Positions 1-64,000 of a DNA stretch of 64,000 nucleotides are shown in pieces. Under the pieces are notes generated by a model. It ran no database searches. It was not told the origin of the DNA and was given only the letters and a program-made list of their open reading frames with translations. Position 1 is the first letter of the stretch, and each line of letters opens with the position of its first letter. The stretch is from Pseudonocardia sp. C8. GTDB lineage: Bacteria; Actinomycetota; Actinomycetes; Mycobacteriales; Pseudonocardiaceae. Made by a program: the position numbers and the translations under genes. Location: the NCBI RefSeq assembly GCF_014267175.1, contig NZ_JACMTR010000002.1, positions 3,249,501-3,313,500 on the forward strand, written 5' to 3'.

Positions 1-109
1 GGCGGGCGCTGCGCTCCCGGGCGCGGCCGAGCAGGGCGGCCGCCCGCGCACGCATCGCCTCCGGGGTCTCGCCGGGGGCGGCCGGGCCGGTACTGGGCTG
101 GACGGTCAT
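1..109 (-). CDS. egtB: EgtB, ergothioneine synthase sulfoxide-forming enzyme (N-terminal fragment, cut by window edge)
   Basis: Only about 36 codons are visible, beginning with ATG at 109 and running off the left edge. The predicted start is a proline- and alanine-rich leader followed by LLGRARERSAR, which resembles the first helix of the DinB-like domain of EgtB. EgtB is the non-haem iron enzyme that couples gamma-glutamylcysteine to hercynine. The ATG overlaps the egtA stop codon in an ATGA arrangement, so the two are translationally coupled. The identification rests on this short similarity and on the egtA-egtB order known from actinobacteria; the catalytic domain is outside the window. 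Confidence 0.72.
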   Translation of the reverse strand, partial: MTVQPSTGPAAPGETPEAMRARAAALLGRARERSAR

Positions 110-1494
110 CGCACGGTCTCCTCGATGATGCGGCGGCGGTGCGGGGTCGCGGCGGGATCGGGTTCGGCGTGGAGGCCGGGCGGGAAGGGCAGCGTGGTGC
201 GTGCGCACCCGTCCTCCAGGGGCAGCAGGTCGTCGGCCGGGCAGCGCCCGCGCAGCACCCGGTGCTCGATGACCTCGCGGAGCCGGGCCAGCAGCGGCAC
301 CGGCGCGGCGACCAGGGGGTGCCCGCCGTCGGCCAGCACGTCGTGGGCCAGCGGGAACAGCGCGGCCGCCGCGGCGGCGAGGGCCGGGTCGGCGAGCGCG
401 TCGCGGGCGGCGGGCACCCAGGCGTCGCGGACCGGCTCGCAGATCTCGCGGACCCGGTCGACCACGGCCGGCGACGACGTCAGCGCCAGCAGCACCGCGG
501 CCGGCAGCGCCCAGTCGTCCCCGGCCTGGCCGTCGACGTAACGCACCTCGAGGTGGCCGTGCGGGCGGACCGGCGGGAACAGCGTCGAGATGTGGTAGTC
601 GAGGTCGGCGAGGGTCGGTGGCCGGTCGAGGACGCCGCCGCGGGCGTCACCGGAGGCCCACTGGGCGAACGTCACCCCGGGAGGCACCACCCACGACCCG
701 CTGCCCCGGACGCAGAGCAGCGGGGTGTCGACGACCCGGCGGGCCCAGGCCCGCGCCGGGTCCTCCCCCGCCGCGACGGGCTCGGGCGGCGCGGTGCGCC
801 GGGGGTCCAGGCTCAGCCAGCACGCCTGCCGGGACGACTTCCACCCGGTGCGCCTGCCGTGCTGGACCGGGGAGTTCGCGAAGGCCGCGACGAGCACCGG
901 GCCGAGCTCGTGCAGCACGGCCCAGCGGTCCGCCACGGTGCCGGCCGGGCCGGCGTCCAGGCAGACCTGGACGGCGGCGGTCGAGCACATGCCGCTGCGG
1001 CCGTGCGGACCGACCCGGTCGAACACGCACTCCATGGCGGCGTAGCGGGGAAGGTCGAGCAGGCGCCGGGCCGGGCGGACCGGGTCGGCGGCCCGCAGGT
1101 GCGGGCGGAGGCCGAGCGGGGCGACGAGGCCGTGGAGGTGCGCGGCGTCGGCGGTGACGTCACCGATCAGCCCGGCCAGCCCGGCCGCGGGCCTGCTGGA
1201 GATCTCCAGCTGCCCGCCGGGCTCGACGGTGACGACGCCGCCGGCCGGCAGCGGGCGCCCCGGCGAGGCGGGATCGAGTGCCGGCGGGGTGTGCACGCCC
1301 AGCGCGGCTCGCAGGGTGTCCAGGTCGACCGGGTCGCCGGGCCGGTCGGGGCGGTGGAGCATCCACTCCACCTCGACACCCACCCTGCTCGGAGGCCCGT
1401 GCTTGAAGCAGACGGAGGCGACGTACGCTTCCGCTGCGGCCCGGCTGCGGAGCCGGCCGTCACCCGATGCGGTGCCCCCGTGATCCACCGTCAC
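106..1494 (-). CDS. egtA: Glutamate-cysteine ligase EgtA (ergothioneine biosynthesis)
   Basis: This 462-aa protein is a GCS2-like ATP-dependent ligase that makes gamma-glutamylcysteine, the sulfur donor for ergothioneine. Visible family features are the VGVEVEWML strand near the N-terminus, where GCS2 enzymes place metal- and glutamate-binding acidic residues, the GQLEISSRPA segment and a PHGHLEVRYVD strand towards the C-terminus. I chose GTG at 1494 because an earlier ATG would put a long low-complexity leader in front of the fold and run under the divergently transcribed regulator at 1583. The gene overlaps egtB by four bases. Mycobacterial EgtA is close to this length, which supports the start. 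Confidence 0.88.
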   Translation of the reverse strand: MTVDHGGTASGDGRLRSRAAAEAYVASVCFKHGPPSRVGVEVEWMLHRPDRPGDPVDLDTLRAALGVHTPPALDPASPGRPLPAGGVVTVEPGGQLEISSRPAAGLAGLIGDVTADAAHLHGLVAPLGLRPHLRAADPVRPARRLLDLPRYAAMECVFDRVGPHGRSGMCSTAAVQVCLDAGPAGTVADRWAVLHELGPVLVAAFANSPVQHGRRTGWKSSRQACWLSLDPRRTAPPEPVAAGEDPARAWARRVVDTPLLCVRGSGSWVVPPGVTFAQWASGDARGGVLDRPPTLADLDYHISTLFPPVRPHGHLEVRYVDGQAGDDWALPAAVLLALTSSPAVVDRVREICEPVRDAWVPAARDALADPALAAAAAALFPLAHDVLADGGHPLVAAPVPLLARLREVIEHRVLRGRCPADDLLPLEDGCARTTLPFPPGLHAEPDPAATPHRRRIIEETVR

Positions 1495-1562
1495 CCGGCC
1501 GACGCTACCCCCGGGGTCCGACGATCGCAGGTCCTCGACGGCGCTCCCGGCAAGCCGGACAA

Positions 1563-1582
1563 CCGTACGGAATACTGGGGGC
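1563..1582 (+). promoter_or_regulatory. Candidate leaderless promoter and palindrome before the AcnR-like gene
   Basis: A perfect 8-bp palindrome CCGTACGG (1563-1570) is followed at once by AATACT (1571-1576), which fits an actinobacterial -10 element and lies about six bases before the ATG at 1583. This spacing would give a leaderless transcript. A palindrome touching the -10 of a TetR gene is a natural autorepression site. Both roles are inferences from position only. Confidence 0.35.
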
Positions 1583-2173
1583 ATGCCCCGCGTCAGCACC
1601 GACCAGCTCGCCGCCCGGCGGCGACAGATCCTGGACGGCGCACGCCGCTGCTTCGCCGACCACGGCTACGAGGGCGCCACCGTCCGCCGTCTGGAGGAGT
1701 ACACCGGGCTGTCCCGGGGAGCGATCTTCCACTACTTCCGGGACAAGGAAGCCCTGTTCCTCGCCCTGGCCGAGCAGGACGCGCGCCGGATGGCCGACGT
1801 CGTCGCCGCGCAGGGACTGGTCCAGGTGATGCGCGACCTGCTCGACTCCTCCCGCGGCCCCGGCACGATCGACCGCAGCTGGCTCGGCACCCGCCTCGAG
1901 GTGTCCCGGCGGCTGCGCACCGACCCCGAGTTCCGGGCCCGCTGGCAGGCGCACTCGGGCGCGCTCACGGCCGCCACCCGGGCCCGGCTCGAACGCCAGG
2001 CCGCGGCCGGCGCGCTGCGCGACGACGTGCCGGTCCCGGTGCTCGCCCAGTACCTGGAGCTGGTGCTGGAGGGGCTCGTGTCGCACCTGGCGATGGGGCT
2101 GCCCACCGACGACCTCGGCGCCGTCCTCGACGTCGTCGAGAACGGGGTCCGGGCCGGCGCCCGCACCCCCTGA
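1583..2173 (+). CDS. acnR: TetR-family regulator, AcnR-like (aconitase repressor family)
   Basis: This 196-aa regulator has an N-terminal TetR helix-turn-helix (residues about 10-55, ending in GAIFHYFRDKEALF) and an all-helical ligand domain. The opening MPRVSTDQLAARRRQILDGA and the segments VMRDLLD, TRLEVSRRLRTDPEF and LRDDVPVPVL closely match AcnR of Corynebacterium and Mycobacterium, which represses aconitase. In those genera acnR sits beside acn; here no aconitase gene is next to it. It lies directly upstream of dhaK with no room for a separate promoter, so it may be transcribed with the dihydroxyacetone kinase genes. The family call is firm, but control of acn by this copy is inferred. 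Confidence 0.82.
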   Translation: MPRVSTDQLAARRRQILDGARRCFADHGYEGATVRRLEEYTGLSRGAIFHYFRDKEALFLALAEQDARRMADVVAAQGLVQVMRDLLDSSRGPGTIDRSWLGTRLEVSRRLRTDPEFRARWQAHSGALTAATRARLERQAAAGALRDDVPVPVLAQYLELVLEGLVSHLAMGLPTDDLGAVLDVVENGVRAGARTP

Positions 2174-2208
2174 TGCGGCACCGGCCGGGCACCTCCATGA
2201 TCGGTGCC

Positions 2209-3219
2209 ATGCCGTTCCCCTTCCACCCGGCCGGTGACGACCCCGTCCCGGCGGCCGTCCGCGGGTTCGCGCGCGCCCACGACGACCTCGTCGAGCTGCG
2301 TGAGGACCCGATCCACCTCGTCGCCCGGCACCGCGCACCCGGCCGGCGGGTCGGGCTGGTGTCCGGCGGCGGCTCCGGTCACGAGCCGCTGCACGCCGGC
2401 TTCCTGGGCCGAGGCATGCTCGACGCCGTCGCCCCCGGCCCGGTGTTCACTTCCCCGCACAACAAGGCGGTCCTGCACGCCTCCCGCGCCGCGGCCGGGC
2501 CCGGCGGCGTGATCCACGTCGTCAAGAACTACACCGGCGACCGGATCAACTTCGGGATCGCCGCCGAGCGGCTCCGGATGGAGGGCCTCGACGTCCGCCG
2601 GGTCCTGGTCGACGACGACCTCGCCACCGACGGCCTCGACACCGCCACCGGCCGCCGGGGCACCGGCGCGACCGTGGTCGTCGAGAAGATCCTCGGCGCC
2701 GCCGCCGACACCGGCGCCGGCCTGGACGAGCTCGCCGGGCTGGGCGCCGAGGTCGCGGCCGCGTCGCGCAGCCTCGCCGTCGCCTCGAGGGCGCAGACCT
2801 CGGCCCGGACCGGCGAGCCGGCGTTCGCCCTGGACGGCCAGCTGGACTACGGCGTCGGCATCCACGGCGAGCGGGCCCGGGCCTCGATCCCGCGGCCGCC
2901 GACCGAGGAGCTCGTGGACCGGATGCTCGACGAGCTCCTGGCCGGGCTCCCGGACGGCGACGACGACTGCGTCCTGGTCGTCAACGGGATGGGCGGGACC
3001 GCGCTGCTGGAGCTCTACGTCGTCGCCGAGCTCGCCTCCGCCGGGCTGGCCGAGCGCGGCATCGGGCGGGCCGGCCTGCTGGTCGGCACGTTCGTCCCGG
3101 CCCTGGACATGGCCGGGTTCTCGCTGACGCTGACCCGGATGCAGCCGGCCTGGAAGGACCACTGGGCCGCACCCGCCGAGACCGCGGCGTTCCCGCGGCG
3201 CCACGAGGAGACGCGATGA
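2209..3219 (+). CDS. dhaK: Dihydroxyacetone kinase, substrate-binding subunit DhaK
   Basis: This 336-aa protein is the DhaK subunit, which binds dihydroxyacetone covalently for phosphorylation. It shows SGGGSGHEPLHAGF near residue 45, the KNYTGD phosphate-region motif, and GVGIHGE, whose histidine forms the hemiaminal bond with substrate. ATG at 2209 is preferred because it starts just before the conserved helix AAVRGFARAHDDL. In-frame ATGs at 2197 and 2173 are possible, and the latter would overlap the acnR stop as TGATG. The stop overlaps the dhaL start (ATGA). No phosphotransferase subunit DhaM is visible nearby, so the phosphoryl donor, ATP or a PTS protein encoded elsewhere, cannot be told from this locus. 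Confidence 0.93.
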   Translation: MPFPFHPAGDDPVPAAVRGFARAHDDLVELREDPIHLVARHRAPGRRVGLVSGGGSGHEPLHAGFLGRGMLDAVAPGPVFTSPHNKAVLHASRAAAGPGGVIHVVKNYTGDRINFGIAAERLRMEGLDVRRVLVDDDLATDGLDTATGRRGTGATVVVEKILGAAADTGAGLDELAGLGAEVAAASRSLAVASRAQTSARTGEPAFALDGQLDYGVGIHGERARASIPRPPTEELVDRMLDELLAGLPDGDDDCVLVVNGMGGTALLELYVVAELASAGLAERGIGRAGLLVGTFVPALDMAGFSLTLTRMQPAWKDHWAAPAETAAFPRRHEETR

Positions 3220-3839
3220 TCGATCAGGACGCCGTGCTGGAGCGGTTCGCCCGTGCCGTCGAGGACGGTCACGGCGCGCTCACCGACCTCGACCAGCACT
3301 CCGGGGACGGCGACTTCGGCGACAACCTGCGGGCCGGGGTCCGGCAGGCCGTGCAGCGCGCCGGGCAGGGCAGGCAGCGCGGGTTCGGCGCCCTCGGCGC
3401 GGTGTTCCTCGACGAGGTCGGCGGCACCAGCGGACCGCTGCTGGGGCTGCTGTTCACCGAGATCGCCCGGGCGCTGGGCACCGCGCACGCCGCCGGCGAC
3501 GGCCTGGCCGCGCTCGCCTCCGGTGCCCGCGCCGGCCTGACCGCGATCCAGCGGGTCGGGGAGGCGCAGGAGGGCGACCGGACGCTGGTCGACGCGCTCG
3601 CGCCGGCCGTGACCGCGCTCGGCCGGGACGGCGCCGCCGCCGCGGCGACCGCGGCACGCGAGGGTGCCGAGCGGACGGCGGAGCTCACCGCCCGGCACGG
3701 CCGGGCGTCGTACCTGGGCGACCGGGCCAAGGGCGCCCAGGATCCCGGTGCGGTCGGGGTCGCGCTGCTGTTCTGGGCGATCGCGGCGGTGGCCGAGCCG
3801 GACGCGGACCTCCGCTCGCCGCTGCCCGCCGCGGCCTGA
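3216..3839 (+). CDS. dhaL: Dihydroxyacetone kinase, nucleotide-binding subunit DhaL
   Basis: This 207-aa all-helical protein is the ADP/ATP-binding DhaL partner of DhaK. The signature LDQHSGDGDFGDNL (residues about 27-40) contains the aspartates that hold two magnesium ions in the family, and GGTSGPLLG is the glycine-rich loop typical of DhaL. Length matches the family (about 210 aa). The start overlaps dhaK by four bases, so the two subunits are coupled. The gene ends ten bases before the stop of the convergent ABC exporter. Confidence 0.93.
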   Translation: MIDQDAVLERFARAVEDGHGALTDLDQHSGDGDFGDNLRAGVRQAVQRAGQGRQRGFGALGAVFLDEVGGTSGPLLGLLFTEIARALGTAHAAGDGLAALASGARAGLTAIQRVGEAQEGDRTLVDALAPAVTALGRDGAAAAATAAREGAERTAELTARHGRASYLGDRAKGAQDPGAVGVALLFWAIAAVAEPDADLRSPLPAAA

Positions 3840-3849
3840 CCGGACCCGG

Positions 3850-5748
3850 TCACGTTCCGGTGGCCCGGGGCGCCTGCGGTGCGAACTGGATCCGGTACAG
3901 CGACGCGTACCGTCCGCCGGCGGCGAGCAGCTCGTCGTGGGTGCCGCTCTCGACGACCCGGCCCGCCTCCAGCACGGCGATGCGATCCGCCGCGCGGACC
4001 GTCGACAGGCGGTGCGCGATGACGATGGCGGTGCGGCCGATCAACGCCTCGGTCAGGGCGGCCTGCACGGCCGCCTCCGACTCCGAGTCGAGGTGCGCGG
4101 TGGCCTCGTCGAGGATCACCACCCGCGGCTTGGCCAGCAGCAGCCGGGCGATCGTGAGCCGCTGGCGTTCCCCGCCGGAGAGCCGGTAGCCCCGCTCCCC
4201 CACCACGGTCTCCAGGCCGTCGGGCAGGTCGTCGAGCAGGTCACCCAGCCGGGCCCGGCGCAGCGCCTCGATCATCTCCGCGCCGGTGGCGCCCGGCGCG
4301 GCGTAGCGCAGGTTCGCCCCGATGGTGTCGTGGAAGAGGTGCCCGTCCTGGGTGACCATGCCGACTCCTGCGCGCAGGGTGGCGAACGCCAGGTCGCGGA
4401 CGTCGACCCCGGACAGCTCGACGGCACCGGAGTCGACGTCGTACAGCCGGGGCACCAGGGCGGCCAGCGTCGACTTCCCGGCGCCGGAGGGCCCGACCAG
4501 CGCGAGCAGCCCGCCGCCTCGCACGTGCAGGTCGACGCCGTGCAGCACCTCCGTGCCCGCCCGCTGGTCGAGCACGGCGACCTCCTCGAGCGAGGCCAGT
4601 GACACCTCGGTCGCGCGCGGGTAGGTGAACCGGACGTCGCGGAGCCGGACGTCGACCGGGCCGGGCGGCAGCGGGCGCGGGTCCGCGCGCTCGGTGATCG
4701 ACGGCGCGAGGTCCAGGACCTCGAAGACCCGCTCGAACGCGACGAGCGCGGTCATGACGTCGACGCGGGCGTTCGCCAGCGCCGTCATCGGCGTGTAGAG
4801 CCGGGTCAGCAGCAGGCCGAGCGCGACGACCGTCCCGGCCGGGATCGCCCCGGTCACCGCGAGGTAGCCGCCGAGGCCGTAGATGAGGGCCTGGGCGAGC
4901 GCGGACACCAGCTGCAGCGCCGTGACGAACAGCCGGGACACCATCGCCGAGCGGACGCCGATGTCCCGCACCCGCGACACCTGCCCGCGGAAGACCGCCG
5001 CCTCCTGGACCGGGTCGCCGAACAGCTTGACCAGCGTCGCGCCGGGCGCGGAGAACCGCTCGGTCATCTGGTTGCCCATGGTCGCGTTCAGCTCCGCGGC
5101 CTCCCGCCGGAGCTCGGCGAGCCAGGTCCCCATCCGCCGGGCCGGGACCACGAACACCGGCAGCAGCAGCATGGCCAGCACGGTCACCTGCCACGCCAGG
5201 CCGATCATCACGGCGACGGCCAGCACGAGCTGGATGGTGTTCGCCAGCACCGTGGACAGCGTGCTGGTGATCGCGGTCTGGGCACCGATGACGTCGTTGT
5301 TGAGCCGGCTGACCAGCGCACCGGTGCGGGTGCGCGCGAAGAACGCCAGCGGCATCGACTGGACGTGCGAGAACACCGCGACCCGCAGGTCCTCGATGAG
5401 CCCCTCGCCGAGCCGCGCGGAGAACCAGCGCCCGGTCAGTCCGGCGACGGACTCCAGCACCGCCATCCCGGCGATGGCCGCGGCGATCACGATGACCACC
5501 CGGGCCGGGTCCGGGAGGTCGTGGGCCGCGACGATGGTGTTGACCACCCGCCCGGCCAGCAGCGGGGTCACGACGCCGATCACCGCGGTGACGGTGGTGA
5601 GCGCCAGGTACCCGGCCAGCCAGCGGCGGTACGGGCGGACGAACCCCCAGATCCGGGGCCAGGTGCCGGGCGCGACGGACCCCCGGCGGATGGACGGCGA
5701 GTCCGCTCCCCGGACGACCCCGCGCATCAGGGCGAGCGGACGGTCCAA
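3850..5748 (-). CDS. ABC exporter half-transporter (fused membrane and ATPase domains)
   Basis: This 632-aa protein has an N-terminal six-helix exporter domain (residues about 35-325) and a C-terminal nucleotide-binding domain. Walker A is GPSGAGKST, the signature is LSGGERQR, Walker B is VVILDEAT and the switch histidine is in IVIAHRLS. This is the layout of MsbA/LmrA-type exporters that act as dimers in the plasma membrane. The substrate cannot be read from the sequence. ATG at 5748 is the first plausible start; a second ATG lies at 5724. Downstream it converges on dhaL. Upstream lies a small HTH gene on the same strand. Confidence 0.9.
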   Translation of the reverse strand: MDRPLALMRGVVRGADSPSIRRGSVAPGTWPRIWGFVRPYRRWLAGYLALTTVTAVIGVVTPLLAGRVVNTIVAAHDLPDPARVVIVIAAAIAGMAVLESVAGLTGRWFSARLGEGLIEDLRVAVFSHVQSMPLAFFARTRTGALVSRLNNDVIGAQTAITSTLSTVLANTIQLVLAVAVMIGLAWQVTVLAMLLLPVFVVPARRMGTWLAELRREAAELNATMGNQMTERFSAPGATLVKLFGDPVQEAAVFRGQVSRVRDIGVRSAMVSRLFVTALQLVSALAQALIYGLGGYLAVTGAIPAGTVVALGLLLTRLYTPMTALANARVDVMTALVAFERVFEVLDLAPSITERADPRPLPPGPVDVRLRDVRFTYPRATEVSLASLEEVAVLDQRAGTEVLHGVDLHVRGGGLLALVGPSGAGKSTLAALVPRLYDVDSGAVELSGVDVRDLAFATLRAGVGMVTQDGHLFHDTIGANLRYAAPGATGAEMIEALRRARLGDLLDDLPDGLETVVGERGYRLSGGERQRLTIARLLLAKPRVVILDEATAHLDSESEAAVQAALTEALIGRTAIVIAHRLSTVRAADRIAVLEAGRVVESGTHDELLAAGGRYASLYRIQFAPQAPRATGT

Positions 5749-5873
5749 CGGTGTTCCCTTTCGCCGGTGGTGGACGGCGAAGGGTCACGTTACGGCGCGG
5801 CGGGTGGGCCGGCGCACCGCTCGCCGGTGGGCGCCGTCACGCGCGACGACGCCGCCGGCGGCCCGGGACGGCC

Positions 5874-6083
5874 CTACTTCTTCTTGGTGCGGGTGGCGCC
5901 ACCGCGGCCACGCAGCGTCACACCGGTCTCGGAGAGCACCCGGTGCACGAATCCGTACGAGCGGCCGGTCTGCTCGGCGAGCGAGCGGATGCTGGCGCCC
6001 TTCTCGTACTTCTTCTTCAGGTCGGCCGCGAGTTTGCCCCGCTGCGTCCCGGTGATCCGGGCGCCCTTCTTCAGCTCGGCCAT
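5874..6083 (-). CDS. Small helix-turn-helix protein (69 aa, Rv1473A-like)
   Basis: A 69-aa basic protein beginning MAELKKGARITG and ending in a lysine tail (RTKKK). The middle, GASIRSLAEQTGRSYGFVHR, is a clear helix-turn-helix, and the C-terminal LRGRGGATR is a conserved actinobacterial ending. I chose ATG at 6083 because GAGGGAGGG stands just upstream as a strong ribosome binding site; a longer frame to 6131 lacks this. In M. tuberculosis a similar tiny regulator (Rv1473A) lies beside the ABC-F gene Rv1473, the same pairing as here. It is probably a DNA-binding regulator; its targets are unknown. Confidence 0.85.
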   Translation of the reverse strand: MAELKKGARITGTQRGKLAADLKKKYEKGASIRSLAEQTGRSYGFVHRVLSETGVTLRGRGGATRTKKK

Positions 6084-6396
6084 TGGGCCCTCCCTCGTCC
6101 CCACCGCGGATGCCCCCGCGGACCGCCGCATCCGGCGCGACGATCAGGCCATGATGATCCAGATGATGATCCCTGGCCAGAACGCACAAACCGAGATCGG
6201 TGAGCGGTTACCCCGAACGGCCCACACCGTTTCGTGATCGGTCCAGCATGCGTGAGTCGATCAGCGGAGCGCCGTCACCCGCCGGGGCCGGCGGCCCGGT
6301 GCACCCACCACGGAGCATCACCGAACCGCGACGTTCGGCCGATGCACTGGACCGGTCGGGTGATCACGACGGGCGTGCGGTGACCGGTCGCGGTGA
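6084..6396 (-). other. Intergenic region between the HTH gene and the ABC-F gene (313 bp)
   Basis: No gene is seen here. The stretch at 6145-6240 is clearly less G+C-rich than its surroundings. On the minus strand it reads TTGTGC, then 17 bases, then TCATCT, a plausible -35/-10 pair for the small HTH gene that starts at 6083. This assignment is weak and is based on spacing alone. The rest holds no repeat or strong hairpin that I could recognise. Confidence 0.4.
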
Positions 6397-8019
<1,623 letters not shown>

Positions 8020-8166
8020 GTGAGGGGTCTCCGGACGGAGTCAGAGGAAAGGGACCTGAGAGGCGGCGGCGGGCACACGGGTGCCCGGCGGCGTCGCTCA
8101 CTCGATCAGGACCACGCACCCAGGCTACGGCCGGGAGCAACGAGATTCCGACGTAGGGTCGATTCC

Positions 8167-8946
8167 ATGACCGATCTCACCTCCCTGTCCGGCCGGGCTG
8201 CCCTGGTCACCGGCGCCTCTCGCGGCATCGGGTACGGCATCGCGGCCTGCCTGCTCGGCCGCGGCGCGTCCGTGACGATCACCGGCCGAAAGGAGCCCGA
8301 GCTGGCGGCGGCCGCGGAGGCGCTCGCCGCGGACGCCGGGGTGGATGCCGGCCGGGTCCTCGCGGTGCCCGGCAACGCCGGGGACGCCGACCACCGGGCC
8401 GACGCCGTCGAGCAGACCGTCGCCCGGTTCGGCTCGCTGGACGTGCTGGTCAACAACGCCGGGATCAACCCGCAGTACGGACCGCTGGTCGACGCCGACC
8501 TCGGCGCCGTCAGCAAGATCTTCGAGGTGAACGTCGTCGCCGCGCTCGGGTTCGTGCAGCAGGCGCACCGGGCCTGGCTGGGCGCGCACGGCGGGTCGAT
8601 CGTCAACGTCGCCTCGGTCGGCGGGCTGCGCCCGACGGGGGTGATCGGCGCGTACGGCGCGTCGAAGGCGGCGCTGATCAAGCTGACCGAGGAGCTCGCC
8701 GGGCAGCTCGGGCCGGGCGTCCGGGTGAACGCCGTCGCCCCGGCCGTGGTGAAGACCCGGTTCGCCGAGGCCCTCTACGCCCACGACGAGGACGGGGTCG
8801 CCGCCGGCTACCCGCTGAAAAGGCTGGGGGTGCCGCAGGACGTCGCCGAGGCCGTCGCGTTCCTGGTGTCCGACGCCGCGTCCTGGATCACCGGCGAGAC
8901 CCTGCGCATCGACGGCGGGAGCCTGGTCGCGGGCCGGCACGGGTGA
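8167..8946 (+). CDS. Short-chain dehydrogenase/reductase (FabG-like SDR)
   Basis: This 259-aa protein is a classical SDR. TGASRGIG (residues 16-23) is the NAD(P)-binding loop, NNAGI follows at about residue 96, and the catalytic set is the serine in NVASVGG with Y-GASK, about four residues apart. The C-terminal ITGETLRIDGGS is typical of FabG-type enzymes. It reduces or oxidises a carbonyl/alcohol with NAD(P)H; the substrate is not identifiable. It diverges from the ABC-F gene with a 147-bp gap and is followed by a palindromic element, suggesting a single-gene unit. Confidence 0.88.
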   Translation: MTDLTSLSGRAALVTGASRGIGYGIAACLLGRGASVTITGRKEPELAAAAEALAADAGVDAGRVLAVPGNAGDADHRADAVEQTVARFGSLDVLVNNAGINPQYGPLVDADLGAVSKIFEVNVVAALGFVQQAHRAWLGAHGGSIVNVASVGGLRPTGVIGAYGASKAALIKLTEELAGQLGPGVRVNAVAPAVVKTRFAEALYAHDEDGVAAGYPLKRLGVPQDVAEAVAFLVSDAASWITGETLRIDGGSLVAGRHG

Positions 8947-8954
8947 CCCGGAGG

Positions 8955-9003
8955 CACTCATGGACCGAAAGCCCCGTGGCACCGTGCTCTTGGTCCATGA
9001 GTG
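8955..9003. repeat. 49-nt palindromic element, copy 1 (arms CACTCATGGACC)
   Basis: A 12-bp perfect inverted repeat (8955-8966 with 8992-9003) encloses 25 bases that are themselves partly self-complementary. A second element of the same length and near-identical design is at 48004-48052. It stands between the SDR stop and the lycopene cyclase start and could act as a transcription terminator. Being found twice with matching arms, it is a dispersed family and not a chance hairpin. Confidence 0.75.
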
Positions 9004-9036
9004 TGTGCCGGCTGGGGCCGGTGAGGCAGGTGAGGT

Positions 9037-10320
9037 GTGACGACGGCGGTTGACGTGCTGGTGCTCGGCGGCGGCCCGGCCGGGCGGGCGCTGGCCGGGG
9101 AATGCGCGCGACGCGGGCCGCGCACCGCGCTCGCCGACCCGGCCCCGGACCGCCCGTGGACCGCGACCTACTGCGCGTGGCCCGAGGAGCTGCCCGCCGG
9201 CCTCCCGGAGTCCGCGGTCGCGGCCCGGCCGGTCGCGCGGGCGGTGCTGCCGGGCCCCGGCGGCGACCGGGGCCTGGGGCCCTACACCGTGCTGGACACG
9301 GCGGGCCTGCGGGCGCACCTGGACGGGCGGCTGGGCGAGGTCACCGTGCTGGTGGGCCGCGCCGAACCCGGTGACGTCACCCGGCCCGGCAGTACCGATC
9401 CGGCCCCGCGCCCTGGAGACCGCACCCGCCGCGCCGGGCTCGGCACACCGGCCGGGCCCGCGGACGGTGGGTACCGGGTCCGGCTCCGCCGGCCAGGCGC
9501 GCCGGACACGGTCGTGACCGCCGGCCTGGTCGTCGATGCCACCGGCGCCCCGTCCCGGCTCCGCCCGGGCGGCGGTCCCCGGGCCGAGCAGACCGCGTAC
9601 GGCGTCGTCGTCCCGGCGGCGGCCGCCGCACCCGTGGTCGCCGCCGGCGAGGCGGTGTTCATGGACTGGCGCCCGCCCCCGCCCGGTCCCGGCCGGACGG
9701 ACGCGCCGACGTTCCTCTACGCCGTCCCGTACGGCGACGACCGGGTCCTGCTCGAGGAGACCTCGCTCGCCCGGCGGCCCGGGCTGCCGCTGCCCGAGCT
9801 GCGGGACCGGCTCGCGGCCCGGCTGGCGGCGCGCGGCGTCACCGTCCCCGACGGGGCCCCGGTGGAGCGGGTCCGGTTCCCGGTGGACTCCCCGCGGGGC
9901 GCCCGGCACCCGGTCCCGTTCGGCGCGGCGACCCCGCTCGTGCATCCCGCGACCGGGTTCAGCGTCGCCACGGCGCTGCGCCTCGCGCCGGGGCTCGCCG
10001 CCGTCCTGGCCCGGCACCTGCCCGGCGACCCGGGCGGCGCGACGGCGGCCGCGCACCGGCTGCTCTGGTCCCCGTCGGCCCGCGCCGTGCACCGCCTGCG
10101 CCGGCTCGGCCTGCGCACGGTGCTCGATCTGCCCGCACCGCTGGTGCCGGGGTTCTTCGACGCCTTCTTCGCCGCGCGCAGCGGCCGGGCCTTCCTCACC
10201 GGCCGCGACGACCCGGTGGGCACGGTCGCCGGCATGGCCGGGGTGTTCCGTGCCGCATCGCCGCAGGTCAGGGCGCACATGCTGCGATCGGTGTCGCCAT
10301 TTCACCCGATCGGGTCATGA
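9037..10320 (+). CDS. Lycopene cyclase family flavoprotein (CrtY/CrtL type)
   Basis: This 427-aa protein has an N-terminal FAD-binding motif (LVLGGGPAGRAL, residues 8-19). It also has two blocks characteristic of lycopene cyclases, FLYAVPYGDDRVLLEETSL in the middle and VPFGAATPLVHPATGFSV later. The segment MDWRP matches the cyclase family position usually written MDYR. Such enzymes close the ionone rings of carotenoids at the membrane surface. GTG at 9037 has AGGTGAGG just upstream as ribosome binding site. No other carotenoid gene (crtB, crtI, crtE) is in the window, so the pathway must be completed elsewhere. Lycopene as substrate is inferred from the family. Confidence 0.82.
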   Translation: MTTAVDVLVLGGGPAGRALAGECARRGPRTALADPAPDRPWTATYCAWPEELPAGLPESAVAARPVARAVLPGPGGDRGLGPYTVLDTAGLRAHLDGRLGEVTVLVGRAEPGDVTRPGSTDPAPRPGDRTRRAGLGTPAGPADGGYRVRLRRPGAPDTVVTAGLVVDATGAPSRLRPGGGPRAEQTAYGVVVPAAAAAPVVAAGEAVFMDWRPPPPGPGRTDAPTFLYAVPYGDDRVLLEETSLARRPGLPLPELRDRLAARLAARGVTVPDGAPVERVRFPVDSPRGARHPVPFGAATPLVHPATGFSVATALRLAPGLAAVLARHLPGDPGGATAAAHRLLWSPSARAVHRLRRLGLRTVLDLPAPLVPGFFDAFFAARSGRAFLTGRDDPVGTVAGMAGVFRAASPQVRAHMLRSVSPFHPIGS

Positions 10321-10455
10321 CGTCGGGACCACATGATCAGTTGAAGGGTTACCAGTAGTAGCGTCGAGTCCACGTGCCAGACCCAGTGTCGAGGGCCGCG
10401 CGGCGTCCGCCAGCGAGCGGCACGCGTGCCGGCCCGTTCCCGCCGGAGGCTGCTC

Positions 10456-10905
10456 ATGTCCGCGTACCAGACCATCGTCGTCGGCACCGACGGCTCGGCC
10501 ACCTCGTTCGCCGCGGTCGAGCGCGCCGCCCGGGTGGCTGCCGACGCCGGCTCCACGCTCGTCATCGTCTCGGCCTACACCCCGGCGAGCCGGGAGGACA
10601 CCGCGGAGGCCGAGGACGTGCTCAAGGACGAGGCCTACCTCGTCACCGGCTGGACCCCCGCCGAGGAGGCGCTGCGCGAGGCCGCCGACCGGGCGGCGGC
10701 CGCCGGGGCCCAGAAGGTCAGCACCCACGCCGAGGACGGTGCGCCGGTCGACGTCCTGCGCAAGGCCGTCCGGGACCACCGCGCCGACCTGCTCGTCGTC
10801 GGCAACCGGGGGTTGAACACGCTCTCCGGCCGGCTGCTCGGGTCGGTGCCCTCGGACGCCACCCGCCGCGCCGGGGTGGACGTGCTGGTCGTGCACACCA
10901 CCTGA
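10456..10905 (+). CDS. Universal stress protein, Rv1636-like (cAMP-binding USP family)
   Basis: This 149-aa UspA-fold protein begins MSAYQTIVVGTDGS and ends LLVVGNRGLNTLSGRLLGSV followed by DVLVVHTT, a close match along its length to mycobacterial Rv1636. The nucleotide-binding signature G-x2-G-x9-G-S is present (residues about 114-128). Rv1636 and its M. smegmatis relative are reported to bind cAMP. ATG at 10456 has GGAGG ten bases upstream; an in-frame ATG at 10426 lacks a site and adds basic residues absent from the family. The adenylate cyclase gene starts three bases after this stop, so the pair very likely forms one operon, with the USP as a cAMP-binding partner (inference). Confidence 0.92.
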   Translation: MSAYQTIVVGTDGSATSFAAVERAARVAADAGSTLVIVSAYTPASREDTAEAEDVLKDEAYLVTGWTPAEEALREAADRAAAAGAQKVSTHAEDGAPVDVLRKAVRDHRADLLVVGNRGLNTLSGRLLGSVPSDATRRAGVDVLVVHTT

Positions 10906-10908
10906 TCC

Positions 10909-11958
10909 GTGGCCTCCGAACCTCCGGGCTCCGGGAGCGGGCCGGCCCTGCCGGATCCCGCCGACGTCGACTGGACCCAGCTCGAGGGCGGGGTCCTCGA
11001 CGAGTTCATCCTCGGCGCGCCGCGCGAGTTCACCCGGGACGAGCTGGTGGAGGCCGCCGGGCTGGACCCGGAGGAGTCGGGACGGCTGTGGCGCGCGCTC
11101 GGCTTCCCGGAGACCGACCCGTCGGCGCGGGTGTTCACCCGGGCCGACCTGGAGGCCGCGCGGAGGGTCATCGCGCTCAGCCGGGACTGGCTGCCGGACG
11201 CCGAGGTGCGGGAAGCCGTGGCCCGCGCGGTCGCGCAGTCGCTGTCCCGGCTCGCCGAGTGGCAGATCGGGATGCTGGCCCAGGTGGCGGCGTCCCAGGT
11301 GGGTGAGCTGACACCGCGGGCGGCCGCGCGGCTCGCCGCCGAGGTGCTGCCCGACCTGGAGGCCCTGCAGTCCTACGTCTGGCGCCGGCACCTGGCCGCG
11401 ACCGCGGCCCGCTGGACGGCGGGCGCGCAGCGCAGTGACGCCGAGCACATCGCCGCCGACACCTGGCCGCTGTCGGTCGGGTTCGCCGACATGGTCGGCT
11501 TCACCCGCACCACCCGGCGCCGCTCGCTGGACGAGCTCGGCGAGATGATCGAGCGGTTCGGATCGGTCACGAACGAGGTCATCACGAACGGCCGCGGACG
11601 GATCATCAAGACGGTCGGGGACGAGGTCCTGTTCGTCACCGAGCACCCGGCAGACGCCGCCGCCATCGCGCTCGGGCTCCGCGACCGGGTGCGGGCCGAG
11701 CCGGCGCTGCCGCCGCTGCGGATCGGGCTGGCGCACGGCATGGTGCTCAGCCGCTACGGCGACGTCTACGGCGAGGTCGTCAACGTCGCCGCCCGGCTCA
11801 CCTCGGAGGCGAAGCCGGACACGGTGCTGGTGGACCGGGAGGTCCACGAGGCGCTGCGCGACGACCCCCGCTTCGACCTGCGGCGGATCGCGACCCTGCA
11901 CACCCGTGGCTACACGCACCTGCGGGCGTGGACGCTGCGCGGAGCCCGGGAACGCTGA
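10909..11958 (+). CDS. Class III adenylate cyclase with N-terminal regulatory domain (Rv1264-like)
   Basis: This 349-aa soluble protein makes cAMP from ATP. Residues 1-180 form an all-helical domain like the pH-sensing autoinhibitory region of Rv1264. Residues 185-340 are the cyclase fold, with metal aspartates D194 (FADMVGFT) and D238 (IIKTVGDEVLF), the purine-specifying lysine K234 in that same segment, and the transition-state asparagine and arginine in VVNVAARL. All canonical catalytic residues appear present, so it should be active as a homodimer. The GTG start is three bases after the upstream USP stop. Downstream lies a strong hairpin shared with the convergent suf operon. Confidence 0.93.
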   Translation: MASEPPGSGSGPALPDPADVDWTQLEGGVLDEFILGAPREFTRDELVEAAGLDPEESGRLWRALGFPETDPSARVFTRADLEAARRVIALSRDWLPDAEVREAVARAVAQSLSRLAEWQIGMLAQVAASQVGELTPRAAARLAAEVLPDLEALQSYVWRRHLAATAARWTAGAQRSDAEHIAADTWPLSVGFADMVGFTRTTRRRSLDELGEMIERFGSVTNEVITNGRGRIIKTVGDEVLFVTEHPADAAAIALGLRDRVRAEPALPPLRIGLAHGMVLSRYGDVYGEVVNVAARLTSEAKPDTVLVDREVHEALRDDPRFDLRRIATLHTRGYTHLRAWTLRGARER

Positions 11959-12025
11959 GCACCCCGCTCCTGGTGCCGGGCCCCGGTCACGTCCCACGAG
12001 CGCGCAGGCCGCCGCACCCCGCACC

Positions 12026-12061
12026 GGCGTGCCGCACCTACCCGGGCGGGTGCGGCACGCC
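12026..12061. terminator. Bidirectional hairpin between adenylate cyclase and sufT
   Basis: A perfect 13-bp inverted repeat pairs 12026-12038 with 12049-12061 around a 10-base loop, placed between two converging genes. Further copies of the half-site GTGCGGCAC follow at about 12070 and, less exactly, to 12095. It fits a shared intrinsic terminator of the T-tract-less type common in high-G+C bacteria. Confidence 0.65.
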
Positions 12062-12115
12062 GACACCGGGTGCGGCACGGGGACACGGGGTGCGGCGGCG
12101 CCGGGGCCGCCCGGG

Positions 12116-12523
12116 TCAGACCCGGAAGCCGAGGGCGCGCAGCTGCTCGCGGCCGTCCTCGGTGATCTTCTCCGGGCCCCACGGCGGCATCCAGACCCAG
12201 TTGATCCGGACGTCGGAGACGAGCCCCCCGTCCGGGCCCGCGGTGAGCGCGGAGCGGGTCTGCTCCTCGATCACGTCGGTCAGCGGGCAGGCCGCCGAGG
12301 TGAGGGTCATGTCGATGACCGCGGTTTCGCCGTCCACGTCGATGCCGTAGACGAGGCCGAGGTCGACGACGTTGATGCCGAGCTCGGGGTCGACGACGTC
12401 CTTCATCGCCTCCTCGAGCGCCTCCAGCGACGCGCCGTCGGTCGCGGCCGGGGGCTCGGGCATCCCGGCCGCCCCGCGGACGACGTCGTCGGTCTCGTTC
12501 TGCTGCTCGGTGGTCTCGCTCAT
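12116..12523 (-). CDS. sufT: SufT, Fe-S cluster assembly/carrier protein (MIP18/DUF59 family)
   Basis: This 135-aa protein carries a C-terminal DUF59 fold (residues about 35-135). The markers are DPELGINVVDLGLVYGI, the conserved cysteine in TLTSAACPLTDVI and the ending WVWMPPWGPEKITEDGREQL. It matures Fe-S proteins together with the Suf machinery. The first 35 residues are acidic and probably disordered. ATG at 12523 overlaps the sufU stop by four bases, making it the last gene of the suf operon; M. tuberculosis Rv1466 holds the same position. Confidence 0.92.
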   Translation of the reverse strand: MSETTEQQNETDDVVRGAAGMPEPPAATDGASLEALEEAMKDVVDPELGINVVDLGLVYGIDVDGETAVIDMTLTSAACPLTDVIEEQTRSALTAGPDGGLVSDVRINWVWMPPWGPEKITEDGREQLRALGFRV

Positions 12524-12980
12524 GCCGGAGATCCCTCCGTCTCGATCTTCGCGTCCGTGCGCGAGACGGCGTCCTTGAACGCCATCCAGCCCAGCAGCGC
12601 GCACTTCACCCGGGCCGGGTACTTGGCGACCCCGGCGAACGCGACGCCGTCGCCGAGCACGTCCTCGTCCGGCTCGACCTGGCCGCGGCCCTGCGCCATC
12701 TCCTGGAACGACGCCAGGATCCGCCACGCCTCGTCGACCGACCGGCCGACGAGGAGATCGTGCAGCACCGACACCGACGCCTGGCTGATCGAACAGCCCA
12801 GCGTCTCGTACGACACGTCGGCGACCGTGTCGCCGTCGACCCGGACCCGGAGGGTGACCTCGTCACCGCACGTCGGGTTCACGTGGTGGGACTCGGCGTC
12901 GTAGGGCTCGCGCAGGCCCGACCCGTGCGGGTCCCGGTAGTGGTCCAGGATGATCTCCTGGTACATCTGCTGCAGCTGCA

Positions 12981-12981
<1 letters not shown>
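12520..12981 (-). CDS. sufU: SufU, sulfur-transfer/scaffold protein for SufS
   Basis: This 153-aa IscU-like protein accepts sulfur from SufS. The zinc/sulfur ligands C38, D40, C63 and C127 are present in PTCGD, ETLGCSISQAS and RVKCALLGW. The extra segment between the second and third cysteine (about residues 75-110) is the insertion that separates SufU from IscU. Its start overlaps the end of sufS as TGATG, and its stop overlaps sufT. Confidence 0.94.
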
Positions 12982-15067
<2,086 letters not shown>

Positions 15068-15101
15068 CTGTAGTGGTCGCTCCGTTACTGGTGTGGTGGT
15101 C

Positions 15102-16286
15102 TCAGGCGCCGGTGATCGCGAGCTCGGCCTCGACGGCGGCGTCGAGGCGCGCCTTGAGGTCCGGCAGCGTGATCTTGTTCAGGATCTCGCCGAAGAAGCC
15201 CCGCACGACGAGGCGGCGGGCCTGCTCCTCGGGGATGCCGCGGCTGCGCAGGTAGAACAGCTGCTCGTCGTCGAACCGGCCGGTGGCGCTCGCGTGCCCG
15301 GCGCCGGCGATCTCGCCGGTCTCGATCTCCAGGTTCGGGACCGAGTCCGCGCGGGCGTGCTCGGTGAGCACCAGGTTGCGGTTGAACTCGAAGGTCTGGG
15401 TGTTCTCGGCCGCGGCCCGGATCAGCACGTCGCCGATCCACACCACGTGTGCCGACTCGCGGGAGTCGCTCTGCAGCGCGTTCTTGTAGAGCACGTTGGA
15501 CGTGCAGTTCGGGACCGCGTGGTCCACGAGCAGCCGCTGCTCCAGGTGCTGGCCCGCGTCGGCGAAGCCCAGGCCGAGCAGCTCGGCGTCGCCGCCGGGA
15601 CCGGCGTAGTGCACGGTGGACGACACCCGCACCAGGTCGCCGCCGAGCTGGACGGCGGTGGCGCGCAGGGTCGCGTCACGGCCGATGCGGTAGTGCTCGG
15701 CGCCCACGTGCACCGCGTCGTCGGCCCACTCCTCGGTGACCACCAGGGTCAGCCGGGAGCCGTCGCCGAGCACGACCTCGGTGTTGTCGGCCAGAGCACC
15801 GTGCCCCCGGTGCTCGACGACGACCGTCGCCTGCGTGTGCGGGGTCGTCCGGATGTGCAGGTGCCCGGCCGCGGAGACGCCCTCACCGGGCCCGTCCACC
15901 GTGATCGTCACCGGCTCGGGCGTCCCGTCCAGGGTCACGACGGTGGCCTCGGTGAAGGCCGACCAGGCCGCCGCGGCGACCCGGTCGGCGGGGGTCCCGC
16001 CCTCGCCGAGCCGGGCGTCGTCGCGGCCGACCGTCTCGACGGTCACCCCGGCCACCTCGGTGACCGTGACCCCCACCTTGCCGTCCAGCGTCGCGGAGCC
16101 GTCGTGCAGCCCGCGCAGGCGGCGCAGCGGGGTGAACCGCCAGTTCTCCTCGCGACCGCCGGGGACCTCGAAGGCCTCGACGTCGAAGGACTGGAACCGC
16201 TCGCCCGCCGAGGCGATCGGCACCTCACCCTGGCCCTCCTTGGCCCCCTTCAGCTCGGGGGCGAGGCCAGCAACATCCGACGTCAT
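15102..16286 (-). CDS. sufD: SufD, Fe-S cluster scaffold subunit
   Basis: This 394-aa protein is the SufD partner of SufB. The right-handed beta-helix core occupies roughly residues 110-310. The C-terminal block includes [37 protein letters not shown] and VVRGFFGEI, all diagnostic for SufB/SufD. The conserved histidine thought to help build the cluster at the SufB-SufD interface is in [13 protein letters not shown] at 16286 overlaps the sufB stop (ATGA). Confidence 0.95.
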
Positions 16287-17719
16287 CCGACGGAACCCTC
16301 CATCTGCAGCTCGATCAGCCGGTTCAGCTCCAGCGCGTACTCCATGGGCAGCTCGCGGGCGATCGGCTCGACGAACCCGCGCACCACCATGGCCATCGCC
16401 TCGTCCTCGGTCAGGCCCCGGCTCATCAGGTAGAAGAGCTGGTCCTCGGAGACCTTGGAGACGGTGGCCTCGTGCCCCATCGACACGTCGTCGTTGCGGA
16501 TGTCGACGTAGGGGTAGGTGTCCGACCGCGAGATCGTGTCGACCAGCAGCGCGTCGCACTTCACCGTCGACCGGGAGTTCTTCGCCCGCGGGTTGACCTG
16601 GATCAGGCCGCGGTAGGACGTCCGGCCGCCGCCGCGCGCCACCGACTTCGACACGATCGTCGACGACGTGTTCGGCGCCAGGTGCACCATCTTCGCGCCG
16701 GCGTCCTGGTGCTGGCCCTCGCCCGCGAACGCGATCGACAGGACCTCGCCCTTGGCGTGCTCGCCCATCAGCCACACGGCCGGGTACTTCATCGTCACCT
16801 TGGAGCCGAGGTTGCCGTCGACCCACTCCATGGTCGCGCCCTCCTCGGCCTTGGCGCGCTTGGTGACCAGGTTGTAGACGTTGTTCGACCAGTTCTGGAT
16901 CGTGGTGTAGCGGCAGCGGCCGCCCTTCTTCACCACGATCTCCACCACGGCCGAGTGCAGCGAGTCGGTCTTGTAGATCGGCGCGGTGCAGCCCTCGACG
17001 TAGTGCACGTAGGCACCCTCGTCGACGATGATCAGCGTCCGCTCGAACTGGCCCATGTTCTCGGTGTTGATCCGGAAGTAGGCCTGCAGCGGGATGTCGA
17101 CGTGCACGCCCGGCGGCACGTAGATGAACGACCCGCCCGACCAGACCGCCGAGTTCAGCGCGGAGAACTTGTTGTCACCGGCGGGGATGACCGAACCGAA
17201 GTACTCCTTGAAGAGCTCGGGGTGCTCCTTCAGACCGGTGTCGGTGTCGAGGAAGATGACGCCCTGCGCCTCCAGGTCCTCGCGGATCTGGTGGTAGACG
17301 ACCTCGGACTCGTACTGCGCGGCGACACCGGCGACCAGGCGGGCCTTCTCGGCCTCGGGGATGCCCAGCTTGTCGTAGGTGTTCTTGATGTCCTCCGGCA
17401 GGTCCTCCCAGCTGGTGGCCTGCTTCTCCGTGGAGCGCACGAAGTACTTGATGTTGTCGAAGTCGATCCCGGACAGGTCGGAGCCCCACCGCGGCATCGG
17501 CTTCTTCTCGAAGAGATCGAGCGACTTCTGCCGGAACTCGAGCATCCAGTCCGGCTCGTTCTTCAGGCGGGAGATGTCGGCGACGACCTCCGAGGAGAGG
17601 CCGCGCTTGGCGGCGGCACCCGCCTCGTCGGAGTCCGCCCAGCCGAAGTCGTACCGGCCGAGCGCCGCGATCGTCTCCTCCTGGGTGAGCTCGGTGCGCA
17701 CTTCAGGAGTGGTCGTCAT
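16283..17719 (-). CDS. sufB: SufB, Fe-S cluster scaffold subunit
   Basis: This 478-aa protein is the main cluster-building subunit. Family blocks include [54 protein letters not shown] and the ending [20 protein letters not shown]. The likely cluster-ligand cysteine in [10 protein letters not shown] is conserved. No intein interrupts it, unlike the M. tuberculosis copy. ATG at 17719 overlaps the sufR stop and has AAGGGAGG upstream. Confidence 0.97.
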
Positions 17720-18798
17720 TGAGGACTGCCTCCCTTTCGGGGACCGTGGTGGGACCTGGACCCGCCTTCGGCGGGGCCGGATTCTTCTTCCATCTTCCGC
17801 AGCCGAGCAGGTGGTTGCGGACTAACGGTGCCGGACTTCGGGGCATCCTCGTCCAGCTCCCGCAGCCGAGCAGGTGGTTGCGGATCAACGGTGCCGGACG
17901 TCGTCGGGACGTCCTCGTCCGTCTCCCGCAGCACCGTCTCCTGCAGCCGAGCAGGTGGTTGCGGAGTTCCGGCGCGGGGCGTCGGGACTTCTTCCGTCGC
18001 CCGCAACCCAAGAGCAGGTCGCGGACTCCCGGTGCCGGAGTCGGGGCCCCCTTCCCTCTTCCCGTGCCGGGCCCGCCCGAGGAGTTCGGGATCCTCGAGC
18101 GGGACGTGTGTGGTGCACGCGGCGCCGCCGCGCGCGATCGTCGCCAGCCGCTGCACGTGCGTGCCCAGCAGCTCGGCGAAGGCCCTGGTCTCGGCTTCGC
18201 AGAGCTCCGGGAACTCGGCGGCGACGTGCGCCACCGGGCAGTGGTGCTGGCAGAGCTGCACGCCGGACCCGCCGCGGCGGGTCTGTGCAGCGTAGCCACG
18301 GTCGCTGAGCACCCGGGCCAGCACCTCGGCGCGCTCGGCCGAGGTGCCCGCCGCCGCGACCGATCCCCTGTCGGGTCCCAGCAGCTCACGCACCCGGCGA
18401 CGGGCGAACGCGTCCACCGCCTGCTCCCCCGCCGTCTCGGAGAGGAACCGCAGGGCCGAGGTGGCCAGGTCGTCGTAACCGTGCCCGAACCGGACCCGGC
18501 CGGTGTCGGTGAGCAGGTACTCCTTGGCCGGACGGCCGCGCCCGCGGGGACGCGCCGACCGGGCCGGGGCCCGGACCTCGGCCTCACCGTCGGCGATCAG
18601 CGCATCCAGGTGCCGCCGGACGGCGGCCTCGGTGAGCTCCAGCTCGCCCGCGACGACCGCGGCCGTGACCGGACCCTGCTCCATGAGCACCCGCGCCACC
18701 GCGGCCCGGGTGCCCGATCCGGATCCGGGCAGCACGGCTTCGGACCCGTGCCCGCAGGCGGGGTCCGGGCGCCGGTGCGCCGTCCGGTCTGTTTTCAC
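17716..18798 (-). CDS. sufR: SufR, Fe-S-sensing repressor of the suf operon, with a repeat-bearing C-terminal tail
   Basis: A winged helix-turn-helix regulator of about 360 aa. Residues 29-100 form the DNA-binding domain ([15 protein letters not shown] is the recognition region). C183, C187, C200 and C228 lie in [20 protein letters not shown] and GGAACTTHV, the cysteines expected to hold a [4Fe-4S] cluster. Normal SufR proteins end soon after this. Here about 120 further residues follow, containing near-repeats of the motif PQPPARL spaced 21 and 27 codons apart. Start GTG 18798 is favoured because it leaves a full HTH and abuts a palindrome; the N-terminal 25 residues are uncertain. It is first in the suf operon and overlaps sufB by four bases. 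Confidence 0.88.
17797..18030 (-). repeat. In-frame repeats inside the 3' end of sufR
   Basis: A 25-base core recurs at 17797-17821, 17860-17884 and 17941-17965, with a degenerate fourth copy near 17999-18025. Spacings of 63 and 81 bases are multiples of three, so the frame is kept and the protein repeats PQPPARL followed by an acidic stretch. Conservation of DNA and frame together suggests expansion within a coding sequence. Confidence 0.85.
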
Positions 18799-18811
18799 AA
18801 CACCAGTGTTG
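18798..18811. promoter_or_regulatory. Candidate SufR operator, palindrome CAACAC-CA-GTGTTG
   Basis: A perfect 6-2-6 inverted repeat lies directly at the proposed sufR start, in the divergent gap to mptB. On the minus strand AACACT inside it fits a -10 hexamer for a leaderless transcript starting at the GTG. SufR repressors bind inverted repeats of the ACAC...GTGT type in front of their own gene, so autorepression through this site is likely (inference from family and position). Confidence 0.6.
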
Positions 18812-18930
18812 CGGATATCGGCGCCGGCAGCAAAACCCACCCCCCAGATATGACCGGGGTCACCGGGGTCGCCGAGGTCGCGGGCGGTGGAGACCGGTCC
18901 CGGAGCCCGGAGCCCGCCCCACTAACCTGC

Positions 18931-20604
18931 ATGGTCATGGTGACGCCCGAGGTCGCCCCACCCGGGCGCGACGACTCCCCGACGCGACCGGCGCCGGCGG
19001 ACACCGCGTCCGGCCCCGGCCGGAAGCCGCCGGCGGCCCGGCGCGGGCTGCGCGAGCAGGCCCGGATCGCGCGCGTCCTCGGCCTGACCGGCGCGATCCT
19101 CATGGGGATCAGCGCGCTCGGCTCGGCCGCCTTCCCCGTGCCGAACCCGCTGCACGGGCTGCGGGTGATCGGTCTGCCGGCCCGCAACGTCACCCTGGCC
19201 ATCGCCGTCACCTACACCGGGCTGCTCATGGTCGTCACGGCCTGGCTGTGGATCGCCCGGATGCTCACCGCCCGCGGCGCCGTGCACCCGGCCCCGGAGC
19301 GGCGCGAGCTCGCCCGCACCGCGGTGCTGTGGGGGATCCCGCTCGCGCTGGCGCCGCCGATGTTCTCCAAGGACATCTACAGCTACCTGGCCCAGAGCGC
19401 GACGCTCGCCCGCGGCATCGACCCGTACTCGATCGGCCCGGCGCAGGCGCTGGGCGTGGACGACCCGCTCACCCGGGGCATCCCGACGGTCTGGCGGGAC
19501 ACCCCGGCCCCGTACGGGCCGCTGTTCCTCGGGCTCGGCCGGATCATCACCGCGTTCTCCGGCCACGACGTCGTCCTCGGGATCGCCGAGCACCGGCTGC
19601 TGGCGCTGGCCGGGGTCGCGTTGCTGGCCTGGGTGCTACCCCGGCTCGCGGACCGGTTCGACCTCGATGCCGGCCTGGTGCTCTGGCTCGGCGCGGCGAA
19701 CCCGCTGGTGCTGTTCCACATGGTCAGCGGCATCCACAACGAGTCGATCATGATTTCGCTGATGCTGCTCGGGCTGTACGTCATGCTCGGGCGGGACGAC
19801 CGGGTCCAGCCCTGGTGGCGCATCACCCTGGGTGCGGCGCTGATCGTCGCGGCGGCGTCGGTGAAGCTGCCGGCGCTGCTCGCGCTCGGTTTCGTCGGCG
19901 TGTATCTGGTCCGCAAGCGCGGAGAGGAGCGCAGGCGGAACGACCATCTGCGCGGAGAGGAGCGCAGGCGGAACGACCATCTGCACCACGGACGGGTCGT
20001 CGACTGGGTGATCATGACGAGCTGGCTCACCGCCATCGCAGCCGTCGTCTTCTCGGTGTTCAGCTTCGCCACCGGGCTGGGCTTCAACTGGCTGCGCGGG
20101 CTCTCGGCACCCAGCGCGATCCTCAGCTGGATGTCGGTGAGCACCGACGTCGGCCTGATCGCCGGACAGGTGGGCCGGCTCGCCGGGCTCGGCGACCACA
20201 CCGAGGCCACCCTGGCGCTGGCCCGCGGGCTGTTCGCGATCCCGATGGGGATCGTCGTCGTGGCGCTGCTGCTCGCCTGCCTGCGCGGGCGGCTCGACCC
20301 GGTCACCGGCACGGGCGCGGGGCTCGGTGCGGTGGTGCTGCTGGGCCCGGTCGTGCACCCCTGGTACCTGTTCTGGGCGTTGCTGCCGCTGGTTGCGACC
20401 CGGGCGATGCCCCGCTACCGGCGGGCGATGCTGCTGCTGTCGGCGTTCCTGGCGCTGGTCGTGCCGCCGACCGGGGCCGACTTCATCTTCCGCGCCTTCC
20501 AGCTGCCGCTGTCCGTGTTCGCCGGTCTGGCCATGTTCGCCCTGTCGCTGCTGGTGGTGCGGCGACTGCTGCGCGCCCCGACCCCCACCGCCCCGGCGTC
20601 GTGA
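18931..20604 (+). CDS. mptB: Alpha-1,6-mannopyranosyltransferase MptB (GT-C, polyprenol-phosphate mannose dependent)
   Basis: This 557-aa polytopic membrane protein has about 12-13 hydrophobic segments after a 45-residue cytoplasmic leader. The GT-C motif region KDIYSYLAQSATLARGIDPY and GPLFLGLGRI are typical of the MptA/MptB family, which elongates the alpha-1,6-mannan core of lipomannan. M. tuberculosis Rv1459c lies at the same place, divergent from sufR. A cytoplasmic loop (about residues 330-351) contains an exact 11-residue duplication, RGEERRRNDHL twice, encoded by a 33-bp direct repeat at 19918-19983. ATG at 18931 or 18937 may be the start. The stop overlaps the next gene as GTGA. Confidence 0.87.
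   Translation: MVMVTPEVAPPGRDDSPTRPAPADTASGPGRKPPAARRGLREQARIARVLGLTGAILMGISALGSAAFPVPNPLHGLRVIGLPARNVTLAIAVTYTGLLMVVTAWLWIARMLTARGAVHPAPERRELARTAVLWGIPLALAPPMFSKDIYSYLAQSATLARGIDPYSIGPAQALGVDDPLTRGIPTVWRDTPAPYGPLFLGLGRIITAFSGHDVVLGIAEHRLLALAGVALLAWVLPRLADRFDLDAGLVLWLGAANPLVLFHMVSGIHNESIMISLMLLGLYVMLGRDDRVQPWWRITLGAALIVAAASVKLPALLALGFVGVYLVRKRGEERRRNDHLRGEERRRNDHLHHGRVVDWVIMTSWLTAIAAVVFSVFSFATGLGFNWLRGLSAPSAILSWMSVSTDVGLIAGQVGRLAGLGDHTEATLALARGLFAIPMGIVVVALLLACLRGRLDPVTGTGAGLGAVVLLGPVVHPWYLFWALLPLVATRAMPRYRRAMLLLSAFLALVVPPTGADFIFRAFQLPLSVFAGLAMFALSLLVVRRLLRAPTPTAPAS
19918..19983 (+). repeat. Exact tandem 33-bp duplication inside mptB, related to the dispersed 31-bp element
   Basis: Bases 19918-19950 and 19951-19983 are identical. 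Each copy contains GAGAGGAGCGCAGGCGGAAC followed by GACCAT, which resembles the dispersed element at 29154, 49477 and 57368 except for a two-base expansion in the middle. The duplication is in frame and sits in a cytoplasmic loop. Confidence 0.85.
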
Positions 20605-21512
20605 CCGCCGCGCTGGAGGTCCGCGAGCTGGTCGTCCGGTACGGCCCGACGACCGCGGTGGACGGGATCGACCTCGACCTCGCCCGCGGCGAGGTGCTGG
20701 CCCTGCTCGGGCCGAACGGGGCCGGGAAGTCCAGCACGGTCGAGGTCTGCACCGGGTTCCGGGCCGCGTCCGGCGGCCGGGTCACCGTGCTCGGCCACGC
20801 CCCCGGTGACGACGCGGTACGGCCACGGGTCGGTGTCATGCCGCAGGGCGGCGGGGCCTACCCGGCCGTCCGGGCCGGCGAGATGCTGCGCCTGGTCGCG
20901 GCCTGCGCGGCCCGCCCCATCGACCCGGACGTCCTGCTGGACGTGCTCGGGCTGCGACCGCGCGCGCAGACGCCGTTCAAGCGGCTCTCCGGTGGGGAGC
21001 AGCAGCGGCTCGCACTGGCCTGCGCCGTCGTCGGGCGGCCCGAGCTGGTGTTCCTCGACGAGCCGACGGCCGGGCTGGACCCGCAGGCCCGCCACCTCGT
21101 GTGGGACCTGGTCCGGGCGCTGCGCCGGGACGGCGTGGGGGTGCTGCTCACCACGCACCTGATGGACGAGGCCGAGCAGCTCGCGGACGACGTCGTGATC
21201 ATCGACCGGGGTGCGGTCGTCGCGCACGGCTCCCCGGCCCAGCTCACCGCGGGCGACCAGACCGAGCTGCGGTTCCGGGCCCGCCCCGGGATGGACACGG
21301 CGGGGCTCGACACCCGGCTCCCGGCCGGGTACGCCACCGCCGAGACCGCGCCCGGGCGCTACCGGGTGCAGGGCCGGATCGACCCGGCCGCGCTGGCCGC
21401 GATCACCTCGTGGTGCGCCGACCAGGGCGTCATGGCCGACGACGTCCAGGTCATCCGGCGCAGCCTGGAGGACGTCTTCCTCGACCTCACCGGACGGGAG
21501 CTGCGGCCGTGA
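20601..21512 (+). CDS. ABC transporter ATP-binding protein (Rv1458c-like)
   Basis: This 303-aa ATPase of a two-gene transporter has Walker A GPNGAGKSS, signature LSGGEQQR, Walker B LVFLDEPTAGLD and the switch histidine in LLTTHLMDEAEQ. The C-terminal 80 residues form the extra domain seen in DrrA-type drug and lipid exporters and end IRRSLEDVFLDLTGREL. The GTG start overlaps the mptB stop; the next gene, the permease, overlaps by four bases. M. tuberculosis Rv1458c occupies the same slot. Substrate unknown. Confidence 0.92.
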   Translation: MTAALEVRELVVRYGPTTAVDGIDLDLARGEVLALLGPNGAGKSSTVEVCTGFRAASGGRVTVLGHAPGDDAVRPRVGVMPQGGGAYPAVRAGEMLRLVAACAARPIDPDVLLDVLGLRPRAQTPFKRLSGGEQQRLALACAVVGRPELVFLDEPTAGLDPQARHLVWDLVRALRRDGVGVLLTTHLMDEAEQLADDVVIIDRGAVVAHGSPAQLTAGDQTELRFRARPGMDTAGLDTRLPAGYATAETAPGRYRVQGRIDPAALAAITSWCADQGVMADDVQVIRRSLEDVFLDLTGRELRP

Positions 21513-22288
21513 ACGACCCCTTCCCCGCCGGGACCTTCACCCCGGACCCCGGCCGCGGCGGCGCGCTCACCATGCTGCGTGCCCAGGGCGGGCTGGAGAC
21601 CCGGCTCGCGCTGCGCAACGCCGAGCAGGTGCTGCTCACCCTGTTGATCCCGGCCGCCCTGCTGGTCGCCGTCACCCTGGTGCCGGCGATCCCCGCACCG
21701 GAGCCGCGAGTGCCGCAGGTCCTCGCCTCGATGCTCGCGCTGGCCGTGATGAGCTCGGCGTTCACCAGCCAGGCCATCGCGCTCGGGTTCGACCGCCGGT
21801 ACGGGGCACTGCGGCGGCTCGCGGCGACCGCGCTGCCGCGCTGGCTGCTGGTGTGCGGGCGGCTGGCGGCCGTGGCCGCCGTGGTCGTGATCCAGGTGGT
21901 GCTGCTGGGCCTGCTGGCGCTCGCGCTGGGCTGGGACCCGGCCGGGGCCCGGCTCGACGGCGTCGCGGCCGCCGTGCTGCTGGGCGGGGCCGCGTTCGGG
22001 GCGCTCGGGATCCTGCTGGGCGGCACGCTGCGGGCCGAGATCGTGCTCGCGGTCGCGAACGTGGTCTGGTTCGTGCTGCTGCTCGCCGGCGGGATCGTCG
22101 TCCCGGTCGCGGACCTGCCCGGCCCGCTGGGCGCGGTGGCGTCCTGGCTGCCGTCCGGCGCGCTGGCCGAGGCACTGCGCGACGCGCTCGGCGCCGGGGG
22201 GTTCCCGGCCCCCGGATCGCTGCTGGTCCTGGCCGGGTGGGCGGTCGCCGCCGGGGTGCTGGCGTCGCGGCTGGTGCGGTGGCGCTGA
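21509..22288 (+). CDS. ABC transporter permease (Rv1457c-like)
   Basis: A 259-aa integral membrane protein of the ABC-2 type with six predicted hydrophobic segments (about residues 45-65, 80-100, 120-150, 155-178, 185-210, 232-252). The motif RRLAATALPRWLLVCGRL is the cytoplasmic coupling region. It pairs with the ATPase encoded immediately upstream (overlap GTGA). Between mptB and ctaA in several actinobacteria, the pair has been proposed to move an envelope compound or haem-related substrate, but nothing in the sequence decides this. Confidence 0.9.
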   Translation: MNDPFPAGTFTPDPGRGGALTMLRAQGGLETRLALRNAEQVLLTLLIPAALLVAVTLVPAIPAPEPRVPQVLASMLALAVMSSAFTSQAIALGFDRRYGALRRLAATALPRWLLVCGRLAAVAAVVVIQVVLLGLLALALGWDPAGARLDGVAAAVLLGGAAFGALGILLGGTLRAEIVLAVANVVWFVLLLAGGIVVPVADLPGPLGAVASWLPSGALAEALRDALGAGGFPAPGSLLVLAGWAVAAGVLASRLVRWR

Positions 22289-22294
22289 CGCGCC

Positions 22295-22336
22295 CGTGAG
22301 TGGTTGCGAGGGTCCTGACCCTGCTGGCCACTCACG
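22295..22336. terminator. Cruciform hairpin, arms CGTGAGTGG / CCACTCACG
   Basis: Outer arms 22295-22303 and 22328-22336 pair perfectly, and an inner perfect stem AGGGTC-CT-GACCCT lies inside. It stands between the permease and ctaA. A related palindrome with nearly the same outer arms lies at 40368-40414 after zwf, so it belongs to a dispersed family. A terminator or attenuator role is plausible. Confidence 0.6.
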
Positions 22337-22342
22337 AGCTTC

Positions 22343-22358
22343 TACACTCCGTAGTGTG
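22343..22358 (+). promoter_or_regulatory. Candidate leaderless promoter of ctaA
   Basis: TACACT at 22343-22348 fits a -10 hexamer, and a GTG lies eight bases after it at 22356, in frame with ctaA nine bases before ATG 22365. This spacing is typical of leaderless actinobacterial genes. ACACT and AGTGT also form a small inverted repeat here. This is a candidate only. Confidence 0.4.
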
Positions 22359-22364
22359 TCCCGC

Positions 22365-23348
22365 ATGTCCGGTCTGCTCGCACGCGTGCCGTCCACCCCG
22401 CCGCTGCTGCTGCGCCGGCTGGCCATCGCGAATTTGGTCGCGCAGATCGGCATCGGCGTGACCGGCTCGGTCGTGCGGGTGACCGGATCGGGGCTCGGCT
22501 GCTCGGCCTGGCCGGAGTGCGAGCCGGGCAGCATGGTGCCGGTGTCCCACGCGGAGATCGCGCCGCTGCACATGTGGATCGAGTTCGGGAACCGGCTGCT
22601 CGGGGTCCTGGTCGTGCTCGCCGCCGGGGCCACCCTGCTCGGGGTGCTGTTCACCCGGCCCCGCCGCCGGCGGCTGACCGCGCTGGCGTGCGCGATGCCG
22701 CTCGGCGTCGTCGCGCAGGCCGTGATCGGCGGGATCACCGTGCTGGCCGGGCTGGTGTGGTGGACGGTGATGCTGCACTTCCTCGCCTCGATGGTGCTGG
22801 TGTGGTTCGCCGTGCTGCTCGTCGGTGCCACCACCGAGGACGACGGCCCGGTCACCCGCATGCTCCCGGCGGCCGGGCGCGGGCTGGTGCTGCTCTCGAC
22901 CGCGGTCCTGGCCGTGCTGCTCGTCGCCGGGACGCTGGTCACCGCGGCCGGCCCGCACGGCGGTGACCCGGACACCCCGCGGCTCGACATCGACATCCCG
23001 GTGCTCGCCCAGCTCCATGTCGACGCCCTGTTCGGCTACCTGGGCCTCCTCGCCGGTCTCGGGTTCCTGCTGCACGCCGTCGGAGCCCCGCCCGCGCTGC
23101 ACCGCCGGTTCCGGACGCTGATCGCCGTCGTGCTCGCCCAGGGCGCGCTCGGCGGCGTGCAGTACGCGCTGGGCGTGCCGGAGCTGCTGGTGTCGCTGCA
23201 CGTGCTGGGCGCAGGGCTCGTCACCGCGGCCGCGGCCTGGGTGTGGGCGGGCACGGCGGTCCGCCCGGCGCCGCCGGCCCCCGCGCCGCCCGCGAACGCC
23301 TCCGGTTCCGGGGCCGACCGGCCCCTCGCCGGCGCCGACCGGGGCTGA
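22365..23348 (+). CDS. ctaA: Haem A synthase CtaA (COX15 family)
   Basis: This 327-aa membrane protein oxidises haem O to haem A for aa3-type cytochrome oxidase. It has eight hydrophobic segments. Family landmarks are GVTGSVVRVTGSGLGCSAWP with a nearby second cysteine (CEPGS), EFGNRLLG holding the first haem-region glutamate and histidine area, and the histidines in MLHFLASM, QLHVDALFGY and VSLHVLG. ATG at 22365 and GTG at 22356 are both possible. The last 25 residues are proline/alanine-rich and variable. CtaB, which makes the substrate haem O, is encoded 9 kb away. Confidence 0.93.
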   Translation: MSGLLARVPSTPPLLLRRLAIANLVAQIGIGVTGSVVRVTGSGLGCSAWPECEPGSMVPVSHAEIAPLHMWIEFGNRLLGVLVVLAAGATLLGVLFTRPRRRRLTALACAMPLGVVAQAVIGGITVLAGLVWWTVMLHFLASMVLVWFAVLLVGATTEDDGPVTRMLPAAGRGLVLLSTAVLAVLLVAGTLVTAAGPHGGDPDTPRLDIDIPVLAQLHVDALFGYLGLLAGLGFLLHAVGAPPALHRRFRTLIAVVLAQGALGGVQYALGVPELLVSLHVLGAGLVTAAAAWVWAGTAVRPAPPAPAPPANASGSGADRPLAGADRG

Positions 23349-23388
23349 GGACGCGCGCCGCCGCACCGCGACCAGGCCACGCCTCCCC

Positions 23389-23475
23389 GAACCCGGCAGC
23401 GCCTCCCGGCGCTTCCCGAACCCGGCAGCGCCTCCCGGCGCTTCCCGAACCCGGCGGCACCTCCCGACGCCTCCC
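23389..23475. repeat. Tandem 29-bp repeat, three copies
   Basis: GAACCCGG recurs at 23389, 23418 and 23447. The first two 29-bp units are identical and the third is diverged. The period is not a multiple of three and no gene covers it, so it looks like slipped-strand expansion just after ctaA. Confidence 0.85.
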
Positions 23476-23480
23476 GGACC

Positions 23481-23510
23481 AGGACGGCGGCGTGGCCACG
23501 CCGCCGTCCT
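23481..23510. terminator. 30-bp perfect palindrome after ctaA
   Basis: AGGACGGCGGCGTGG (23481-23495) is followed directly by its exact reverse complement. As RNA it would form a very stable stem with a minimal loop. It lies 130 bases beyond the ctaA stop and is the best candidate for its terminator; it could also be a protein-binding site. Confidence 0.6.
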
Positions 23511-23525
23511 CGAACGTCGGCCCGG

Positions 23526-23950
23526 AGCGGTGACACGCACGCGTCCGCCCGGGTGGGGACGCGATCGTGCGAGCCGCCCGGGGCGCCGCGGACCGGACGC
23601 ACGTACTCGCCCCCGGGCAGGACGGAAACGTGTAGCTCGACCGCGTCGGGCCCGCTGAGGCGCACATATCCGCCCCGCACAGGACCGGAACGCGCACCTC
23701 GACGCCGCCGAACCCGGTGACATGCACGAAACCGCCCCGCCCAGGACGGAAACGCACACGTCGACCGCGTCGAGCCCGCTGACACGCGCACATTTGCCCG
23801 CAGGGCCGGAACGCGCACCTCGACCCGTCAAGAACCCGGTGAGCGGCGCGAACCCGCCCCGGACAGGGCAGGGCAGAAGCGCGCAGGTCGATCCCGCCGA
23901 GCCCCGACGAGACGCGCACATTTGCCCGTTCGCCGCTCCCGGAGTGCCGG
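23526..23950 (+). repeat. Array 1 of the ~62-bp repeat family, about seven diverged units
   Basis: Units start near 23526, 23588, 23651, 23713, 23775, 23835 and 23902, a spacing of 60 to 67 bases. The shared frame is CGGTGAC, GCACGA-like, CGCCC, GGACGG and TCGACC in that order. Array 2 at 43477-43849 carries the same unit in the opposite orientation. Units here are more diverged, and the hairpin arms are kept only in some (for example in the first two units). Confidence 0.75.
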
Positions 23951-24338
23951 CGCGCGGCCACGCCGGCTCACGCACGGGCTGAGGGTCACTCGGGCGCGCA
24001 CCCGCGCCGGCGCACTCACCGGCGCACAGTCACCCCGGCGCACAGTCCCCCGGGCGCGCAGCCACGCCGGCACTCGGTCACACCCGCCCACCACCGCGCT
24101 CCCCGCGGTAACGCCCGCACGTGGTGGGCGTCGGACACGGCGTCCGGAAGTTCGTCGGGTTCCTGCCGATCGGCGGGGCCGGGTTCGTCTCCGTCCGGGC
24201 CCGAGTCGGCCCGCTGTACCGATTCACCCGTCCGGACGTCGCGACAAACCCCCGTGACACGCCGTACTCTCTCGCAGCACTGAACACCGCGTTCAGAATG
24301 TGAGCACCAACTGTGACCGCAGAGAGGCGGACCAGGTA

Positions 24339-26180
24339 ATGACACAGGTGAAACCAGACGAGGGTGAGCTCGCCTCGGACGATGTGGGCCCCAGGGGCTC
24401 GCGCACCGACTGGACGGTCCTCGGTGTGGGCGGGACCATCGCGCTGGCGTTCCTGCTCTGGGGCGTGATCTCCCCGACGGGGATGGCCTCGGTGGTCAGC
24501 GACATGCTCTCCGCGCTGATGCGCGGCGGGGGCTGGGGCTTCGTACTCGCCGCGAGCGCGTTCACCACGTTCGCGCTGTGGCTGGCGTTCAGCAAGTACG
24601 GCCGGATCCGGCTCGGCACCGACGCGGAGCAACCGGAGTTCCGGAGATCGTCCTGGATCGCGATGATGTTCAGCGCCGGCATGGGCATCGGACTGATGTT
24701 CTTCGGGGTGTACGAGCCGCTGGCGTACTACACCACCCAGACCCCGCCGGGGACCGTGGCACCGATGACGCCGGAAGCCGTGAACGTCTCGATGGCGTCC
24801 ACCCTGTTCCACTGGACGCTGCACCCCTGGGCGATCTACGGCGTGGTCGGCCTGGCGATCGCCTACTCCACGTTCCGCAAGGGGCGCAAGCAGCTGATCA
24901 GCCAGGCGTTCATCCCGCTGATCGGCAGGAAGGCCGCCGAGGGCGGTGTCGGCAAGGCGATCGACATCCTGGCCATCTTCGCCACCCTGTTCGGGTCGGC
25001 GGCCTCGCTGGGCGTCGGCGCCTACCAGATCGGCGGCGGCCTGCAGGCCGGTGGCTTCACCGACACCGTTCCCGGTCCGGCGGTCCTCGGGATCATCATC
25101 GTCATCCTCACCGCGGCGTTCGTCCTGTCCGCGGTCTCCGGCATCGGCCGCGGCGTCCAGTACCTGTCGAACATCAACATGGTGCTCGCCGCGATCCTCG
25201 CGCTGTTCGTGCTCGTGGTCGGCCCGACCGTCGTGATCCTCGACCTGATCCCGGCGTCGGTGGGCGCCTACTTCTTCGAGTTCTTCAAGATGGTCGGCCG
25301 GACCCCGGCCTCGGGCGGCGAGCCGATGCTCGAGTGGCTGTCCAACTGGACGATCCTGTACTGGGCCTGGTGGATCTCCTGGACCCCGTTCGTGGGCATG
25401 TTCCTGGCCCGGATCAGCCGCGGCCGCACCATCCGGGAGTTCGTCGGCGGCGTGGTCCTGGCGCCCAGCCTGGTGAGCCTGATCTGGTTCGCCATCTTCG
25501 GCGGTTCCGCGATCACCCAGGCGCAGCAGGGCGCCCGGTTCTCCGACAACCCGGACGTGCAGCTGTTCGAGCTGCTGAGCCGCTACCCGGCAGCCGGGAT
25601 CACCGGCCTGCTGGTGATGGCGCTGGTCGCGATCTTCTTCGTCTCCGGCGCCGACGCCGCGTCGATCGTGATGGGCACGCTGTCCCAGCGCGGCACGATC
25701 GAGCCGAGCCGCTGGGTCGTGATCTTCTGGGGCTGCGTGATGGGCGGCGTCGCGGTGCTCATGCTGGCCATCGGCGGCGAGGACGCGCTGGACGGGATGC
25801 AGAACCTGACGATCCTGGTCGCCGCGCCGTTCGTGCTGCTGATGGTCTTCCTGTGCGCCGCCCTGTTCAAGGACGTCCGCCGGGACCCGATGATCCTGCG
25901 CGAGATCAAGGGGGCCGAGGTCATCGAGCAGGCCGTGGACTACGCCACCGCCCGCCACGGGCGTGACTTCTTCCTGTCGGTGAAGGCGTTCCCGGACGGG
26001 CAGAAGACCGAGCTGTCGGCGTTCGAGTGCGCCTACGGTCCCGGGACCGGCCCCGGCTACCAGGTGACCGAGCCCGGCGAGTTCCTCGACGAGGAGCCGT
26101 CCCGGAACGGCTCGGGGCCCGAGCACCCCGACCGCGGTCCCGCCGCGGAGGAGGGCCGGGCACCGGTCGCCGGCAGCTGA
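24339..26180 (+). CDS. BCCT-family transporter (glycine betaine/choline/carnitine type)
   Basis: This 613-aa protein has 12 membrane segments between residues about 25 and 505. The tryptophan-rich signature WAWWISWTPFVGMFLARISR in helix 8 is diagnostic for BCCT transporters, and SAGMGIGLMFFGVYEP marks the helix 3 substrate region. Such carriers import betaine, choline or related solutes with sodium or protons, often in osmotic stress. The C-terminal tail of about 100 residues is hydrophilic and acidic, a place where relatives sense osmolarity. ATG at 24339 was chosen over a start at 24300 because it fits the usual short N-terminus. A strong hairpin follows the stop. Confidence 0.93.
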   Translation: MTQVKPDEGELASDDVGPRGSRTDWTVLGVGGTIALAFLLWGVISPTGMASVVSDMLSALMRGGGWGFVLAASAFTTFALWLAFSKYGRIRLGTDAEQPEFRRSSWIAMMFSAGMGIGLMFFGVYEPLAYYTTQTPPGTVAPMTPEAVNVSMASTLFHWTLHPWAIYGVVGLAIAYSTFRKGRKQLISQAFIPLIGRKAAEGGVGKAIDILAIFATLFGSAASLGVGAYQIGGGLQAGGFTDTVPGPAVLGIIIVILTAAFVLSAVSGIGRGVQYLSNINMVLAAILALFVLVVGPTVVILDLIPASVGAYFFEFFKMVGRTPASGGEPMLEWLSNWTILYWAWWISWTPFVGMFLARISRGRTIREFVGGVVLAPSLVSLIWFAIFGGSAITQAQQGARFSDNPDVQLFELLSRYPAAGITGLLVMALVAIFFVSGADAASIVMGTLSQRGTIEPSRWVVIFWGCVMGGVAVLMLAIGGEDALDGMQNLTILVAAPFVLLMVFLCAALFKDVRRDPMILREIKGAEVIEQAVDYATARHGRDFFLSVKAFPDGQKTELSAFECAYGPGTGPGYQVTEPGEFLDEEPSRNGSGPEHPDRGPAAEEGRAPVAGS

Positions 26181-26196
26181 CCACGACCCGGAACCG

Positions 26197-26235
26197 CCCG
26201 CTCGTGGCACGCCGAGGTGGCGTGCCACGAGCGGG
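26197..26235. terminator. 17-bp perfect hairpin terminator after the BCCT gene
   Basis: CCCGCTCGTGGCACGCC (26197-26213) pairs perfectly with 26219-26235 across a five-base loop. It lies 17 bases beyond the transporter stop and upstream of the LolA-like gene, so it should end the transporter transcript. Confidence 0.8.
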
Positions 26236-26286
26236 TCGCGGGAACCGGCACTGCGCGAGCACGCCGGCGTGCGGCACTCTGGACCC

Positions 26287-27309
26287 ATGACCTCCGGTTC
26301 CCGGCTGCGGCGTGGTGGTATCGCCGCGGCACTCGCGGCAACGCTGGCCGTCGCCCTCGCCGTCGGGTTCGTCACCGCCCGGGCCTCGGCCGCGCCCGAG
26401 CTGCCGCCGGTGACGCCCGAGGAGCTGGTCGCCTCCGTGCTCGACGCGGAACCCGTCGCGCTGGCCGGGACCGTCGCCGTCGACAACCGGCTGGGTCTGC
26501 CCGCCGTGCCCGGCGTCCCCGGCGAGGGGTTGACCGACGGGACGTCCACGGCCCGCGTCTGGTCCGACGGCGCGGGCCGGGGCCGCCTCGCCCTGCCCCG
26601 GCCGGACGGCGAACGCACCTACGTCCGGGACGGCACGACCGTCTGGGCCTACGACTCCGCGGACCGCACCGCCACCCGCACCCCGGCCGGCGCGGACCGG
26701 CGACCGGAGCCCGGGCAGGACCCGCAGGCCGCCGCGCAGGGGATCGTCGGGAAGCTGCGCGGTACCAGCGCGGTCCGCGTCGACGGCACCACCGATGTGG
26801 CGGGCCGGCCGGCGTACACGCTGGTCCTGGCCCCGCAGCCCGGGGAACGGACGGTGTTGCGGGAGGTCCGCGTCGCCGTCGACGCCGAGTCCCGCATCCC
26901 GCTGGAGCTGACCGTGCGCGGGACCGGCCCCGATCCCGTGCTGCGGGCCGGCTTCGACGACGTCACGTTCGGGCCGCAGGACCCGTCGCTGTTCACGTTC
27001 ACCCCGCCGCCGGGGGCCACCGTCGAGGAGAAGCCGGCGCCGGAGCACCGGCCGCGGTCCGGGAGTGCGGTGAAGCCCCGGATCGTCGGCGACGGGTGGG
27101 ACGCGGTCGCGGTCGGGCCGCTCCCCCGGCACGCCGGTGACGGGGTGCGGAAGCCGGACCTGTCCGCCCTCGGCACCCCGGTCTCCGGCCCGTGGGGCAG
27201 CGGCCGCGCGATCACCACGAACGCCGGGTCCGCGATCCTCACCGACGACGGCCGGTTCGCCACCGGCGCGGTCGGCACCGACGTCCTCGGTGCCGCGCTG
27301 GCCCGATGA
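26287..27309 (+). CDS. Exported LolA-like (DUF2092/RseB-like) protein
   Basis: This 340-aa protein starts with a basic patch and a hydrophobic segment (residues about 6-35, ending ARASA), a Sec signal or anchor without a lipobox cysteine. The rest resembles the half-barrel of LolA/RseB proteins as found in actinobacteria, for example VRVDGTTDVAGRPAYTLVL and IPLELTVRG. Such folds bind acyl chains or sense envelope lipids. It is followed, with overlapping stop/start, by an ABC ATPase and a permease, so it probably serves as their extracellular partner. The family link is moderate and the substrate unknown. Confidence 0.72.
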   Translation: MTSGSRLRRGGIAAALAATLAVALAVGFVTARASAAPELPPVTPEELVASVLDAEPVALAGTVAVDNRLGLPAVPGVPGEGLTDGTSTARVWSDGAGRGRLALPRPDGERTYVRDGTTVWAYDSADRTATRTPAGADRRPEPGQDPQAAAQGIVGKLRGTSAVRVDGTTDVAGRPAYTLVLAPQPGERTVLREVRVAVDAESRIPLELTVRGTGPDPVLRAGFDDVTFGPQDPSLFTFTPPPGATVEEKPAPEHRPRSGSAVKPRIVGDGWDAVAVGPLPRHAGDGVRKPDLSALGTPVSGPWGSGRAITTNAGSAILTDDGRFATGAVGTDVLGAALAR

Positions 27310-28307
27310 ACCAGGCCGGACCACCCCGCACCACCTCCGACTCATGGAGCTGCGGGGAGGGGGCACAGGACGGGGCGGGGGCGCACGAGGCGCGGGAAGG
27401 AGCAGGGGCGCCGGCGGCCCGGGTCCGGCGGCTCCGGAAGGTGTTCGGCCGGGTCACCGCGGTGGACGGCGTCGACCTCGACGTCCCGGCCGGGTCGGTG
27501 TTCGGGATGCTCGGCCCCAACGGCTCCGGCAAGACCACCCTGATCCGGATGCTGCTCGGCCTCACCCGGCCCACCTCCGGCACGGTCGAGCTGCTCGGCC
27601 GCCCGGTCCCCGACGGCCTGGCCGCGTCCCTGCCGGACGTCGGCGCGCTCGTCGAGGGGCCCGGGTTCCACCCGTTCCTGACCGGGCGGGAGAACCTGCG
27701 CCGGGCCGCCGCCACCGAACCCCGGCTCTCCGCCGCCGGGATGCGGCCGGCGGTCGAGGCCGCGCTGGAGCGGGTCGGCCTGGCCGACGCGGCGGACCGG
27801 CGCTACCGCGGATACTCGCTCGGAATGAAGCAGCGGCTCGGGCTGGCCGCCGCGCTGCTGGTGCCGCGCCGGCTGGTCGTGCTGGACGAGCCGACGAACG
27901 GGCTCGACCCGGCCGGAACCCGGGAGATCCGCGCCGTCGTGGCCGACCTGCAGGCGTCCGGGGCGACGGTGCTGCTGTCGTCGCACCTGCTCTCCGAGGT
28001 GGAGGCGGTGTGCACGCACGTCGCCGTGCTGAAGCGCGGGTGCCTGGTCGCGTCCGGGGAGCTCGGGCGGCTGCTCGACGCCGTCGCCGGCGGCTGGGAG
28101 ATCAGCACCCCGGACGTCGAGCGGGCCGTTGCGGTCCTGCGGGACGCCGGCGCCACCGCCCGCGCCGACGGTTCCGGGGTGCTCGTCGAGGACGGCCCCG
28201 CCGCGCCGGTGCTGTTCGCGGCGCTGGTCCGGGCCGACGTCGACGTGCACGGCCTGCGCCGGTATCGCCCCGACCTGGAGACGCTGTTCACCAGGATCAC
28301 CGAGTGA
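27306..28307 (+). CDS. ABC transporter ATP-binding protein
   Basis: This 333-aa ATPase has Walker A GPNGSGKTT (residues about 72-80), signature YSLGMKQR, Walker B LVVLDEPTNGLDP and switch histidine in LLSSHLLSEVE. The LGMKQR form of the signature is typical of the ABC-2 group that includes bacitracin and lantibiotic exporters. The first 40 residues are low-complexity, and translation may start further in. The ATG overlaps the LolA-like gene (ATGA), and the stop overlaps the permease (GTGA). Confidence 0.9.
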   Translation: MNQAGPPRTTSDSWSCGEGAQDGAGAHEAREGAGAPAARVRRLRKVFGRVTAVDGVDLDVPAGSVFGMLGPNGSGKTTLIRMLLGLTRPTSGTVELLGRPVPDGLAASLPDVGALVEGPGFHPFLTGRENLRRAAATEPRLSAAGMRPAVEAALERVGLADAADRRYRGYSLGMKQRLGLAAALLVPRRLVVLDEPTNGLDPAGTREIRAVVADLQASGATVLLSSHLLSEVEAVCTHVAVLKRGCLVASGELGRLLDAVAGGWEISTPDVERAVAVLRDAGATARADGSGVLVEDGPAAPVLFAALVRADVDVHGLRRYRPDLETLFTRITE

Positions 28308-29155
28308 CGGCGACGACCGCCGCCCCGGTCTCCTGGGCCCGGCTGCTCGGAGCGGAGCTGCGCTGGGTCCTGCGCCGCCCACGCACGTGGGTGATGCTGG
28401 CACTGCTCGCCGCCGTACCGGTCGTGATGGCGCTGGGCATCGTGCTGTCCGACCGCCCCCGGCGGAGCCTGCTCTCCGAGGTCACCGGCAACGGGCTGTC
28501 GCTGCCGGTCGCCGCGCTGTCGATCCTGCTGACCCTGCTGCTGCCGCTCGCGGTCGCGGTGGCGGCCGGTGACGCGATCGCCGGCGAGGACCAGCAGGGC
28601 ACGCTGCGCGGCCTGCTGCTCGCCCCGGTGGGGCGGCTGCGGCTGGTCGTGATGAAGGCGTTCGGCGTGTACGTGGTTGCCGGTCTCGCGGTCGCGGTGG
28701 TGACGGTGTCGGCGGTGGTCGCCGGGTGGGTGATGATCGGCCCGCCGGTCGTGCTCGCCACGGCGGGCGACGGCGGCGCGCTCGTCACGATGTCCGGGAC
28801 GACGCTGTCCCTGGCCGACGCGGCCACCCGGATCGCCCTGGTCGCCGGGTGGACGGCGGTGCAGCTCGTCGCGGTGGGCACCGTCGCGCTCGCGATCTCG
28901 TCGTTCACCGAGCACCCGGTGGTGGTGCTGTCCTCGGTGCTCGGCGGGGTGATCCTGTTCGGCGTGCTCACCGCCATCCCGGCGCTCGCGCCGCTGCACC
29001 CGTGGCTGATCACGACCGGATGGGACGCGGCCGCGGACGTCCTGCGCGACCCGCTGCCGTACGGCGGGCTGGTCCGCAGCTCCCTGGTCGCGGGCGGCTA
29101 CCTGGCGGTCGGCGCCGCGATGCTGGTGGTCCGGATGCAGCGGCGGGATGCGTGA
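28304..29155 (+). CDS. ABC transporter permease (ABC-2 type)
   Basis: This 283-aa membrane protein has six hydrophobic segments (residues about 28-48, 65-90, 120-145, 175-205, 210-235, 255-275). DAIAGEDQQGTLRGLLLAPV is the hallmark cytoplasmic loop of ABC-2 permeases that contacts the ATPase. It completes a three-gene export cassette with the ATPase and the LolA-like protein. Its stop codon TGA overlaps the first bases of a dispersed 31-bp element. Confidence 0.9.
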   Translation: MTATTAAPVSWARLLGAELRWVLRRPRTWVMLALLAAVPVVMALGIVLSDRPRRSLLSEVTGNGLSLPVAALSILLTLLLPLAVAVAAGDAIAGEDQQGTLRGLLLAPVGRLRLVVMKAFGVYVVAGLAVAVVTVSAVVAGWVMIGPPVVLATAGDGGALVTMSGTTLSLADAATRIALVAGWTAVQLVAVGTVALAISSFTEHPVVVLSSVLGGVILFGVLTAIPALAPLHPWLITTGWDAAADVLRDPLPYGGLVRSSLVAGGYLAVGAAMLVVRMQRRDA

Positions 29156-29184
29156 GAGGAGCTTGCGGAACGAACCATGGGCAC
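29154..29184 (+). repeat. 31-bp dispersed element, single copy upstream of the quinone reductase
   Basis: The element begins at the permease stop codon and contains AGCTTGCGGAACGAACC followed by ATGGGCAC. It matches the copy inside pgk (49477-49507) at most positions and the tandem pair at 57368-57429. Confidence 0.75.
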
Positions 29185-29231
29185 TGCGGCATGATCGGGT
29201 CCGGACGACCGGCGACGATCGAGGAGGGCAC

Positions 29232-30206
29232 ATGCGCGCGGTACGGGTGACGAAGGCCGGAGGCCCGGAGGTACTGGAGGTCGCCGACCTCGACGATCCC
29301 ACCCCGGGCCCCGGTGAGGTGCTGGTCGAGGTCGCCGCGGCGGGCGTCAACTACATCGACACCTACCAGCGCGAGGGCATCTACCCGATGGAGACGCCCT
29401 ACGTCCCCGGGCTGGAGGGCACCGGCCGGGTCACCGCCCTCGGCGAGGGCGTCACCGGGGTGGCGATCGGCGACCGGATCGCGTGGGCCGAGACGCTCGG
29501 CAGCTACGCCCAGCAGGTCACCGTGCCCTGGGACAAGGCCGTCCCGGTGCCGGACGGAGTCGCCGACGACGCCGCGGTCGGAGCCCTGCTCCAGGGCATG
29601 ACCGCCCACTTCCTGGTCAACGACTGCTTCCCGCTGGCCGGCACCGAGACCGTCCTGGTGCACGCCGCCGCCGGCGGGGTCGGGCTGCTGCTCACCCAGC
29701 TGGCGTCCGCGAAGGGGACCCGGGTGATCGCGACGACGTCGAGCGCGGAGAAGGCCGAGCTCGCCCGCGGCGCCGGGGCCGCCGAGGTGATCGACTACAC
29801 CCGGGTGGACGACCTGGCCGCCACGGTCCGCGAGCTGACCGGTGGCACCGGGGTGGACGCGGTGTTCGACAGCGTGGGGCGGACCACGTTCGACGCGAGC
29901 CTGGCCGCGCTGCGCAAGCGCGGGATGCTGGTGCTGTTCGGCGCCGCGTCCGGCCCCGTCCCGCCGGTCGACCCGCAGCGGCTCAACGCCGGCGGTTCGC
30001 TCTACCTGACCCGGCCGAAGCTGTTCGACTACGTCGACACCACCGAGTCGCTGCGGGACCGCGCCGCCGCGGTCTACGCCGAGGTCGCCGCCGGGCGCCT
30101 GGACGTCCGGATCGGGCACCGCTACCCGCTCGAGGAGGCGGGGACCGCGCACGAGGACCTGCAGGGGCGGCGGACGACCGGGAAGCTGCTGCTCCTGCCG
30201 TCCTGA
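29232..30206 (+). CDS. qor: NADPH:quinone oxidoreductase (zinc-free MDR family)
   Basis: This 324-aa protein has a GroES-like N-terminal domain (residues 1-125, with GVNYIDTYQREGIYP and PGLEGTGRV) and a Rossmann domain whose coenzyme loop is AAAGGVGLLLTQLA. The cysteine ligands of zinc-containing alcohol dehydrogenases are absent, which places it with quinone reductases. It reduces quinones or reactive carbonyls with NADPH. ATG at 29232 has GAGGAGGG just upstream. M. tuberculosis qor (Rv1454c) lies in the corresponding region. Confidence 0.92.
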   Translation: MRAVRVTKAGGPEVLEVADLDDPTPGPGEVLVEVAAAGVNYIDTYQREGIYPMETPYVPGLEGTGRVTALGEGVTGVAIGDRIAWAETLGSYAQQVTVPWDKAVPVPDGVADDAAVGALLQGMTAHFLVNDCFPLAGTETVLVHAAAGGVGLLLTQLASAKGTRVIATTSSAEKAELARGAGAAEVIDYTRVDDLAATVRELTGGTGVDAVFDSVGRTTFDASLAALRKRGMLVLFGAASGPVPPVDPQRLNAGGSLYLTRPKLFDYVDTTESLRDRAAAVYAEVAAGRLDVRIGHRYPLEEAGTAHEDLQGRRTTGKLLLLPS

Positions 30207-30246
30207 TGCGCAGGAAAGATCCGCGCGGAGGTGCTATGAACCCGGT

Positions 30247-32271
30247 GTGCCGACGGATGACGCCGCGAAGACCCCGTTCCACGACCTCGACGCCTACGTC
30301 GCGCTGCCGCGCCTCGGCGGGCTGGCGCTGTCGCCCGACGGGACGCGCCTGGTCACCGGGGTCGCCGAGCTGGAACCCGACGGCACCCGCTACCGCACCG
30401 CGCTGTGGGAGGTCGACCCGGCGGGCGAGCGACCCGCGCAGCGCCTGACCCGGGGCGCGGCCGGTGAGTCCGACCCGGTGTTCACCCCGGACGGGGACCT
30501 GCTGTTCCGCTCGTCGCGGCCGGACCCGGACGCGTCGTCGGACACCGACACCCCGATCGGGCTGTGGATGCTCCCCGCCGCGGGCGGCGAGGCCCGCCCG
30601 GCCGGCAGCCGCCCCGGCGGGATCGACGACGTCGCCGTCGCCCGCGGCGCGGGCACGGTCGTCGCGTCGTCGCCGACCCTGCCGGGCGCGGTCACCGGCG
30701 AGGACGACGAGCAGCGCCGGACCGCCCGCTCGGAGGCGAAGGTCAGCGCGATCCTGCACACCGGCTACCCGGTGCGGCACTGGGACCACGACCTCGGGCC
30801 GGCCGAGAACCGCCTGCTGGTGCGGGACGGCGACGGCTGGACCGACCTGACCCCGTTCCCGGGCCGGGCCCTGGACGACACCGCGTTCGACGTCTCCCCG
30901 GACGGGACGACCGTCGTCACGGCCTGGCACCGGGCCCGCGGCCACGGCATGCGGCGGGCGGGGATCGTCGCGATCGACGTCGCCACCGGAGGGCACCGCG
31001 ACCTGCTGTCCGACGACGACCACGAGTACTCCGAGCCGCGGATCAGCCCGGACGGGCGCACGGTCGCCGTCCGCCGCGAGACCGTGCCCACCCCGGAGAC
31101 GGCCCCGCGGATCGACCTGGTGCTGGTGCCCCTGGCCGGGGGCGAGACCCGGCCGGTCGCCGCGGGCTGGGACCGGTGGCCGTCGGCGGCGCGCTGGACC
31201 CCGGACTCGTCCGCGCTGGTCGTCGGCGCCGACGACGACGGCCGCGGGCCGCTGTTCCGGATCGACCTCGACCCGGCCGGTGACCGCGTCGTCCGGCTGA
31301 CCGCCGACCACGGCTGCTACACCGACCCCGTACTGTCACCGGACGGTCGCTGGGTGTACGCGCTGCGCAACGCCTACGACGCGCCGCCCGCCCCGGTCCG
31401 GGTGGACGCCCGCGCCGGCGGCTCCGGCCCCGAGCACCTGCCGGGCCCGGCGGAGGCCCCGGAGCTACCCGGCACACTCACCGAGATCGAGACCACCACC
31501 GGCGACGGCACCCGGGTCCGGGCCTGGCTGGTGCTGCCGTCCGGCGCCGACGCCGCCGCACCGGCACCGCTGCTGCTGTGGATCCACGGTGGCCCGCTGG
31601 CCAGCTGGAACGCCTGGACCTGGCGGTGGAACCCGTGGCTGATGGCGGCCCGCGGCTACGCCGTCCTGCTGCCCGACCCGGCCCTGTCCACCGGCTACGG
31701 CCAGGACTTCGTGCAACGCGGCTGGGGCCGCTGGGGCGGCCCGCCCTACGAGGACCTCATGGCGATCACCGACGAGGCCGTGGCCCTCCCCGAGATCGAC
31801 ACCACCCGGACCGCCGCGATGGGCGGCTCGTTCGGCGGCTACATGGCGAACTGGGTCGCGGGGCACACCGACCGGTTCGCCGCGATCGTCACGCACGCGA
31901 GCCTGTGGGCGCTGGACCAGTTCGGCCCGACCACCGACCACGCCGACTACTGGCTGACCGAGATGTCCCCGGCGATGGCGCAGGCGAACAGCCCGCACCT
32001 GCACGCCGACGCGATCACCACCCCGATGCTGGTGATCCACGGCGACCGGGACCACCGGGTGCCGATCGGCGAGGGCCTGCGGCTGTGGTGGGACCTGGTG
32101 TCGCGGCAGCCCGACCCGGACGCGAACCCGCACCGGTTCCTGTACTTCCCGGACGAGCACCACTGGGTGCTGGCGCCGCGCCACGCCGTCCTCTGGTACG
32201 AGACCGTCCACGCGTTCCTGGCGACGCACGTCCTCGGCCAGGAGTGGGTGACCCCCGACCTGCTGCGCTGA
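30247..32271 (+). CDS. S9-family serine peptidase (prolyl oligopeptidase/acylaminoacyl-peptidase type)
   Basis: This 674-aa cytoplasmic enzyme has an N-terminal beta-propeller (residues about 20-395, with repeated SPDGT/TPDS motifs) and a C-terminal alpha/beta-hydrolase domain. The catalytic serine lies in GGSFGGYM, the aspartate in HGDRDHRVP and the histidine in DEHHWVL. IHGGPLASWN forms the oxyanion region. It should cleave short peptides or acylated N-termini. The GTG start at 30247 lies 40 bases after qor, so the two may be co-transcribed. The stop is 20 bases from the convergent ctaB stop. Confidence 0.92.
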   Translation: MPTDDAAKTPFHDLDAYVALPRLGGLALSPDGTRLVTGVAELEPDGTRYRTALWEVDPAGERPAQRLTRGAAGESDPVFTPDGDLLFRSSRPDPDASSDTDTPIGLWMLPAAGGEARPAGSRPGGIDDVAVARGAGTVVASSPTLPGAVTGEDDEQRRTARSEAKVSAILHTGYPVRHWDHDLGPAENRLLVRDGDGWTDLTPFPGRALDDTAFDVSPDGTTVVTAWHRARGHGMRRAGIVAIDVATGGHRDLLSDDDHEYSEPRISPDGRTVAVRRETVPTPETAPRIDLVLVPLAGGETRPVAAGWDRWPSAARWTPDSSALVVGADDDGRGPLFRIDLDPAGDRVVRLTADHGCYTDPVLSPDGRWVYALRNAYDAPPAPVRVDARAGGSGPEHLPGPAEAPELPGTLTEIETTTGDGTRVRAWLVLPSGADAAAPAPLLLWIHGGPLASWNAWTWRWNPWLMAARGYAVLLPDPALSTGYGQDFVQRGWGRWGGPPYEDLMAITDEAVALPEIDTTRTAAMGGSFGGYMANWVAGHTDRFAAIVTHASLWALDQFGPTTDHADYWLTEMSPAMAQANSPHLHADAITTPMLVIHGDRDHRVPIGEGLRLWWDLVSRQPDPDANPHRFLYFPDEHHWVLAPRHAVLWYETVHAFLATHVLGQEWVTPDLLR

Positions 32272-32290
32272 GCCCCGGCGCCGGGGCCGG

Positions 32291-33340
32291 TCAGAACAGG
32301 ACCGGCAGCCCCAGGGCGGCGTCGACGGCGATCGCCGCGAACAGCACGCACAGGTACAGGTTCGACAGGTGGAACAGCGGCATCGGGGCGACCTCGCCGC
32401 CCGCCTTGACCGCGCTGTGCAGGCGGTGCGCCCGGAAGACGAAGTACGCCCCGCCGAGCAGCGCCACCCCCAGGTAGACCCAGGACGTCGCGGGCAGCAG
32501 GAGCAGGCTCCAGGCCACCATCACCCAGCTGTAGACGACGATCCGGACCGAGACCGCGGGCGCCGCGGCGACCACCGGCAGCATCGGGACGCCGGCCGCG
32601 GCGTAGTCGTCGCGGTAGCGCATCGCGAGCGCCCAGAAGTGCGGCGGGGTCCAGAAGAAGATCACGCCGAACATGACGAGCGCGGGCCACTCGATCGTGC
32701 CGGTGACCGCGGCCCAGCCGATCACCACCGGCATGCAGCCCGCGGCGCCGCCCCACACGATGTTCTGCGAGGTCCGCCGCTTCAGCAGCAGCGTGTAGAC
32801 GAGCACGTAGAACGCGATCGCGGCCACGGTGAGCGCGGCCGCCAGCCAGTTCGTCGTGAACCCGAGCCACAGCGAGCTCAGCGCCGCCAGCACCAGGCCG
32901 AAGACCAGGGCGTTGCGGGTGGGCACCTGCCCCTTCGCCAGCGGGCGCCGGGCGGTGCGCTTCATCTTCTGGTCGATGTCGGCGTCGACGACGCAGTTCA
33001 GCGCGTGCGCGGCGGCCGCGGCCATCGCGCCGCCGACCAGGGTCGCGACGATCAGCCACAGCGACGGGACGCCCCGCTCGGCCAGGAACATCGCGGGGAC
33101 CGTGACCACGAGCAGCTGCTCGATGATCCGGGTCTTGGTGAGGCCGAGGTAGGCCGCCACGGTGGCGCGCATCCGGGCCAGCCGCCCCACCGGGGTCGGG
33201 TCCGCAGCGGGGACCGCCGCCTCGGGGACGGCGACCGGCGGGGCGTCGGCGGCTCCGGCACCGGCCGTCGCGGACGACTCCGCCCGTCCCGGCCGCGCGG
33301 TCGGCACCGCCCGGCTCCGCCGCGACGCGGGTGCGCTCAC
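32291..33340 (-). CDS. ctaB: Protoheme IX farnesyltransferase CtaB (haem O synthase)
   Basis: This 349-aa UbiA-family membrane enzyme transfers farnesyl from farnesyl diphosphate to haem B. Nine hydrophobic segments are seen after a 60-residue alanine/proline-rich leader. The two aspartate-rich motifs are [20 protein letters not shown] and the later [29 protein letters not shown] marks the first helix. It supplies CtaA with haem O. The gene diverges from tkt across 430 bases, as ctaB and tkt do in M. tuberculosis. Confidence 0.95.
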
Positions 33341-33770
33341 CTGTTCGTACCTCGCTCGGCTCGGCAGTACGTCGATCCTGTACCGGCGCGATGATCGACC
33401 GCGCGGCCCAGGGCTGAGAGCCGAGGTCGCACGCGCCTCTAGTTCTACAGCGCGTCGATGCTAACCCGTCGCATGCGGTCCCGGGCGGCCGGGTACACCC
33501 GTGTCGGACGCCCCGCCCGTCCCCCGTGACGGGCGGCAAAGTCCCAGGCACCGGGCCCGCGCAGTAGGGTGGGCCGGAGCCGGGGGCGGCGACGGTGCCG
33601 CCGGGGGTGTCCGGGTCGCCGCCCAGCGACCCGTATCGCCGCCGGTTGCGGCCGTGTGCTGCGCCGGTGGGATGCGCCCCCGCGCGTCGCGACCACCACG
33701 TCGTGACCACCACTGCGCCGCCCCGCGGCACGACCCGTCACATGCCGACGCGAGTACAGGAGCCACCGCC
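33341..33770. other. 430-bp divergent intergenic region between ctaB and tkt
   Basis: No gene is seen. A less G+C-rich island at 33430-33475 contains CTAGTTCTACAG on the plus strand and GTTAGCAT on the minus strand, likely core promoter material for tkt and ctaB respectively, although no clean -35/-10 pair can be fixed. The 3' part (33560-33770) is very G+C-rich and should form a long tkt leader of at least 200 bases. Confidence 0.5.
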
Positions 33771-35897
<2,127 letters not shown>

Positions 35898-35931
35898 CCT
35901 TCACGGCTGCCGATCGCAAGGAGACCAACTG

Positions 35932-37041
35932 ATGAGCAACGACCGACTCGCCGCGCTGTCCGCGGCCGGGGTGTCGATCTGGCTGGACGACCTGTCCCGG
36001 GAGCGGCTGAACAGCGGCAACCTCGCCGAGCTGATCCGGAACAAGCACCTGGTCGGTGTCACCACCAACCCGACGATCTTCGCGACGGCGCTGGCCGACG
36101 GCGCCGCCTACGACCAGCAGGTCCGCGAGCTCGCGGATCGCGGCGCCGACGTCGACACCGCGATCCGCGAGATCACCGTGGCCGACGTGCAGCAGGCCTG
36201 TGACGTGTTCTCCGGCACCTGGGAGCACACCGGCGGGGTCGACGGCCGGGTGTCGCTGGAGGTCGACCCGAACCTGGCCCACGACACGGAGAAGACCACC
36301 GCCCAGGCCCGGGACCTGTGGAAGGCCGTGGACCGGCCGAACCTACTGGTCAAGATCCCGGCCACCGAGGCGGGCCTGCCGGCGATCACCCGCGCCACCG
36401 CGGAGGGGATCAGCGTCAACGTCACGCTGATCTTCTCGGTGGAGCGCTACAAGGCCGTCATGGACGCCTACCTCACCGGCCTGGAGCAGGCCCTGGACAA
36501 CGGCCAGGACCTGTCGAGGATCCACTCGGTCGGCTCGTTCTTCGTGTCCCGGGTGGACACCGAGATCGACAAGCGGCTCGAGGCCGTCGGCGGTGCCGAG
36601 GCGCTGCGGCTGCGCGGCAAGGCCGCGATCGCGAACTCCCGGCTGGCCTACGCGGCCTACCGGGACGCGTTCTCCGGCGCCCGCTGGGAGGCCCTCAAGG
36701 CCAGGGGGGCGAACGCCCAGCGGCCGCTGTGGGCCTCGACCGGGGTGAAGAACCCGGACTACCCCGACACCCTCTACGTCTCCGAGCTGGTTGTGGACAA
36801 CACCGTCAACACCATGCCGGAGAAGACCCTCGAGGCGTTCGCCGACCACGGCGAGGTCCACGGCGACAAGGTCACCGACGCCGCCGGCGCCGCCCAGCAG
36901 GTCTTCACCGACCTCGAGGGCGTCGGCATCGACCTCGACGACGTCTACGTCGTGCTCGAGAACGAGGGCGTCGACAAGTTCGCGAAGTCCTGGGTCGAGC
37001 TGCAGGACACCGTCCGGCAGCAGCTCGAGGCCGCGAAGTAG
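35932..37041 (+). CDS. tal: Transaldolase
   Basis: This 369-aa enzyme belongs to the long actinobacterial transaldolase type. The Schiff-base lysine lies in [33 protein letters not shown] and [11 protein letters not shown] are conserved family blocks. It works with transketolase in the non-oxidative pentose phosphate branch. AAGGAG stands nine bases before the ATG at 35932. The next coding frame begins on the base after its stop. Confidence 0.96.
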
Positions 37042-38796
37042 TTGGCGGACAACACACCCGGCGGCGACGGGGCCGATCTCGGTTCCGCCGCCGCCGGTGG
37101 TCTCCCCGGCGCGACGCCCGCCCCGGTGCGGGTGCGCCCGGGCGGGGAGCCGTTCACCGAGGCGGCGCACCGGATCGCGGGCGAGCTGGCCGCGGAGACG
37201 GTGGCGTCCCGGCTGGCGGACGGCGACCCCAGCGTCTGGGGGGCCGCCGCCACCGGCCGGACCGGCTGGGTGGGCCTGGCGCGGGCCTCCCGCCCGCTGG
37301 CCGGCCAGGTCGCGGCGCTGCGCGAGCGGTTCGCGGTGGCCGGGGCGCACCGGGTCCTGCTCGTCGGCACGCCGGACGCGGTCGCCGCCGCCCGGCTGGT
37401 GGCGTCCCTGGACCCGGGGACCACCCGGCTCACCACGCTCGACTCGGCCGACCCCGTGCAGGTCGCCGAGGCGCTGTCCGGCGAGCTCGCCGAGACCGTG
37501 CTGGTGGTCGCGGACGCGCGCGGGGACGACCCGGTGGTCGCCGCGGTCCGGCACGCGGTGACCGCGGTGCTCGCCGACGAGGTCGGCCCGGACGCGCTCG
37601 CCGCCCGCACGGTGCACCTCACCGAACCCGGATCGCCGCTCGACACCCCCGGCGACGTCGTCGTGGTCACGCTGGACGCCGACGTCCCCGGCCGGTTCGG
37701 CGCGCTCGGCCCGCTGGGCCTGGTCCCGGCCGGGCTGGCGGGCGCCGACGTCGCCGCTCTGCTCGCGGACGCCGTGCCCGCGGCCGACGCGCTCGCGGCC
37801 GACGACCCGGACAACCCCGCGCTGGTGCTGGCCGGTGCGCTGGCCGCCGCACGCGGATCGGTGCTCGCGCTGCGCGACGAGGCCCGCTCCCCCACGCTCA
37901 CCGCGTGGCTCGCGCCGCTGCTGACCGCGGCGGGCCTGGCCGCGGTGCCCGCGGAACCCGGCACGGAGGTGCCCGCCCCCGGTACCGCGCCGCCCGGCGT
38001 CGTCGACGTGCACGCCGACGGCAGCGGCGCCGTCCCGGAACCCGGCGGCGGTGCCGTGCGCACCGAGGCCGGCCCGGGCGCGACCGTCGTCCTCTGGCAG
38101 GTCGCGGCCGCGCTGGCGGCACGCGTGCTGGGAGCCGACCCGTTCGCCCCGGCCCCGCCGGTGCCCGAGGACGGTCCCGACGACCCGCCCACGTTCGTCG
38201 ACGGCGGCATCGCCGTACACGCCGGGGACTGGCTGCCGTCCGGTGTGGACACCGTCGCGGGCGCGCTGGACGCGCTCGCCGCCGCCGCCCGCCGGGACGG
38301 TGGCCACCTCGCCGTCTCCGCCTGGCTGGACCCCGAATCCGACGCCTCGGTGGGCGTGCTGCGCGGCCCGCTCGTCGCTCGTGCCGGAGTGCCGGTGGCG
38401 TTCGGCTGGGCACCCGGCTGCCGCACCGGCGACACCGGCGCCCCGGACCGGGCGGCGCACTGCCACCTCACCGGCGGCGCCGGCCCGGCGGAGGACACGT
38501 TCGACGCGTACCTCGATCCCGGGCCCGACGCCCCGGGGTTCGACGGCCCGGGGGTCGACGGCCTCGGTCGGGGTGCGGGCCCGGGGATCGACGTGGTCGG
38601 GCCCGCTGCCGGCCCGGGTGACGACGCGCTCGGCGCGGGGAACGCGCCGGAACCGTCCGGACTGGATAGCCTGCACGCGGCGCAGGCCCGCTCGGTCGTC
38701 GCCGAGCAGCGGCGGCGGGGGCGACCGGTGCTGCGACTGCACCTGACCGACCGCCTGACCGGCCTGGTGACGCTGGCGCGGGCCGTCGGGCACTGA
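37042..38796 (+). CDS. Degenerate glucose-6-phosphate isomerase-like protein in the pentose phosphate operon
   Basis: A 584-aa frame with no stop fills the place between tal and zwf where many actinobacteria carry pgi. Segments align with actinobacterial Pgi: the N-terminal ASRLADGDPSVWG, the block VPGRFGALGPLGLVPAGLAG (canonical GGRYSALTAFGLVP) and a C-terminal SIS-like region. The functional motifs are missing. The phosphate loop GMGGSS reads VGTPDA, the SKSGGT loop reads ADARGD, and the ESTGK segment with the catalytic glutamate reads TAAGLA. Residues 450-560 are glycine/aspartate/proline-rich. It is probably a non-catalytic paralogue. TTG at 37042 is the likely start; a later one is possible. 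A decaying pseudogene kept open by high G+C is the alternative. Confidence 0.68.
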   Translation: MADNTPGGDGADLGSAAAGGLPGATPAPVRVRPGGEPFTEAAHRIAGELAAETVASRLADGDPSVWGAAATGRTGWVGLARASRPLAGQVAALRERFAVAGAHRVLLVGTPDAVAAARLVASLDPGTTRLTTLDSADPVQVAEALSGELAETVLVVADARGDDPVVAAVRHAVTAVLADEVGPDALAARTVHLTEPGSPLDTPGDVVVVTLDADVPGRFGALGPLGLVPAGLAGADVAALLADAVPAADALAADDPDNPALVLAGALAAARGSVLALRDEARSPTLTAWLAPLLTAAGLAAVPAEPGTEVPAPGTAPPGVVDVHADGSGAVPEPGGGAVRTEAGPGATVVLWQVAAALAARVLGADPFAPAPPVPEDGPDDPPTFVDGGIAVHAGDWLPSGVDTVAGALDALAAAARRDGGHLAVSAWLDPESDASVGVLRGPLVARAGVPVAFGWAPGCRTGDTGAPDRAAHCHLTGGAGPAEDTFDAYLDPGPDAPGFDGPGVDGLGRGAGPGIDVVGPAAGPGDDALGAGNAPEPSGLDSLHAAQARSVVAEQRRRGRPVLRLHLTDRLTGLVTLARAVGH

Positions 38797-38832
38797 CACG
38801 GACGCGGACACCACGAGACAGCCGGAGGAGCG

Positions 38833-40374
38833 ATGCCCACCGCGAACGGCGGCCGGATCAACCCGCTGCGCGACCCCCGCGACAAGCGGCTCCCCCGCAT
38901 CGCGGGCCCGTGCGGGCTGGTGATCTTCGGGGTCACCGGGGACCTGTCGCGCAAGAAGCTGATGCCGGCGATCTACGACCTCGCCAACCGCGGCCTGCTG
39001 CCGCCCGGGTTCGCGCTCACCGGGTTCGCCCGCCGCGACTGGGCGACCGAGGACTTCGGGAAGATCGTCTACGACGCGGTGCGGGAGCACGCGCGGACCC
39101 CGTTCCGCCAGGAGGTGTGGGACCGGCTCGCCGAGGGCCTGCGGTTCGTGCAGGGCAGCTTCGACGACGACGCGGCGTTCGACGAGCTCGAGCGCACCGT
39201 GCGCGACCTCGACGAGAAGCGCGGCACCGGCGGCAACCACGCGTTCTACCTGTCGATCCCGCCGAGCGCGTTCCCGGTGGTGTGCAAGCAGCTGGCCCGC
39301 TCCGGGCTGGCCGGCTCCTACGACGACACCTGGCGCCGGGTGGTGATCGAGAAGCCGTTCGGCCACGACCTGACGTCGGCGCAGGAGCTCAACGCGATCG
39401 TCAACGAGGTCTTCCCCGAGGACTCGGTGTTCCGCATCGACCACTACCTCGGCAAGGAGACCGTCCAGAACGTCCTGGCCCTGCGGTTCGCCAACCAGCT
39501 GTTCGAGCCGATCTGGAACGCCAACTTCGTCGACCACGTCCAGATCACCATGGCCGAGGACATCGGCCTGGGCGGGCGCGCCGGGTACTACGACGGCATC
39601 GGCGCGGCCCGCGACGTCATCCAGAACCACCTGTTGCAGCTGCTCGCGTTCACCGCGATGGAGGAGCCCACGTCGTTCTCCTCCGACGAGCTGCGCGCCG
39701 AGAAGATCAAGGTGCTCAAGGCGGTGAAGCTGGCGCTGCCGCTGGAGGAGACCACCGCCCGCGGCCAGTACGAGGGCGGCTGGCAGGGCGGCGAGCAGGT
39801 CCCCGGGCTCAAGGAGGAGGAGGGGTTCAACCCCGAGTCCACCACCGAGACGTTCGCCGCGATCACCTGCGAGGTGCAGAACCGCCGCTGGGCGGGCGTG
39901 CCGTTCTACCTGCGGACCGGCAAGCGCCTCGGCCGCCGGGTGACCGAGATCGCGGTGATCTTCAAGCGGGCCCCGCACCTGCCGTTCGACGCGACGATGA
40001 CCGAGGAGCTGGGGCAGAACGCCCTGGTCATCCGGGTGCAGCCGGACGAGGGGGTGACGATGCGGTTCGGCTCCAAGGTGCCGGGCAACCAGATGGAGGT
40101 CCGCGACGTCACGATGGACTTCGGCTACGGCAACGCCTTCACCGAGTCCTCCCCCGAGGCCTACGAGCGGCTCATCCTGGACGTGCTGCTCGGCGAGCCG
40201 TCGCTGTTCCCGGTCAACGAGGAGGTCGAGCGGTCCTGGGAGATCCTCGACCCGGTCATCGACCACTGGGCGTCGCTCCCGACCGGGCCGGACGGGTACC
40301 CGGCCGGCTCGTGGGGCCCGGAGTCGTCCGCCGAGATGCTCGCGCGCACCGGCCGGCACTGGCGGCGCCCGTGA
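38833..40374 (+). CDS. zwf: Glucose-6-phosphate 1-dehydrogenase
   Basis: This 513-aa enzyme oxidises glucose-6-phosphate with NADP. The coenzyme loop is FGVTGDLSRKKL (residues about 33-44), the substrate and catalytic block is RIDHYLGKETVQN, and EKPFGHDL is the conserved lysine loop. GGAGGAGCG precedes the ATG. It is followed by OpcA, its actinobacterial and cyanobacterial activator. Its stop lies within the left arm of a palindrome (40368-40414). Confidence 0.97.
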   Translation: MPTANGGRINPLRDPRDKRLPRIAGPCGLVIFGVTGDLSRKKLMPAIYDLANRGLLPPGFALTGFARRDWATEDFGKIVYDAVREHARTPFRQEVWDRLAEGLRFVQGSFDDDAAFDELERTVRDLDEKRGTGGNHAFYLSIPPSAFPVVCKQLARSGLAGSYDDTWRRVVIEKPFGHDLTSAQELNAIVNEVFPEDSVFRIDHYLGKETVQNVLALRFANQLFEPIWNANFVDHVQITMAEDIGLGGRAGYYDGIGAARDVIQNHLLQLLAFTAMEEPTSFSSDELRAEKIKVLKAVKLALPLEETTARGQYEGGWQGGEQVPGLKEEEGFNPESTTETFAAITCEVQNRRWAGVPFYLRTGKRLGRRVTEIAVIFKRAPHLPFDATMTEELGQNALVIRVQPDEGVTMRFGSKVPGNQMEVRDVTMDFGYGNAFTESSPEAYERLILDVLLGEPSLFPVNEEVERSWEILDPVIDHWASLPTGPDGYPAGSWGPESSAEMLARTGRHWRRP

Positions 40375-40414
40375 GCGGTTCGGAGGGCCAGGGCACGCGC
40401 AACCACTCACGGGG
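40368..40414. terminator. Hairpin overlapping the zwf stop, arms CGTGAGCGGTT / AACCACTCACG
   Basis: The arms 40368-40380 and 40401-40414 pair over 13 bases with one G-T wobble. The outer arms nearly equal those of the element at 22295-22336. It sits between zwf and opcA inside an operon, so an attenuator or mRNA-stability role is more likely than full termination. Confidence 0.55.
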
Positions 40415-40420
40415 GGCCGC

Positions 40421-41365
40421 ATGATCATCGATCTGCCGTCGAGCAACACCTCGGCGGTCAACCGCAAGCTCGTCGAGCTGCGCGAGGCCGGTGGGGTCTT
40501 CGCGCTCGGCCGGGTCCTGACCCTGGTCGTCGTCACCGACGACGGCCCCGAGCTCGAACGCTGCATCGACGCGGCCAACGCCGCCAGCCGCGAGCACCCG
40601 TGCCGGGTGATCGTCCTGGCCCGCGGGCAGCGCCGGGCCGCGCCCCGGCTCGACGCCCAGATCCGGGTGGGTGGTGACGCGGGCGCGAGCGAGGTCATCG
40701 TCCTGCGCGGCTACGGCGCCCTCGCCGCCGAGGACGCCGGCGCCGGCATGGTGATGCCGCTGCTGCTCCCGGACGCCCCGGTCGCCGCCTGGTGGCCGGG
40801 CGAGGCGCCCGCGAAGCCCTCCGAGGACGCCGTCGGCAGGCTCGCCCAGCGCCGGATCACCGACGCGCTGTCGGCGAGGAACCCCACGCGGGCGTTCGAG
40901 CAGCGGCGCAAGGACTACGCGCCCGGTGACACCGACCTGACCTGGACCCGGCTGACGCACTGGCGGGCGCAGCTGGCGGCGGCGCTCGACGTGCCGCCCT
41001 ACGAGCCGGTCACCCACGCCCTGGTCGCCGGGGAACCGGTGTCCCCGTCCACCGAGCTGGTCGCCGGGTGGCTGGCGTCCCGGCTCGGGATCAAGGTGAA
41101 GCGCTCGCCGTCGGAGACCGCCAACGGCCTGTCCCTGGTCCGGCTGTCCCGGCGGTCCGGCAACGTCGAGCTGGCCCGGCCGGACGGCAAGACCGCCCGG
41201 CTCGTGCAGCCCGGCCAGCCGGAGCGGCTGATCGCGCTGGCGCGCCGCCAGGTGTCCGACTGCCTCGCCGAGGAGCTGCGGCGGCTCGACCCGGACGAGG
41301 TCTACGAGGAAGCACTCGCCGGCGTGTCCCAGGTGACCCGCGGCCGTACCCCGGTGAAGGTGTGA
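40421..41365 (+). CDS. opcA: OpcA, glucose-6-phosphate dehydrogenase assembly/activator protein
   Basis: This 314-aa protein is the OpcA partner that activates Zwf in cyanobacteria and actinobacteria. Family blocks are REHPCRVIVLARG, EVIVLRGYGAL, VMPLLLPDAPVAAWWPG and the DLTWTRLTHWRAQLAAALD segment. The final gene of the operon, pgl, begins within its stop codon as GTGA. Length matches mycobacterial OpcA. Confidence 0.95.
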   Translation: MIIDLPSSNTSAVNRKLVELREAGGVFALGRVLTLVVVTDDGPELERCIDAANAASREHPCRVIVLARGQRRAAPRLDAQIRVGGDAGASEVIVLRGYGALAAEDAGAGMVMPLLLPDAPVAAWWPGEAPAKPSEDAVGRLAQRRITDALSARNPTRAFEQRRKDYAPGDTDLTWTRLTHWRAQLAAALDVPPYEPVTHALVAGEPVSPSTELVAGWLASRLGIKVKRSPSETANGLSLVRLSRRSGNVELARPDGKTARLVQPGQPERLIALARRQVSDCLAEELRRLDPDEVYEEALAGVSQVTRGRTPVKV

Positions 41366-42147
41366 GCGTGAACAACGTCCGGATCGCCGTCCATCCCGAT
41401 GCCGGCACGCTCGCCGCCGCGACCGCCGCCCGGCTGATCACCACGCTGGTCGACCTGCAGGCCGCGGGCACCGTGCCGAAGGTCGTGCTCACCGGCGGGG
41501 GCGTCGGGATCCAGTTGCTGCGCGACGTCGCCGCCTCGCCCGCCCGCGACGCCGTCGACTGGGGCTCGGTCGACGTCTTCTGGGGCGACGAACGCTTCGT
41601 CCCCGCCGCCGACGGCGAGCGCAACGAGAAGCAGGCCCGTGAGGCGCTGCTCGACCACGTGCCGCTCGACCCGGCCCGGGTGCACCCGATGCCCGCCGCC
41701 CCGGCCGACGGCGGCACCCCCGACGAGGCCCGGGAGGCGGCCGCCGACTACGCCCGGGTGCTCGCCGACCTGGCCGGGCCGGGCGCGGACGTGCCGGCGT
41801 TCGACGTCACCCTGGTCGGGATGGGCGAGGAGGGGCACACCCTGTCGGTGTTCCCGGACTCGCCCGCCGTGCACGAGGAGGCCGCGGGCGTCGTCGCGGT
41901 GTTCGACTGCCCGAAGCCGCCGCCGACCCGGATCTCGCTGACCCTCGCCGCGGCGAGCCGGTCCCGCGAGGTGTGGGTGGTCGCCGCAGGCGCCGGGAAG
42001 GCCCCGGCGGTCGCGGGCGCGCTCACCGGCACGCCGGCGACGCAGCTGCCCGTCGGCGGGGTGCACGGCACCGAGGTCACCCGCTGGCTGCTCGACACCG
42101 CGTCCGCGTCCGAGGTGCCGGCCGAGCTGCGGCCGCACCGTGCGTGA
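41362..42147 (+). CDS. pgl: 6-phosphogluconolactonase
   Basis: This 261-aa DevB/NagB-fold enzyme hydrolyses 6-phosphogluconolactone. VVLTGGGVGIQLLRDV, VDVFWGDERFVPAADGERN and LVGMGEEGHTLSVFP are the phosphate- and substrate-binding blocks, and the last carries the conserved glutamate and histidine pair. GTG at 41362 overlaps the opcA stop; GTG at 41368 is an alternative. It closes the oxidative branch encoded by this operon. Confidence 0.95.
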   Translation: MSVNNVRIAVHPDAGTLAAATAARLITTLVDLQAAGTVPKVVLTGGGVGIQLLRDVAASPARDAVDWGSVDVFWGDERFVPAADGERNEKQAREALLDHVPLDPARVHPMPAAPADGGTPDEAREAAADYARVLADLAGPGADVPAFDVTLVGMGEEGHTLSVFPDSPAVHEEAAGVVAVFDCPKPPPTRISLTLAAASRSREVWVVAAGAGKAPAVAGALTGTPATQLPVGGVHGTEVTRWLLDTASASEVPAELRPHRA

Positions 42148-42223
42148 CCGGCCGGTGCGGGCGGTGTGACATCGCGCCCGTTCCCTGGCCGGGCGCCGCG
42201 GTGCCCCGGTTAGGGTCCGGCCC

Positions 42224-43405
42224 ATGCGCATCGGCACCCCGCTCGGCCCGGACCCCACCCGCGTGCTGCTGCTCGGCTCCGGCGAGCTGGGCAAGGAGGT
42301 CGCGATCGCGTTCCAGCGCCTCGGGGTCGAGGTCGTGGCCGTCGACCGCTACCCGCACGCGCCCGCGCACCAGGTCGCACACCGCTGGCACGCGGTCGAC
42401 ATGACCGACCCGGTCACGCTCGCCACCCTGATCGAGCAGGAGGCGCCGGACCTGATCGTCCCGGAGATCGAGGCCATCGCGACGAACGCGCTGGTCGAGG
42501 CCGAGGCCGCGGGCACCGCGGTGGTGCCGACCGCGCGGGCGGCGAAGCTCACCATGGACCGGGAGGGCATCCGGCGGCTCGCGGCCGAGGAGCTGCGGCT
42601 GCCGACGTCGCCGTACGCGTTCGCGGACACCCTCGACGAGGTCCGCGCGGCGGTCGACAAGATCGGGCTGCCGTGCGTGCTGAAGCCGGTCATGTCGTCG
42701 TCGGGCAAGGGGCAGACGACGCTGACCTCCGCCGACGACGCCGAGGCCGCCTGGGAGCACGCCCGCACCGCCGGCCGGGTCGCCGACCCGCGGGTGATCG
42801 TGGAAGGCGTCGTCGAGTTCGACTACGAGATCACCCTGCTCACCGTCCGGCACGCCGGCGGCACGTCGTTCTGCGAGCCGATCGGGCACCGCCAGGCCGA
42901 CGGTGACTACGTCGAGTCCTGGCAGCCGCAGCCGATGTCCACCGCCGCGCTGGACGCCGCGCGGGACGTCGCCGGGCGGGTCACCGAGGCGCTCGGCGGC
43001 CGGGGGATCTTCGGCGTGGAGCTGTTCGTCCGCGGGGACGAGGTGCTGTTCTCCGAGGTCAGCCCCCGCCCGCACGACACCGGCCTGGTCACCCTCGCCA
43101 CCCAGCGGTTCTCCGAGTTCGAGCTGCACGCCCGGGCGGTGCTCGGCCTGCCGGTGGACACCGCGCTGCGCTCCCCCGGCGCGTCCGCGGTCGTGTACGG
43201 CGGACAGGACCTGGACGCGCCCGCCTACGCGGGCGTCGCCGAGGCGCTCGCGGTGGAGGGTGCGGACCTGCGGCTGTTCGGGAAGCCCGCCGCGTCGCCG
43301 CGGCGTCGGATGGGTGTCGCGGTCGCGCACGCCGACGACGTCGGGTCCGCCCGGGACCGGGCACGGCGCGCCGCGGAGCTCGTACGGCCGGTTCCGCGCG
43401 GCTGA
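42224..43405 (+). CDS. purT: Formate-dependent phosphoribosylglycinamide formyltransferase PurT
   Basis: This 393-aa ATP-grasp enzyme adds formate to GAR in purine synthesis. [20 protein letters not shown] is the N-terminal GAR-binding domain. [15 protein letters not shown] is the ATP-grasp lysine loop, and [17 protein letters not shown] holds the metal-binding glutamate and the PurT-specific PRPHDTG motif, which separates it from PurK. It stands alone, 76 bases after pgl, and is followed by 514 gene-free bases. Confidence 0.95.
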
Positions 43406-43919
43406 GGTCGCCGGAGCAGCGGTCCCTGGAACGCAGCGCCGCCCGGGCCGGGTGCCCCGCGCGCGGTTGCCCGCTCGCCGAGCAGCGCGTTCCCGCCCGG
43501 AGCGGGGTACCGGCGTGCCTCCCCGGCGGAACCTTCCCGGTCGATCAGCACGATCCCGCCCCACACCGGGCGACTTCGTGCACCTCACCGCCGCCCTCCC
43601 CGTCGATCAGCACGATCCCGCCCCGTCCGGGGCACCTGCGTGCACCTCACCGGAGTCCTGCCGGTCGATCAACACCATCCCGCCCCACACCGGGCGATAT
43701 CGTGCACCTCACCGGAACCTCGCCGGTCGATCAGCACGGTCCCGCCGCGCGCCGGGCGACTTCGTGCGCTTCACCGCCCCCTTCCCGGTCGATCAGCACG
43801 ATCCCGCCCCGCACCGGGCGCCTTCGTGCGCCTCACCACGCTCGCCGGGCGCAGCGGCGGGCCGCGCGTACCGGGACGACCCGGACCACGGCGCGGGCTA
43901 CCGCGGGTAACCTGGTCCC
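43406..43919. other. 514-bp gene-free region between purT and the patatin gene
   Basis: No credible gene is seen on either strand. Most of the region is the tandem 62-bp hairpin repeat array at 43477-43849. The first 70 bases are very G+C-rich without a clear feature, and the last 70 bases hold the upstream region of the patatin-like gene. Confidence 0.7.
43477..43849 (-). repeat. Array 2 of the 62-bp repeat family: five regular units and one diverged unit, each able to form a hairpin
   Basis: GTCGATCA begins units at 43540, 43602, 43664, 43726 and 43788, exactly 62 bases apart; a diverged unit precedes them from about 43477. Each unit contains GCACGA, then CGCCC, then a short loop, then GGGCG, then TCGTGC, an interrupted stem-loop. 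Several base changes keep pairing (for example GCCCC with GGGGC in the second regular unit), though the third unit has lost part of its outer stem. The minus strand of this array matches the plus strand of array 1. A 62-bp period rules out a conserved reading frame, and there are no CRISPR-like unique spacers. Confidence 0.85.
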
Positions 43920-45125
43920 GTGGCGGGACGCACGGGGCTGGTCGTCGCCGGCGCCGGGGCGCGCGGCGCGTACGAGGCGGGGGCGCTGACCGAGCTGCTG
44001 CCCCGCCTCACCCGCCGGTGGTCGGCACCGTCGGTGCTGGTCGGGACGAGCGCCGGCGCGTTGAACGTCGCCGCGCTCGCCGGCCTGTCCGGCACGGACC
44101 CGGAGGAGGCGGCCGCCGAGCTGGTCGCCCGCTGGGAGTCGGTGCGCACCGACGAGGTGGTCGCGCTGCCGTCGTCGGTGTTGCAGGCCGGGGCCGCCTA
44201 CGCCGGTGACCTGCTGGGCATCCCGTCCTCGCTGCGACGGCTGCTGTGGTTGCCGGGCCGGGTGACGCGGCTGCTCGACGCCGAACGGCTGCGCCCGGTC
44301 GTGGACCGCGTCGTCGACTGGGACCGGCTGCACCACGCGGTCGCCCGCGGCCCGGTGGACGCCGTCGGCGTCGCCTGCACCTCGGCCGGGACCGGCGGCA
44401 CGGTCGTGTTCGTGGAGCGCGGGCCGGACGTGCCGCTGCCGCCGTACGACCCGAACCGCGACATCCGCTACGTCGACGCCCGGCTCACCTCCGACCACCT
44501 GCTGGCCTCGGCCGCGGTGCCGGTCCTGTTCGCCCCGCGCCGGCTCGACGACGGCTGGTACCTCGACGGCGGCGTCCGCCTGAACACCCCGCTCAAGCCG
44601 GCGCTGCGGCTCGGGGCCCGGCGGCTCGGGGTCGTGGCGACCACGCCGGCGATGCCGGTCCCGCACGACCCGCTCCCGGCCGGGCACGTCCCGGACGTGT
44701 ACGCGGTCGCGGCCCTCACGCTCCGGATCGTGCTGGGCGCCGGGGTCACCGAGGACCTGCGGACCCTGCGGGCGGTGAACGACCTCGTCGACGGCGGCAC
44801 CGACGCCCGGCACGCCCGGATCGCGACCTGGTTCGCCGGGCCGCCCGCCGACCGCGCGGACGAGCTGGCCCGGCTGGCCGCGGACGTCCGCCGCACCGAG
44901 TACGGCGGGCTGCGGGCGCTGCGCAACCCGTCGCTGGCGGTGCTGGAACGCCTGGTGGGCGGCGCCGTGCCGGACGCCGACGCCGCGCACGGGGCGGAGC
45001 TGCTCAGCTTCCTGTTCTTCGACCCCGCCTTCGCGCGGGCCGCGGCGGAGCTGGGTGCGGAGCACGCGAGCCGGAGCAGCTCCCCGGGCAGGTCCCCGGT
45101 ACGAGCCCGAGCCGGCCGCGGATAA
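43920..45125 (+). CDS. Patatin-like phospholipase
   Basis: This 401-aa protein has the patatin fold. The oxyanion glycine loop is VVAGAGARGAYEAGAL (residues 8-23), the nucleophile serine is in GTSAGALN, and the catalytic aspartate is in YLDGGVRLNTPL. It should cleave acyl esters of lipids in the cytoplasm or at the membrane. The C-terminal 25 residues are basic and serine-rich. GTG at 43920 begins right before the first strand. The gene converges on trpB2 with 28 bases between stops. Confidence 0.9.
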   Translation: MAGRTGLVVAGAGARGAYEAGALTELLPRLTRRWSAPSVLVGTSAGALNVAALAGLSGTDPEEAAAELVARWESVRTDEVVALPSSVLQAGAAYAGDLLGIPSSLRRLLWLPGRVTRLLDAERLRPVVDRVVDWDRLHHAVARGPVDAVGVACTSAGTGGTVVFVERGPDVPLPPYDPNRDIRYVDARLTSDHLLASAAVPVLFAPRRLDDGWYLDGGVRLNTPLKPALRLGARRLGVVATTPAMPVPHDPLPAGHVPDVYAVAALTLRIVLGAGVTEDLRTLRAVNDLVDGGTDARHARIATWFAGPPADRADELARLAADVRRTEYGGLRALRNPSLAVLERLVGGAVPDADAAHGAELLSFLFFDPAFARAAAELGAEHASRSSSPGRSPVRARAGRG

Positions 45126-45153
45126 CGACGACCCGCTGCGGCACCGGTCGGAG

Positions 45154-46413
45154 TCAGCCCAGCTCGTCGGTGAGGCGGCCGTGCGCGAAGTCGTCGTAGG
45201 CGGCCAGGTCCAGGAACCCGTGCCCGGAGAAGTTGAACAGGATGACCTTCTCCTCGCCGGTCTCCTTCGCCGCCAGCGCCTCGTCGATCGCCGCGGCGAC
45301 CGCGTGCCCGCACTCCGGCGCCGGGATCTTGCCCTCGGACCGGGCGAACTGGACGGCCGCCTCGAACACCTTGCCCTGCGGGTAGGCGGTCGCCTCCATC
45401 CGGCCGTCCTTCACCAGCGACGACACCAGCGGCGAGTCCCCGTGGTAGCGCAGCCCGCCGGCGTGGATCGCCGGCGGCACGAAGTCCCGGCCGAGGGTGA
45501 ACATCGGCATCAGCGGGGTCAGGCCTGCGGTGTCGCCGTAGTCGTAGTCGTAGCGGCCCTGGGTCAGGGTCGGGCAGGACAGCGGCTCGACGGCCAGCAG
45601 CCGGACGCCGCCGTCGGGCACGAACGGGAAGGCGATTCCCCCGAGGTTCGACCCGCCGCCGCACGACCCGATGACGACGTCCGGGAGCTCCTCCCCGGCC
45701 AGCGCCAGCTGCTCGCGCGCCTCCAGCCCGATCACCGTCTGGTGCAGGAGCACGTGGTTGAGCACCGAGCCCAGCGCGTAGTGGGTGTCGTCGCGGCCGA
45801 CGCAGTCGCGGACCGCGTCGGAGATCGCCGAGCCGAGCGAGCCGGGCTGCTCCGGCTCGTCCACCGGTGACGGCACGACCTGCCCGCCCCAGGTCTCGAT
45901 CGCGATCCGGCGGTACGGCTTCTGCTCGTACGACGCCCGCACCATGTAGACCTTCAGCTCGAGGTCGAACTGGGCCGCCGCGAAGGCCAGCGCGGTCCCC
46001 CACTGGCCGGCACCGGTCTCGGTGGTGAGCCGGGTGGTGCCCGCCGCGGCGTTGTAGAACGCCTGCGGCACCGCGGTGTTGGTCTTGTGGCTGCCGGAGG
46101 GCGAGACCGACTCGTCCTTGAAGTAGATCCGCGCCGGGGTGCCGAGCGCCCGTTCCAGGCGGGCCGCCCGGACCAGCGGGGTGGGCCGCCACAGCCGCAG
46201 GATGTCGAGGACCTCACCCGGGACGTCGACCCACGGCTCGTCGGTGACCTCCTGCTCGATCAGCGCCGCCGGGAACAGCGGCGCCAGGTCGTCCGGGCCG
46301 ACCGGCTCCCGCGTCCCCGGGTGCAGGGGCGGCTGCAGCGGGGCCGGCAGGTGCGGCACGACGTTGAACCAGGCCGGGGGGATCTGCTCCGGTGACAGCG
46401 TCCAGCGGGTCAT
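45154..46413 (-). CDS. TrpB2-type tryptophan synthase beta chain
   Basis: This 419-aa PLP enzyme joins indole and serine. The PLP lysine lies in [10 protein letters not shown], the phosphate-binding loop is [11 protein letters not shown], and the long N-terminal extension with [20 protein letters not shown] is typical of TrpB2, which works without TrpA. No trpA is near. Such enzymes are thought to salvage indole; other roles for TrpB2 are possible. ATG at 46413 was chosen because the conserved N-terminal [16 protein letters not shown] starts there. Confidence 0.9.
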
Positions 46414-46445
46414 GACCTGGGAATCTATCCCGGCCGCGGCCCGGG

Positions 46446-47294
46446 TCACGAGGGGGCAGGGGTTCCCGGGTCGTCGATCCGGACGGCCACCTGCTCGTTG
46501 TCGTGGGTGTAGCAGACGTAGTGGTAGCGGACCCCGTGCTTCTCGGTGTACTCCCACCACGCACGGGCCTCGTCGCGTTCCCAGCCGGGGAAGTTGAGGA
46601 ACTCGTCGAACAGCACGATGCTGCCGGCCCGCAGCCGGGGGCCGGCACCGGCCAGCACGGTGACGGCCGAGGAGTACAGGTCCGAGTCGACGTGCAGGAA
46701 GTCCACCGGGCCGGGGTGGGCGGCGAGGAAGCCGTCGAGGGTGTCGTCGAACAGGCCGGCGACGAGCTCGGCGCCGGGGATCTCGGGCAGCTCGCCGACG
46801 TCGTCGAACGCGCCGGCCCGGAAGCCCGGCCGCCAGGTCTCGGGCAGCCCGGTGAAGGTGTCGAAGCCGTACACCCGGCCGTCGCCGCGGTGCTCGGCGA
46901 TCATCCGCAGCGTGTGCCCGCGGTAGACACCGAACTCGAGGGCCATCCCGCCGGACGGCGCCTGGTCCAGCGCGTGCCGCAGGGTGGCCTCCGGGTGGGG
47001 CAGCGGGACGGCCTCCGCGAGGTGCTCGCGGACGAACCGGGCGCTGGAGGCGACCGCGTCCCGCTCCCCCGCCGCGATCATGTCGCGGCGGTCGCGGACC
47101 TCCACGGCCCGCAGCTCCGCCAGGACCCGGTCGGCCTCGCCGCGCACGCGGGCGTCGAGCTCCTCCCGCAGGGCCGCGAGCTCGGCCCGCAGCGTGGCCG
47201 TCTGGGCGGCGGTGTGCCGGGCGAGGGCGTCGTCGAGCAGGCGTCCGGCCCGCCGCCGCGCCTGCCGGAGGAGGGTGCGCGGTCCCGGGATCAC
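46446..47294 (-). CDS. TylF/MycF-like SAM-dependent O-methyltransferase with N-terminal coiled coil
   Basis: This 282-aa protein has a charged, alanine/arginine-rich helix (residues about 5-75) likely to form a coiled coil, then a Rossmann methyltransferase domain. [19 protein letters not shown] is the SAM-binding loop, [17 protein letters not shown] and [13 protein letters not shown] carry metal-binding acidic residues of the TylF family, and [12 protein letters not shown] is conserved. Relatives methylate sugar hydroxyls in antibiotics or cell-surface glycans. The GTG start overlaps the rbpA stop, so it is translated with rbpA. No sugar-biosynthesis genes are nearby, and the acceptor is unknown. 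Confidence 0.82.
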
Positions 47295-47632
47295 AGCTCC
47301 CGCGACGCGCGGAGGCGGCCGAGCGCCTCCTCGAGGATGGCCTCGCCGTCGGCGTCGCTGCGCCGCTCCTTCACGTAGGCCAGGTGCGTCTTGTACGGCT
47401 CGGTCCGCGGTGCGGCCGGCGGGTTCTCGGGGTCACGGCCGCCCGGCAGCCCGCAGCGGGGGCAGTCCCAGGTCTCCGGGACCTCCGCGTCGGCGGCGAA
47501 CCAGGTGTTGTTGGTGTGCCCGTTCGCGCAGTAGAACGGGATGCGCTCGCGCGGGGCGGTCTCCCCCCGCTCGGTCTCGCCCATCGGACCGGCCCCGACA
47601 CGGGTGCCGCGGATCGCGTTGCCGCCCGCCAT
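47291..47632 (-). CDS. rbpA: RNA polymerase-binding protein RbpA
   Basis: This 113-aa actinobacterial protein stabilises the housekeeping sigma factor on RNA polymerase. [19 protein letters not shown] is the conserved N-terminal tail that enters the active-site cleft. FYCANGH and WDCPRCGLP belong to the zinc-ribbon-like core, and the C-terminal helix [16 protein letters not shown] binds sigma. GGAAGGGAG stands before the ATG. It lies 39 bases after secG. It overlaps a methyltransferase gene by four bases, which is not an obvious functional partner. Confidence 0.96.
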
Positions 47633-47671
47633 CTCGATCTCCCTTCCTCGCCCTGCCGCAGTGCGGAGCCG

Positions 47672-47905
47672 TCAGGCGTTGGCCAGCAGCAGGCCGTTGC
47701 CCACCACCGCGATGAACCAGATCAGCCCGACGAAGATGGTGTACCGAGCGACGTTGCGGTCCGCCGCCGCCGAGCCGGACAGGCTCGACTGGACGCCGCC
47801 GCCGAAGAGACTGGTCAGACCCCCGCCCTTGCTGCGCTGCAGCAGGACCAGCGCGATCAGCAGCATGCTGGTCACGATGAGGATGATCTGCAGGGTCACG
47901 ATCAC
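47672..47905 (-). CDS. secG: SecG, preprotein translocase subunit
   Basis: This 77-aa membrane protein has two transmembrane helices (residues about 3-22 and 53-74) joined by the glycine-rich loop LLQRSKGGGLTSLFGGG, which is the SecG signature. It assists SecYE in protein export. GTG at 47905 gives the usual short N-terminus; longer frames to 48010 run into the palindromic element. secG follows tpiA downstream of the gap operon, as in M. tuberculosis. Confidence 0.94.
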   Translation of the reverse strand: MIVTLQIILIVTSMLLIALVLLQRSKGGGLTSLFGGGVQSSLSGSAAADRNVARYTIFVGLIWFIAVVGNGLLLANA

Positions 47906-48003
47906 GGGCAATTCCCAATCTGCGGTCGCTCGCCGGGACAGCCGAGGATACTCCGCATGCCCCCGCCGGCCTCCGGCCGGGGTGCGCGGGCCTCCCCCGG
48001 ACA

Positions 48004-48052
48004 CACTCATGGCCCAAAGGCCCCGTGCGACGGGACTTCTGGGCCATGAGTG
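48004..48052. repeat. 49-nt palindromic element, copy 2 (arms CACTCATGGCCC)
   Basis: Perfect 12-bp arms (48004-48015 and 48041-48052) plus a nearly complete inner stem (CCCCGT with ACGGG) form one long hairpin. Total length and arm sequence match copy 1 at 8955-9003. It lies between tpiA and secG on the same strand and may end the gap-pgk-tpiA transcript. Confidence 0.78.
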
Positions 48053-48068
48053 GGCGCCGGGTGAGGCG

Positions 48069-48853
48069 TTACGGCAGCGGGCCGCCGGCGGCGATCGCGG
48101 AGAGCTTCGCGAACTCGTCGGCGTCGAGGCTGGCCCCGCCGACCAGCGCGCCGTCCACGTCGGACTGCGCGACGATCTCCCCCACGTTCGACGACTTCAC
48201 CGAGCCGCCGTAGAGGATGCGGACCGCCGCGGCGACCTCGTCGCCGTACAGCTCGCGCAGGGTCTCGCGCAGCGCGGCGCAGACCTCCTGCGCGTCCGAG
48301 GCGCCCGCCACCTTGCCGGTACCGATCGCCCAGATCGGCTCGTAGGCGAGCACGAGCGTCGCGGCCTGCTCCGCGGACACGTTCGCGCAGGCGGCGCGGA
48401 GCTGGTCGGTGCAGTGCTGCACGTGGGTGCCGGCCTCGCGGACGTCCAGGCCCTCGCCGACGCACAGGATCGGGGTGATCCCGTGCGTGAGCGCGGCGAG
48501 CACCTTCGCGTTGACCTGCGCGTCGTCCTCGGCGTGGATCTCCCGGCGCTCCGAGTGCCCGACGACGACGTAGCGGCAGCCCAGCTTCGCCAGCATCGGC
48601 CCCGACACGTCACCGGTGTAGGCGCCGGAGTCGTGCGGGGACAGGTCCTGCGCCCCGTGCACGATCCGGAGCTTGTCGCCGTCGATCAGCGTCTGGACGC
48701 TGCGGATGTCCGTGAACGGCGGCAGGACGGCCACCTCGACCTTGTCGAGGTAGCGCTCCGGCAGGGCGAAGGCGAGCTTCTGCACCAGCGCGATGGCCTC
48801 GAGGTGGTTGAGGTTCATCTTCCAGTTGCCGGCGATCAGGGAGAGCCTGCTGC

Positions 48854-48857
<4 letters not shown>
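48069..48857 (-). CDS. tpiA: Triosephosphate isomerase
   Basis: This 262-aa TIM barrel interconverts glyceraldehyde-3-phosphate and dihydroxyacetone phosphate. The active-site asparagine and lysine are in AGNWKMN (K13), the histidine in VVVGHSERR and the glutamate in [22 protein letters not shown] is the phosphate loop. ATG at 48857 overlaps the pgk stop (ATGA). Its product also links to the dihydroxyacetone phosphate made by DhaKL. Confidence 0.97.
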
Positions 48858-51231
<2,374 letters not shown>

Positions 51232-51344
51232 TCGGCGCGTGCCGGGCTCCGGATCCCGCGTGTCCCGTGACCTGCGCCGCGCCCGGCACCCGGACCCGCT
51301 CGGGCGGTGCCGGACGGGGCCGGATGTCCGGATCGGCTCCGGAA

Positions 51345-52166
51345 TCAGCGGATGCGCAGCAGCTTCCGCCAGCCCGGACGGGTGTCGGGGACCTCGGCGG
51401 CCGCGCGCTCGTCGTCGGAGAAACCGTCGACCGGCTCGTACGGCCGGGTCGTGCGGGCCCGGGACACGAACGCCGACGCGGCGGCCAGCGCGGCCGTGAC
51501 GCCCTCGGCGCCCGGTCCCGCGGTGATCGTCGCCGTGGCCGGGACGCCGAACCGGGCCGCCGCGGCGGGCGCGCCGGGACGGTCCGCGACCGCGACGGCG
51601 GCGGTGCCCTGCGGATCGTCACCGGCCCCCTCGGCCTGCTCGGCCCCGGCCGGCGCGCCCCCCGCGGCCGCAGTGGCCCGGCGGCCGGCCGGGACGCCGT
51701 CGGTGAGCACGTCCACCAGCACGAACTCCCAGGCGTAGGTGGAGTGCTGGTGCGCGATGCGCTCGCGGGCGGCCGCGGTGTCCCCGACCCCGGCCTCCCC
51801 GACGAGCAGCACGACGACGCGGTCGGGCCGGTCGGCCTCGGCGCGGGCGGCGAGCTCGTCACCGACGGCGTCGAGCAGGCGGGCGGCCCCGGTGGGCAGG
51901 TCGGGGCCGTCGAGGGCGCGCAGCTTCGCGGGAAGCGCCGCAGCTGCCTCGGCGCCCGGCACCGGCACGGCCGGCGGGTGCGTGCCGTCGGGCAGCGAGC
52001 GGGTCAGGTCGTCACCGGTGGAGACCACGACCTGCAGGTCCCCCGGCTCGGCGGCCTGCGCGTCGAGCAACGTCGCGAGGCCCGACCGCAGGGTGGGGAG
52101 CAGCGGTCGCAGCGGGCTGGATCGATCGAGATGAACGGCGAGGAGCGTGGAGGCCGGGTTGGTCAC
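51345..52166 (-). CDS. Hypothetical protein, von Willebrand A-like
   Basis: A 273-aa protein that I do not recognise as a named gene. Its alternating strands and helices with [29 protein letters not shown] and [12 protein letters not shown] suggest a Rossmann/vWA-like fold. A metal-site DxSxS motif is not evident. The middle (residues about 165-195) is alanine/glycine-rich. The ending [20 protein letters not shown] followed by a basic tail recalls actinobacterial vWA proteins. The GTG start is 122 bases downstream of whiA on the same strand. Confidence 0.6.
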
Positions 52167-52274
52167 GGCGGCATCATGCCAGTGGCCCGCGGCGACCCGC
52201 GGGGCACCCGGCCCCGGCGGCCCCGGGCCGGCTCTGTGCCGACCCCGGGCCCGCTCTGTGGGAACCCGGAGCCG

Positions 52275-52293
52275 GCTGAGCGGCCGGCTCAGC
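52275..52293 (-). terminator. Hairpin at the whiA stop, arms GCTGAGC / GCTCAGC
   Basis: A seven-base perfect stem with a five-base loop overlaps the whiA stop codon and could end the uvrC-rapZ-yvcK-whiA transcript. It is short, so the call is tentative. Confidence 0.4.
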
Positions 52294-53281
52294 GCCCCTC
52301 GTGCTCCTCCAGCATCTCCGCGGTCACCGCCGATTCGGTGTCCGGGATGCCCAGCTCGGCGGCCTTCTTGTCGGCCGTCTGGAGCAGCCGCCGGATGCGG
52401 CCGGCGACGGCGTCCTTCGTCATGGGCGGGTCGGCGAGCTGCCCCAGCTCCTCCAGGGACGCCTGGGTGTGCTCGGCCCGCAGCCGGCCGGCCGCCCGCA
52501 GGTGCTCCGGCACGTCGTCACCGAGGATCTCCAGCGCGCGGGTCACCCGGGCCGCGGCGGCCACGGCGGCCCGCGCGGAGCGGCGCAGGTTGGCGTCGTC
52601 GAAGTTCGCGAGCCGGTTGGCGGTGGCCCGGACCTCGCGGCGCATCCGCCGCTCCTCCCAGGACAGCACGCTCTCGTGCGCCCCCATCCGGGTCAGCAGC
52701 GCGCCGATCGCGTCGCCGTCGCGCACCACGACCCGGTCCGCGCCGCGCACCTCGCGGGCCTTGGCGGCCACCCCGAGCCGGCGGGCCGCGCCGACGAGCG
52801 CGAGCGCCGCCTCCGGGCCGGGGCAGGTGACCTCCAGCGCCGAGCTGCGGCCGGGCTCGGTCAGCGAGCCGTGCGCCAGGAACGCGCCCCGCCAGGCCGC
52901 CTCGGCGTCGGACAGGTCCCCGGAGACGACGGGCGGCGGCAGGCCACGGACCGGCCGTCCGCGGTTGTCGAGCAGGCCGGTCTGGCGGGCCAGGCCCTCG
53001 CCGTCCCGGATCACCCGGATCACGTACCGCGCGCTGCGCCGCAGCCCGCCCGCCGTGATGACGTGCGCGTCTGCGGTGTGCCCGTAGAGCTCGTGGATCT
53101 CGCGGCGGAGCCGGCGGGCCACCGACCCGGTGTCCACCTCGGCCTCGATGACGACGCGCCCGCCCACGATGTGCAGCCCGCCGGCGAAGCGCAGGAGCGA
53201 CGCGACCTCGGCCCGGCGCGACGACTGCTTGGTGACGGTGAGCCGGCTCAGCTCGTCCTTCACCGTGCCGGTCATGGCCAT
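52289..53281 (-). CDS. whiA: WhiA, sporulation/division transcription regulator
   Basis: This 330-aa protein combines a LAGLIDADG-like N-terminal fold (residues about 15-210) with a C-terminal helix-turn-helix (about 235-330, with [30 protein letters not shown] and [13 protein letters not shown]). WhiA activates cell-division and sporulation genes with WhiB in Streptomyces. ATG at 53281 has AAGGAG six bases upstream and overlaps yvcK by ten bases; ATG 53275 is an alternative with ATGA coupling. It ends the uvrC-rapZ-yvcK-whiA cluster, which is conserved across Gram-positive bacteria. Confidence 0.95.
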
Positions 53282-54315
53282 TGCGGGCTCCTTCCGCGCT
53301 GCGGGCCGTGGTCGTCCGTCCCGTCGTCCCCGGTGCCCGCGAGCGCGCGCGGGCGCACGGTGTCGAACACCTCGAGCAGGGCGCCGGCCAGGGCGTCCGG
53401 GTCGTGCCGCGGGGTCACCGCGCCGACGTCGGCGACGTCGGACAGCCACACCCGCCCGCCGGGGACCAGCAGGTCGGCCGCGGCCGCGTGCAACCGGTCC
53501 GGCAGGCCGACCGAGCCGATGTCAGCCAGGACGGCGTGCGCCCGCAGGGAGGGCGCGTGGCCCGACAGTACTTCAAGGTGCTGCTCGGGCGAGAAGCCGG
53601 CGGTCTCCCCCGGCTCCGGGGCGAGGTTGAGCAGCACCACCCGGGCGGCAGGCGTCGCCAGCAGGGCGTCCCGCAGGCCCGGCACGAGCAGGTGCGGGAG
53701 CACGCTGGTGAACCACGACCCCGGCCCGAGCAGCACGACGTCGGCGTCCAGCACCGCCCGCACGGCCTCGTCGCAGGCCGGCGGGTTCTCGGGGCGCAGC
53801 CACACCCGGCGCACCCGGCCGGGGGTCGAGGCGACCGCCACCTGACCCCGGATGCGGTGCGGGTGCTCCCGGCCGTCCAGGTTCACCTCGGCCTCGATGT
53901 CCAGCGGCACCCGGGCCATCGGCAGCACCCGCCCGGCGCAGCCGAGCAGCCCGCCGACGGTCTCCAGGGCCCGGACCGGGTCGTCGTCGCGTTCCAGCAG
54001 GGCAGCAAGGAGCAGGTTCCCGACGGCGTGCCCGGCGAGCGCCCCGGTGCCACCGAAGCGGTGCTGGACCAGGCCGGACCAGAACCGGCCGCCGTCGTCG
54101 TCGGCGGCCAGCGCGGCGAGCGCCATCCGCAGGTCCCCGGGCGGCAGCAGGCCGAGCTCGCGGCGCAGCCGGCCGGACGAGCCGCCGTCATCGGCGACCG
54201 TCACCACGGCGGTGATCCCGGCGACGGCCGGGCAGCGGCGCAGCGCCGTGAGGGTCGTGTGCAGCCCGTGCCCGCCCCCCAGCGCGACGACACGGAGCCC
54301 TTCGCGCTCGGTCAC
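53272..54315 (-). CDS. yvcK: YvcK/CofD-like gluconeogenesis factor
   Basis: This 347-aa protein has the Rossmann-like CofD/YvcK fold. [19 protein letters not shown] is the N-terminal nucleotide-sugar binding region, and [18 protein letters not shown] is the family signature. Further landmarks are [20 protein letters not shown] and [16 protein letters not shown]. YvcK binds UDP-sugars and supports carbon-source adaptation and cell shape in Bacillus and mycobacteria (CuvA). Start and stop overlap rapZ and whiA respectively. Confidence 0.94.
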
Positions 54316-55211
54316 TCGCGCCCCATGTCCCGGTGCTCGACGTTGACCTGGATGCCCTCGCGCGCGGCCAGCCGGCGGCCGATCTCCTCGGAGATCGCGA
54401 CCGAACGGTGCTTGCCGCCGGTGCAGCCGACGGCGACGGTGAGGTAGCGCTTCCCCTCCCGCCGGTAGCCGGCACCGACGAGGTCCAGCAGCTCCAGGTA
54501 GCGGTCGACGAACTCCTCCGCGCCCTCCTGGGAGAGCACGTAGTCGCTGACCTCGGAGTCGAGGCCGGTGTGCTCGCGCAGCTCCGGGATCCAGTGCGGG
54601 TTCGGCAGGAACCGCACGTCGACGACGAGGTCGGAGTCCAGCGGCAGGCCGTACTTGTAGCCGAACGACAGCACGGTGACCCGGGTCGCGGCGTGCCCGT
54701 GCTCGCCGGCGAACGACGCCTCGATCCGGGCCCGCAGGTCGTGCACGGACAGATTCGAGGTGTCGACGACGAGGTCGGCGTCCGAGCGCAGCGGGCGCAG
54801 CACCTCCCGCTCGGCGTTGAGGCCGTCGGTGATCCGCCCGGCGCCCTGCAGCGGGTGCGAGCGCCGGTTCTGCTCGAACCGGCGCACCAGCACCTCGTCC
54901 GAGGCCTCCAGGAACAGCAGCTTCGGCCGGTAGCCGCGCCCGTCGAGGTCCTTGATGACCGCGCCGAGGTCGTCGGTGAACGCCCGCGACCGGACGTCCA
55001 TGACGACGGCGATCCGGGTCACCTCCCCCCGGGCCCGCGAGCCGAGCTCGACCATGGTCGCGATCAGCTCCGGTGGCAGGTTGTCGACGACGAACCAGCC
55101 GAGGTCCTCCAGGACCTTCGCCGCCGTGCTCCGGCCGGCCCCGGACAGGCCGCTGACGACCGCGACCTCGATCCCCGGGCCGCCGCCCTGTTCCTCGTTC
55201 TCCCCCGTCAT
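54312..55211 (-). CDS. rapZ: RapZ/YvcJ nucleotide-binding protein
   Basis: This 299-aa P-loop protein has GLSGAGRST as Walker A, with arginine where many relatives have lysine; M. tuberculosis Rv1421 shows the same change. [10 protein letters not shown] and the C-terminal block [20 protein letters not shown], then [17 protein letters not shown], are diagnostic. In E. coli RapZ controls amino-sugar metabolism through small RNAs; in actinobacteria the role is unclear, but it is always linked to yvcK and whiA. ATG at 55211 overlaps the uvrC stop. Confidence 0.94.
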
Positions 55212-57199
55212 CGCGGTCCCCCGTCGCTCGATGATCCGGTGCCGCCGTGCAGCGCGGCGACCACCGTCTCGGCGGTGCGCCGCCCGAACCCGGGCAGCCC
55301 GGCGATCTCGTCCACCCCGGCGGCGCGCAGCTTGCGCACCGAACCGAAGTGTTTCAGCAGCGCCTGCTTGCGTGCCGGGCCGAGTCCCGGCACCCCGTCC
55401 AGCGCCGACGCCGTCATGCCCCGGGAGCGGCGCTGGCGGTGGTAGGTGACGGCGAACCGGTGCGCCTCGTCGCGGACCCGCTGGAGCAGGTACAGGCCCT
55501 CGCTGGTCCGGGACAGGATGACCGGGTCGTCGTCGTCCGGGAGCCAGACCTCCTCCAGCCGCTTCGCGAGGCCGCACACGGCGACGTCGGTGACGCCCAG
55601 CTCGGCGAGCTCGGCGGCGGCCGCGTCGACCTGCGGCTTCGCCCCGTCGACGACGAGCAGGTTCGGCGGGTAGGCGAACTTCTTCGGGCGCCCCGTCTCG
55701 GGGTCGATCCCGGTGCGGACGGTGTCGCCCGCGCCGATCTCGCCGGACCCGGTGACCGGCGGCGGCTCGTCGGCGGTCTCGGCCAGGTAGCGCCGGAACC
55801 GGCGGCGTACCACCTCGGCGATCGAGGCGACGTCACCCGAACCCGCCGCGTCCTTGATCTCGAAGCGGCGGTAGTCGGACTTGCGGGGCAGCCCGTCCTC
55901 GAACACCACCAGCGAGGCGACCACGTCGGTGCCCTGCACGTGGCTGACGTCGATGCACTCGATCCGCAGCGGCGCCTGGTCGAGCTCGAGGTGCTCCTGG
56001 ATCTCCTGCAGCGCCGCCGACCGCGCGGTGAGGTCCCCGGCCCGGCGCAGCTTGTGCTGGGCGAAGGCCTCCCCGGCGTTCCGCGCGACGGTCTCGGCCA
56101 GCGCCTTCTTGTCGCCGCGCTGCGGGACCCGCAGCTGGACCCGCGACCCGCGCAGCCCGCTCAACCAGCGTTCGAGATCGCCCGAGTCCTCCGGCAGGAC
56201 CGGGACCAGGATCTCCTTCGGCACCGGCTGGGTGGCGTCGTCGGCGGCCCCGGCCAGCGCGTGCTGCTCGCCGTAGAACTGGGACACGAAGCGCTCGACG
56301 AGCTGCGCGGTGTCGGTCGGCTCCACCTTGTCGACCACCCAGCCGCGCTGGCCGCGGACCCGACCGCCACGGACGTGGAACACCTGGACGGCGGCCTCCA
56401 GCTCGTCCTCGGCGAACGCGACGAGATCGGCGTCGGTGCCGTCGCCCAGCACGACCGCCTGCTTCTCCAGGGCGCGGCGCAGCGCCCCGAGGTCGTCGCG
56501 CAGCCGGGCGGCCCGCTCGAACTCCAGGTTCTCCGAGGCCCGTGCCATCTCCCGTTCGAGGTGGCGGACCATCCGGTCGGTGCGGCCGGAGAGGAACTCG
56601 GAGAAGCTCTCGACGATCTCGCGGTGCTCGTCGGCGCTCACCGATCCGACGCACGGCGCGGAGCACTTGTCGATGTAGCCGAGCAGGCACGGCCTGCCGA
56701 TCTGGCGGTGCCGCTTGAACACCCCGGCCGAGCAGGTCCGGGCCGGGAACACCCGCAGCAGCAGGTCGAGCGTCTCCCGGATGGCCCACGCGTGCGCGTA
56801 CGGGCCGAAGTAGCGCACGCCCTTGCGGCGCGGGCCCCGGTAGACGTGCAGCCGCGGGTACTCCTCGTGCATCGTCACCGCGAGCACGGGATAGGTCTTG
56901 TCGTCGCGGTAGCGGACGTTGAACCGCGGGTCGTACTCCTTGATCCAGTTGTACTCGAGCTGGAGGGCCTCGACCTCGGTCCCGACGACCGTCCACTCGA
57001 CCTTCGACGCGGTCGTCACCATCTGGCGGGTGCGCGGGTGCAGCCCGGCCAGGTCCGCGAAGTAGGAGTTGAGCCGCTGCCGCAGGTTCTTGGCCTTGCC
57101 GACGTAGATCACCCGTCCGCGCGGGTCGGAGAACCGGTAGACCCCGGGCGACTCCGGGATCGTCCCGGTCGCCGGACGGTAGGTGCTCGGGTCGGCCAT
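55208..57199 (-). CDS. uvrC: Excinuclease ABC subunit C (UvrC)
   Basis: This 663-aa nuclease makes both incisions in nucleotide excision repair. Its GIY-YIG domain (residues about 15-95) shows [21 protein letters not shown] cysteine-rich segment ([12 protein letters not shown] and [15 protein letters not shown]) may bind an Fe-S cluster or zinc. The UVR motif lies near 210-245 and the RNase H-like endonuclease domain at about 400-560 ([20 protein letters not shown]). Tandem helix-hairpin-helix motifs close the protein ([20 protein letters not shown]). ATG at 57199 fits the conserved N-terminus. It diverges from a DUF2786 gene. Confidence 0.96.
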
Positions 57200-57367
57200 G
57201 GTGCGCTCCAGAGTAGTTCCGGCCACCGACACGCCGGGCCCGGCCCCGGCCCCCGCGCGCGGCGGATCCGGGGTGTAGGGACGGGCCGGGCGGGCGCCGG
57301 CGCGAAACCGTCGGTGCCGTCGGGTACAACGTTCCTCGAACACAGGTTCGACCCGTCCGGCTCGGCT

Positions 57368-57429
57368 GAGCGAAGCTTGCGGAGCGAACATCGGCCCTGA
57401 GCGAAGCTTGCGGAGCGAACATCGGCCCC
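57368..57429 (+). repeat. 31-bp dispersed element, exact tandem pair upstream of the DUF2786 gene
   Basis: Two adjacent 31-bp copies (57368-57398 and 57399-57429) are identical or nearly so. Each contains GAGCGAAGCTTGCGGAGCG followed by AACATCGG. They lie in the divergent gap between uvrC and the DUF2786 gene, ending 11 bases before its ATG, and match the single copies at 29154 and 49477. Confidence 0.85.
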
Positions 57430-57440
57430 GAGGAGGCCCC

Positions 57441-58223
57441 ATGAGCACCACGCACGACGTCCGGTTCGGCACCGCCGCGGGCGAGGAGGCGATCCCCGAG
57501 GCGCGCCTCGACCGGATCCGCAAGCTGCTGGCCAAGGCCGAGCGGGCCGGCACGCCGGACGAGGCCGAGATCTACACCGACAAGGCCGTCGAGCTGATGG
57601 CCCGGCACGGGGTCGACGAGGCGCTGCTCGCCGCCACCGGGCCCCCGCAGGCGGATCCGATCGGCCGGGTGACCATCGCCGTCGACGATCCGTACAGCGG
57701 CGCGAAGGCCCGGCTGCTGGGCTGGATCGCGTCGGCACTGCGCTGCCGGTGGGTGATGCACGACAACCGGGGCGGCAAGGTCTCCGCGGTGACCGTGCTC
57801 GGGTTCGCCTCGGACCGCGAGCGCACGGAGCTGCTGTACACCTCGCTGCTGCTGCAGACGACGGCGCAGCTGGCCGCGGTCCGGCCACCGGACCCCCGGG
57901 AGTCGGTGGCCGCCTACCGGCGGTCCTGGCTCTACGGCTTCGCCGCCCGGGTCCACCAGCGGCTGCTCGCGGCGGAGCGGGAGGCCGTCTCCGAGGTCGC
58001 GGCCACCCGCGAACCGGGCGCGACCTCGGTGGAGCTCGTGCTCGCCGACCGCGGCAGCGAGGTCGACCGGGCCTACGAGGAGGAGTTCGGCGAGCTGCGC
58101 CGGGCCCGCCGCCCCCAGGTCTCCGGGTCGGGCTACCGGCACGGCGCGGCCGCGGCCGACCGGGTGGATCTCGGCGGGTCCCGCCTGGCCGGGCGGGGCC
58201 GTACCCCCGCGCTGGACCGGTGA
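57441..58223 (+). CDS. DUF2786 domain protein
   Basis: This 260-aa protein begins with the DUF2786 block: [20 protein letters not shown] then [21 protein letters not shown] (residues about 22-60). The rest is a mixed fold with [20 protein letters not shown] and [20 protein letters not shown], probably a degenerate metalloprotease-like or SprT-associated domain, though no HExxH motif is present. Function unknown. GAGGAGG precedes ATG 57441 and lies directly after two copies of the 31-bp element, so that element forms its 5' leader. Confidence 0.82.
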
Positions 58224-58244
58224 GCGATGCGGGAGCGGGGCCGG

Positions 58245-60691
<2,447 letters not shown>

Positions 60692-60695
<4 letters not shown>

Positions 60696-61324
60696 CGGGC
60701 GGCCCCTTCCTGTCCGGACCCGGGGCCCTGCAGGTACCCCGCGGTCATCCGTTCCACGTACTTGGCGATCACGTCGACCTCCAGGTTGACCGGGTCGCCC
60801 GGGGCGCGCGCGCCCAGGGTCGTGTCGGCCAGGGTCGTCGGGATCAGCGCCACACCGAACCCGTCCGGGTACACCGTGGCGACGGTGAGGGACACGCCGT
60901 CGACGGCGATCGAGCCCTTCTCGACCACGTACCGGGCCAGCTCGGCGGGCAGGGCGAACCGCACCTCGTCGCTGCGGTCGCCCGGGGTGCGGGAGACGAG
61001 GGTGCCGACGCCGTCGACGTGTCCCTGCACGATGTGGCCGTCGAGGCGGCCGCCGGCCGGGACCGCGCGCTCCAGGTTGACCCCCGACCCGGCGCCGACC
61101 GCGCCCAGGGAGGTGCGCTGCAGGGTCTCGGGGACCAGTTCCAGGGTCAGCGTCCCGCCCGGTGCCCCGTCGACGACGGCGGTGAGGCAACAGCCGTTCA
61201 CCGCGACCGACTCGCCGTGGCCGACCTCGGCGGCCAGCGCCGCCCGCACGGTCAGCACGACGACGTCGCCGTCGGCGCGGACGTCGACGACCTCGCCGAC
61301 CTCCTCCACGATGCCGGTGAACAT
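60692..61324 (-). CDS. ribE: Riboflavin synthase alpha chain
   Basis: This 210-aa enzyme has two homologous lumazine-binding halves. [12 protein letters not shown] starts the first, and [14 protein letters not shown] begins the second; the catalytic region [12 protein letters not shown] and its counterpart [12 protein letters not shown] are both present. It dismutates two lumazines into riboflavin. It begins 15 bases after ribD, leaving no space for an FMN riboswitch inside the operon. Confidence 0.96.
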
Positions 61325-61339
61325 CCTCGTTCCCTCCTG

Positions 61340-62398
61340 CTACCCGACCGGCCCGGGGACCGGTCGTGCGTCGATCACCACGTCCGCACCGGCGCGGTGC
61401 ACCTCGTCCACGTCCAACCGGACGATGTCCGCGATCGTTCCCACGCCCGCGTCGCCGAGTGCGTGCGGCCCCGCGCCGAGCAGCGCCGGGGCCAGGTGCA
61501 CCAGCACCCGGTCGACGGCGCCGGCGGCGACGAACGCACCCGCCAGTGTCGGCCCTCCCTCGAGCAGGACGTCGACGACGTCCCGGTGCGTGAGATCGGT
61601 GAGCACCTCGGCCGGGTCACGGGTCGTGAGGTGCACCACCGGGGCGACCCCCTCGGTCCGCAGCCGCGCCCCGGCGGGGACGTCCCGGTGCCCGACGACC
61701 ACCCGCAGCGGCTGGTGGTCGCGCAGGGTCCCGTCCGGGTGGCGGGCCGTCAGGGCGGGGTCGTCGGCCAGGACGGTACCGGTGCCCGCAACGATCGCGT
61801 CCATCCTGCGGCGCAGCTCATGGACCTCGGCCCGGGCGGCGGGCCCGGTGATCCAGCGGCTGGTCCCGTCGGCGGCCGCGACCCGGCCGTCCAGGGTGGT
61901 GGCGACCTTCCAGGTCACGTGCGGGCGCCCGGTGCGCTGGCGGTGCAGCCAGCCGCGCAGCGGGCCGCGGGCCACCTCCGCCGCGAGCGTGCCGAGCGTC
62001 ACCTCGACGCCGGCCGCGCGCAGCCGGTCCAGCCCGCCGGCCGCGACCGGGTTCGGGTCGGCGAGCGCGGTGTGCACCCGGGCGATCCCGGCCTCGAGCA
62101 GCCCGTCGACGCACGGCGCGGTGCGGCCGGTGTGGTTGCACGGTTCCAGGGTGACGACGGCGGTGCCCCCCGCGGCCCGGGCGCCCGCCGCGGCGAGCGC
62201 GGCGCGTTCGGCGTGCGGCCCGCCGGGCGGCGCGGTGGCGCCCACCCCGGCCACGGCGCCGTCCCGGTCGAGGATCACGCACCCGACCGCCGGGTTGGGG
62301 CTGGTCGTGCCGTGCACCCGCTCGGACGCGGCCAGGGCACGGCGCATCGCGTCGACGACCGCGTCCGGCCCGCCCGCCCCGCTCTCCCCCGTGCGCAC
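61340..62398 (-). CDS. ribD: Riboflavin biosynthesis deaminase/reductase RibD
   Basis: This 352-aa bifunctional enzyme has a deaminase domain (residues about 8-135) with zinc ligands in PHAERAAL and [13 protein letters not shown], and a reductase domain (about 145-350) with [17 protein letters not shown] and [23 protein letters not shown] is the conserved start. GTG at 62398 leaves the first helix ([17 protein letters not shown]) intact and lies 13 bases after rpe; a longer frame to 62527 would overlap rpe. Confidence 0.95.
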
Positions 62399-62411
62399 CG
62401 CGTCCGCCCGG

Positions 62412-63119
62412 TCAGTCGGCCCAGCGCCGGGGGGCGCTGCGGCGCACGCTGTCCCGCAGCGCGGCGACGGCACGGCCGGGGTCGTCGGCGCCGTAGACGG
62501 CCGAGCCCGCGACGAAGCAGTCGACACCGGCCTCGGCGGCCTGCTCGATGGTGTCGGCGTTGATGCCGCCGTCGATCTCGACGATCAGCTTGAGGTGCCC
62601 GGTGTCCACGAGGCGGCGGGCGGCGCGGACCTTGTCCAGCACCTCCGGGATGAAGCTCTGGCCGCCGAAGCCCGGCTCGACGCTCATCACGAGCAGCGTG
62701 TCGTAGTGCTTGAGCACCTCGACGTACGGGTCGAGCGGCGTCTTCGGCTTGATCGACAGGCCGGCGAGCGCGCCCGCGGCGCGCAGGTTCTTCGCGAGCA
62801 TGACCGGGTCACGTGCCGCCTCGACGTGCACCGTGACGTTCGCGGCGCCGGCCTCGGCGTACCCGGGTGCCCAGCGGTCCGGGTCCTCGATCATGAGGTG
62901 GCAGTCGAGCGGGATGTCGGTGGCTGCACGCAGGCTCTGCACGACCGGGAGGCCGAGGGTCAGGTTGGGCACGAAGTGCGCGTCCATGACGTCGACGTGC
63001 AGCCAGTCCGCGCGGGCCCCGCCGTCGGCGCCCTCCCCCGTTGCCGCGACGGCGGCGGCCTCGTCCGCGAGCCGCGCGAAGTCCGCCGACAGGATGCTGG
63101 GCGCGATCATCGGGTGCAC
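62412..63119 (-). CDS. rpe: Ribulose-phosphate 3-epimerase
   Basis: This 235-aa TIM-barrel enzyme interconverts ribulose-5- and xylulose-5-phosphate. [55 protein letters not shown] and [11 protein letters not shown] carry the metal-binding histidines and aspartates. GTG at 63119 or ATG at 63110 is the start. Its place before the rib genes suits supply of ribulose-5-phosphate to RibBA. Confidence 0.96.
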
Positions 63120-63156
63120 GACGGCAGGCTATCCCTGCCGGCCGCGGCCGTCGGCA

Positions 63157-63193
63157 CCCCCGTGCGAGGCCCGGGTCACACCCGGCACGGGGG
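63157..63193. terminator. Hairpin between rsmB and rpe, arms CCCCCGTGC / GCACGGGGG
   Basis: A nine-base perfect outer stem (63157-63165 with 63185-63193) encloses a second pairing of CCGGGT with ACCCGG. It stands five bases beyond the rsmB stop on its strand and could limit read-through into rpe. Confidence 0.55.
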
Positions 63194-63197
63194 CACC

Positions 63198-64000
63198 TCA
63201 GCCGAGCGGCCGGCGCAGCAACGCGAGGTACATGGCGTCGGTGCCGTGCCGGTGCGGCCACAGCTGCACGGCCGGCCCGGCACCGAGGCCGGGCATGCCC
63301 TCCGGCAGGACGGCACGGGCGTCGAGCTGCTCGACCGGGCCCGCCGGGCCGGGCCGCCCCGGGCGGCCGACGATCCGGCCGACGACGCCCGCGGTCTCCG
63401 ACACGTGCGGCGAGCAGGTCACGTAGGCGACCACGCCGCCGGGGCGGACGTGGCCCAGCGCCGCGACGAGCAGCTCGCGCTGGAGCCGGGTGAGCGCGGC
63501 GGTGTCCTCCGGGCGGCGGCGCCACCGGGCCTCGGGGCGGCGGCGCAGCGCGCCGAGTCCGGTGCAGGGCGCGTCGACGAACACGCGGTCGTACTCGCCG
63601 GCGGGCAGCGGGGCCTCGCGGCCGTCGGCGACGTGCACGGTCACCGGGAGCTCGGCGGTCGCCGCCCGGACCAGGCCGGCGCGGTGCTCGCTCGACTCGA
63701 CCGCGTCGAGGGTGCCGCCGTGCGCGGCGACCAGGCCGCCGAGCAGCGACGCCTTGCCGCCCGGGCCGGCGCACAGGTCCAGCCAGCGGCCGGTGTCCTC
63801 GCCGAGGAGCTCGGCACGTGCCAGCGCGGCGGCGACGAGCTGGCTGCCCTCGTCCTGGACGACGGCGAGTCCCTCGGCGACGGCGTCGAGCTCCCCGATG
63901 TCGCCGCTTCCCGGCTCCAGGTGCACGCCGTACGGCGACCACGGCGCCTGCTCGCCGCCGGTGGCCAGGGCGAGCTCCTCGGCGGTGATCTCCCCGGGGC
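63198..64000 (-). CDS. rsmB: 16S rRNA (cytosine-5)-methyltransferase RsmB/Fmu (C-terminal part, cut by window edge)
   Basis: The visible 267 residues continue beyond the right edge, where EITAEELALATGGEQAPWS precedes the catalytic domain. The SAM loop is LDLCAGPGGKASLLGG, the releasing cysteine is in DAPCTGLGALRR and the nucleophile cysteine in YVTCSPHVSET. This is the RsmB/Sun family that methylates C967-type positions of 16S rRNA. The N-terminal NusB-like domain lies outside the window. M. tuberculosis Rv1407 precedes rpe in the same way. Confidence 0.93.
   Translation of the reverse strand, partial: PGEITAEELALATGGEQAPWSPYGVHLEPGSGDIGELDAVAEGLAVVQDEGSQLVAAALARAELLGEDTGRWLDLCAGPGGKASLLGGLVAAHGGTLDAVESSEHRAGLVRAATAELPVTVHVADGREAPLPAGEYDRVFVDAPCTGLGALRRRPEARWRRRPEDTAALTRLQRELLVAALGHVRPGGVVAYVTCSPHVSETAGVVGRIVGRPGRPGPAGPVEQLDARAVLPEGMPGLGAGPAVQLWPHRHGTDAMYLALLRRPLG

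Follow-up and report, generated by a model that had tools for sequence, protein, structure and literature searches.

Between the transaldolase and glucose-6-phosphate dehydrogenase genes of Pseudonocardia sp. C8 lies a 584-aa frame that resembles glucose-6-phosphate isomerase (PGI) without its catalytic motifs. This raises the question of what keeps such a gene in a pentose phosphate operon. The feature was read in a window of 64,000 nucleotides (the whole stretch of DNA analysed here; Table 1) and compared with the same locus in related genomes.

The TTG start of the frame abuts the tal stop codon TAG (37039-37041), its own stop is a TGA at 38794-38796, and zwf opens with an ATG preceded by GGAGGA, 36 bases past that stop. 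The order cyoE (-), tkt (+), tal (+), zwf (+), opcA (+), pgl (+) was seen in 52 of 57 Pseudonocardia loci examined, and in the other five (G203, G230, G235, G239, G244) genes are absent only at one end, where the fetched stretch is short. The open frame by itself proves little, since a second reading frame within this interval of ~80% GC is also open, over 536 codons. The codon-position signature (GC of 0.87/0.61/0.94 at positions 1/2/3), together with the selection tests described below, places the frame beyond chance.

Table 1. Features of the tal-opcA segment, in window coordinates
Feature	Position	Strand	Remarks
PGI pseudoenzyme gene	37042..38796	+	584 aa, TTG start; open frame, alignment, NCBIfam match, selection, fold
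tal, transaldolase	35914..37041	+	neighbour and candidate partner; start approximate, taken as the methionine of MSNDRL
zwf, glucose-6-phosphate dehydrogenase	38833..40374	+	PF02781, PF00479
opcA	40421..41365	+	PF20171, PF10128
Phosphate loop 1 remains	37390..37407	+	GTPDAV, residues 109-114; GMGGSS in intact copies; S92/S93 in 0/44 dead copies; coordinates computed from alignment residue numbers
Phosphate loop 2 remains	37513..37530	+	DARGDD, residues 158-163; SKSGST in intact copies; S135/K136 in 0/44 dead copies
Scaffold segment LVPAGLAG	37720..37743	+	residues 227-234; 91-100% kept in 44 dead copies
Kept segment LDPESDAS	38326..38349	+	residues 429-436; L, D, D, A, S in 44/44 dead copies
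Kept C-terminal segment VLRLHLTDRLTGL	38728..38766	+	residues 563-575

Profile searches with the Pfam PGI family (PF00342) returned no match to the 584-aa protein even at E <= 1, and NCBIfam PGI models match it far under their cut-offs (PRK09533, the best, at E 2.2e-20; PRK03868 at E 1.1e-7). PRK09533 (NF007080), the PGI half of the bifunctional transaldolase/phosphoglucose isomerase, is the best curated family for the whole homologue series, scoring 396 bits for the intact P0037 (397-945 of 949), 175 for P0033 and 72 for the 584-aa protein. Its cut-off of 712 bits requires the fused Tal half too, and all scores of the series lie far under it. The pseudoenzyme adjoins tal as in those fusions, but as a separate chain with the catalytic residues gone. 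Among the best 120 of 246 homologues the series is graded, from a Pseudonocardia protein 77% identical at the top to Pseudonocardiaceae PGIs with PF00342, at ~32-43% local identity, at the far end. Operon-type PGIs of other Pseudonocardiaceae (for example P0037 and P0042) occupy the same locus and align over nearly the whole pseudoenzyme. They keep every motif (29/29 aligned), whereas the pseudoenzyme is without them, and PF00342 recognises P0037 and P0042 (40 and 48 bits) but not the 584-aa protein.

Structure prediction from an alignment that included active homologues gave the 584-aa protein a PGI fold, with modest whole-chain Foldseek TM-scores (0.45 by query length against Thermus PGI 1zzg, also the best PDB match by sequence, E 4e-4). 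Prediction of P0033 from a single sequence gave a pLDDT of 42.3. The NCBIfam match, the graded series and the fold identify the protein as a PGI by descent, and the model suggests that it still folds as one. The earlier note, made from the letters of the window alone, was thus right about the placement of the frame against tal and zwf, about the blocks VPGRFGALGPLGLVPAGLAG and ASRLADGDPSVWG, both found in the protein, and about its kinship with PGI.

The roles of the catalytic and phosphate-loop residues of PGIs are well known, and we followed them through an alignment of 44 dead and 29 intact copies (P0037 numbering). The segments GMGGSS, SKSG, ESTGK, QPDVEAAK and LHSTGQYHKGGHQNG of intact relatives are replaced in the 584-aa protein, in agreement with the earlier reading that the phosphate loops and the ESTGK segment had gone. 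E278, K359, H460, H470, S92, S93, S135 and K136 occur in 29/29 intact and 0/44 dead copies, the putative catalytic Glu of the ES.GK segment among them. Partly kept among the 44 are R196 (17 copies, that of the window included), S137 (2), T140 (5), H466 (9) and K467 (11).

Canonical PGIs carry their active-site residues in the order Glu, His, Lys. In P0037-type operon PGIs and in L157, a Tal-PGI fusion, the order is Glu, Lys, His: LHSTGQ lies close to the C-terminus, past the Lys helix QPDVEAAK, and by its sequence looks like a relocated piece of the active site. A sequence search of the P0037 C-terminal segment against solved structures gave no PGI match. The catalytic His presumably lies in LHSTGQ, given its conservation and its resemblance to canonical motifs. 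Because the choice of acting His and Lys in the P0037-type subfamily is putative, two further conserved His of the LHSTGQ segment were also counted.

The 584-aa protein contains no lysine; of the 44 dead copies 16 are lysine-free and no copy has more than 3, compared with ~11 in intact copies. Lysine loss as a selected trait, for instance an escape from pupylation, was considered but set aside, since Asn, Ile, Tyr and Phe have also become scarcer, as expected from GC drift. Loop 2 (residues 134-143) has turned acidic, with mean acidic/basic counts of 2.25/0.39 in dead and 1.0/1.0 in intact copies, which disfavours sugar-phosphate binding there. The suggestion that the protein still binds a sugar phosphate therefore finds no support at the ancestral site, where S92, S93, S135 and K136 are missing from all 44 dead copies, and binding at that site appears unlikely.

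The source genome contains one PF00342 match (G000:C2:3666486-3667967, 693 bits), which covers the whole profile and whose frame reads GIGGSDLG, SSKTFTTQET, GGRYS, MESNGK, YQLLHQGT and DQWGVELGK. A complete E. coli-type pgi, unlinked to the operon, is thus present, answering the search for a second intact pgi that the earlier note had proposed. Together with the absence of the putative catalytic Glu, Lys and His from all 44 dead copies, it lends strong support, at the level of sequence, to the loss of isomerase activity. E. coli-type pgi, whole or contig-broken, occurs in 55/62 Pseudonocardia genomes. The sole PF00342 match of G201, G210, G241 and G247 is weak and lies at the operon, and G230, G240 and G245 (88, 95 and 72% complete) have no PF00342 match in the genome. 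G230 and G240 have neither such a match nor an intact operon PGI, which may reflect gaps in the assemblies or a lack of any recognised PGI in these species.

The tal-zwf interval was read in 59 of the 62 Pseudonocardia genomes (58 fetched plus the source window), leaving out G212, whose profile scores are the same as those of G211, and G222 and G245, where zwf lies near a contig end. These intervals comprise four intact PGIs, 48 motif-less copies, five without the gene (G104, G192, G181, G230, G243), one remnant (G240) and one motif-less, frame-broken copy (G226, in a genome 83% complete), counted outside the 48. Within the 48, 45 frames are uninterrupted, G237 is open to the contig end, G050 has an in-frame TAG near the N-terminus and G246 a frameshift. 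Frame damage in relatives, which the earlier note had named as a sign of a pseudogene, was therefore found in 3/59 genomes (G050, G246, G226) beside the G240 remnant, but the other motif-less frames are open. Loss or reduction in 6/59 genomes, with frame damage in three more, indicates that the pseudoenzyme is not essential. The four intact operon PGIs belong to the same four genomes that have no E. coli-type pgi; it is present in 53 of the 55 others, the two exceptions being G230 and G240.

Phylogenetic reconstruction from tal and the zwf N-terminus (69 rows, quick method, LG+G4; several deeper forks are open) placed G241, intact and without a second pgi, as sister to 54 rows (SH-aLRT 86 for the 54, 98 for the 55). 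Those 54 include every dead, missing or reduced copy of the genus save G230. With the dead copies in one clade and G241 as its sister, the dead state needs only a single origin, and the pattern fits one ancestral loss of catalysis in a clade holding most of Pseudonocardia. Deletions or reductions then fall in at least three places within it: G192 and G240; G181; and G104 with G243.

Across Pseudonocardiaceae, a catalytic-looking PGI is ordinarily carried between tal and zwf, and outside the genus E. coli-type pgi is found in only 9/189 genomes at >600 bits; G028 adds a fragment at a contig end. This corrects the earlier note: what died in Pseudonocardia is the operon PGI usual in the family, and the gene rare elsewhere in the family is the E. 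coli-type pgi. Six of the nine retain a full-length operon PGI, so decay is possible once a second pgi is present but does not necessarily follow. In five (G003, G039, G073, G087, G168) the operon copy keeps its catalytic motifs, and that of G168 reads LVPSGLAR. In the sixth, G102, phosphate loop 2 reads PSTSG in place of SSKSG, which may show this decay just after its onset. G080, near G102 on the tree, has only a C-terminal piece of the operon PGI left. In G017 (L090), which also carries an E. coli-type pgi, an in-frame internal deletion removes ESTGK to LHSTGQ, so that the N-terminal SIS half runs straight into the C-terminal tail. Decay of the operon PGI thus seems to have arisen more than once. 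G112 yielded neither an operon-type zwf (best 44% identity) nor a match to the query PGI; its E. coli-type pgi (C5:92818-94269) lies ~1 kb from a zwf of the other type (C5:95369-96742).

Codon models gave omega values of 0.097 (window clade, 7 genomes), 0.094, 0.083 (a subset of the 0.094 set), 0.103, 0.085, 0.110 and 0.126 for the pseudoenzyme sets, and 0.099 for the four intact Pseudonocardia operon copies. Omega = 1 was rejected in every pseudoenzyme set (2dlnL 393-1643, with null kappa at three fixed values), and wrong-frame controls in three clades gave 1.39-1.78 and 5.10-5.86. For tal, omega was 0.034-0.072 in the six of eight sets with a converged fit. Sets E and G_short were excluded because omega stuck at 1.000 under GY+F3X4 and MG+F3X4; under GY+F1X4 they gave 0.158 and 0.168, above the pseudoenzyme values, though the different frequency model makes this no fair comparison. 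Gaps in the coding core of 22 close pairs were multiples of three in 61/65 cases, and the remaining four form two compensating pairs that sum to multiples of three (17+19, 1+2); over the whole interval with spacers the figure is 67/101 indels. Differences at codon positions 1, 2 and 3 in 20 pairs numbered 909, 844 and 2686. The dN/dS check suggested in the earlier note thus returns values near 0.1, away from 1, and supports retention by selection.

What selection has kept is unevenly distributed along the protein. Among 239 columns at least 95% identical in intact copies, 54 are kept in at least 90% of dead copies and 52 in fewer than 10%. The kept columns cluster in LVPAGLAG, LDxxxDAS, FxWxP and the C-terminal VLRLHxxDRxxGL: the best eight-column run is 97% kept, matched in 7/5000 shuffles, and the worst 5% kept, matched in 21/5000. 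In the aligned sequences, scaffold segments persist and active-site segments are erased. A PGI fold turned to a different reaction, or binding a different ligand, would account for the purifying selection and for the conserved polar residues D134, D137, D430, D434, S436, H567, D570 and R571. However, these residues are conserved in intact enzymes also (H567 in 90%) and therefore mark no new site, and most columns whose conservation is confined to dead copies hold Ala, Leu, Val or Gly. We consider such neofunctionalisation improbable.

Simple decay of a functionless gene, held open by high GC and chance, draws on several of the same observations. The second pgi makes the operon copy redundant, six of the 59 intervals show loss or reduction and three more show frame damage, and stop codons are rare at ~80% GC. 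The pseudoenzyme also evolves fast, with a tree length of 10.3 where six neighbouring genes have 2.5-3.8, and GC drift shows in its composition: FYMINK residues stand at 3.4% versus 10.3% in the four intact Pseudonocardia copies, with lysine almost gone, and GARP residues at 47.1% versus 39.5%. Constraint is thus relaxed. Against decay, omega lies near 0.1 in the true frame and above 1 in the wrong ones, indels stay in phase, GC3 of ~0.9 and GC2 of ~0.6 are maintained, and scaffold columns are conserved in clusters although mean identity is 49% among dead copies (71% among intact ones). We therefore judge decay without function quite unlikely, and hold with high confidence that this is a PGI pseudoenzyme found throughout the clade and, unlike an ordinary pseudogene, subject to purifying selection that is relaxed but real.

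Retention at the DNA or RNA level, with translation through the interval or its 3'-end sequence aiding zwf expression, would suit the tight tal-pseudoenzyme-zwf spacing and the survival of C-terminal codons in what is left of the gene in G240, G080 and G017. It is very improbable given the amino-acid constraint along the frame and the state of G192 and G230, where tal and zwf lie ~40 bases apart with no PGI remnant between them. That the protein is still a PGI with its catalytic residues at shifted positions is barely credible: a naive alignment could miss them because LHSTGQ sits after the Lys helix, unlike in canonical PGIs, but the residues were looked for and are absent (K359, H460 and H470 in none of the dead copies, H466 in nine), and the 584-aa protein has no lysine.

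The reading we favour, and consider probable, is a PGI pseudoenzyme kept for a non-catalytic function, with its partner left open. In a clade whose genomes nearly all carry an unlinked E. coli-type pgi, the operon PGI has lost its active-site residues, in a pattern that suits one ancestral loss, and most descendants retain the gene in frame, with the protein under purifying selection. It would be kept for a non-catalytic function dating from the time when the enzyme was still active. The likeliest such function would be contact with a neighbouring pentose-phosphate enzyme, with Tal first on account of the gene fusions and Zwf/OpcA second; the segments common to active and dead copies may form the contact surface or its supporting scaffold. 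Later deletion in several lineages suggests a function that is useful but dispensable. Contact with a pentose-phosphate neighbour is, as a choice of partner, a tentative proposal. Somewhat more doubtful is the idea that the operon PGI of actinobacteria had a second, structural or regulatory role in a Tal-PGI-Zwf-OpcA assembly, carried by LVPAGLAG, LDxxxDAS, FxWxP and VLRLHxxDRxxGL and kept alone once the other pgi took over catalysis.

Rate covariation (36 genomes, 69 branches) recovered the known pair zwf-opcA (rho 0.44, p 1e-4). For the pseudoenzyme it gave 0.27 with opcA (p 0.025), 0.29 with cyoE (p 0.015), 0.12 with zwf and 0.08 with tal, that is, no specific partner signal among these four; the opcA value is non-specific because the unrelated neighbour cyoE scores no lower. 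Nor was any gene-specific rate release seen among six genes in five lineages that lost or reduced the pseudoenzyme, whose terminal branches are long in nearly all six (pgl in G243 is near the median). The Tal-PGI fusion cut-off was exceeded in 14/198 genomes sampled across the phylum, 13 without an internal stop; motifs were examined at nine of these loci, and in two of the sequences a single chain spans both Tal and PGI. Since this PGI type is fused to Tal in other actinobacteria, Tal is favoured as a physical neighbour. The partnership with Zwf/OpcA proposed in the earlier note thus drew no backing from covariation, which singled out neither, and Tal has as good a claim. A strong function is made less likely by the frame-damaged copies and the missing covariation signal, and we count G230 and G240, without an intact operon PGI or any PF00342 match, against the main reading.

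Glucokinase regulatory protein (GKRP) has a sugar-isomerase fold, regulates a sugar enzyme without isomerase activity and binds sugar phosphates. It offers a precedent, likened by description rather than sequence, for the regulatory role that the pseudoenzyme may have, although the phosphate loops are gone in the latter. Another non-enzyme to compare is OpcA, a non-catalytic Zwf partner in the same operon, termed an assembly protein of glucose-6-phosphate dehydrogenase in one report (PMC4255298). Its family is unrelated to the pseudoenzyme, and the rates of zwf and opcA covary, whereas the pseudoenzyme shows no such specific covariation.

Enzyme homologues that have lost catalysis are, in general, a familiar phenomenon. 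An open-licence full-text search, covering titles and abstract starts, found no description of a catalytically dead PGI encoded in an operon of the pentose phosphate pathway. Pseudonocardia offers a natural experiment: at a single locus the gene is found intact, dead, broken in frame or deleted, and the presence of another pgi tracks the loss of catalysis. If the kept segments mark an interface, a non-catalytic role would extend to the operon PGI wherever it is present. Some public records of pseudoenzyme-type proteins, among the matches listed, are named glucose-6-phosphate isomerase; such names would misplace the enzyme in metabolic models.

Elsewhere in the window, a direct tandem repeat with 62-nt spacing spans 43527-43837; its four copies of 125 nt overlap and show 78-86% identity to the first. 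It separates two ORFs named by eye, one ATP-grasp-like (42224-43405) and the other patatin-like (43920-45125). A tRNA-Ala (anticodon CGC) was reported at 63351-63447 (-) with 97 nt, above the usual length.
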